Positions 1 to 44,124 of a DNA stretch of 44,124 nt are shown here, piece by piece; the first letter of the stretch is position 1, and the number at the start of each line of letters is the position of its first letter. Source of the stretch: Ferruginibacter sp. (GTDB lineage Bacteria; Bacteroidota; Bacteroidia; Chitinophagales; Chitinophagaceae); assembly GCA_025352625.1 (NCBI GenBank), contig JANXSR010000417.1, forward strand, positions 1-44,124, written 5' to 3'. The notes beneath the pieces are model-generated. The model had not been told where the DNA came from. It made no database searches and saw only the letters and a program-made list of their open reading frames with translations. The position numbers and the translations under genes were made by a program.

Positions 1-264
1 TGGGCAAAAAATAAAGAAATTTCTTTTCTTACCGGTTTAAAAATTGTGGGCCTTGATGATGTGGGTGTTATACATAAAATAACCAACCTGATAAGCGGAG
101 AAATGAAATTCAATATTTCTGCCATGACAATTGAGGCAAAAGATGGAATATTTATGGGCAACCTGAAAATATTTGTTCACGATAAAGAAGAACTGGACCA
201 TTTGTGTAATCAATTATTAGCTTTACCTGGTATTGAAAAAGTAGAACGATATGACACAGAGTAA
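1..264 (+). CDS. RelA/SpoT family (p)ppGpp synthetase/hydrolase, C-terminal ACT domain, truncated 5' by window edge
   Basis: Frame is open from the window start; peptide ...GLDDVGVIHKITNLISGEMKFNISAMTIEAKDGIFMGNLKIFVHDKEELDHLCNQLLALPGIEKVERYDTE resembles the RelA/SpoT C-terminal ACT domain. Confidence 0.8.
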   Translation, partial: WAKNKEISFLTGLKIVGLDDVGVIHKITNLISGEMKFNISAMTIEAKDGIFMGNLKIFVHDKEELDHLCNQLLALPGIEKVERYDTE

Positions 265-377
265 AAAAGATTCGTTTCTTTTTAAATTTGATTCCCACAA
301 AACATTTTTTAATAATTGATTTGAATGCTCATATTTAATATATCATATTTGTATTACAAACTTTAAAAACTATAATC

Positions 378-767
378 ATGAACGAATTAATTACAAGCCT
401 TACTGAAAAAGCTGGCATTACTGCAGAGCAGGCGCATAAAGCAGTTGAAACCATCAAAGATTTTGTAAAAGAAAAGTTTCCGATGATGGCCGGAGCTGTT
501 GACAATTTATTTGCATCCGCACCTGAAGCAACCGCCCCAAGTGCCGTTATTGATCCTACTGCACCAAAGGCTGCTGAAAGCCAAAGCATTTTGGATAAAA
601 TAAGTGATGTAATACCTGGCGAAAAAGGTCAGAAGGTAGAAGATTTTGCAAAGGATGCAGCTAATAAAGCAGAAGATTTAGCAAAAGATGCAGCCCACAA
701 AGCGGAAGAAGTTTTTGATAATGTAAAAGAAAAACTTAGCGGTTTCTTTAGCGGAGATAAAAAATAA
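378..767 (+). CDS. Small Ala/Lys/Glu-rich hypothetical protein with 11-residue LEA-like repeats near the C-terminus
   Basis: 129 aa ORF, followed by a terminator; EDFAKDAANKA / EDLAKDAAHKA / EEVFDNVKEKL. Confidence 0.75.
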   Translation: MNELITSLTEKAGITAEQAHKAVETIKDFVKEKFPMMAGAVDNLFASAPEATAPSAVIDPTAPKAAESQSILDKISDVIPGEKGQKVEDFAKDAANKAEDLAKDAAHKAEEVFDNVKEKLSGFFSGDKK

Positions 768-800
768 TGAAATTCAGTTGTGGTTGAAATTACTCATTGC

Positions 801-830
801 AAAAACAGTTACTTCGGTAGCTGTTTTTTT
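801..830 (+). terminator. Rho-independent terminator
   Basis: aaaaacagttac-ttcg-gtagctgttttttt: 12-bp stem with one mismatch (G.U in RNA), UUCG loop and U-tract. Confidence 0.75.
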
Positions 831-879
831 TAAAATGTAATCATTAATTGTAGTTAAGTATCTTAAAAAACATTTTCAT

Positions 880-2019
880 TTAACGAATCACTTCCCTGCT
901 TATCACAAGTTTTTGCACCTCACTGGTACCTTCACCGATGGTGCATAGTTTACTATCCCTGTAAAATTTCTCTACAGGAAAATCTTTACTGTAACCATTG
1001 CCACCAAATATTTGTACTGCCTCTGTACTTGCTTTAACAGCGGTTTCACTGGCATAATATTTCGCCATAGCTGCTTCCTTTGTCATTGGTAATCCTTTCA
1101 TTTTAAGATCGCATGCCTGATGAATGAGTAATTCACTTGCAGTAATTTCGGTAGCAATATCCGCAAGCTTAAAACTTATTCCCTGAAAATTACCGATCGG
1201 CTGATCAAACTGCTGACGTTCCTTAGCGTATTTTACTGATGCATCATATGCTCCTTTTGCAATACCTACACTCAATGCGGCTATCGATATTCTTCCACCA
1301 TCCAATACTTTCATAGATTGTTTAAATCCTGCGCCAATTTCTCCAATCCTATTGGCATCTGGTATTGTGCAATTATCAAAAATCATTTCTGCTGTTTCAC
1401 TTGCCCGCATTCCTAACTTGTTCTCTTTTTTGCCTGCACCAAAACCTGCTGTACCACGTTCAACGATAAACGCAGTTGAATTATCTTTAGTACGTGGTTC
1501 TCCTGTGCGGCAAATCACTACTGCAACATCTCCGGATTTGCCATGCGTTATCCAACATTTTGTGCCGTTCAATACCCATTCATCTCCATGCTTAACAGCA
1601 GTTGTTTTCATATTACCTGCATCACTGCCGGTATTGGGTTCGGTTAATCCCCATGCACCCAGCCACTCGCAGGTAGCTAACTTTGGCAAATATTTTTTCT
1701 TTTGTGTTTCATTGCCAAAGGCCAATATATGCCCTGTACATAATGAATTATGAGCCGCAACCGATAGCCCAACAGAACCACAAACACGGGCAATTTCCTG
1801 GATAATTACATTGTATTCAAAATAGCCAAGACCTGCGCCGCCATAGTCTTCGGGGACCAGCACACCCATCATACCCAGCTTACCCAATTCCTTAAAAATA
1901 TGTAGGGGGAACTCCTGTGTTTCATCCCACTCCATTACATGGGGCCTAATAAATTTATCGGCAAAATCCCTTGCGGAATTGGCCACTTGTAATGTTAACT
2001 CTGATTGTTGAAAGTTCAT
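880..2019 (-). CDS. Acyl-CoA dehydrogenase
   Basis: 379 aa; typical motifs (WGLTEPNTGSDAGNMKTTA, QIFGGNGYSKDFPVEKFYRDSKLCTIGEGTSEVQKLVISR). Confidence 0.95.
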   Translation of the reverse strand: MNFQQSELTLQVANSARDFADKFIRPHVMEWDETQEFPLHIFKELGKLGMMGVLVPEDYGGAGLGYFEYNVIIQEIARVCGSVGLSVAAHNSLCTGHILAFGNETQKKKYLPKLATCEWLGAWGLTEPNTGSDAGNMKTTAVKHGDEWVLNGTKCWITHGKSGDVAVVICRTGEPRTKDNSTAFIVERGTAGFGAGKKENKLGMRASETAEMIFDNCTIPDANRIGEIGAGFKQSMKVLDGGRISIAALSVGIAKGAYDASVKYAKERQQFDQPIGNFQGISFKLADIATEITASELLIHQACDLKMKGLPMTKEAAMAKYYASETAVKASTEAVQIFGGNGYSKDFPVEKFYRDSKLCTIGEGTSEVQKLVISREVIR

Positions 2020-2083
2020 ACCCTTAAAAGATTGTATTGCAAATTAATCCTTTTTAAAATACTAACAGACGTTAGTAAACGCT

Positions 2084-3073
2084 TTAATTAACTTTTAAAT
2101 AAGGGCCTATTTTATTGAAAACATCTTCTGTAACCAACATGATCTTTTTAATATCATCTACCAAAATATACATACCATGTTGAACCCGATATTGCACAAT
2201 AGCATTGGCTAATGCATAACGCAGGTAAGGATGAGCTTTCATCTCATCTACTGTAGCGGTATTAATATTTATTTGATGTACAGAATTATTATGTATAGAA
2301 AAACGGGGTTTAATTTTTTGAAAGGTAGAATCTGGCAAACCGTAAGTTTCGCTTATTTGTTCCACTTTGTAAAAGCCTCCAAGTTTATCTCTAAAACTAA
2401 GTATTCGTTGAGACAGTTTACTACCTATACCCGGCAAGGCAATTAGTATTGTTGTATCGGCTGTATTTATATCAATAACAGCAGGTGCAAATTTTTCCTT
2501 TTCATAGGGCTTAGTTTCATGCAATTTTATTTCGGTGCCGTTTATGTTATTTGTATTTTGTATTTGTACAAAAGGAATAAATCTTTGCACCTCATCTTCA
2601 TGCAATCCCCATATTTTTCCAATATCAGCAGGTTTATAAAACCGGCCTCCTTTTGCAATGTAATTTTGAATGGTTTTTACTGTTTTATCTTTAACGCCCA
2701 GTCTCTTCCATCCGGCATCATCTAAAGTATTAGGATCAAAATAAAACAGCTCTCCTTTTATTTGTTTTAAGTAACCCCTCTTTTCATCTGGCTCCCTGTA
2801 ATTTTGAAAATTATCATCACTGTAATTTCGTTTGGCATATTTATCAGTAGTATCAAATTGTTTTGCTGAAAGCATTTCAATCTGCTTTTTAAATGGAGTA
2901 ACATCAACTGGTTTTTGACGAATAAAAAAAGGGAATAAGAAAGGAAGTATTACTAAAATGATAATCAAAATTAGCAATACTATAATCCCTGTACGTTCCT
3001 TTTTAGTAAAATTAAAATAGTCTGAAATAAAACGTTTCCACATATGGCTGTGATTAATCGTTAAAAATAACAA
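2084..3073 (-). CDS. Helix-hairpin-helix (ComEA-like) domain protein with N-terminal TM segment; likely true start at MWKRF (~3043)
   Basis: Repeated HhH-like blocks (VIDINTADTTILIALPGIGSKLSQRILSFRDKLGGF; ININTATVDEMKAHPYLRYALANAIVQYR). Confidence 0.85.
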   Translation of the reverse strand: MLFLTINHSHMWKRFISDYFNFTKKERTGIIVLLILIIILVILPFLFPFFIRQKPVDVTPFKKQIEMLSAKQFDTTDKYAKRNYSDDNFQNYREPDEKRGYLKQIKGELFYFDPNTLDDAGWKRLGVKDKTVKTIQNYIAKGGRFYKPADIGKIWGLHEDEVQRFIPFVQIQNTNNINGTEIKLHETKPYEKEKFAPAVIDINTADTTILIALPGIGSKLSQRILSFRDKLGGFYKVEQISETYGLPDSTFQKIKPRFSIHNNSVHQININTATVDEMKAHPYLRYALANAIVQYRVQHGMYILVDDIKKIMLVTEDVFNKIGPYLKVN

Positions 3074-3112
3074 TCAATAAACAGCATTGCAATACCCTAA
3101 AGTGTTAATAAT

Positions 3113-3892
3113 TCAATTAAAAAACAAGTTTAAGCCATCATAAGCCAATTGTATACCGGCAGGTAATTCTTTATTAACGGCAGCATGTTTACCCAGTTGA
3201 TGACTAACATGAGTAAAATAAGCCTTTGGTACATTTAATTCTTGTACTAATTCTATAGCTTCATCAAGAGTAAAATGCGAAATATGAGCCGCATGCCGAA
3301 GCGCATTTACGACCATTACTTCGCTCCCTTTTATTTTTTCTTTTTCAGCAGGTTCAATACGGTTAGCATCTGTAATGTATGTAAACTTACCAAACCGGTA
3401 AGCCATCACAGGCATTTTTAAATGCCAGACTAAAATAGGCACCACCGGAATATCTCCAATTGAAAATGGTTCCAGGGTAATAGTATTTAAATTAATATCC
3501 GGAATACCTGGATATTTTTTATCTGAAAATATATAAGCAAATTCTCTTTTTACAGCTTCTTCGGTCAAGGTATTGGCATATACTTTCATTGCCTTTCTGG
3601 AGAAATATGAAAATGCTTTTACATCATCCAAACCAGCGATATGATCTTTATGAGGATGGGTAAATAATACGGCATCTAACTGCCTTATATTTTCTCTTAA
3701 CATTTGATAACGAAAATCGGGAGTGGTATCAACAACAAAGGAAGTTGCAGCACTTTGTACCAAAATACTACTTCGTAAACGCTTATCTTTTTTGTCGGTA
3801 GATGAACATACTTCACAACCACAGGCTATCATAGGAACACCAGAACTGGTTCCGGTACCAAGAAACGTTATTTTTAGAGGGGGACACTGCAC
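3113..3892 (-). CDS. MBL-fold metallo-hydrolase (PhnP-like)
   Basis: FLGTGTSSGVPMIACGCEVCSS, FTHPHKDHIAGLDD and FTHVSHQLGKH motifs; GTG start, with TAGTTTTG promoter-like box at 3907-3914 on minus strand. Confidence 0.88.
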   Translation of the reverse strand: MQCPPLKITFLGTGTSSGVPMIACGCEVCSSTDKKDKRLRSSILVQSAATSFVVDTTPDFRYQMLRENIRQLDAVLFTHPHKDHIAGLDDVKAFSYFSRKAMKVYANTLTEEAVKREFAYIFSDKKYPGIPDINLNTITLEPFSIGDIPVVPILVWHLKMPVMAYRFGKFTYITDANRIEPAEKEKIKGSEVMVVNALRHAAHISHFTLDEAIELVQELNVPKAYFTHVSHQLGKHAAVNKELPAGIQLAYDGLNLFFN

Positions 3893-3914
3893 TTAGTAAA
3901 AATAAGCAAAACTA

Positions 3915-4223
3915 TCAAGCATGTTCAAATGGTAAATTCAACTGGCTTTGTTTGTCATTTCCAATAGCCATCACTTCATCAAATAATTTCTGGCTATCGT
4001 GTGTTAAAGCATCAAAATTAATTTCCAGCTGAGGCATTAGGTCTATCAAAGTATTTATTTTCCCTTCTGTTTGAAAAAACTTATTAAGCACCACTACTTT
4101 TTTAGCTTGCAAAATACAATACCCACTTTGAAAATTTCCTCTTTCATATCGGATCACATAACCGCTCTCCTCTATTATTTTTTCTATTTTATCTAAAGTA
4201 GTTTGTGTGAATTTTATAGCCAT
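3915..4223 (-). CDS. Conserved hypothetical protein (102 aa)
   Basis: Intact ORF between annotated genes; TAAATTTG promoter-like box at 4260-4267 (minus strand). Confidence 0.7.
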   Translation of the reverse strand: MAIKFTQTTLDKIEKIIEESGYVIRYERGNFQSGYCILQAKKVVVLNKFFQTEGKINTLIDLMPQLEINFDALTHDSQKLFDEVMAIGNDKQSQLNLPFEHA

Positions 4224-4332
4224 AATTAGTAAGACTTCAACTGCCTGAATTGATTATTGCAAATTTACACTAGCCCATTAGTAAGCGCTTTTCTACTTAT
4301 CCACAAAAGTTTATAACTAAATAGCACCAAGC

Positions 4333-5889
4333 TTATTTATTCGTCATCCTTATTATAGGTACAATCATTTCTTCCAGACTTACCCCGCCATGTTGAAATG
4401 TATTTCTGTAATAATTCACAAAATGATTGTAGTTATTGGGATAACATAAAAAAATATCTCCCTTTGCGAAAATAAAAGATGAGTTTACATTTGGCACAGG
4501 CAACCCTGCTTCTCTGGGATCTCTAAATACCAATACATCTTTAGCATCATAATTTAAATTTCTGCCATGCTTATAACGTAAATTGGCAGTTGTTTGTTTA
4601 TCGCCGATAACTTTGGCCGGCGTTTTTACCCTAACTGTTCCATGGTCTGTACCAACTATAACAGTCACATTTTTATCAGCAATTTTTTTCAACGCCTGGT
4701 GCAAAGGCGAATGTATAAACCAACTTTCAGTAATGCTTCTATAACTTGTTTCATCACCTGCCAGCTCCTTTAATACCTCCATTTCTGTGCGTGCATGGCT
4801 CAACATATCAATAAAATTATAGACAATAATATTGATGTCATTTTGCATCATATTATGCATGTTCTCTACCATTTTTTGTCCATCGTGATTATTGGTAATT
4901 TTTGTGTAAGAATATTTTATATCTCCCTTACCTAAACGTTTTAACTGGCCTTTAAAAAATTCTTCCTCATACATATTTTTTCCGCCTTCTTCATCATCAT
5001 TTTTCCATTGGGCGTTAAATTGTTTTTCAATATCAATGGGTAACATTCCCGCAAAAATTGCATTGCGTGCATACTGGGTGGCAGTGGGCAATATGGAATA
5101 AAAAGTATCTTCCTCCTGAATGCGAAAGCTTTCTGCAAAAATTGGCTGAATGGTTTTCCATTGGTCAAACCGCAAATTATCAATTAGCACAAAAAACAAC
5201 GGTTTACCTTTTTCAAGATGAGGCAGTACTTTATACTTCATTAAGTTATGGCTCATTATAGGGGCATCTGTACATTTAGGTTGTACCCATGATGCATAAT
5301 TTCGTGAAATAAATTTAAAAAATTCAGTATTGGCTTCTGCCTTTTGCGATTGAAAAACTTCCTGCATTTCGGGGCTATCGCTCTTTTTCATTTCAAGTTC
5401 CCAATACACCAGTTTTTTATAAATTTCCATCCAACCTTTATAATCTGGACTGTCGTTTAATGCCATAAATAAACTGCGAAATTCCTGTTGGTAGGCAGAT
5501 GTTGTTTTTTCTGCAACCAACCGCTTATTATCAATCAATTTTTTTAAACTCAACCACACCTGGTTTGGATTTACCGGCTTTATTAAATAGTCGCTTATTT
5601 GGCTCCCAATGGCTTCATCCATTAAGTTTTCCGCTTCATTTTTGGTAATGAGCACTACCGGCAAATTACTGTTAACTTCTTTAATTTGCTGAAGTGTTTG
5701 CAACCCGGTAATACCAGGCATGCTTTCATCCAGCAACACCACATCAACAATATTTTCCTTTACAAACTCCACGGCATCAAATCCATTGGTTTTAGTATTT
5801 ACTTCGTAACCCTTGTTTTCTAAAAACATAATCTGTGAGTTAAGGCTGTCAATTTCATCATCTACCCAAAGAATTTTTGCTATACTCAT
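4333..5889 (-). CDS. porX: PorX-like response regulator fused to alkaline-phosphatase-superfamily (PglZ) domain, T9SS regulator
   Basis: N-terminal CheY-like receiver (ILWVDDEIDSL, VVLLDESMPGITG, LIKPVNPNQVW) plus C-terminal phosphatase-like domain (FFVLIDNLRFDQW, IVGTDHGTVRVKTP, FQHGGVSLEEMIVPII). Confidence 0.92.
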   Translation of the reverse strand: MSIAKILWVDDEIDSLNSQIMFLENKGYEVNTKTNGFDAVEFVKENIVDVVLLDESMPGITGLQTLQQIKEVNSNLPVVLITKNEAENLMDEAIGSQISDYLIKPVNPNQVWLSLKKLIDNKRLVAEKTTSAYQQEFRSLFMALNDSPDYKGWMEIYKKLVYWELEMKKSDSPEMQEVFQSQKAEANTEFFKFISRNYASWVQPKCTDAPIMSHNLMKYKVLPHLEKGKPLFFVLIDNLRFDQWKTIQPIFAESFRIQEEDTFYSILPTATQYARNAIFAGMLPIDIEKQFNAQWKNDDEEGGKNMYEEEFFKGQLKRLGKGDIKYSYTKITNNHDGQKMVENMHNMMQNDINIIVYNFIDMLSHARTEMEVLKELAGDETSYRSITESWFIHSPLHQALKKIADKNVTVIVGTDHGTVRVKTPAKVIGDKQTTANLRYKHGRNLNYDAKDVLVFRDPREAGLPVPNVNSSFIFAKGDIFLCYPNNYNHFVNYYRNTFQHGGVSLEEMIVPIIRMTNK

Positions 5890-6174
5890 AATGGCTGTTT
5901 TTTTTGTTACCGGTTTTAAAATTTGTTATTATTTATTATAGAACCCTTATTGTGTATTTAATAATCTGGAAGGCTTTTATCTTTCGATTTAAACAAAAAG
6001 ACTTCATTTATCAAGCCAATAAAATTTGTGAAGTAGAATTTATCTATATGCGGTTATAATATTAAAACAATAAGGTATGTAGCAAATATAATGGATTCAA
6101 ATTTCAGATTTGTAGCTTTGTGCTGCATCTAAAATAAGTTTTAACAAAATACTACCAATCATCCCAAATAATAA

Positions 6175-7356
6175 ATGCAGCTTAAAAAAATAATCAACGA
6201 TCCAGTATATGGCTTTATAACCATCGATGATGAACTCATTTTTAAAATCATTGCTCACCCTCATTACCAGCGCCTGCGACGCATTCATCAAATGGCCATG
6301 GCACACCTTGTTTATCCCGGGGCGGTGCATACAAGACTACACCATTCATTAGGCGCTTATCATTTGATGTGCAATGCTATTAACGAATTAAAAAACAAAG
6401 GCACTGTTATTACAAGAGATGAAGAGCAGGGTGCCAAGGTTGCTATTTTATTGCACGATATTGGCCACGGGCCTTTTAGTCATGCTTTGGAAAATGTCCT
6501 AATTGAAGGTATGCATCACGAAGCCATTTCTTTATTGTTGATGCAAGACCTTAATAAACAATTTAATGGACAGCTACAGACAGCAGTCGATATTTTTACC
6601 AATGTGCATCCAAAAAAATATTTGCACCAACTAATAAGCGGACAACTGGATGTAGACCGAATGGATTATTTAACAAGAGACAGTTTTTTTAGCGGCGTAA
6701 GCGAAGGTGTTATAGGTTATGACAGGATAATCAAAATGCTCATTGTTAAGGATGGGGAGTTAATGGTGGAGGAAAAAGGTATTTATTCCATCGAAAAATT
6801 TTTAGTGGCAAGGCGCTTAATGTACTGGCAGGTTTATTTACATAAAACAGTGCTATGTGCTGAACAAATGTTGAAACGCATTATAAAAAGAGCTAAATAC
6901 ATCAAAGCTTTTACTAAAACACCTCTCAATAAATTCATTAATGAGCCAATTGAAACTGTTACGTTAGAGGAGTTTTGCCTATTGGATGATTTTGATGTGG
7001 TATCGGCAATAAAAGAATGGTGTACACACGATGATAAAGTATTATCAATTTTATGCGAAGGAATTATTAACCGTAATTTATTTAAAATAAAATTTTTTGG
7101 TGATCCTATTGTTAAGGCTTTGTTCGATGAAAAACTGGCTGATGTTATGCATCGGTTAAATATTACTACAGAAGATGCAAGCTGGTTAGTCTTTACCGGT
7201 GAAGCTGCCAGCAACACGTATAATTTTGAAGATGAACATATTCATATTTTATTTAAGGATGGCACTGTAAAAGATATTTCTGAAGTTGATAATGCCCTCA
7301 TTAATCAAAACATGAAAAGCAAGGTTAAAAAATATTACATTTGTTACTCAAGATAG
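6175..7356 (+). CDS. HD domain-containing protein (dNTPase/phosphohydrolase-like)
   Basis: HTRLHHSLGAYHL, LLHDIGHGPFSHALE, DVDRMDYLTRDSFFSGVSEG motifs; TAGCTTTG box at 6113-6120. Confidence 0.9.
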   Translation: MQLKKIINDPVYGFITIDDELIFKIIAHPHYQRLRRIHQMAMAHLVYPGAVHTRLHHSLGAYHLMCNAINELKNKGTVITRDEEQGAKVAILLHDIGHGPFSHALENVLIEGMHHEAISLLLMQDLNKQFNGQLQTAVDIFTNVHPKKYLHQLISGQLDVDRMDYLTRDSFFSGVSEGVIGYDRIIKMLIVKDGELMVEEKGIYSIEKFLVARRLMYWQVYLHKTVLCAEQMLKRIIKRAKYIKAFTKTPLNKFINEPIETVTLEEFCLLDDFDVVSAIKEWCTHDDKVLSILCEGIINRNLFKIKFFGDPIVKALFDEKLADVMHRLNITTEDASWLVFTGEAASNTYNFEDEHIHILFKDGTVKDISEVDNALINQNMKSKVKKYYICYSR

Positions 7357-7421
7357 ATAAACGCTTTTTATTTTATGACCGTAAATTAAAAAGTCACCCC
7401 TCAAAAGCTTAGCTAAAAAAT

Positions 7422-8477
7422 ATGCAATTTACCGCAGCACAAATAGCCTTAATGATCAATGGCAAAGTAGAGGGTAATAGTGAAATAGCCGTGGGTGCTT
7501 TCGGTAAAATTGAAGAGGCCAATGCGGGCGAGTTAGCATTTTTAGCCAACCCAAAATATGAAGATTATTTATACAGCACAAATGCTTCTATAATTATTGT
7601 TAATGAAACCCTGGAATTAAAACATCCCATTTTAGCTACACTTATAAGAGTGCCTGATGCATATACTGCATTTGCCGAACTGCTTGACAAATACCAGCAG
7701 ATACGCAATCAACAACTAACCGGCATTCAACAACCGGCTTATGTTGATGCTACTGCAAAAATTGGCAACAATGTATTTATTGGGGCCTTCGCTTATATTG
7801 GAGAAAAAGCCATTATTGCAGATGGGTCTAAAATCTATCCCTCAGTATACATAGGCAACAATGTAGTTTTGGGAGAAAACTCCATTATTTATCCTGGTGT
7901 TAAAATTTATCACCACTGCATTATTGGTAAAAATGTCGTGATTCATGCAGGTACTGTTATAGGTGGAGATGGCTTTGGGTTTGCCCCTCAGCCGGATGGT
8001 ACTTTTATAAAGGTTCCGCAAATTGGCAATGTAATTATTGAAGACAATGTAGAGATTGGCTCTAACGCCACCATTGACAGAGCTACTATTGGAAGTACAT
8101 TAATAAAAGCAGGTGCTAAACTGGATAATCTTTTACAAATTGCACACAATGTAGAAATAGGTAATAATGCAGTAATTGCTGCTCAGGCTGGTATTAGTGG
8201 CAGCACTAAAATCGGTAATAATGTTATGATTGGTGGGCAAGTAGGGATTGTAGGACATCTTCAAATTGCTGATGGAAGCAAAATTAATGCGCAAAGCGGA
8301 GTAAGTAAGTCTATAAAAAAAACAAATACAGCAGTTACCGGATCCCCAGCCTATGAATACACTGCTGCACTTCGCAGTCAGGCAATGGTAAGAAGCCTGC
8401 CGGAAATGGAAAAAAGAATAACGGAACTGGAAAAATTGGTGAAAGAGTTGTTAATGTCGAAGTTGAAAGAAGTTTAG
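7422..8477 (+). CDS. lpxD: UDP-3-O-(3-hydroxymyristoyl)glucosamine N-acyltransferase
   Basis: Left-handed beta-helix hexapeptides, HAGTVIGGDGFGFAPQPDGTFIKVPQIG motif; adjacent to lpxC and lpxA. Confidence 0.95.
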   Translation: MQFTAAQIALMINGKVEGNSEIAVGAFGKIEEANAGELAFLANPKYEDYLYSTNASIIIVNETLELKHPILATLIRVPDAYTAFAELLDKYQQIRNQQLTGIQQPAYVDATAKIGNNVFIGAFAYIGEKAIIADGSKIYPSVYIGNNVVLGENSIIYPGVKIYHHCIIGKNVVIHAGTVIGGDGFGFAPQPDGTFIKVPQIGNVIIEDNVEIGSNATIDRATIGSTLIKAGAKLDNLLQIAHNVEIGNNAVIAAQAGISGSTKIGNNVMIGGQVGIVGHLQIADGSKINAQSGVSKSIKKTNTAVTGSPAYEYTAALRSQAMVRSLPEMEKRITELEKLVKELLMSKLKEV

Positions 8478-8690
8478 TTTAATTAATTATTTCTTTTACT
8501 TCCCTTTATTATCTATACAGGTTTAGATAACATTCCCTTGAATAAATCCACAATGGTAATTACATACAGCTTATTGACTAAGAATACTCAAATAAAAAAT
8601 AAACCTACCCACTCCAACTAATTTCCTCTTTTTAAAAATGTTTAAACGCTGTCTGGAGGATATAGCATTATATGATGCCGAAAAATAAAA

Positions 8691-8698
8691 TACCTTTG
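8691..8698 (+). promoter_or_regulatory. Bacteroidota -7 promoter element (TACCTTTG) upstream of lpxC/fabZ
   Basis: Exact TAnnTTTG match 23 nt upstream of the ATG at 8722; no clear -33 TTTG seen. Confidence 0.4.
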
Positions 8699-8721
8699 CC
8701 TCTATTTATAAAAAAACAAGC

Positions 8722-10128
8722 ATGGACGCAAATTTTAACCCAGACAAACAACATACTTTATTATCACCTATCAGCATTTCTGGTACTGGTTTACATACCG
8801 GTATTAATGTAGACATGACGCTGAGACCAGCAAATGCAGGTTTTGGTTTTCAGTTTCAGCGTATTGATTTACCTGGTATGCCCATTATAAAAGCTGATTG
8901 CGATCTGGTTACAGATACATCAAGAGGAACAACGCTGGAAATTGGAGAAGCAAAAGTGAGTACTGTAGAACACATATTGGCTGCCCTTGTTGGCATGGGA
9001 GTAGATAATTGCCTGATTGAAATAAACGGACCGGAAATACCTATTATTGATGGAAGCAGTGAACCATTTGTAGAAATTATTGAAGAGGGTGGCGTGTTGG
9101 AACAAGAAGCTGCAAAAGCATGGTATTCTATTGATAATAATATCTCTTATTATGATGATGTAAAAAGAGTAGAGATGACTGTTCTGCCCTCTACAGATTA
9201 TAAAATCACTACTTTAATTGATTTTAATTCGCCGGTATTGGGTACACAACATGCCAGTTTAAAAACAATGCATGAGTTTAAATCTCAAATTGCACCATGC
9301 CGTACTTTTTGTTTTTTACATGAGTTAGAGGCATTGTTGGATAATAATTTGATAAAAGGCGGCGATATAAATAATGCCATTGTTGTGGTAGACAGGCCCG
9401 TAACAAAAGAAGAAATGGAGCGGCTGGCAAAAGCATTTGGCAGAGAAAAAGTAGAAGTAAAAAGTGAGGGCTATCTAAATAATCTGGAACTCCGTTTTCC
9501 AAATGAACCTGCCAGACATAAATTATTGGATGTAGTGGGCGATCTGGCGCTTATAGGCTATCCTATTAAAGGGCATATTATTGCCAACCGGCCAGGCCAC
9601 AGCAGTAATGTAGAGTTCGCTAAAAAAATAAAGAACTACATCAAAAAAAATAAACATACTAAAGGCATTCCTATTTACGATCCCACGCAACCGCCTGTTT
9701 ATTCATTGCAGCAAATAGAAAAAACATTACCACACCGCTATCCCTTTTTGTTGGTTGATAAAATTATTGAATTAACCGATAAACAGATTGTGGGTATTAA
9801 AAATGTAACTTTTAACGAGTATTTTTTTCAGGGGCATTTTCCCGGAAACCCAGTAATGCCAGGTGTTTTACAGGTAGAAGCACTAGCACAAACAGGTGGT
9901 ATTCTTTGTATCAATGCAATGCCCGAAGGACAGTATGATACCTATTTTATTAAAATAGAGAGTTGTAAATTCAAACAAAAAGTAGTACCCGGCGATACAA
10001 TGATTTTAAAAATGGAATTGATTGAGCCTATCCGCCGGGGAATATGTGTAATGAGAGGTAGTATTTTTGTCGGCAATAAATTATGTACTGAAGGTGATTT
10101 AACAGCACAGTTAGTAAAAAGAAGTTAA
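8722..10128 (+). CDS. lpxC/fabZ: Bifunctional UDP-3-O-acyl-N-acetylglucosamine deacetylase / 3-hydroxyacyl-ACP dehydratase
   Basis: N-terminal LpxC (SGTGLHTG, EHILAALVGMGVDNCLIEINGPEIPIIDGSSEPF); C-terminal FabZ (LPHRYPFLLVDKI, GHFPGNPVMPGVLQVEALAQTGG). Confidence 0.96.
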   Translation: MDANFNPDKQHTLLSPISISGTGLHTGINVDMTLRPANAGFGFQFQRIDLPGMPIIKADCDLVTDTSRGTTLEIGEAKVSTVEHILAALVGMGVDNCLIEINGPEIPIIDGSSEPFVEIIEEGGVLEQEAAKAWYSIDNNISYYDDVKRVEMTVLPSTDYKITTLIDFNSPVLGTQHASLKTMHEFKSQIAPCRTFCFLHELEALLDNNLIKGGDINNAIVVVDRPVTKEEMERLAKAFGREKVEVKSEGYLNNLELRFPNEPARHKLLDVVGDLALIGYPIKGHIIANRPGHSSNVEFAKKIKNYIKKNKHTKGIPIYDPTQPPVYSLQQIEKTLPHRYPFLLVDKIIELTDKQIVGIKNVTFNEYFFQGHFPGNPVMPGVLQVEALAQTGGILCINAMPEGQYDTYFIKIESCKFKQKVVPGDTMILKMELIEPIRRGICVMRGSIFVGNKLCTEGDLTAQLVKRS

Positions 10129-10228
10129 AAAGACTTTTCGTTAGTACAGTTGCGCTGGTATAAAATATCACTTTTAATACATTCGGAGTAATTCTGTGAT
10201 TTCCAAAATTTTAAACTTTTAGATTGTT

Positions 10229-11026
10229 ATGATTCATCCGCACACATACATACATCCTAATGCAAAATTAGCAACTAATGTAAAGATTGATCCTTTCAGT
10301 GTCATCCATCCAAATGTAGAAATTGGTGAAGGTACCTGGATAGGAAGCAACGTTACCATTATGGAAGGCGCAAGGATTGGGAAGAATTGCCGTATTTTTC
10401 CCGGAGCCGTTATTGCCGCCATTCCTCAGGATCTTAAATTTGAAGGCGAACAAACTACCGTTGAAATTGGAGACAATACAACCATTCGTGAGTTTGTAAC
10501 TGTTAACCGCGGCAGTAAAGATCGCTGGACAACAAAAGTGGGTAACAATTGCCTTATAATGGCGTACAGCCATATAGCACATGATTGTATTGTTGGCAAT
10601 AATTGTATTATGAGTAACAGTACGCAAATGGCAGGCCATGTAACTATGGGAGATAATTCTATCTTGGCAGGGATGTGCGCTATTCACCAGTTTGTACAAA
10701 TTGGGCAGCATGCATTTATTAGCGGAGGGTCGTTGGTTAGTAAAGATGTGCCCCCATATATTAAAGCAGGTAGAACGCCACTGAGTTATGCGGGAGTAAA
10801 CTCCGTTGGTTTAAAACGAAAAGGTTTTTCAAATGATCGAATTAACCAGATATTGGATATTTACCGCATCATCTACAATAAATCAATGAACACTTCTCAG
10901 GCACTTAATTTTATTGAAGAAGAATTACCTGCTACTGATGAAAGAGATGAAATTGTAACTTTTATAAGAGAAAGTGGCAGAGGCATCATTAAGCGTTTTG
11001 CAAAAGGAAGTCAGGATGATGAGTAA
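10229..11026 (+). CDS. lpxA: Acyl-ACP--UDP-N-acetylglucosamine O-acyltransferase
   Basis: Hexapeptide repeats with IREFVTVNRGS, AYSHIAHDC, NSVGLKRKGFS motifs; operon context. Confidence 0.95.
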   Translation: MIHPHTYIHPNAKLATNVKIDPFSVIHPNVEIGEGTWIGSNVTIMEGARIGKNCRIFPGAVIAAIPQDLKFEGEQTTVEIGDNTTIREFVTVNRGSKDRWTTKVGNNCLIMAYSHIAHDCIVGNNCIMSNSTQMAGHVTMGDNSILAGMCAIHQFVQIGQHAFISGGSLVSKDVPPYIKAGRTPLSYAGVNSVGLKRKGFSNDRINQILDIYRIIYNKSMNTSQALNFIEEELPATDERDEIVTFIRESGRGIIKRFAKGSQDDE

Positions 11027-11123
11027 AGCCATCTTTTAAGAGTATTTAATAACATCTTTATAAACGTTAACAAGATAAATTCTTATTAAAAATACTTTCA
11101 TAAAGTAAGTTTCACTTCATAAA

Positions 11124-11735
11124 ATGCAGATCACCTTAAACAATGTTGGCAAAAGATTTAACAGAGAGTGGATATTCCGGCATTTTAGTTATTCTTTTAT
11201 TGCGCAAAAAAAATATGCCATTACCGGATCCAACGGTTCAGGCAAATCTACTTTGTTACAGGTAATTGCCGGCTCCCTTTCGCACAATGAAGGAAAGGTT
11301 GACTTTACATTTCAACAAAAGCCAATTGAGGAGGAGCAACATTTTCAACACATCTCCATTGCAGCCCCTTATTTAGAGTTAATAGAAGAAATGACATCCG
11401 GCGAGTTTTTGAGTTTTCACAAACAGTTTAAAAAACTAACACTTGCTGATAAAGAAATATTAGAAATTGTAGGATTGCAAAAAGCAGTTAACAAACAAAT
11501 ACGCTATTACAGCAGTGGAATGAAACAACGATTAAAACTGGCACAAGCCTTTTTTTGCAATGCACCTGTTTTATTGTTAGATGAGCCAACCACTAATTTA
11601 GATGCAGAAGGCATTGCATTGTATCAATATCTGATAAAAAATTTCACATCAAATAAACTTGTAATTATAAGCAGCAATGATTTGCAGGAATATGAATTTT
11701 GCGATGCAGTAGTTGCTATTGGAGATTATAAATAA
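11124..11735 (+). CDS. ABC transporter ATP-binding protein
   Basis: Walker A GSNGSGKST, signature YYSSGMKQRLKLAQA, Walker B VLLLDEPTTNLD. Confidence 0.92.
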   Translation: MQITLNNVGKRFNREWIFRHFSYSFIAQKKYAITGSNGSGKSTLLQVIAGSLSHNEGKVDFTFQQKPIEEEQHFQHISIAAPYLELIEEMTSGEFLSFHKQFKKLTLADKEILEIVGLQKAVNKQIRYYSSGMKQRLKLAQAFFCNAPVLLLDEPTTNLDAEGIALYQYLIKNFTSNKLVIISSNDLQEYEFCDAVVAIGDYK

Positions 11736-11744
11736 TCATTTTAT

Positions 11745-12959
11745 TTATCGCCTGCTTGCTATCAGTAAATTTAAATCTGTGTACTTTAAATCAAACCTTT
11801 CACTTAAATAAAAGTTAGTCAGGCTTCCTTTAAACATATAGATACCGCTGCGTATATTTATTTTGTACCATACTACATTATCAATTCCGCCATCATCAGC
11901 TGTTTCCAGCAAAAGCGGCATTAACACATTGCTAATAGCCTGAGATGCGGTACGGGCAAAGCCACTGGGGATATTGGGCACGCAGAAATGTATCACATCA
12001 TATTTTCTAAATACAGGCTTTTCAAGGGTGGTTACTTCACTGGTCTCAAAACACCCTCCTCTGTCAATACTAACATCAACAATCACGGTACCTGGTCGCA
12101 TGTTACTTACCATTTCTTCTGTAACTACAATAGGGGTTCTGCCACCGGTACTGCTTAAAGCGCCCACAGCCACATCGCAGGTTTTTAATTGTTTCGCTAA
12201 AATTTTAGGTTCAATAACGGAAGTCCATAAACGCCCTCCAATATTATTCTGCAACCTTTTTAGCCTATAAATACTATTATCAAATATCTTTACGCTGGCT
12301 CCCATTGCAAGTGCCGTTCTGGCTGCATATTCACCTACAATACCAGCACCAATAATAATCACTTTTGTAGGAGGAATTCCACTAATACCACCTACTAATA
12401 CTCCCTTTCCCTGATTGGCATTGTTTAAATATTGCCCTGCAATCAGCATTACTGCACTGCCGGCAATTTCACTCATGCTTCGCACAATGGGGTTATGTCC
12501 ACTATCATCCTTTAGGTTTTCAAAACTCAGCGCTGTAATTTTCTTATCCATCATCTTCTGCAAAATCTCCCTTTTCATCACAGATAAATGTATGGGTGAA
12601 ATAATATATTGGTTGGGTTTCAGTAACTCACATTCACTTTCACTAACCGGCGCACTTTTTACCAGTATATCACATTCAAAAACCTCCTTTTTATTATAGG
12701 CAATTTTGGCACCGGCATCGCTGTAGTCTTTATCTGTATAACTGGCACCTTCGCCTGCTTTAGTTTCTATCACAACCCTGTGGCCATTTGCAACCATCAC
12801 TCCTACTGCTTCAGGCGTTAAAGCAATACGATTTTCGCTAAACGAAGTTTCCTTAGGAATACCGATAAATAATTCTTCCCCTTTAGGTTTTACATCCAGG
12901 GTTTCTTCCAACGTTTCGTAACTAAAAGAGGGAGATACAAATGGTTTTGATGTTGCCAT
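11745..12959 (-). CDS. Alanine dehydrogenase / NAD(P) transhydrogenase alpha-like protein
   Basis: IGIPKETSFSENRIALTPEAV, VIIIGAGIVGEYAARTALAMGASVKIFDNS, VDVSIDRGGCFETSEVTTLEKPVF. Confidence 0.9.
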   Translation of the reverse strand: MATSKPFVSPSFSYETLEETLDVKPKGEELFIGIPKETSFSENRIALTPEAVGVMVANGHRVVIETKAGEGASYTDKDYSDAGAKIAYNKKEVFECDILVKSAPVSESECELLKPNQYIISPIHLSVMKREILQKMMDKKITALSFENLKDDSGHNPIVRSMSEIAGSAVMLIAGQYLNNANQGKGVLVGGISGIPPTKVIIIGAGIVGEYAARTALAMGASVKIFDNSIYRLKRLQNNIGGRLWTSVIEPKILAKQLKTCDVAVGALSSTGGRTPIVVTEEMVSNMRPGTVIVDVSIDRGGCFETSEVTTLEKPVFRKYDVIHFCVPNIPSGFARTASQAISNVLMPLLLETADDGGIDNVVWYKINIRSGIYMFKGSLTNFYLSERFDLKYTDLNLLIASRR

Positions 12960-12986
12960 AATAATGAAAGATTGAAAGCGTACAAA

Positions 12987-13400
12987 TTACAAATTAATTT
13001 TCAGCTTTCGGGTATTCATGTCAATTGCTGTAATGTTGATATGCAAAGTATTATCAGGAAAAATACCCGGTGCCTGCTCCGGCCATTCTACAAAACAGGT
13101 GTTACCAGAATATAAACAATCTTCTACTCCTGCCTGTATGGCTTCCTCTTCATCTTTTAACCTGTAAAGATCCATATGATAAATAATTCGCCCTTGCTGA
13201 TTTGTATATTGGTTTATAATTGAAAACGTTGGACTGGAAATATTATCCTTAACACCCATTACCCCGCTAACAGCATGCACGAAAGTAGTTTTGCCTGCTC
13301 CCATTTCTCCATGAAATGCAAAAACGTTATAACCCGAAGTCAAATCAACAAACTTTTGGGCTGCTTCAGTTATTTTATCAAGTGTAAAATTTAACTCCAT
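12987..13400 (-). CDS. tsaE: tRNA threonylcarbamoyladenosine biosynthesis ATPase TsaE
   Basis: FHGEMGAGKTTFVHAVS, SSPTFSIINQY, HMDLYRLKDEEEA, FVEWPEQ motifs. Confidence 0.94.
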   Translation of the reverse strand: MELNFTLDKITEAAQKFVDLTSGYNVFAFHGEMGAGKTTFVHAVSGVMGVKDNISSPTFSIINQYTNQQGRIIYHMDLYRLKDEEEAIQAGVEDCLYSGNTCFVEWPEQAPGIFPDNTLHINITAIDMNTRKLKINL

Positions 13401-13404
13401 GTTG

Positions 13405-13412
13405 CAAAGATA
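13405..13412 (-). promoter_or_regulatory. TATCTTTG -7 element 4 nt from the tsaE ATG
   Basis: Exact TAnnTTTG consensus on minus strand, CAAC spacer, then ATG at 13400. Confidence 0.5.
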
Positions 13413-13450
13413 TTTTCCTTCATTAGTAATTGGGTAACAATAGCAAAGAA

Positions 13451-13458
13451 TAATTTTG
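13451..13458 (+). promoter_or_regulatory. TAATTTTG -7 element 4 nt from the P-type ATPase ATG
   Basis: Exact TAnnTTTG consensus, CAGT spacer, ATG at 13463; a TTGG lies ~17-18 nt upstream (~13430-13433). Confidence 0.5.
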
Positions 13459-13462
13459 CAGT

Positions 13463-15580
13463 ATGGAAAAAGTAGAATGGAAAGTTGAGGGAATGGACTG
13501 TACCAATTGTGCGCTCACTATTTCGAAATACCTAAATAAGGAAGGACTTAAAAATGTAAAGGTAAACTTCATAGGTGGTGAAGTTACTTTTGATTTGAAT
13601 GAAGGTAAATCCAAAGAACAATTAGCCAAAGGCATTACTGGTTTGGGATATAGTGTTGTAAATGAAACAAAAGTTGCAATCAGCAAACCTCCCACTAAAA
13701 TTTTCACCAATCATTTACAAAGATTTTTATTTTGTTTACCCTTTACAGCAGTGTTGATGCTGCATATGCTGCCATGGCATATCCATTTTTTAATGAACCC
13801 CTGGATACAACTTGCAATTTGTTTGCCCGTTTACATGGTTGGTATGGGATATTTTGGAGTAAGTGCCATTAAAAGTTTACGTGGCGGTATCCCTAATATG
13901 AATGTATTAATTGCCATTGGTGCTACTGCTGCATTTGTATATAGCCTTATTGGCACAGTGGGCAATTTTGGAATGGATTATGTATTTTATGAAACTACTG
14001 CCACCATTATTACCCTTGTATTCCTTGGAGAATGGGTTGAGCATAAATCTGTATCTACAACCCAAAAGGAATTAAACAAATTAGCTGCGCAGCAAAAGGT
14101 AATGGCCAATATGATCGCTTTTGATGACGAGCATAAAGAAAATATTTTTCCGGTAGAAAATACACAACTGCGTACAGGTGACCTTATCTTGATTAAAACA
14201 GGTGAGCAGGTACCGATGGATTGTAAAATATTATGGGGTGATGCACATGTAAATGAAGCATTGCTAACCGGAGAAAGCAACCCCGTACACAAACAAAAAA
14301 AAGATGCACTAATTGGTGGAAGCCTTTTAACTGACGGTACTGTAAAAGCACAGGTAACAGCTACCGGCAAAGACACAGTGCTGAGTAATATTTTAAATCT
14401 TGTGAAACAAGCACAAGGCGAAAAGCCACCCATTCAACAATTAGCAGATAAAATAAGTGCTGTGTTTGTTCCTGTAGTATTAGGTATATCGGTACTTACT
14501 TTTTTGTTAAATTATTTTGTAGCTGATATTGATGCTACAAGCTCTTTAATGAGAAGCATTGCAGTATTGGTTATTAGTTGTCCATGCGCCATGGGGCTGG
14601 CAACACCTGCGGCAATAGCTGTTGGCTTGGGGCGTGCAGCCAAAAATGGCATCCTGTTTCGAAATGCAAAAAGTTTAGAATTATTTAAGGGTATTAAAAC
14701 GGTGGTGTTTGATAAAACTGGCACCCTTACTAAAGGAGAATTTACTATTTCTGGGTTTGACGCTGGCACGATGCCGGAAGATGAATTTAAGCGCATCGTT
14801 TTTTCATTGGAAAAATATTCCAATCATCCCATAGCAAAAGTAATTTCTACTAACTGGAAAATAAATAATAGTATCGCCTGGAAAAAAATTGAGGAAATAA
14901 AAGGCATTGGAATGAAGGGAGAAGATGCTGACGGAAATATTTATCAGTTAGGCAATAATAACACCGGGGCATCAACTAATAACAAAGGGGCGCACACAGC
15001 TTATCTGATAAAAAATAATGAATCAATCGGCTGGCTTGATCTTGCAGATGAAATAAGAGAAGAATCAAAACAGGTTATTAGCTATCTGCATTCAATAAAT
15101 ATCAAAACCATTTTATTGAGTGGTGACAGTTTGGAAAGATGTAAAAAAGTTGCTGATGCAGTAGGGATAGACCAGGTATTTGCTCAACAAAAACCGGAAG
15201 AAAAATTAATAGTCATTGAACAATTAAATAAAGCCAATCCCACTGCAATGGTTGGAGATGGTATAAATGATGCGCCCGCATTGGCCAAAGCAACCATTGG
15301 AATTTCAATGAGTGATGCTTCTCAATTGGCAATGCAGACTGCACAGGTTGTTTTAATGAACAAAGGGATTCAACACTTGCCTTTGGCATTGGGTTTGGGA
15401 AAACATACTTTCGCCACCATAAAGCAAAATCTTTTTTGGGCATTTATTTATAATATTGTTGCCATACCAATTGCCGCAGTTGGGTTATTGCACCCCGGGG
15501 TAGCCGCATTGGCAATGGGTTTTAGCGATGTGGTACTGGCCATTAATTCTATCAGGCTCAATTACAGGAAAGTGGTTTAA
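13463..15580 (+). CDS. Heavy metal (copper-type) translocating P-type ATPase
   Basis: N-terminal HMA domain GMDCTNCALTI, CPC motif VISCPCAMGLATPAA, DKTGT phosphorylation motif, GDGINDAPALA. Confidence 0.95.
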   Translation: MEKVEWKVEGMDCTNCALTISKYLNKEGLKNVKVNFIGGEVTFDLNEGKSKEQLAKGITGLGYSVVNETKVAISKPPTKIFTNHLQRFLFCLPFTAVLMLHMLPWHIHFLMNPWIQLAICLPVYMVGMGYFGVSAIKSLRGGIPNMNVLIAIGATAAFVYSLIGTVGNFGMDYVFYETTATIITLVFLGEWVEHKSVSTTQKELNKLAAQQKVMANMIAFDDEHKENIFPVENTQLRTGDLILIKTGEQVPMDCKILWGDAHVNEALLTGESNPVHKQKKDALIGGSLLTDGTVKAQVTATGKDTVLSNILNLVKQAQGEKPPIQQLADKISAVFVPVVLGISVLTFLLNYFVADIDATSSLMRSIAVLVISCPCAMGLATPAAIAVGLGRAAKNGILFRNAKSLELFKGIKTVVFDKTGTLTKGEFTISGFDAGTMPEDEFKRIVFSLEKYSNHPIAKVISTNWKINNSIAWKKIEEIKGIGMKGEDADGNIYQLGNNNTGASTNNKGAHTAYLIKNNESIGWLDLADEIREESKQVISYLHSINIKTILLSGDSLERCKKVADAVGIDQVFAQQKPEEKLIVIEQLNKANPTAMVGDGINDAPALAKATIGISMSDASQLAMQTAQVVLMNKGIQHLPLALGLGKHTFATIKQNLFWAFIYNIVAIPIAAVGLLHPGVAALAMGFSDVVLAINSIRLNYRKVV

Positions 15581-15603
15581 TTTCAAGCCATAATTACTTT
15601 CTT

Positions 15604-17505
15604 TTGACAATACACGAAATACTAAAGGAATACTGGGGATATGATACTTTCCGGCCATTGCAGGAAGATATCATTAATGCAGTGTTGCGGGGAAATGATA
15701 CATTAGCTTTACTCCCCACTGGTGGAGGTAAATCTATTTGCTTTCAGGTACCCGCTTTAGCAAAAGATGGATTGTGCCTTGTAATCAGTCCGCTGATTGC
15801 TTTAATGAAAGACCAGGTACAAAATTTAAAAACCAAAGGTATTCCCGCATTATCTATTTTTTCAGGCATGAGTTTTTTAGAAGTAAAAAAAACCTTGCAA
15901 AATGCGGTTCATGGCAATTATAAATTTTTGTATGTTTCACCTGAGCGGCTGGAAACTAATTTATTTTTAGAGTACTTACCTGCTATGAACATCAACCTCA
16001 TTGCCGTAGATGAGGCACATTGTATTTCTCAATGGGGTTATGATTTTAGACCACCTTACATACGCATTGCCCAATTACGTGAATACCTGCAACAAACTCC
16101 TATCCTGGCTTTAACGGCTTCCGCTACCGTGACTGTTCAAAATGATATTTGTGAAAAATTAATTTTTTCAAAAAAACAACAGCGTTTTCAGCAATCCTTT
16201 GAACGGCCCAATCTTTCTTACAGTGTTTTTAATGTTACCGGTAAACAAAATAAATTGTTAGAAATATTGAACAATGTAAAAGGGAGTGCCATTGTTTATT
16301 GCAAAAGCCGGAGGCATACAAAAGATATTGCCGATCTGCTATTACTCAATAAAATTAATGCCAGTTACTACCATGCAGGTTTAACAACCGAAGAGAGAAA
16401 TAAGCGCCAGGAAGACTGGATAAATAATACCACAAGGGTGATGGCTTGTACCAATGCTTTTGGTATGGGTATAGATAAACCAAATGTACGGGTGGTTATA
16501 CATTATGATGTGCCTGATTGTTTGGAAAATTATTATCAGGAAGCTGGCCGGGCTGGCCGGGATGGGAAAAGAGCTTATGCAGTTTTATTGTACAATAGTA
16601 AGGAGTTAGAAGATCTTAAATTACAATCCGGTATCCGATATCCTGCCAAAGAAGAGATTAAAAAAGTGTACACGGCCATCATGAATTACCTGCAAATTGC
16701 TGCAGGCAGCGGAGAAGGAATTAGTTTCGATGTTGATTTAGCTGCTTTTACAACTGCATTTAAAATAAATATTCTTACTGCCACCTATGCAATTAAAACA
16801 TTGGAGCAGGAAGAAATAATTAGGTATAACGAAGTCTTTTTTAAACCTTCAACATTGGTATTTAATTGCTATAAAGATCAATTGAATGACTTTGAAAATC
16901 AGTACCCGCAACTGGAAGCAGTAATTAAAGGTTTGCTGCGCTCGTACGAGGGTATTTTCGATTTTCCTGCCACTATTTATGAAACACAATTGGCAAAATT
17001 TATTCAAAAAAAATTACCCGAATTAATCAAAGAATTACAGCAACTCAATAAACTGGGAATTGTTGAGTATTCTCCCAGAAAAGACAAACCGCAAATCACA
17101 CTTTTGCAAAACAGAATGTACGCTGATAGTTTTGTAATTAATCTAACCGATTATTTACAACGCAAACAAAATTTCGAAAAACGTATAGAATCTATTTATA
17201 AATATATCCAACAAACTAATACCTGCAGAAGCCAATTGATCGCTTCTTATTTTAATGACCTTACAATAAAAAAATGTGGTATATGCGATAACTGCATTAA
17301 TCAAAATGATGTAGTAATTAGCATTGAAGAGTTTGAAAATATTGCAGCGAAAATATTTCAACACCTGGCTGAAAAACCATTACTGCCTGATGAACTAATG
17401 AAAAAATTAGCAGGTGTAAGGAAGGAGAAATTTTGGAAAGTAACAGACTACTTACAAGCTGAAAAAAAAATCTATTTCAATAAGGAAGGGGAAATGCAAA
17501 AATAA
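15604..17505 (+). CDS. recQ: ATP-dependent DNA helicase RecQ
   Basis: TTG start; LLPTGGGKSICFQVPAL, VDEAHCISQWGYDFRP, YYQEAGRAGRDG, zinc-binding C-x2-C motif KKCGICDNC. Confidence 0.93.
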   Translation: MTIHEILKEYWGYDTFRPLQEDIINAVLRGNDTLALLPTGGGKSICFQVPALAKDGLCLVISPLIALMKDQVQNLKTKGIPALSIFSGMSFLEVKKTLQNAVHGNYKFLYVSPERLETNLFLEYLPAMNINLIAVDEAHCISQWGYDFRPPYIRIAQLREYLQQTPILALTASATVTVQNDICEKLIFSKKQQRFQQSFERPNLSYSVFNVTGKQNKLLEILNNVKGSAIVYCKSRRHTKDIADLLLLNKINASYYHAGLTTEERNKRQEDWINNTTRVMACTNAFGMGIDKPNVRVVIHYDVPDCLENYYQEAGRAGRDGKRAYAVLLYNSKELEDLKLQSGIRYPAKEEIKKVYTAIMNYLQIAAGSGEGISFDVDLAAFTTAFKINILTATYAIKTLEQEEIIRYNEVFFKPSTLVFNCYKDQLNDFENQYPQLEAVIKGLLRSYEGIFDFPATIYETQLAKFIQKKLPELIKELQQLNKLGIVEYSPRKDKPQITLLQNRMYADSFVINLTDYLQRKQNFEKRIESIYKYIQQTNTCRSQLIASYFNDLTIKKCGICDNCINQNDVVISIEEFENIAAKIFQHLAEKPLLPDELMKKLAGVRKEKFWKVTDYLQAEKKIYFNKEGEMQK

Positions 17506-17535
17506 AAAAAGGGACCAAGATAGAAATCTAGTCCC
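17504..17535 (-). terminator. Intrinsic terminator oriented for minus-strand transcription
   Basis: Minus strand reads GGGACTAGATTTCTATCTTGGTCCC followed by TTTTTTTATTTTT. Confidence 0.6.
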
Positions 17536-17762
17536 GCTTTAAAATCCAATATCCTATGAAAAACCGAAACGAAGATAGGGGCTTATATAATATAATACAA
17601 GTTTTTGAATAACTATTTTAGGAAATTTTGTGTGTTTTAAAATATAGATTTAAATAATTAATAGATTATTAAATAGATGAATATCAATTCAGTAATGAAT
17701 TCATATTTGTTTTCTATTATCTCCAAGCAAAAACAGATATTTTACTTTACAGCTTTAAAAAA

Positions 17763-18788
17763 TCAGGAAAATAAAGTGCCACTATTGGGAGCAACTTTGC
17801 CCAAATGCTGGTAAGCTTTTGCAGTGGCTTCTCTGCCCCTCGCCGTACGTTGTAAAAATCCTTCTTGAATTAAAAATGGTTCATACACTTCTTCCAATGT
17901 GCCGGGTTCTTCACCAACGGCAGTAGCGATGGTAGTAATACCAACCGGGCCACCTTTAAATTTATCAATGATGGCATTTAAAATGCGGTTATCCATTTCA
18001 TCTAGCCCGTGTTCATCTACATTCAATGCTTTTAAAGAATGCTGGGTAATCCCAATATCAATTTCACCGTCGTTTAATACCTGTGCAAAATCTCTTACTC
18101 TTCTCAAAAGGCCGTTCGCAATACGCGGTGTGCCGCGACTGCGTCTCGCAATTTCATCTGCCGCCGCAGTACTGATAATAGTATTTAATATTCCTGAAGA
18201 ACGAAGTATTATCTTTTGAAGTGTTGCAGCATTGTAATATTCCAATCTTGATTTTATACCAAAACGGGATAAAAGAGGGGCCGTCAACAAACCGCTTCTG
18301 GTTGTAGCGCCAATCAATGTAAAAGGGTTCAGGTTAATCTGTACGCTTCTGGCGTTAGGGCCACTGTCAATCATAATATCAATGCGGTAATCTTCCATGG
18401 CTGCATACAGGTATTCTTCCACTACATTACTAAGCCGGTGTATTTCATCAATAAATAAAACATCATTGGGTTCTAAATTGGTCAACAGACCGGCAAGGTC
18501 ACCTGGCTTTTCAATAACTGGTCCGCTGGTTTCTTTGATGTTAACCCCTAATTCATTGGCAACAATTCTGCTTAATGTAGTTTTACCTAATCCTGGCGGA
18601 CCATGAAATAAAATATGATCCAGCGCCTCTCCTCTTATTTTAGCTGCCTTTATAAAAATGCGCAGGTTTTCAATGGTCTGTGGCTGACCCGAAAAATCAG
18701 CCATTTCGCTGGGGCGAATGTTGTTCTCAAAATCTTTTTCTGCCGGGCTTAACGATTCGCCATCCGTATTTAAATTCGGGTTTGCCAT
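17763..18788 (-). CDS. ruvB: Holliday junction branch migration DNA helicase RuvB
   Basis: [66 protein letters not shown]. Confidence 0.97.
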
Positions 18789-18903
18789 GTTGTAAAAATA
18801 ATCAATAATGCAATGAACTGAATAATCATTTAATTACAAATAAAAATACCACTCCACCGAATAGCAAAGGGGTATTTTAAAAGAACCTTATTTTGATTAA
18901 ACT

Positions 18904-19623
18904 TTATTTAGATTTTACATTGATTGCAACCCTGCGGTTTTGTGCTTTTCCTTCAGCGGTAGTATTGTCACCAATTGGATATTGTGGACCATAACCTTTT
19001 GCATCCGTAATAGCTTTAACACTGGCACCTAATTTTTTTAATTCAGCCACAACAGCTTCAGAACGTTTTTGAGATAAGGATACATTGGCAACAGAATCTC
19101 CTGTATTATCTGTATAACCGCCCAGTTTAAAAGTAGCAACGGGAAATGCTTTGCTAATAGAAACAATATTTTTTAGCTGTGCTGTTGAAGCTGAATCCAC
19201 CTTGGCCCCACCTGTATTAAATCTTACATTGGTAAATTCAAACCAGTTACCTTTCACTGTATCAATAGTTGCAGCAGCATCCGATAAAAATTTAAATAGC
19301 CTGTTTTCTGTAGAATTTTCGCCCACATCCAGTTTGCCAGCACCATTTGGCAAATCGATACTGATAATCTTACCAAGATCGTAAATATAATTACCGCTTG
19401 TATCAACAGCACCGGCAACAGCCGGTGTGGTTACAGATTGGCTTTCAGTTTTCTCCGCCGGTTCTTTAGCAACAACTGCCGGTTGTTCGGTAGTTGTACC
19501 CGAACCGCTCCCCATTAAATACCAGGCTGCTGCTGATACCAAAACCAATAGCAACAAAGGCAATAACCATTTTAATCCATTTCCAGCATTTTCTACCGTT
19601 TCTTCCTCTAAATTGTGTGACAT
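18904..19623 (-). CDS. OmpA family protein with single N-terminal TM segment
   Basis: C-terminal OmpA-like domain FKLGGYTDNTGDSVANVSLSQKRSEAVVAELKKLG...NRRVAINV; N-terminal hydrophobic helix. Confidence 0.88.
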   Translation of the reverse strand: MSHNLEEETVENAGNGLKWLLPLLLLVLVSAAAWYLMGSGSGTTTEQPAVVAKEPAEKTESQSVTTPAVAGAVDTSGNYIYDLGKIISIDLPNGAGKLDVGENSTENRLFKFLSDAAATIDTVKGNWFEFTNVRFNTGGAKVDSASTAQLKNIVSISKAFPVATFKLGGYTDNTGDSVANVSLSQKRSEAVVAELKKLGASVKAITDAKGYGPQYPIGDNTTAEGKAQNRRVAINVKSK

Positions 19624-19816
19624 AATTATTTGTTTTATTATTTAAGAAATTGTTTACAAATGCATAGCATTAATAATCATACAAGGTTACAAAAAAAATA
19701 ATAAATAGAACAAGAAGTCGCTACAGTTTATTGATTATAATATTGTTGTTCAAATAACCTCTTACAACTGCATTTCACCATTAATAAAAAACTGCCTGCT
19801 GTTACATTCTGCTAAT

Positions 19817-20884
19817 TTGTATGTTTGTGCCCTTATGTTAAAGAAGATATCTAGATACTGGATTTGTCAACTTACAGGATGGGGTGCAAGCATGGCAACT
19901 TCTACCTTTTTTTATTTAACCTTATCTGTTAGAAAAGTTGATCATTTCTTTATATTAATTCTTATAAGCGTAGTGTTGGGTATTTTAATTACCCACATTA
20001 TGCGGATGACAATTAGAGAATATAAAGTATTGGAAAAACGATTAGAGACTCAAATAATATTATTCATTCTTTTAACCCTGGTATTTTCCGTTGTGTATGG
20101 ATTTGCAGATGTAGCAATTGAAAAAGCGTTAAACCTGCGAGATACCGGCGGACCAAAAATTTCTTTGGCCAATGAAATAACAAGAACTGTTATAAATAAC
20201 TTCTTTCTGCTCTTTATATGGAACCTTATCTATTACACCTATCACTATGTGGAGCGCAACCTTAAGCAAGAAGTTGATACGTTAAAATTACAAGCCGTAG
20301 TAAAGGAACTGGAACTTAAAACAATTAAATCTCATATTAATCCTCATTTTATTTTTAATGCATTAAACAGCATACGTGCATTGGTAGATGAAAACCCAAC
20401 CCGTGCAAGAACCGCCATCACAGAATTAAGTAATATTTTGCGAAGCAGTATGCAAGCAGAAAAATTAGAAACAGTTCCCTTAGAAAGGGAACTGAATATT
20501 GTAAAAGATTACCTGGCTTTGGAAAAAATGCGTTTTGAAGAGCGCCTTACCATTGAAATGGACATTGATGAAGATACATTAGGACAGCCTGTTCCCCCAA
20601 TGATGTTACAAACCCTGGTTGAAAATGCAATTAAACACGGCATCAGTAAAAAAATAAATGGGGGCACAATAAAGGTTATTTCTGACTTTGTAAACGACCA
20701 CCATGAACTGGTTGTGCAAAACTCAGGGCAGCTAAACAGCTATGTAAATGGTGAAGGATTTGGCGTAATTAGTACGCAGTACAGGCTTAATTTGCTATAC
20801 CAGGGCAAGGCCACTTTTGAAATTAAAAATATAAATTTGGAAATGGTGGAATCCAGGATAACCATGCCAGTTGCTGCTTTATAA
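19817..20884 (+). CDS. LytS-type sensor histidine kinase (His_kinase family); true start may be at MLKKISRY (19835)
   Basis: TM segments then LKSHINPHFIFNALNSIRALV and PPMMLQTLVENAIKHGI motifs. Confidence 0.9.
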   Translation: MYVCALMLKKISRYWICQLTGWGASMATSTFFYLTLSVRKVDHFFILILISVVLGILITHIMRMTIREYKVLEKRLETQIILFILLTLVFSVVYGFADVAIEKALNLRDTGGPKISLANEITRTVINNFFLLFIWNLIYYTYHYVERNLKQEVDTLKLQAVVKELELKTIKSHINPHFIFNALNSIRALVDENPTRARTAITELSNILRSSMQAEKLETVPLERELNIVKDYLALEKMRFEERLTIEMDIDEDTLGQPVPPMMLQTLVENAIKHGISKKINGGTIKVISDFVNDHHELVVQNSGQLNSYVNGEGFGVISTQYRLNLLYQGKATFEIKNINLEMVESRITMPVAAL

Positions 20885-20901
20885 ACTAACAAAACAATTG
20901 T

Positions 20902-21630
20902 ATGCAAAGAGCGATTATTATTGATGATGAACGGCTGGCAAGAAATGAATTAAAAAAATTATTGCTTGAATTTCCGGATGTGGAAGTAATAGACGAAGCT
21001 GCGAATGCCACTGAAGGTATAGAGAAGATTGATGCCCTTAGTCCAGACCTTATTTTTTTAGATATTCAAATGCCTGGCAAAACAGGCTTTGATATGTTGC
21101 TGGAATTGGATAAAGCGCCACATGTAATTTTTACAACTGCCTACGACGAGTATGCGTTGAAGGCTTTTGAAGTAAATGCATTGGATTATTTAATGAAGCC
21201 GATAGAGCCAAAACGTTTGGCAGATGCATTGCAAAAATTACAGCAGGCCGAAGAAAAAGAACTCGCCGCACAACAAGCATTTAACAGGGGATTGCTTACA
21301 GAAAACGACCAGGTTTTTGTAAAAGACGGAGAGCGCTGCTGGTTTGTTAAGTTATCAGAAGTGCGTTTGTTTGAAAGTGTTGGCAACTATGCCAAAGTAT
21401 TTTTTGCAGGCAATAAACCACTTATTTTAAAATCCTTAAATGCACTGGAAGAGCGGCTGGACGAAAAAATATTTTTTCGTGCCAACCGTAAGCACATAGT
21501 AAATATGCGTATGATAGAAAAAATAGAACCATACTTTAATGGCGGATTATTATTGGAACTGAGAGGTGGCGAAAAAGTAGAAGTAAGCAGAAGGCAGGCA
21601 GTAAAGTTTAAAGAAATGATGAGCTTGTAA
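20902..21630 (+). CDS. LytTR family response regulator
   Basis: Receiver domain (IIDDERLARNELKKLL, LIFLDIQMPGKTGFDML, DYLMKPIEP) plus C-terminal LytTR DNA-binding domain (FFRANRKHIVNMRMIEKIEPY). Confidence 0.94.
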   Translation: MQRAIIIDDERLARNELKKLLLEFPDVEVIDEAANATEGIEKIDALSPDLIFLDIQMPGKTGFDMLLELDKAPHVIFTTAYDEYALKAFEVNALDYLMKPIEPKRLADALQKLQQAEEKELAAQQAFNRGLLTENDQVFVKDGERCWFVKLSEVRLFESVGNYAKVFFAGNKPLILKSLNALEERLDEKIFFRANRKHIVNMRMIEKIEPYFNGGLLLELRGGEKVEVSRRQAVKFKEMMSL

Positions 21631-21718
21631 TTACTGCAATATTTTTTATTACCAGGTTAACAGATGAATACAATTACCACGTATATTTAGCTGGAATGTG
21701 GCAATAGCAATTGCTTTA

Positions 21719-22093
21719 TTATTTTATGTTTTTTTTCAGTTGATTTTTCAAAAAGGTATTTTCTTCTTTATATTGTTGAATACACAATTTGTAACCATCT
21801 TCCATTTGGTTATTAGTATGGGCAAATACATTAGCAGTGCCATTGTTATTGAAAACCATGCTGCTGTCGAACTCCAGAATTTGTGCGTAGTTTACCTTTA
21901 AAATATTTGCTATTTTCAACATCTTCGATAAGGTTAATTCGCTTATCCCCCTTTCAATATTACGATAGGAGACTTCGCCTATGTTGAGTGCTGCTGCTAT
22001 CTGTTTTGTATTTAACTTTCTAAGGTTACGAAAATGTTCTATATTCTCACCAACCTTTAATTGAAAATCCATTATATCTTTTTCAGTTTTCAT
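21719..22093 (-). CDS. XRE-family helix-turn-helix transcriptional regulator
   Basis: FRNLRKLNTKQIAAALNIGEVSYRNIERGISELTLSKMLKIANILKV HTH pattern. Confidence 0.88.
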   Translation of the reverse strand: MKTEKDIMDFQLKVGENIEHFRNLRKLNTKQIAAALNIGEVSYRNIERGISELTLSKMLKIANILKVNYAQILEFDSSMVFNNNGTANVFAHTNNQMEDGYKLCIQQYKEENTFLKNQLKKNIK

Positions 22094-22405
22094 CTTTAAT
22101 TATTTTATAAAAGCTAATCTAATAAATTCTTAGTAATTCTATGAAAATAATATTTTATAGAATATTGGTCTTTCTCTTATTTTTTAAAAACCATCCCTGA
22201 AAGTCTTTGTGATATTGGGTTTCAAAAAAATGAAGAACCGGAGCATAAAATAATTTTGTGATTAATAAATATTTTTCTATCGGTTAAGTAAAAAAAATAA
22301 CGCACAATTTTATCTAACCTTGTATAGGTAAATATCTGTACCCACGGTAAACTTCCTGAAAAATCGTGTAATAAAATACTAGTAAGGCGGTATTACTTAC
22401 GTAAA

Positions 22406-23848
22406 GTGAAAACAAAACTAAAAATTATGTATCCCCAAAAATTAACGATCGTTTTGGTCGGGCTGGCTTCTTGTTTATTTTTTCAGTCCTGCCAAAAAGA
22501 AGTCAACAGACCCAAAGATCTACTGACTACAGAAACAGCAGATGAAGATTTAAAACTACGGTTAGAACAAGCTACAATGATTACCGGAACAGTTATGACA
22601 GATACAAGTATTGCTTTTGCATATAAGCGGGCAGTACTTGATAGAGTTGCTAAAGATAGTAATGATGATGAAGCAATTTCTATGAAAGAGATTGTTGCAG
22701 ATGCAGCAGTTTGTAAATCGTTCTCAAAAGTATTTAAGGAAAAATATTTAGCACTTTTTATAAGTAGAAAATATTATAATTCCGAAAAATATGATGTTAT
22801 TACAAATAGAATACTTGGAAAAAGTAATGCATCAAGGCTTAATTTAGGTGCTAATCGCACAGATGCAAGTGCTCTTCCACCAGCACTTAATATTGATTCA
22901 GCAGAAGTTTTTATGACTAGTGAAAGTGTGCAAATTTATTTTCCATATTCGGATAATTTTACGACTGATACAAGGGCACCATATTTTACATACTATCCGC
23001 TGGATTCACAAAATGTGTTAACGGGATATAAGACTTTTAAAACTATAGTAATGCCGGATGGTAGCTCTCAAACTATTCCATTTGGCACTTTTATGGCAAA
23101 TGAAGATAGTGCTTACAACCACGCCATATATGTTCTAAATTTCGGCGATCCTGCTTATGTGAGAGTAGCTACATCAACACCGCCACCACCTGCTGCAACA
23201 TGTACAAATTTAACTTACAATACGCTTTCAGATTCAGTTGATGACAGGTATGTAATCTCTTGCTCAATGCCCAAAATTAGATTAATGCAAAATATTAGAA
23301 GTTGGGTGGGTGGTTCAAATTACCTTTCATTAGGACAGGCTTATACAATCCCTGTAAAGTTAGATGTAAACCCAACAGATGGAAGCCTAGCAGTTAAAGA
23401 CACAAATAGGCTTATTAGACCTGACTTTCCAATTAAAAGAAAATATGTTAGAAAAGGTTGGTGGAAAGATTATGGAGAAATTTGGAGTGGAGATTGGAGG
23501 CTGATAAGGTATAATAATGCTATGTGTTTTTCAGGTAAAGCAGGATGGCTTAAAGGAACAGTTGTTAATGTTGGTTATACAATTAATGCTGGCGTACAAT
23601 ACGATACTGCACAACGAAGATTTAAACCATCATTTAATGCAGGTATTAATATAACTGGCAATTTAAAATTTGATGCACATTACTGGTCAACAGGTACAGA
23701 TTATATAACCAGAAGGGATATGTTATCACATGTGGTGGGTGATGCCTTTGGCTTAGGTGTGGCAACACAAGCTGGCGAAACAGTTCCATATACTGTAAGA
23801 CAATGTGGCTATGTGCGCTATTATTTTAAAGATTACATTTGTTATTAA
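22406..23848 (+). CDS. Hypothetical lipoprotein (likely start at ATG 22427)
   Basis: Signal peptide with lipobox-like LFFQSC; no recognisable enzyme motif. Confidence 0.75.
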   Translation: MKTKLKIMYPQKLTIVLVGLASCLFFQSCQKEVNRPKDLLTTETADEDLKLRLEQATMITGTVMTDTSIAFAYKRAVLDRVAKDSNDDEAISMKEIVADAAVCKSFSKVFKEKYLALFISRKYYNSEKYDVITNRILGKSNASRLNLGANRTDASALPPALNIDSAEVFMTSESVQIYFPYSDNFTTDTRAPYFTYYPLDSQNVLTGYKTFKTIVMPDGSSQTIPFGTFMANEDSAYNHAIYVLNFGDPAYVRVATSTPPPPAATCTNLTYNTLSDSVDDRYVISCSMPKIRLMQNIRSWVGGSNYLSLGQAYTIPVKLDVNPTDGSLAVKDTNRLIRPDFPIKRKYVRKGWWKDYGEIWSGDWRLIRYNNAMCFSGKAGWLKGTVVNVGYTINAGVQYDTAQRRFKPSFNAGINITGNLKFDAHYWSTGTDYITRRDMLSHVVGDAFGLGVATQAGETVPYTVRQCGYVRYYFKDYICY

Positions 23849-23859
23849 ACATTTCACTT

Positions 23860-23894
23860 AAAAGAAGATCGATTAAAACAATCGATCTTCTTTT
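23860..23894 (+). terminator. Strong hairpin terminator between the lipoprotein and beta-barrel genes
   Basis: Perfect 15-bp stem aaaagaagatcgatt-aaaac-aatcgatcttctttt. Confidence 0.75.
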
Positions 23895-23905
23895 AAAAAA
23901 ATATT

Positions 23906-24613
23906 ATGAAAACTAAATATTTTATACTTATTGTCTTGCTATTAATATCAAGAATTTCTTTTTGCCAAATTAATAAATTTAGTAAACTAAATTTATTTGC
24001 TGCCTCTGGTTATAATGTCAATCCATACTTTTATACCTATAAAGGTTTTTATATTAAAATGGGGGCCGAGTATAATCTCTATCAAAATTTATCAGTTAAT
24101 ATCTTTTACTGGCATACCCATAGTGGCAATATGCCGGGTGATTTAAATAATACACCCAACAGTTATATAGATGACCCTACTTTTGTTAACAGGTTCATTG
24201 GTATTAGCCGAGCTGATTTCTTTGCAGGCAAAGCCATTTACACTCAGGTAAATGCAGAAATAATAAACTTTGCTGTTTCTTACAAAGTCCATTTTAAAAA
24301 AGGAGCAAAATTTAGCTTCTCCCCTAAAATTGGCTATAACTATTGTAGTTCTTCTAACACATCCATAGGGCTATATTCGGCAGGGTTTACAAATGACAGA
24401 TTAACTGGAGGAGAAGTAGATTTTAGTTTAAGCAAAACAAAGGTATTTGGCATTAATGCAGGATGTACTTTTAATTACAGGTTAAAGCCCCAATTAGAAT
24501 TATTAATAGATGCTGATAAGTTTACTAATTCTAGTCCACATGGTGGTTCAGGGCCTACTTATTTTGAAGCAGCTAATTTAGGTGCAGGCATCCGCTATTA
24601 TTTTAAAAAATAG
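23906..24613 (+). CDS. Outer membrane beta-barrel-like hypothetical protein
   Basis: Signal peptide; alternating aromatic/hydrophobic strands; terminal aromatic-rich strand GAGIRYYFKK. Confidence 0.7.
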   Translation: MKTKYFILIVLLLISRISFCQINKFSKLNLFAASGYNVNPYFYTYKGFYIKMGAEYNLYQNLSVNIFYWHTHSGNMPGDLNNTPNSYIDDPTFVNRFIGISRADFFAGKAIYTQVNAEIINFAVSYKVHFKKGAKFSFSPKIGYNYCSSSNTSIGLYSAGFTNDRLTGGEVDFSLSKTKVFGINAGCTFNYRLKPQLELLIDADKFTNSSPHGGSGPTYFEAANLGAGIRYYFKK

Positions 24614-24682
24614 CAGGAATAGCTGCATTTAAAATTACGTTTACACTAACTACTACATCAGTAATTTCATCATTAAAAGCCC

Positions 24683-25465
24683 TTATACTATTTGAATTCC
24701 TACACTATGCACTGCTGCAGACATTTCTTTTATAAGGGATGCATCTTTTTCAATTGCATTACCTACAACAATTACATCGGCGCCGGCTTTGCAGTTTAGA
24801 TAGGCTTTTTCAGGTTCAGTAATCCCGCCGCCAATAATCAATGGCACTTCAATAGCCTGTGCCACTTTTTCTATCATGCTTTCGGAAATCGGTTGCTTGG
24901 CACCACTGCCCGCATCCATATAAATTAGCCCCATGCCCAACATTTCTCCTGCCATTGCGGTACATACTGCAATTTCATTTTTATCTGCCGGTAAGGGGTT
25001 TGCATTTGAAATATAAGAAACTGTAGTCGGGGCTCCGCCATCAACCACCATGTAACCGGTTGACATTATTTCGAGGCCACTTTTTTTAACAATCGGCGCT
25101 GATACAACATGTTGACCAATCAATAATTCCGGATTGCGGCCGCTTATTAAAGAGAGATATAGTAATGCATCTGCATACTTACTAACCTGCGAAGGACTGC
25201 CCGGAAATAGTACCGTAGGAATAACACATTTTCTTTTTATCAATTGCAAACATTCATCCAGGTAATTGGAAATTACAAGGCTGCCGCCAACTAAAAAATA
25301 GTCAACCCTTGCACTTACTGCCAATGCTATCAGTTGCTCCAAATTGTCATCATTGACCTTATCCGGATCAATTAAAACAGCAAATGATTTTTTGCCCAGA
25401 CGCTTACGCTCCGTTAATGAATGATATATTCCTTTTAACATCAACTCTTTATTCGTTACCTGCAA
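24683..25465 (-). CDS. Geranylgeranylglyceryl/heptaprenylglyceryl phosphate synthase family protein; likely true start at ATG 25441
   Basis: KKSFAVLIDPDK, DYFLVGGSLV, TVLFPGSPSQVSKYADALLYLSLISGRNPELLIGQHV, YMDAGSGAKQPIS, PLIIGGGITEPEKA. Confidence 0.9.
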   Translation of the reverse strand: MQVTNKELMLKGIYHSLTERKRLGKKSFAVLIDPDKVNDDNLEQLIALAVSARVDYFLVGGSLVISNYLDECLQLIKRKCVIPTVLFPGSPSQVSKYADALLYLSLISGRNPELLIGQHVVSAPIVKKSGLEIMSTGYMVVDGGAPTTVSYISNANPLPADKNEIAVCTAMAGEMLGMGLIYMDAGSGAKQPISESMIEKVAQAIEVPLIIGGGITEPEKAYLNCKAGADVIVVGNAIEKDASLIKEMSAAVHSVGIQIV

Positions 25466-25555
25466 ATGTAAAATTTTTTAGTCTTAATAAATAAAGATAG
25501 GCAAATCAATAATTTAACACCTTATCATTTAAGGAAATAAGGTAAATTCGAAGCT

Positions 25556-26320
25556 ATGAAAGTGAATGTTTTGTTTGGAATTGTATCTTTTTTTATACCC
25601 TTCTTTAATTCATTGGATGCAGCGTGCCAGGTAAACAACCAGGCAAATGTCCCTATAAAAATTTCTTTCATCAATACCATAAATAGTATTCCTGTTGTAT
25701 TGGACTCCGGCAACTATACCAATTGCTGGAATGAAACTTTTAATATCAATGCTTTAAAATATTACATCAGCAATGTACAACTGCAAACAGCCGAAAAAAA
25801 AATAGCAGCTGAAAAAAATAGTTATCATTTGATCAATGAAGAGGATTTGGCTTCAAAAAGCTTTTCGTTTATGGCCTCGCCCGGCACTTATAAAACACTT
25901 TCTTTTTTAATTGGTGTAGATAGTTTAAAGAATGTAAGCGGAGCCCAAACTGATGCGCTGGATCCGCTGAACGGAATGTTTTGGACATGGAACAGTGGTT
26001 ATGTAATGTTTAAACTCGAAGGCCACTCGGCCGGTTCAGCAGTTGTTAAAAATAAAATAGAATATCACATTGGGGGCTTTTCAGGGGCAAATAGTGTTTT
26101 GCGCAGGGTTGAATTAAATATAGAAAGCAGTGCAGTTTTATTAGATAAAAATAGCATAACCGAAATAATTGTGCATACAGATTTGAGTAAAATATGGAAT
26201 GCAGTGCATGAATTGAAAATTAGTGAGACCCCCATTTGCACTACTCCTGGTATTTTGGCAGCTGGCATTGCGGATAATTATTCAAAAGCGTTTGAGATAT
26301 TAAAAGTTATTCATCCCTAA
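25556..26320 (+). CDS. MbnP-like protein
   Basis: Secreted; ALKYYISNVQL, LSFLIGVDSLKNVSGAQTDALDPLNGMFWTWNSGYVMFKLEGHS resemble the MbnP family; 14 bp upstream of a di-haem peroxidase gene. Confidence 0.8.
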   Translation: MKVNVLFGIVSFFIPFFNSLDAACQVNNQANVPIKISFINTINSIPVVLDSGNYTNCWNETFNINALKYYISNVQLQTAEKKIAAEKNSYHLINEEDLASKSFSFMASPGTYKTLSFLIGVDSLKNVSGAQTDALDPLNGMFWTWNSGYVMFKLEGHSAGSAVVKNKIEYHIGGFSGANSVLRRVELNIESSAVLLDKNSITEIIVHTDLSKIWNAVHELKISETPICTTPGILAAGIADNYSKAFEILKVIHP

Positions 26321-26334
26321 AAAGGGCATTACAG

Positions 26335-27402
26335 ATGTTGAAAATAAAAATCATTATATCATTACTGTTAATTGTTGTAATGGCTTCTGCCTTTATTTAT
26401 AATGAGCCGCCCCATAAACTTACTTATTTAAAATTATTTATACCAAGGGGCTGGCCAAAACCTACCACTGATATTTTTGCAACTAACCCACTTACAGAAG
26501 AAGGTTTTGTGTTAGGCCGAAAATTATTTTATGATGGACGTTTGAGCAAAGATGGAAATTTTCCCTGTTCCGGTTGCCACCAGCAGTTTGCTGCATTTTC
26601 TACTTATGGACATGATTTTAGCCATGGCTTTAATAACAACTTAACTAAAAGAAATGCCCCGGGCTTATTCAATCTTGCCTGGCAAAAAGAAATGCATTGG
26701 GATGGAGGTGTTAACCACCTTGAGGTACAGCCCTTGGCCCCACTTACCAATCTAAATGAGATGGCAGAAACATTACCCAATGTGTTACAAAAATTAAAAA
26801 AAGATACGGCCTATGTTAGCCTGTTTAAAGCTGCATTTAAAGATGGTGTCATCAACAGTCAACATATGCTAAAAGCGCTGGCACAATTTACCGGCAGCAT
26901 ACAATCTTATAACAGCAGGTATGATAAAGTAAAAAGAGGGGAAGACAATTTTACCATTAGTGAAAAATTAGGATATAAAATATTTTTAGATAAATGTAAT
27001 ACTTGCCACAAGGAACCTTTGTTTACAGATAATTCTTTTCGTAATAATGGTCTTATAGTCAATAGTAAATTACCGGATAGCGGGCGAATGTCTATCACAG
27101 GCAACCTTACCGATTTGTATAAATTTAAAGTTCCCAGTTTAAGAAACTGTAGCATCACTATTCCGTATATGCATGATGGACGTATGTTTAGCCTAAGCAA
27201 AGTTATAGACCATTACCGCAAAGGGATTGATACAACACAAGCAACATTAGATACCTTATTAAAAAAAAGGCTTATTATATCTGAACAGGAAAGAATAGAT
27301 CTTCTTTCTTTTTTATATACTTTAAGAGATGAGGATTTGCTAAAAGATACACGTTTTGCACCTCCTAATTATATTCAGCCAGCAGCGAAACAAGAACATT
27401 AA
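26335..27402 (+). CDS. Di-haem cytochrome c peroxidase / MbnH-like
   Basis: Two CxxCH haem motifs (CSGCH, CNTCH); GRKLFYDGRLSKDGNFPCSGCHQQ, VPSLRNCSITIPYMHDGRM. Confidence 0.9.
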   Translation: MLKIKIIISLLLIVVMASAFIYNEPPHKLTYLKLFIPRGWPKPTTDIFATNPLTEEGFVLGRKLFYDGRLSKDGNFPCSGCHQQFAAFSTYGHDFSHGFNNNLTKRNAPGLFNLAWQKEMHWDGGVNHLEVQPLAPLTNLNEMAETLPNVLQKLKKDTAYVSLFKAAFKDGVINSQHMLKALAQFTGSIQSYNSRYDKVKRGEDNFTISEKLGYKIFLDKCNTCHKEPLFTDNSFRNNGLIVNSKLPDSGRMSITGNLTDLYKFKVPSLRNCSITIPYMHDGRMFSLSKVIDHYRKGIDTTQATLDTLLKKRLIISEQERIDLLSFLYTLRDEDLLKDTRFAPPNYIQPAAKQEH

Positions 27403-27484
27403 TTTTACAATTCTCCCTAGTAATATAGCTCCTGAAAAATGATACCGGCTTTATGGTTGTTTAAGGCAATTTAAATAAAAAAGG

Positions 27485-27492
27485 TAAATTTG
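27485..27492 (+). promoter_or_regulatory. TAAATTTG -7 element immediately upstream of arfB ATG (27496)
   Basis: Exact TAnnTTTG match; overlaps the ORF-track TTG start at 27490. Confidence 0.4.
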
Positions 27493-27888
27493 AAAATGGA
27501 TATTACAACAGAAATAAAATTTAAAACTGCACGCAGTGGTGGTAAGGGAGGTCAAAATGTAAACAAAGTGGAAAGCATGGTTGAGGGGTATTGGAATATA
27601 GAAAATTCAACATTGTTTAATGAAGATCAAAAAAAACTCATTACGGCTAAATTGATCAATAAGATAAATGCTGATGGAAACCTGCTCGTAAAAAGTCAGG
27701 TTGACCGCAGCCAATTGGGTAATAAATTAATGGTAATTAAAAAAATGAATGAGCTGGTAAGTAAAGCGCTTATTGTTGCAAAAAAGAGAAAACCCACAAA
27801 GCCCGGTAAAGCCGCAAAGGAAAAAAGAATTACTACCAAAAAGAAAGCTGGAGAGATAAAACAAAGCAGGATGAAAGTTAAACTGTAG
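27490..27888 (+). CDS. arfB: Alternative ribosome-rescue factor ArfB / class I release-factor-like; likely true start at ATG 27496
   Basis: GGKGGQNVNKVES GGQ motif and basic C-terminal tail. Confidence 0.88.
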   Translation: MKMDITTEIKFKTARSGGKGGQNVNKVESMVEGYWNIENSTLFNEDQKKLITAKLINKINADGNLLVKSQVDRSQLGNKLMVIKKMNELVSKALIVAKKRKPTKPGKAAKEKRITTKKKAGEIKQSRMKVKL

Positions 27889-27937
27889 CCATTAAATGCA
27901 ACAGTTTTTTTGTTTTATTAATTGATTAACAATTCTG

Positions 27938-28267
27938 TTAGCGGTGAGGATCGCCTTTATACCAACGAAAAATAAACCACACGAAAGATAAAAAAGAAGG
28001 TATGCCTAATAAAGATGGAAGGCCCTTCATAAAGGATGACATTTGGATTTTTGTATCCGTAATAGTTCTGTCTATAAAAATATTATTTAATAAAAATCCA
28101 AATAAAGCCGTGGTCCAGCTAACAAGTAAAACAGGGAAAAGTACGCCTGCATCTATCCTGAATTTAGTATAGATAAAAACGCTATAGGATTGAGGTGCTA
28201 AAAAAATAACACACAACAAACAACAGGAAAAAACACTTAACCACAAAGAGTATCTCCAGATTTTCAT
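27938..28267 (-). CDS. Small hypothetical membrane protein
   Basis: Three hydrophobic segments in 109 aa ORF. Confidence 0.55.
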   Translation of the reverse strand: MKIWRYSLWLSVFSCCLLCVIFLAPQSYSVFIYTKFRIDAGVLFPVLLVSWTTALFGFLLNNIFIDRTITDTKIQMSSFMKGLPSLLGIPSFLSFVWFIFRWYKGDPHR

Positions 28268-28347
28268 ATAACAGGTTGCGTTGTTTACAGGGTAAAAAAT
28301 AAGTGCAATTAGTTAGATTGCATTTATAGAACGAATTATATAAATCT

Positions 28348-28986
28348 TTATTGTTTACGTTTATCCTTTAACGTTTGTAATATTAGCCGTTGTTTATCTA
28401 ATTCAGCTTTTAGAGTAGCCTGTGTTTTTAAATTTTCTTCAATATCAGTTTCAATTTTAGTTTTTTTCTTCTGTAATTCACCGGCTGCTGTACTAAGCAT
28501 CAAACTATCTTTAGAAACTTTTTTTACAACTTCATCCTGTGCTCCTATTTGTTGCTCAAGATCGTACCCCGCTACTCTTTCTGTTAATCCATCAAGATAT
28601 TTTTTTGCATTACTGAATACATTTGCATCAGTTGTATCTCCAATAAATTTACCATAGCCAGCAGATATCAGCATCGTAACAGTAGTAGCATCTTTTTCTT
28701 TTCTGCTTTTTTTATCAGTTTTAAAATACAAATCGTAATAATCTGGGCCTAATTCCGGCAGCCGTACTCCTTTGTATGTTAAATATCCACTGGCATCTTT
28801 TCCTTTATAGCCTTTATTCTCAAAATAGTTATCAATCGATTTATTAACTGTCTTTTCTGGAAAAGGAACATCAAATTCAATAGCGGGTTGTTTGCTTCCC
28901 TGGTATTGTGCTGTTGCATTTCTTGCCTGAGCAAATACACTGGTAGTTGCCGCAAATGCAATTACTAAAAGGTAAATTTTTTTCAT
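28348..28986 (-). CDS. Hypothetical secreted/periplasmic protein with C-terminal coiled coil
   Basis: Signal peptide MKKIYLLVIAFAATTSVFAQA; C-terminal K/E/Q-rich helix. Confidence 0.7.
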   Translation of the reverse strand: MKKIYLLVIAFAATTSVFAQARNATAQYQGSKQPAIEFDVPFPEKTVNKSIDNYFENKGYKGKDASGYLTYKGVRLPELGPDYYDLYFKTDKKSRKEKDATTVTMLISAGYGKFIGDTTDANVFSNAKKYLDGLTERVAGYDLEQQIGAQDEVVKKVSKDSLMLSTAAGELQKKKTKIETDIEENLKTQATLKAELDKQRLILQTLKDKRKQ

Positions 28987-29175
28987 GTCGTCATTTATAA
29001 GGTTATGGTAAAATATGATTAAGAGGCACTTTACTTATGGCCATAAAATTAAAAGAATTTGTTGTAAATATTTAAAAAGATAAGGATGCATAATAATTGA
29101 TTATTTACAGTATGCAATGAAGAACCATATTTTAATATTTCTATAAAGGGGTAATTAAAATTTATACAAGTAAAT

Positions 29176-30702
29176 TTGTCCCTAAACAATTTCTCATTGA
29201 GTAGTATCAAAAAATTAGCGTCTCAAACAATGTGGTATGGGGTTAGCTCTATTGCCGCCAGGTTTATCAATAACCTGCTTACACCTTATCTAACCTATTC
29301 TGATAATATTACCACCGCTGACTATGGCATTCAGGCATTGGTTTATTCTGCCATTCCATTATTAAATATCATTTTTACTTACGGCTTCGAAACAACTTAT
29401 TTTCGCTTTTCTTCCAAAGAAGAAAACAAGGCAACTATTTACAGCACGTCATTTCTTTCGCTGTTTTTTTCTACTATACTTTTCACCACACTGCTTTGGA
29501 TTAGCCGAAATACTTTTGGTAATGTGATTGGGCTAGGCAATTATCCGGAAATAATTAAGCTGGCTATTTTAGTAATAGCAGTAGATGCGTTGAGCCGAAT
29601 TCCTTTGGCAAGATTAAGGCAGGACGGGAGACCCAGAAAATATGCCTTTGTAATTATTGTTGGTATTTTATTCAATATATTTTTTACTTGGTTTTTTGTC
29701 GGTTATTGTTTCAATGCATTAAAAAATGACCCTGATAGTTGGGTTAGTCTTTTCTATTCCAAAGGACACGTGATTTATTATGTGGTGCTCGCTAATCTCA
29801 TCCAGGCCATTGTTACGCTATTATTGCTGTCATCCGAAATAGCAAAAGTTAGGTTTAAGTTTGATGCCAAATTATGGAAGCAGATGATGATCTACTCCAT
29901 GCCGCTTATTATCGTTGGCATGGGCGGCATGGTGAATGAAGTTTTTGACAGGCTGATGCTGCGTTGGTGGCTGCCTGGCAATGTATTGTCAAGAGAGACG
30001 CAAGTAGGGATCTACGGTGCCTGTTACAAGATATCGATCCTCATCACGCTGTTTATAAACGCTTTCCGCATGGGCGCCGAACCCTTCTTTTTCAAACAGG
30101 CTGATGGGCAAAACCCTCAACGTATATTCGCCAGGGTAATGAAATTTTTTGTAATCATTATTTGTATCATGTTCCTGGCAGTAAGCCTGTACATGCCCAT
30201 CTGGAAAAATTTTATCGGGCCAAGATATTGGTCTGGCTTGTCAGTAGTGCCAATATTATTGCTGGCCAATATGTTCCTCGGCATCTACTACAATTTAAGT
30301 GTATGGTACAAACTCAGTAACAAAACATCTGCCGGCGCATGGATCACAATTGGCGGTGTTGTTATTACCACGGGTATAAATTATTTATTTATCCCAACCT
30401 ACGGATACATGGCTTGTGCATGGGCAACTTTTTTATGTTATGGCAGTATGATGGTAGCCTCTTTTGTTTGGGGCCAGAAAGAATACCGTATACCATATGC
30501 CTGGAAAAAATTATTGGCTTACATGGTTATTGTGGTGTTGCTTTTCTTTGCCCACAAAGGTATTACGGCAATTTGGAGCAACACCATTTTTAGTTTGGTC
30601 GTGGCAACCATATTGGTAAGCATTTATTTATGGTTTATTGGAAATACAGAAAAAAAGGAACTGCCACAACTCCCAATCATTGGAAAATATTTTAAAAAAT
30701 AG
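29176..30702 (+). CDS. Polysaccharide flippase / MATE-like Wzx family; likely start at 29197 (TTG) rather than 29176
   Basis: Multi-TM protein SSIKKLASQTMWYGVSSIAARFINNLLTPYLTY..., RLRQDGRPRKYAF motif. Confidence 0.85.
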   Translation: MSLNNFSLSSIKKLASQTMWYGVSSIAARFINNLLTPYLTYSDNITTADYGIQALVYSAIPLLNIIFTYGFETTYFRFSSKEENKATIYSTSFLSLFFSTILFTTLLWISRNTFGNVIGLGNYPEIIKLAILVIAVDALSRIPLARLRQDGRPRKYAFVIIVGILFNIFFTWFFVGYCFNALKNDPDSWVSLFYSKGHVIYYVVLANLIQAIVTLLLLSSEIAKVRFKFDAKLWKQMMIYSMPLIIVGMGGMVNEVFDRLMLRWWLPGNVLSRETQVGIYGACYKISILITLFINAFRMGAEPFFFKQADGQNPQRIFARVMKFFVIIICIMFLAVSLYMPIWKNFIGPRYWSGLSVVPILLLANMFLGIYYNLSVWYKLSNKTSAGAWITIGGVVITTGINYLFIPTYGYMACAWATFLCYGSMMVASFVWGQKEYRIPYAWKKLLAYMVIVVLLFFAHKGITAIWSNTIFSLVVATILVSIYLWFIGNTEKKELPQLPIIGKYFKK

Positions 30703-30783
30703 CAGCTCCATTACTTCTTTTTAAATAAGGCAAGTAAGTATATTTACTTTGTTGATAATTCTATACACTTAAGCAGTTGCTGC

Positions 30784-31902
30784 ATGCATTCAATCATTTT
30801 ACTTTTTCGCCGCATAATTAAATTTTTTTTAGCAAGACCGGTAACCTGGTTAGCAGATAGATTTTCCTCTTCGCCTAAAAGAGAAAATGTAATGGCTTCT
30901 TTATCTAAATTGTACGAAGAATCTGTAGACCAGCCCGGTAAAAAAAGTGGCAGCATGTTTAGCTTTGATCCTCATAACAGATCAATCATCATTTTTTCTG
31001 ACCAACATAAAGGAGCAAGAAATGGCGCAGATGATTTTGCTGTGGCAGCAGATAATTACAAAGCTGCACTTGACTATTACCATCAAAATAATTTCTTTTA
31101 TGTAAATCTTGGCGATAGTGAGGAATTGTGGGAGAACAATGTTTTTAGTGTAATAAAACACAATGCAGATGTATTTGAAAAGGAAAAATTATTTGTTGAC
31201 AGTAACACGTACTGCAAAATAATTGGCAATCACGATTTGTATTGGAAGAATGATCCCTTTGCCCAAATACAAATAAAAAAAATCTACGGCAGAGAAATAA
31301 AGATTTTTGAAGGCATTGTATTGAGGGTGCAATTGAATGGAAAAAGTATCGATATATTTTGTACCCACGGTCACCAGGGTGATGCACAAAGTGATGGTAA
31401 CTGGTTTAGCAAATGGTTTGTGAGTTATATATGGGGACCATTGCAGGCGATTTTAGACATTAATACCAACAGCCCTTCTACCAACGATGAAAAAAAAACG
31501 TTGCATAATGAAATGATGTATGAATGGAGTATTGATCAAAAAAATGTAATCCTGATTACGGGGCATACCCACCAACCTGTTTTTAATTCCCTTACACATT
31601 TGGAAAGGCTGTATTTGAGGTTAGAAGAAGCGCAGGAATTAAAAGATGCCGCCGCCATTGCGACCATTGAAAATGAAATACCAAAGCGGAGAAGGGAATA
31701 CGATTTTTTAAATCATTCTTTCAGGAATATGAATCCCAGTTATTTTAATACAGGCTGCTGCTGTTTTGAAGACGGAAACATCACCGGAATCGAAATTTCT
31801 GGCGATGCAATCCGCTTAATCAGGTGGTCGAAAATAAACGGCGTTTCTACAAGGTCAGTAGCAGAGGAGGACAAACTTTTGGATCTTGCTCAAAGAATTT
31901 AA
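30784..31902 (+). CDS. Metallophosphoesterase
   Basis: IIIFSDQHKGARNGADDF, NLGDSEELWE, KIIGNHDLYW, CTHGHQGD, LITGHTHQPVF metallophosphoesterase motifs. Confidence 0.9.
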   Translation: MHSIILLFRRIIKFFLARPVTWLADRFSSSPKRENVMASLSKLYEESVDQPGKKSGSMFSFDPHNRSIIIFSDQHKGARNGADDFAVAADNYKAALDYYHQNNFFYVNLGDSEELWENNVFSVIKHNADVFEKEKLFVDSNTYCKIIGNHDLYWKNDPFAQIQIKKIYGREIKIFEGIVLRVQLNGKSIDIFCTHGHQGDAQSDGNWFSKWFVSYIWGPLQAILDINTNSPSTNDEKKTLHNEMMYEWSIDQKNVILITGHTHQPVFNSLTHLERLYLRLEEAQELKDAAAIATIENEIPKRRREYDFLNHSFRNMNPSYFNTGCCCFEDGNITGIEISGDAIRLIRWSKINGVSTRSVAEEDKLLDLAQRI

Positions 31903-32036
31903 TTAGTCATCCGTTGTGTGAACTTTATTCTTCAAAATTTGTTTTTAAAACTTAAATTTTACACAACAGTGATTGTAAAATAAATACCATTTTTTACCCT
32001 GCAAATCATCAGACATTTGCATCCTAAACAAAAAAT

Positions 32037-33104
32037 ATGTCGCTACTTTTTCAACCACTTACTATAAGAAATGTGCAGTTAAAAAACAGGATCGTTGTTT
32101 CACCCATGTGCCAGTACTCGGCCACTGATGGCTTTGCTACAGACTGGCACCTGGTGCACCTCGGCAGCCGTGCTGTTGGCGGTGCAGCACTTATTATTAT
32201 GGAAGCAACGGCAGTTTCTCCTGAAGGAAGAATTTCTCCCGGCGATCTTGGCATTTGGAAAAAAGAGCACATCGATTTTCTTAAACGGATAACTGCTTTT
32301 ATTGAAACACAGGGTGCTGTACCTGCAATACAACTGGCGCATGCAGGGCGTAAGGCCAGCCATCATGTGCCATGGAAAGGTAATAAAGCGTTAACGCCTG
32401 AAGAAGGTGCCTGGCAAACAGTCGCCCCGTCTGCTATTCCTCATACCGATGGAGAGCCGTTGCCCAAAGCAATGACCATAGAAGATATTGAAAAATTGAA
32501 AAACGATTTTTCTGCTGCCACTGAACGGGCACTAAAAGCTGGTTTTAAACTGATTGAAATACATGCGGCGCATGGCTATTTACTTAATGAATTTATGTCG
32601 CCCGTCAGCAATCAGCGCAGGGATGAATATGGAGGCAGTTTTGAAAACCGAATTCGTTTATTGACTGAAATTGTAACCAACACCAGAAACATCATTGGCG
32701 AAACTGTACCATTGTTTGTTCGCATCTCTTCTACCGATTGGGTAGCTGAAGGCTGGAATGAAGAAGACTCTGTGGTGCTGGCCCGCATTTTAAAAGATAA
32801 AGGTGTCGACTTAATTGATTGTTCTTCGGGAGGAAATTCATCGGAACAAAAAATTCCTTTGGCCCCAATGTACCAGGTACAATTTGCAGAAAAAATAAAA
32901 AAAGAAACGGGTATTTTAACAGGTGCAGTGGGGCTTATTACCAGTGTAACAGAAGCCGAACAAATATTAAATAACCAGCAGGCTGACGTAATTATACTAG
33001 CCCGCCAGTTATTACGGGATCCTTATTTTCCATTACATGCCGCCAAAGAATTGGATGATGATATTATTTGGCCGGTGCAATATGACAGAGCAAAACGGTA
33101 TTGA
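32037..33104 (+). CDS. namA: NADH:flavin oxidoreductase / Old Yellow Enzyme family (NamA/YqjM-like)
   Basis: RIVVSPMCQYSATDGFATDWHLVHLGSRAVGG, IQLAHAGRKAS, HAAHGYLLNEFMSPVSNQRRDEYGGSFENR motifs. Confidence 0.92.
   Translation: MSLLFQPLTIRNVQLKNRIVVSPMCQYSATDGFATDWHLVHLGSRAVGGAALIIMEATAVSPEGRISPGDLGIWKKEHIDFLKRITAFIETQGAVPAIQLAHAGRKASHHVPWKGNKALTPEEGAWQTVAPSAIPHTDGEPLPKAMTIEDIEKLKNDFSAATERALKAGFKLIEIHAAHGYLLNEFMSPVSNQRRDEYGGSFENRIRLLTEIVTNTRNIIGETVPLFVRISSTDWVAEGWNEEDSVVLARILKDKGVDLIDCSSGGNSSEQKIPLAPMYQVQFAEKIKKETGILTGAVGLITSVTEAEQILNNQQADVIILARQLLRDPYFPLHAAKELDDDIIWPVQYDRAKRY
32913..33100 (+). repeat. Left copy of ~188-bp direct duplication (3' end of the OYE gene)
   Basis: Aligned by eye without gaps to 34513-34700 (offset 1600): 13 mismatches in 188 bp (~93% identity). 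Confidence 0.95.
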
Positions 33105-33227
33105 TTTATTTTGCAGTGTTGGTAATGTTTCGGGACGAGACAGCTGTTGTACATTCGCCCTTCTGTAAGCTGTATCAAACTGCATACATTGTCCAATGAA
33201 GCAGGGTGTATTCCAGAAGCGTAGGAA

Positions 33228-33298
33228 CAAGGCAGGCTCATTTGCAAGGTTAGCTTTTGTGTGTCGGCTTTGTGTGCGTTGCAAATGTGCCTGCCTTG
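33228..33298. repeat. Long inverted repeat / hairpin, 20-bp arms
   Basis: CAAGGCAGGCTCATTTGCAA (33228-33247) vs TTGCAAATGTGCCTGCCTTG (33279-33298): 19/20 pairs, 31-nt loop. Confidence 0.9.
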
Positions 33299-33302
33299 GT
33301 GC
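33279..33302 (+). repeat. 24-bp direct repeat, left copy, flanking the nuclease gene
   Basis: ttgcaaatgtgcctgccttggtgc; matches 34489-34512 with one mismatch. Confidence 0.92.
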
Positions 33303-33342
33303 GTTGGCTATTAGAGACTTCGTTTATTCTGTCCAAACGATG

Positions 33343-34410
33343 TTACTCGCTGTCAATTATTTCTTTTACTTTGTTTTCCAACACTTTTTTGTCAGGCAAA
33401 TACAGTTGATATTTTGAAACAAAAATTTTATTGGCAAGTCCGCCTGTGGCATATTTTACAGTATATTCATGCTTGTCTGCCGCAATGATAATCCCTATTG
33501 GTTCATTGTCTCCCTCTGTATTTTCTTCTTCTTTAAAATAGTTTAAATAAAGGTTCATCTGTCCAATGTCTTGATGTTTCACTTTTCTTATTTTGAGGTC
33601 TATGAGAACAAAGCATTTAAGTATGCGGTGATAAAAAACAAGGTCAATATAATTGTGTTCATTGTCAACCGTAATTTTAAATTGTCTTGCTACAAATGAA
33701 AAGCCTTTCCCAAGTTCCAATAAAAAACTTTGCAGGTTATCAACAAGCTTTTTTTCAAACCCTCTTTCTTTTAAAATTTTATCTTTTGGCAATTCAAGAA
33801 ACTCAAAAACGTAGGGGTCTTTAATAGCGTCTTTAGCAACAATTAATTCGTGTCCTTTGTCTGCTAAAGCCAATACTCCCTTTTTATCTTTGCTTAAAGC
33901 TAAGCGTTGAAACAAAGCAGAATTAATTTGTCGTTTCATTTCTCTGAAACTCCAATTCTCTTTGATTGTTTGCCTTTCGTAGAAAGCCCTTGCCAAGTCG
34001 TCTGAAACGGTCAATAATTCAGCATAATGGCTCCAACTTAGCAATATGCCAGACAGTGTCTGGCTTTTTGCAGATTTGCCAGACGGTGTCTGGCGAATCT
34101 CCGATTTTCCAAACACCGTCTGGAAATTTGGGTATTTGATATAGAAAAGCCGCATCAGTTGCAGATTAGAACGGCTGAATCCTTTGCCAAATTTTGTTTT
34201 TAAATCTTTGGATAAAGAAACCAATAATTCTGACCCGTATTCTGCCCGTTCTTTCCCTTGCTGTTCAAATTCAACAATGTATCTGCCAATTTCCCAATTA
34301 GCTTTCACTAATTCAGTGTTGATTGCTTTGATAGCATTTTCTCTTGCCTTTTGAAGGGTAGAACCAATGTTATCAAGTAACTGGTTGTATTTATTTTTAC
34401 TAAGATTCAT
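33343..34410 (-). CDS. DUF1016 / YhcG-type PD-(D/E)XK nuclease domain protein
   Basis: N-terminal [34 protein letters not shown]-terminal nuclease-like [49 protein letters not shown]. Confidence 0.92.
34036..34125 (-). repeat. Three tandem 10-codon units carrying palindromes, in-frame within the nuclease gene
   Basis: Palindromes at 34048-34064, 34078-34094 and 34106-34126, centres 34056/34086/34116 (exactly 30 bp apart); encode [10 protein letters not shown] / [10 protein letters not shown] / [10 protein letters not shown]. Confidence 0.93.
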
Positions 34411-34455
34411 TTTGTAAAATTAAAAAATTATATGCTGCCGAATAAATTTTTAGGG

Positions 34456-34473
34456 GTCAGAAAATTTTCTGGC
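34456..34473. promoter_or_regulatory. Palindrome upstream of the nuclease gene (possible operator)
   Basis: gtcagaaaattttctggc; inner 14 bp (34458-34471) perfectly palindromic; 46 bp from the nuclease start. Confidence 0.5.
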
Positions 34474-34488
34474 TTAACCGCATTTACC

Positions 34489-34512
34489 TTGCAAATGTGC
34501 CTGACTTGGTGC
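34489..34512 (+). repeat. 24-bp direct repeat, right copy, abutting the duplicated OYE fragment
   Basis: ttgcaaatgtgcctgacttggtgc; next base (34513) is the first base of OYE homology. Confidence 0.92.
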
Positions 34513-34701
34513 ATTTTAACAGGTGCAGTAGGGCTTATTACCAGCGTAACGGAAGCCGAACAAATATTAAATAACCAGCAGGCTGACGTAATTATACTGG
34601 CCCGCCAATTATTACGGGACCCTTATTTTCCATTACATGCCGCCAACGAATTGGGGGATGATATTGTTTGGCCAGTGCAATATGACAGAGCAAAAAGATA
34701 A
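34513..34701 (+). pseudogene. Truncated duplicate of the OYE gene 3' end (right copy)
   Basis: Encodes [62 protein letters not shown], matching the C-terminus of the 32037-33104 gene. Confidence 0.93.
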
Positions 34702-34718
34702 TATTTTAATTATGCAAT

Positions 34719-35135
34719 CTATCCCTCATCAACAGGATGACCAATTTCCCAGTGGTGACCAAAAGGATCAACAAGTCTTCCCAGTTTCCATCCATAATCC
34801 TCCCTTACCGGGAATACTTCGGTTGCACCAGCTTCCAACGCCCTTGAAAAAAATGTTTCTGGATCTGCTATCGTTACTATCATTCTAACGGTTCCGCCGC
34901 CTACGGTGGCAGGACTAAAATTTCCATGTTCGGGAGATTCATCACTTAACCAAAATTCGGCACCTTCAATAGAAAGCCTTGCTACAAGTGCTCCATCAGG
35001 GTCTTCAAGCCGGAAGCTTTCAGTAGCACCAAATGCAGCTTTGTAAAATGCTACTGCTGCCTGGCTGTTTCTCACAGACAACCATGGTGCAATGGTGGTT
35101 AGGATTACGGTCTTATTATTTACGTTATCAGGCAT
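34719..35135 (-). CDS. VOC/glyoxalase family protein (PhnB-like)
   Basis: LSVRNSQAAVAFYKAAFGATESFRLEDPDGALVARLSIEGAEFWLSDE ... DYGWKLGRLVDPFGHHWEIG. Confidence 0.9.
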   Translation of the reverse strand: MPDNVNNKTVILTTIAPWLSVRNSQAAVAFYKAAFGATESFRLEDPDGALVARLSIEGAEFWLSDESPEHGNFSPATVGGGTVRMIVTIADPETFFSRALEAGATEVFPVREDYGWKLGRLVDPFGHHWEIGHPVDEG

Positions 35136-35187
35136 TAAGCTAAATTATTGATGTGGAATACAGGTTGCTTTTTTATTAAAAAATTAT

Positions 35188-37305
<2,118 letters not shown>

Positions 37306-37598
37306 TTATTTTGATGCACATGGTTTTGTATGGTACTCATCACGCCGAAAGGTAAATTAATTTCTTTAATAGATTTAGCCTGTTTTTGTACTGCTGATTA
37401 ATCAGTTTAGGTAATTATAAAACCTTTAAGAAATCGCATTTTTTTTGATAAAATAAATAGGCTATTATTTCTTTTCGCTACATTTATTATCCATTCAATC
37501 TAATACCAGGATTAACCCTTTCAACCGTTCCGTTGCAAAGCAGTTGAAACCATTCGCAGATTTAGCATCAATTAAAAATTCAATTAAAATAACCCTTT

Positions 37599-40500
37599 AT
37601 GCAGCTTCGTTTATTTATTTTAACCAGTAGTATTTTTTTGTTATTGGTTTGCCCGCCATTGTTGGCACAGACCAATGCAGGCAACACGTTGTCTACCCTT
37701 AAGGAAGGACAACATCTAAATGGATTTAGTGCTGCCGCATTATACCTTAATGATGCAGGCCAGCCAATGGGAGGCCGTTTTGTGCATGATAAAACGGGTT
37801 TTACATTAGACCTTTTGCAGATAGAATCTGTACCACAAACATTTATTTGGGTAAACTCATTACCACTTTCAAATAAAGGCGAACCGCATACGCAGGAGCA
37901 TCTTTTAATTACAAAAGGCAATAAAGGGCGTGACCTGAATACAACCGAAGGGATGTCGCTTGCCTTTTCAAATGCCTTTACTTCGCAAGCTTACACGGCA
38001 TACAATTTTAATACCGCTGCCGGTGGAACTGTTTTTTATAAATTGTTTGAAGAATACCTTGATGCATTGCTGCACCCCAATTATACAGATGAAGAAGTAC
38101 ACCGGGAAGTGTGCAACTGGGGCGTGGCAGAAGATGCGGCCACAAAACAATTAAAGATAGAAGAGAAGGGCTCTGTGTACAATGAAATGAAAACAGGAAT
38201 GAACAATCCCTATGCACAGGTGTACGACCATATGGGAAGATTATTGTATGGCACTACACACCCGCTTTCTTACAATGCCGGAGGTAACCCTGATGATATA
38301 CGGATACTCAATGCTGCAGACATCAAACATTTTCATGATCTTAATTACCACCTTGGCAATATGGGTGCCATTACGGCTTTACCCAAAACAATGCCACTTG
38401 CCGCAGTGCTGAAAAAAACCGATGAGCTACTCAACAGGCTACAGCCAAAGGAAGAACAAAAAGTTTACAGCAATCAAATACCTGCACCTAACGCTGCACC
38501 CGAAGGCACCGTTCAATTGGTAGAATATCCAAGCACCAATGAGCAGGATCCCGGCATTATGATGTTTACTTTTCCAGCCCAGCTTACCCTTAGTGCTACT
38601 GATGAACTGATGCTGAATAATTTTCTGAGCACTTTTGCAGGAGATGCCAGTACCAACCTCTATAAAAAATTTATTGATGGTAAAACAAGAGAGATTGATC
38701 TTGGAGCACAGGGTTTGTTTGCCTACGCAGATAATAATGCCGGTCAGCCTGTGTTTATTGGTATTACAGATGTTGCTACAGCAAATCTTACCAAAGAAAA
38801 AGCTGCCATGGCGGTTCAAAAAATAATGACCGAACTAAATCGTATAGCGGCATTTGAAGATGGTTCTGAAGAACTAACAGAATTTAATCAACGGTTTAAG
38901 AACAGCCTTACTGATAACAAGCGTAGTCTTGCAAAATTCATCAACACACCACCTAAGTTTGGCTTTAGGGATACCTACGACAGCTGGTACCAGCAGGTAA
39001 GCGAAATGACTAAGATAAAAGACTTTAAAAAATCAATCATTCTAAAACCACAGTTTGAAGAAATTGAGAAATTACTGGCCGGTGGAAAAAATTTTTGGGG
39101 TACGTATTTTACTAAATGGAAGCTTACTACCTCATTGCCTTATGTGGTGGTAAGCAAGGCCAATACTACCTTACTGGCGCAGCAGGATAGTGCCGCTAAA
39201 CTGAGGGCCGCTGCTGAAATAGCTATTTTAAAAACAACATATGCTGTAACAGGAGATCAGGAAGCTATTCAAAAATACAAAGCAGCGTATGATGCCAATA
39301 CGCTTGCGCTTGAAAAAGCAGCACAGTCAACTTCAATCAGGTTTATTGATAACCCACCTCTTGACGATCAGCTTGAGTATAAAACCAGCCTGCTGCAAAA
39401 TAAAATTCCGATGCTGGCATCTACATTTAATAATATGACGAGTGCCACAACCGGCCTTGCTCTACGCCTTGATAATTTACCCACAGATAAATTAGTGTAC
39501 CTGGCCATACTGCCTGAATTACTTACGCAAACCGGTATTATAAAAGAAGGTAAAGCCATTTCGTATGAAGATATGATGCAGTTACAGCGGCAGCAGATAC
39601 TAAGTTTAACTTGTAATTACAGTACCAATTTTAGAACGGGCAGGGCCGAGTTATTGGTAAAGGGTGCAGGCAATAATGTGGTAGAAGCGCAACGGTCTGT
39701 GCAATGGATGAATGATGTGTTACAAAACCCTAACTGGACAATGAAAAATATTTCCCGTATGCGTGACCTTGTTAACCAGGTGCTGAGCAACAAAAGAAAA
39801 ACCATGCAGAATGCCGAAGAAGCATGGGTGAATGATCCGGCTACAGCCTACCGCCGGCAGGACAACCCTTTGCTGCTGGCAACATCGTCCTTCTTAACAG
39901 CATCGCACAATATTCATCGCCTACGCTGGATGCTGATGAACGCAGGCAATCCCACTGATAGAAATGCTGCCGCCGCTTATTTGGATATGCTGGGCGCTGC
40001 CAAAGGATCAAGAGACAATTTAAAATTATTGCTTGCCAAATTACAGGGGTTTAATACCATTATGGTTGTAATGGAAGAACCATTGCAACGTATTTTAGGA
40101 GGCTTTGGCGCACTGGATTCAACCGCAAAAAAGACAATTACAGAAGCAGCTAAAGACCTTGACCAGGTGATGGGCGATCTACCCGATACATCGCTTATTG
40201 CAGACTGGAAATACCTGTGCAAACAAATGAAACATGATCTGTTGCAAACACCCGAAAAAACATTGGCTGATTTGAATGAAGTAAGAAAGACGCTGTTGCA
40301 TTCCGCCAACGCAAGAATGTTTATTACCAGCTCGGGTGCCTCGCAGGTGGCACTGCAAAAAAATATCAGCAGCCTGCTTGACGGGCTTTCTAAAGAGAAC
40401 GTTACACGGATAAACTACGCCAATAAAAAAATGATTGATGAACGATTGAAACAAAGACTGTCCACTACCGAAAACCCTGTGTACGTCGGGCTTATTAATT

Positions 40501-41165
40501 CCAATTCATCTACGGGTGTATTCATCAATGCTGTTAAGTTGTTGACCTACGCCGATACCAGCCGCGAAAAGTTACTACAGTTTTTGGCAGCGCAATTATT
40601 CGCCGGTGGCGGTAAACAAAGTGTGTATACAAAAACAACCGGTGCAGGCTTGTCGTACAGTACTGGTGTGGGCTGCTCTCCTGCCGGAGGTAGCTTTAGG
40701 TATTATGCCGAACGTACGCCGCTGTTACCGCAAACGCTCAGTTTTGTGATTGATGAAATTAAGAAAACACCGAACGACCCCGCCATGAGTGAATACATTT
40801 TTTCACTGGCAGTAAGTGCCAACCGCTCCTCGGCTGATTACGAAGCCAGGGGCGAAGCAATGGCTGCCGATATTACAGATGGGCTTACCCCAACGGTGAT
40901 CAGCAATTTTAGAAAAGCCGTATTGCGCCTGCGTAAAATGCCCGGCCTGATGAATGAAGTGTACAAACGCAAAGATGCCGTGTACGAAAAAATATTACCG
41001 GGCTACGGCGCTAAAATGAAGGATGTGCAAAACGTAAGCAATTATGTAATAGGTGCCGAAAAGCAGCTGGCTGCCTATGAAACATATTTACAATCTAAAG
41101 ATGGCGCTGATACAAAACTGTACAGAATTTATCCCAGGGATTACTGGATGACTGTGGAAGACTAA
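37599..41165 (+). CDS. Insulinase (M16) family zinc metallopeptidase, presequence-protease-like
   Basis: Signal peptide; HxxEH motif in EPHTQEHLLITKGNKG; 1188 aa; downstream E in EEYLDALLHPNYTDEEVHREVCNW. Confidence 0.88.
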   Translation: MQLRLFILTSSIFLLLVCPPLLAQTNAGNTLSTLKEGQHLNGFSAAALYLNDAGQPMGGRFVHDKTGFTLDLLQIESVPQTFIWVNSLPLSNKGEPHTQEHLLITKGNKGRDLNTTEGMSLAFSNAFTSQAYTAYNFNTAAGGTVFYKLFEEYLDALLHPNYTDEEVHREVCNWGVAEDAATKQLKIEEKGSVYNEMKTGMNNPYAQVYDHMGRLLYGTTHPLSYNAGGNPDDIRILNAADIKHFHDLNYHLGNMGAITALPKTMPLAAVLKKTDELLNRLQPKEEQKVYSNQIPAPNAAPEGTVQLVEYPSTNEQDPGIMMFTFPAQLTLSATDELMLNNFLSTFAGDASTNLYKKFIDGKTREIDLGAQGLFAYADNNAGQPVFIGITDVATANLTKEKAAMAVQKIMTELNRIAAFEDGSEELTEFNQRFKNSLTDNKRSLAKFINTPPKFGFRDTYDSWYQQVSEMTKIKDFKKSIILKPQFEEIEKLLAGGKNFWGTYFTKWKLTTSLPYVVVSKANTTLLAQQDSAAKLRAAAEIAILKTTYAVTGDQEAIQKYKAAYDANTLALEKAAQSTSIRFIDNPPLDDQLEYKTSLLQNKIPMLASTFNNMTSATTGLALRLDNLPTDKLVYLAILPELLTQTGIIKEGKAISYEDMMQLQRQQILSLTCNYSTNFRTGRAELLVKGAGNNVVEAQRSVQWMNDVLQNPNWTMKNISRMRDLVNQVLSNKRKTMQNAEEAWVNDPATAYRRQDNPLLLATSSFLTASHNIHRLRWMLMNAGNPTDRNAAAAYLDMLGAAKGSRDNLKLLLAKLQGFNTIMVVMEEPLQRILGGFGALDSTAKKTITEAAKDLDQVMGDLPDTSLIADWKYLCKQMKHDLLQTPEKTLADLNEVRKTLLHSANARMFITSSGASQVALQKNISSLLDGLSKENVTRINYANKKMIDERLKQRLSTTENPVYVGLINSNSSTGVFINAVKLLTYADTSREKLLQFLAAQLFAGGGKQSVYTKTTGAGLSYSTGVGCSPAGGSFRYYAERTPLLPQTLSFVIDEIKKTPNDPAMSEYIFSLAVSANRSSADYEARGEAMAADITDGLTPTVISNFRKAVLRLRKMPGLMNEVYKRKDAVYEKILPGYGAKMKDVQNVSNYVIGAEKQLAAYETYLQSKDGADTKLYRIYPRDYWMTVED

Positions 41166-41185
41166 AAATTATAAAAAAGAAATTT

Positions 41186-41223
41186 AATAAAAAAGTTGCT
41201 TTTGTTAAAGCAACTTTTTTATT
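41186..41223. terminator. Bidirectional intrinsic terminator
   Basis: Perfect 17-bp stem aataaaaaagttgcttt-tgtt-aaagcaacttttttatt between convergent genes. Confidence 0.85.
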
Positions 41224-41241
41224 AAACAGGAATCAACAGAT

Positions 41242-41265
41242 AGGTTAATTAATATTAATTAACCT
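41242..41265. repeat. 24-bp perfect palindrome
   Basis: AGGTTAATTAATATTAATTAACCT is identical to its reverse complement. Confidence 0.95.
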
Positions 41266-41420
41266 TGGTGCTTTTACGTTAACGGGTAAAGAGTCAAAAT
41301 TTCAATCGCAGTAAAGTATGTATATTATTCCAAACAGCTTATTACAGGCTGTCTGATTGCTGGCCTCACTTCCTATTAACTGCGTAAAAAATAATTTTTT
41401 ATTTGTACAAAAAGAAAGTA

Positions 41421-44102
41421 TCACACGTCGTCCTCTTCATCTTCATCAACAAAAATCTCATGGCCGGTTCCTTCTTTCCATTCATCTTTTTTTACTTCGC
41501 AACCACCTATTAGGTCTGCCACCAGTGAGGTCCAGCCTGTTTGGTGACTTGCGCCTAACCCCCTGCCGGTATCACCATGAAAATATTCGTAAAACAATAC
41601 CAGCTCTTCGTTACCCGGTTTTTTATAAAACCAGTTTTGATCACCGTTTAATTTACGTTCGCCTTTTCCATTCAACGCCAGCAGGCTCACAATTCTTTCT
41701 GTTAATACTTTTGAAACATCTACCAGGTTTAACATATTGCCAGTTCCCACAGGACATTCCACTTTCAGGTTGTCGCCATAAAATTCGCCATACTTTTTTA
41801 TTGAGCGAATAATGAGATAGTTGATGGGCATCCACACGGGGCCACGCCAGTTGCTGTTGCCACCAAAAAGGTTGCTGGTTGAGTCACCGGGATCGTATTG
41901 AATTTCATATTTGGTTCCCTGGATTGTTACCGAGTAAGGATGTGCTGCATGGTATTTTGAAAGTGCCCTGATGCCACCGTCTGATAAAAATTCGTCTTCA
42001 TTCAGCATACGGTTCAGCAAATGAATCAGCCTGTCTTTTTTAACCAGGGAAATCAATATTTCTTCCCCATCACCATGTTCTTCGTTAGGCCAAAAACGGT
42101 CATTCTTTTGCCTGTAATTTTCAAACCACTCAATGCGTTTTTTAAAATCGGGCAGGCGTTTAAATACTTCGGTATCCATTATGCTTACTGCAAACAAACC
42201 GGTTAAACCTACGATGCTTTGTATACGCAATGGCATGGGGTCAGCACCTGCTATACGCAAGGCATCATAATAAAATTTATCTTCTTCATTCCAAAGGCTA
42301 TGGCTATTGAGCGCTTCTGCAATCAATACAAAATGCTCAAAAAATTTGGTGGCCATGTCTTCAAACGCAATATCATGTTTGGCTATTTCCAGCGCCATAT
42401 CCATCATGTTCAACGCATACATACCCATCCAACTGGTGCCATCGGCTTGCTCCAGTTGCATATCGTCGCTTAGGTTATGACTACGGTTAAAAACGCCAAT
42501 ATTATCAAGCCCCAAAAAGCCTCCTTCAAAAATGTTATTGCCATTGCGGTCTTTTCGGTTGATCCACCAGGTAAAATTGATGAGCAATTTTTGAAATACT
42601 TTTTTAAGAAAATTAATATCCCCCGTGCCACAGGTTTCTTTTTCAATGCGATATACTTCCAATGCCGACCAAGCATGCACCGGCGGATTAACATCACTGA
42701 AATTCCATTCGTATGCAGGTAATTGTCCATCTGGTTTCATGTACCATTCACGCATCATTAGCAGCAACTGGTTTTTGGCAAATTCAGGGTCTACCATCAC
42801 CAGGGAGATACAATGAAAAGCAAGGTCCCATGCGGCATACCAGGGATACTCCCACTTGTCAGGCATAGCAATTACATCCTGGTTTTTTAAATGTGTCCAG
42901 TCATTATTGCGGCCTGTTTTTTTGCCATCATTTACAGGCGTAATGCCATCGCTTGTATTGAGCCATCGTTCCACATCGTAATGGTAATATTGTTTGCTCC
43001 ATAACATGCCTGCCAATGCTTTGCGCTGAATGTTCCTCAGGTCGTCGGATATATTATCGGGCAGAATAGTCTTGTAAAAATCATCGGCTTCCTTTTTTCG
43101 AATAGTAAATAAATTTTTGAAGCCATTGGTAAAGGGTTTGTCATCAGCCCTGCTGGTGAGCCTGCAATAAATAGTTTTTGTTTCGCCACCTTTAACCGAT
43201 AATTTATAAACCGGCGAAAACTTAGTGCCTTCTTTTTTAGCCCGTAATTTTTTTATATTGGTACCATCAATAATGGCATCATGAAAAGCATCTTTTACAA
43301 AAGGAGTTTCATTAGCTACGCCGGTTGTTTTTTGCTGGTTGGTTTCGTTTTCTGTAAACAGGCAATCATCAGGATACTGAAAATAAAAATAATAACTACC
43401 CAACCTTCGGTGATATGCTTTTACCGCTGTTTTGCTTAGCCAGGTAAGTGTTGGCTTTGGTTCATCGGGCGTGTAGGCCCAGCGGTTGTAAAACCACAGG
43501 GTAGGCAATACTGTTATGGGAGCCGTTTTTGTACCCCTGTTGGTAATGTCAATTTTAATATAAATATCCTGCGGATTTTGTTTTGCATAGGTAATGTTTA
43601 TATCAAAATATTCATCCTTGTCAAATACGCCGGTATCCAGTATTTCATATTCAGGATCAACCATAGTGCGGCCACGGTTGGTAGCTTTAAGATCTTCATA
43701 CGGAAATTCATTCTGCGGATATTTGTATAAATATTCCATGTAATAATGGGTAGGAATATTATCTTGATAGTAATACAATTCCTTTACATCTTCTCCATGA
43801 TTACCCTCGTAATTACCCAGCCCAAAAAGCCGCTCTTTTAAAATTTTATCTTTGCCATTCCAAAATGCTACAGCAAAGCAAAGGTTCTGAAAATAATCAG
43901 AGATGCCTGCAATGCCATCTTCGCCCCAGCGATAGGTTCTAAAGTGCGACTGGTCGAAAGGGAGGTATCCCCAGGCATCGCCATGATACCCGTAATCTTC
44001 TCTTACAGTGCCCCATTGCCTTTCGCTTAAATATGGGCCCCATTGCTCAAGGGGAATAGGCTTTTTATAGTTAACTGCTAACCGCTGGTGTTCTGCTGAC
44101 AT
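41421..44102 (-). CDS. MGH1-like / GH63-related glycoside hydrolase
   Basis: 893 aa; LSERQWGTVREDYGYHGDAWGYLPFDQSHFRTYRWGEDGIAGISD, WYAAWDLAFHCISLVMVDPEFAKNQLLLMMREWYMKPDGQLPAYEWNFSDVNPPVHAWS, NLFGGNSNWRGPVWMPINYLIIRSI motifs. Confidence 0.88.
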   Translation of the reverse strand: MSAEHQRLAVNYKKPIPLEQWGPYLSERQWGTVREDYGYHGDAWGYLPFDQSHFRTYRWGEDGIAGISDYFQNLCFAVAFWNGKDKILKERLFGLGNYEGNHGEDVKELYYYQDNIPTHYYMEYLYKYPQNEFPYEDLKATNRGRTMVDPEYEILDTGVFDKDEYFDINITYAKQNPQDIYIKIDITNRGTKTAPITVLPTLWFYNRWAYTPDEPKPTLTWLSKTAVKAYHRRLGSYYFYFQYPDDCLFTENETNQQKTTGVANETPFVKDAFHDAIIDGTNIKKLRAKKEGTKFSPVYKLSVKGGETKTIYCRLTSRADDKPFTNGFKNLFTIRKKEADDFYKTILPDNISDDLRNIQRKALAGMLWSKQYYHYDVERWLNTSDGITPVNDGKKTGRNNDWTHLKNQDVIAMPDKWEYPWYAAWDLAFHCISLVMVDPEFAKNQLLLMMREWYMKPDGQLPAYEWNFSDVNPPVHAWSALEVYRIEKETCGTGDINFLKKVFQKLLINFTWWINRKDRNGNNIFEGGFLGLDNIGVFNRSHNLSDDMQLEQADGTSWMGMYALNMMDMALEIAKHDIAFEDMATKFFEHFVLIAEALNSHSLWNEEDKFYYDALRIAGADPMPLRIQSIVGLTGLFAVSIMDTEVFKRLPDFKKRIEWFENYRQKNDRFWPNEEHGDGEEILISLVKKDRLIHLLNRMLNEDEFLSDGGIRALSKYHAAHPYSVTIQGTKYEIQYDPGDSTSNLFGGNSNWRGPVWMPINYLIIRSIKKYGEFYGDNLKVECPVGTGNMLNLVDVSKVLTERIVSLLALNGKGERKLNGDQNWFYKKPGNEELVLFYEYFHGDTGRGLGASHQTGWTSLVADLIGGCEVKKDEWKEGTGHEIFVDEDEEDDV

Positions 44103-44124
44103 TCTTTTAAATTATAAGCCTGCG

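Follow-up and report, generated by a model that had tools for sequence, protein, structure and literature searches.

Binding sites that lie within the gene of their own binding protein are known, as are helix-turn-helix domains that read palindromes. In Bacillus subtilis, a parS site is found inside spo0J, the parB gene of that species. The DUF1016/YhcG genes described here resemble the ParB/Noc systems in that a helical helix-turn-helix domain (here predicted) would read a palindrome, a few residues on recognition helices would set the specificity, and the cognate site can lie in the protein's own gene; the best PDB matches of the modeled N-terminal domain are likewise ParB and Noc. Unlike ParB and Noc, the DUF1016 protein has, by Pfam, no ParB CTPase/N-terminal CTP-binding domain and carries an attached PD-(D/E)XK nuclease domain, its site keeps to one fixed codon position in different phyla and varies together with the protein, and the fold match is weak. 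REP/BIME palindromes are associated with RAYT transposases, and here too a nuclease gene has palindromic units within it and nearby, some of them arrayed, but Pfam identifies no HUH (Y1) domain and we saw no genome-wide dispersal.

The homing endonuclease I-TevI represses its own gene and also cuts, with related sites (PMC3943268). As with homing endonucleases, a sequence-specific nuclease (here predicted) is tied to its own gene, the distribution is patchy, and empty alleles hold a matching site (gltD-nanQ in CFT073 and DP033). Unlike in homing systems, the cognate-type palindrome stays intact inside the occupied gene instead of being interrupted. Rickettsia palindromic elements are described, in an article citing Ogata et al., as selfish elements of 100-150 nt found over many genes (cited in PMC4316617). 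They share with the present palindromes that they are tolerated in frame in coding sequence, whereas ours measure 17-29 nt and are nearly confined to DUF1016 genes, their flanks and their remnants, with a few solo copies on viral contigs. Unlike a structured RNA element, finally, our palindromes do not favor G-U over A-C on the transcript strand. As known kinds, ParB/parS, homing endonucleases, Rickettsia palindromic elements, REP/RAYT, and structured RNAs each miss defining features of their own here.

To our knowledge, DUF1016/YhcG has no established function. A 2005 analysis placed YhcG, as a predicted nuclease, near the Holliday-junction resolvases (PMC1189080), and yhcG deletion has been reported to be synthetic lethal with alleles of dnaB, dnaN, and parE (PMC2672614). 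Our text search of non-subscription literature for DUF1016 or YhcG together with palindromes returned nothing on this feature.

An in-frame palindromic array inside a DUF1016/YhcG gene

The window, by which we mean the whole 44,124-nucleotide stretch of Ferruginibacter sp. DNA that was analyzed, carries a DUF1016/YhcG nuclease gene with a three-unit array (Table 1). An earlier note, made from the letters alone, had described three in-frame palindromes with an exact 30-bp period in this gene, and our analysis confirms it: the palindromes are centered at 34056, 34086, and 34116, an exact 30-bp spacing in frame. Twenty of the 21 arm pairs in the array are Watson-Crick pairs, a level not reached once when the peptide was recoded synonymously 100,000 times. 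Across the whole 4.9-Mb genome, CCAGACRSYGTCTGG (at most one mismatch) occurs only at the three array sites, and the reversed control pattern gives one match per strand.

Table 1. Coordinates of the DUF1016/YhcG gene, its palindromes and its predicted domains in the window.
Feature	Position	Strand	Remarks
DUF1016/YhcG nuclease gene, 355 aa	33343..34410	-	PF17761 E 2e-43, PF06250 E 3.3e-57
Array, three 30-nt (10-codon) units	34044..34133	-	copies at 34044-34073, 34074-34103, 34104-34133; one unit in most close relatives, two in Pedobacter
Palindrome unit 1, 5'-most in gene, TTTCCAAACACCGTCTGGAAA	34106..34126	.	single internal mismatch, G-T on the coding strand; encodes FQTVFGK
Palindrome unit 2, GCCAGACGGTGTCTGGC	34078..34094	.	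encodes RQTPSGK
Palindrome unit 3, GCCAGACAGTGTCTGGC	34048..34064	.	encodes SQTLSGI
DUF1016_N domain, all-helical, predicted DNA-binding, weakly ParB/Noc-like fold	33904..34368	-	
Helix 80-92 (predicted), first recognition helix	34135..34173	-	residue 81 (codon 34168-34170) tracks offset 7
Helix 126-132 (predicted)	34015..34035	-	residue 127 (S/T) tracks offset 3, residue 130 offset 4
Helix 155-163 (predicted), second recognition helix	33922..33948	-	residue 155 tracks offset 3, residue 156 weakly offset 2
PD-(D/E)XK nuclease domain	33373..33831	-	conserved D256, D/E271, K273

Two further DUF1016 genes lie in the same genome, both with in-frame stops (G000:C252:7378-8289 and C455:14678-15352). 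The C252 copy retains a perfect palindrome of a different sequence, TTGTCGTGCCACTGGCACGACAA.

The palindrome is a property of the family

We sampled PF17761 matches from Bacteroidota, the phylum of Endozoicomonas, cyanobacteria, archaea, plasmids, phages, and E. coli K-12, and took as representatives 102 DUF1016/YhcG genes of less than 70% identity. A palindrome is present at the homologous place and in the same codon register in 97 of these, with one to four per gene, and synonymous shuffles are exceeded at p ≤ 0.05 in 91. The best palindrome is centered on codon position 1 in 98 representatives (116 of 121 when palindromes are counted), and in 77 genes no other segment of the gene scores as high. 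Held-out linkers carried a palindrome in 59 of 64 cases. A typical palindrome opens with AATT and 7-8 variable bases, continues with CANTG and 7-8 bases complementary to the first set, and closes with AATT. If only the protein were constrained, homologs would be expected to keep the peptide and lose the palindrome; the reverse is seen, with encoded peptides that diverge (QTVSG, DALRH, QPLVA, VPLAR, and QQAVG) and self-complementarity that is kept. In 78 matched pairs of relatives, 102 arm changes were fully compensated versus 69 that were single-sided.

Copy number varies as well. Among 80 relatives, the same linker mostly holds one unit, with two in Pedobacter and three in the window gene and one other. 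Variation also occurs among strains within E. coli, where K-12 yhcG has three units and O157:H7 has one, after an in-frame loss of 78 bp. These counts bear out the earlier note's view that the palindromic element is expandable and lies in a coding region. Its statement that E. coli YhcG has only a short linker was wrong, since K-12 yhcG contains three such palindromes. A variable linker, another role it had offered, would be a by-product only: the palindrome-coded residues 101-120 form a low-confidence, probably disordered loop between the predicted helices. The palindrome is constrained beyond the peptide: nearly all members have it, its place and register are fixed, changes in its arms are compensated, and its copy number varies.

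The genes themselves are common and patchily distributed, being present in 113 of 297 sampled Bacteroidota genomes, in 49 of 299 genomes of the Endozoicomonas phylum, and in most E. coli, with up to 13 matches per genome. Scattered copies of the REP or Rickettsia-element type were absent from the window's own genome, six further genomes, and 396 Bacteroidota genomes.

Arm bases covary with residues on predicted helices

We scanned all protein columns outside the linker for covariation with the base at each arm offset. When genes were compared in identity-matched pairs, the top-ranking of the 281 columns was residue 127 for offset 3 (p 1e-13), residue 130 for offset 4 (p 1e-6), residue 81 for offset 7 (p 1e-14), and residue 84 for offset 8 (p 2e-9). 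All of these best-tracking columns lie on predicted helices; residues 81, 84, 127, 130, and 155 fall on helices 80-92, 126-132, and 155-163. Arginine at position 81 accompanies G at offset 7 in 31 of 33 genes, and lysine, glutamine, and serine mostly accompany C or T.

Seven residue-base rules, fixed beforehand, were then tested on 60 unseen loci plus nine that had been fetched for another purpose; scoring used 33 genes with less than 70% identity to any training gene and ranked 312 columns. Three of the seven rules ranked first of 312. Residue 81 predicted offset 7 correctly in 24/33 genes (0.73) versus a baseline of 7 (0.21), residue 130 predicted offset 4 in 28/33 (0.85) versus 6 (0.18), and residue 155 predicted offset 3 in 28/31 (0.90) versus 11 (0.35). 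Residue 84 for offset 8 (rank 5) and residue 127 for offset 3 (rank 7) did less well. Residue 84 failed for offset 9 and residue 156 ranked 37th for offset 2; both rules were dropped as unconvincing after this test.

We also counted phylogenetically independent switches, using a 252-gene tree from which residues 75-165 had been left out. R81 and G(-7) switched together in 23 of 26 pairs and were opposed in none (p 2.4e-7). The corresponding counts were 16:0 of 23 for S127 with A(-3) (p 3e-5) and 7:0 of 9 for E84 with C(-8) (p 0.016), and those for V155 and W84 were nonsignificant. Within E. coli, the first palindrome reads CGC-CAGACA in K81/R84 alleles and GTG-CAGACA in R81/W84 alleles, the change that the code predicts.

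Some observations count against the palindromes as cognate sites. Residue 127 lies near the peptide that the palindrome encodes, and a protein-protein contact could therefore account for part of its covariation; the noncoding copies beside the gene of L030, a Thr127 protein, retain A:T at offset 3. In addition, units of the same gene differ at offsets 7-9 (0.62, 0.53, and 0.62) much as unrelated genes do (0.62, 0.55, and 0.71), so that the units cannot all be equally cognate. At offsets 3-5, units of one array are more alike than unrelated genes are, and each unit stays self-complementary.

A predicted DNA-binding domain joined to a probable nuclease

On the window protein, Pfam identifies only PF17761, PF06250, and a weak NucS_C match. 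The N-domain model has a pLDDT of 83, and ParB and Noc proteins account for all of its 12 best PDB matches, each weak (E 0.14-1.5, below usual significance). The full-length model is poor (pLDDT 66, with a weak NucS-like PDB match), and a search by sequence found no solved relative. Active-site residues E219, D256, D271, and K273 are all present in the window protein; among 88 full-length representatives, D256 is conserved in 86, D/E271 in 86, and K273 in 85. Because the catalytic residues are conserved, the DUF1016/YhcG protein is probably an active nuclease, which would have either to avoid its own site or to make use of it. The protein also matches the PADLOC PDC-S02 models (E 3e-136), but PDC-S02 is only a candidate defense family and says nothing about a palindrome.

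The palindromes as predicted cognate sites of the encoded protein

The covariation across the family suggests that each nuclease recognizes a site in its own gene. We put the probability that the palindromes are cognate DNA-binding sites of the protein from the same gene at roughly 0.7. Self-recognition was among the functions that had been offered for the array, and the matched pairs, the held-out genes, and the tree all support it. DUF1016_N, probably as a homodimer, would read the palindrome in its own gene: helix 80-92 would contact arm offset 7 via residue 81, helix 126-132 offsets 3 and 4 via residues 127 and 130, and helix 155-163 offset 3 via residue 155.

Given binding, we tentatively prefer autogenous control of the nuclease gene: a dimer bound within the gene, in some cases also near the start codon or past the stop, would limit production of a dangerous nuclease, much as I-TevI represses its own gene. 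Next comes self-cleavage for spread or rearrangement of the gene in a homing-like manner, to which we give somewhat lower odds, and other uses, such as ParB-like loading, take up the rest. Autogenous control and homing-like self-cleavage both fit the data. A broader proposal, which we think has appreciably less than an even chance, is that DUF1016/YhcG proteins are self-addressed nucleases: each would read and act on its own in-frame palindrome, protein and site would coevolve by compensated changes, and self-targeting would drive persistence, array expansion, and spread.

If true, one reading frame would lock together a protein and its own recognition site, which bears on how bacteria control a sequence-specific nuclease, and there would be a large group of palindrome-specific proteins that bind or cut DNA with predictable specificities. 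As the residue-base code can be read from sequence, self-addressed reading would make thousands of palindrome specificities predictable. With an in-gene target and this code, laboratory E. coli would allow a direct test of function, and the site of any member could be predicted. K-12 has three copies within a known gene, so that data already available suffice for a new look at the feature.

Empty sites, rearrangements, and possible homing-like self-targeting

The strongest rival, though in our estimate an unlikely one, is homing-like self-targeting, in which the nuclease would cut the palindrome, repair would spread or rearrange the gene, and the palindromes would be active or spent targets. 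In E. coli strains without yhcG (CFT073 and DP033), gltD adjoins nanQ with one perfect palindrome, AAATTCGCCAGACAGTGTCTGGCGAATTT, between them, and a search found this configuration in about a fifth of complete E. coli genomes. The solo palindrome consists of CGCCAGACAGTGTCTGGCG with AATT ends; its 27 central bases are those of in-gene palindrome 1 of the K81/R84 allele, and occupied strains carry yhcG at that site. All intact E. coli alleles examined have an extra noncoding palindrome 18 nt past the yhcG stop, and its arms, changed in these occupied strains, vary by strain yet remain complementary (CTG...CAG or CTC...GAG). The solo palindrome may be either a target or a scar.

Rearrangements that end at palindromes also fit homing-like self-targeting. 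Besides the 78-bp loss in O157:H7, yhcG in O104:H4 and STS63-2-E ends exactly after palindrome 3 and is followed by foreign DNA. In Bacteroidota genome G702, a 1013-aa open frame (L299:1620-4661, minus strand) directly upstream of an intact DUF1016 gene contains about 37 units of 78 nt/26 aa (ILQTVSVESGSGVNSRLVSMNRGDCP), with a palindrome in each unit. The patchy distribution, the multiple matches per genome, and the conserved catalytic residues point the same way. However, a homing gene normally destroys its own target, and here intact sites remain inside the gene; moreover, the solo site could be what a simple deletion left behind, and its role may be no more than that of a terminator.

Other E. 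coli alleles are disrupted as well. O111 yhcG has an 80-bp loss with a frameshift. Together with O104:H4 and STS63-2-E, F5656C1 makes up the three copies broken at palindrome 3 (L238, L239, and L240), with an IS1 at the start of that palindrome in F5656C1. K-12 yhcG (L219:3828-4955) has PRSTY where the other E. coli alleles that were read have PWSTY, together with an imperfect first palindrome, so the copy in this laboratory strain may not be fully functional.

A small number of solo palindromes of this form lie in viral contigs that have no DUF1016 gene. A viral search with two other arm classes found none for one class and two copies of one DUF1016 gene for the other. On one viral contig (L265:3206-3232), a perfect 27-nt palindrome ends an unrelated ATPase-like open reading frame in frame (KRIFQTLSGKLEGAC). 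At L264, two copies of a DUF1016 remnant with palindromes (4739 and 6061) are separated by 1.3 kb, and the two-gene unit between them resembles a toxin-antitoxin pair.

DNA hairpins, mRNA hairpins, and the encoded peptide as less likely explanations

Another possibility, to which we assign a rather low probability, is that a DNA hairpin or cruciform is what is recognized, or that the arms owe their symmetry to hairpin-templated (quasipalindrome) mutation and need little selection. The array units leave room for either, because they differ at offsets 7-9 and these variable triplets nonetheless stay self-complementary (in E. coli, CGC, TGG, CTG, CTC, and GTG). The excess of fully compensated over single changes and the placement of YhcG near Holliday-junction resolvases mentioned above are further points in favor. 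A purely mutational process would leave unexplained the fixed site across phyla, the conserved core, the AATT ends, and the covariation with residues 81, 130, and 155. The residue-base covariation makes recognition of the duplex likelier than recognition of a hairpin, and the hairpin explanation can coexist with a cognate site read by the encoded protein.

Hairpins in the mRNA, acting in translation control or as an RNA substrate cut by the nuclease, are still less probable. They would fit the palindromes that lie near start codons (L054, L078, L081, and L108) or after stops (E. coli and L030, the latter with copies on both sides of the gene); in some genes a second copy lies within the coding sequence, either 183 nt downstream or 108 nt upstream. 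The arm pairs of the 102 representatives comprise 1157 Watson-Crick, 17 G-T, 23 A-C, and 40 other pairs, and the single-sided changes in the 78 matched pairs of relatives led to G-T in 18 cases, A-C in 28, and others in 23. G-T mismatches are thus no commoner than A-C (binomial p 0.43 for 17 v 23 and 0.18 for 18 v 28, the numbers being small), which argues for a constraint on the DNA and not the mRNA. The arm bases also covary with protein residues outside the palindrome, and an Rfam search matched no family. Of the earlier note's interpretation, the expandable element and self-recognition are supported, RNA hairpins and translation control are not, and the short E. coli linker is an error.

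A need for the peptide, with the palindrome a by-product or due to chance, could appeal to a register that pairs second codon bases with wobble bases, the cheapest way to encode a palindrome, and to residue 127 covarying with a base that also sets residue -1, but it is refuted on present data by the failure of synonymous shuffles to reproduce the palindromes, the same architecture with different peptides, the noncoding palindromes beside genes, and the predicted disorder of the palindrome-coded loop.

Flanks of the gene in the window

The DUF1016 gene of the window sits between two copies of the 3' end of a flavin-oxidoreductase-like gene (32037-33104); the copies, at 32913-33115 and 34513-34716, are 91% identical, as if a 1.6-kb unit had been inserted and had brought a new 3' end with it. 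A 70-nt stem-loop repeat, TTGCAAATGTGCCTGCCTTGG, also flanks the gene (33228-33298 and 34489-34515). Further copies of this repeat, a possible cassette recombination site, lie at C478 and C344 of the same genome and immediately downstream of the DUF1016 genes in L003, L004, L005, and L033.
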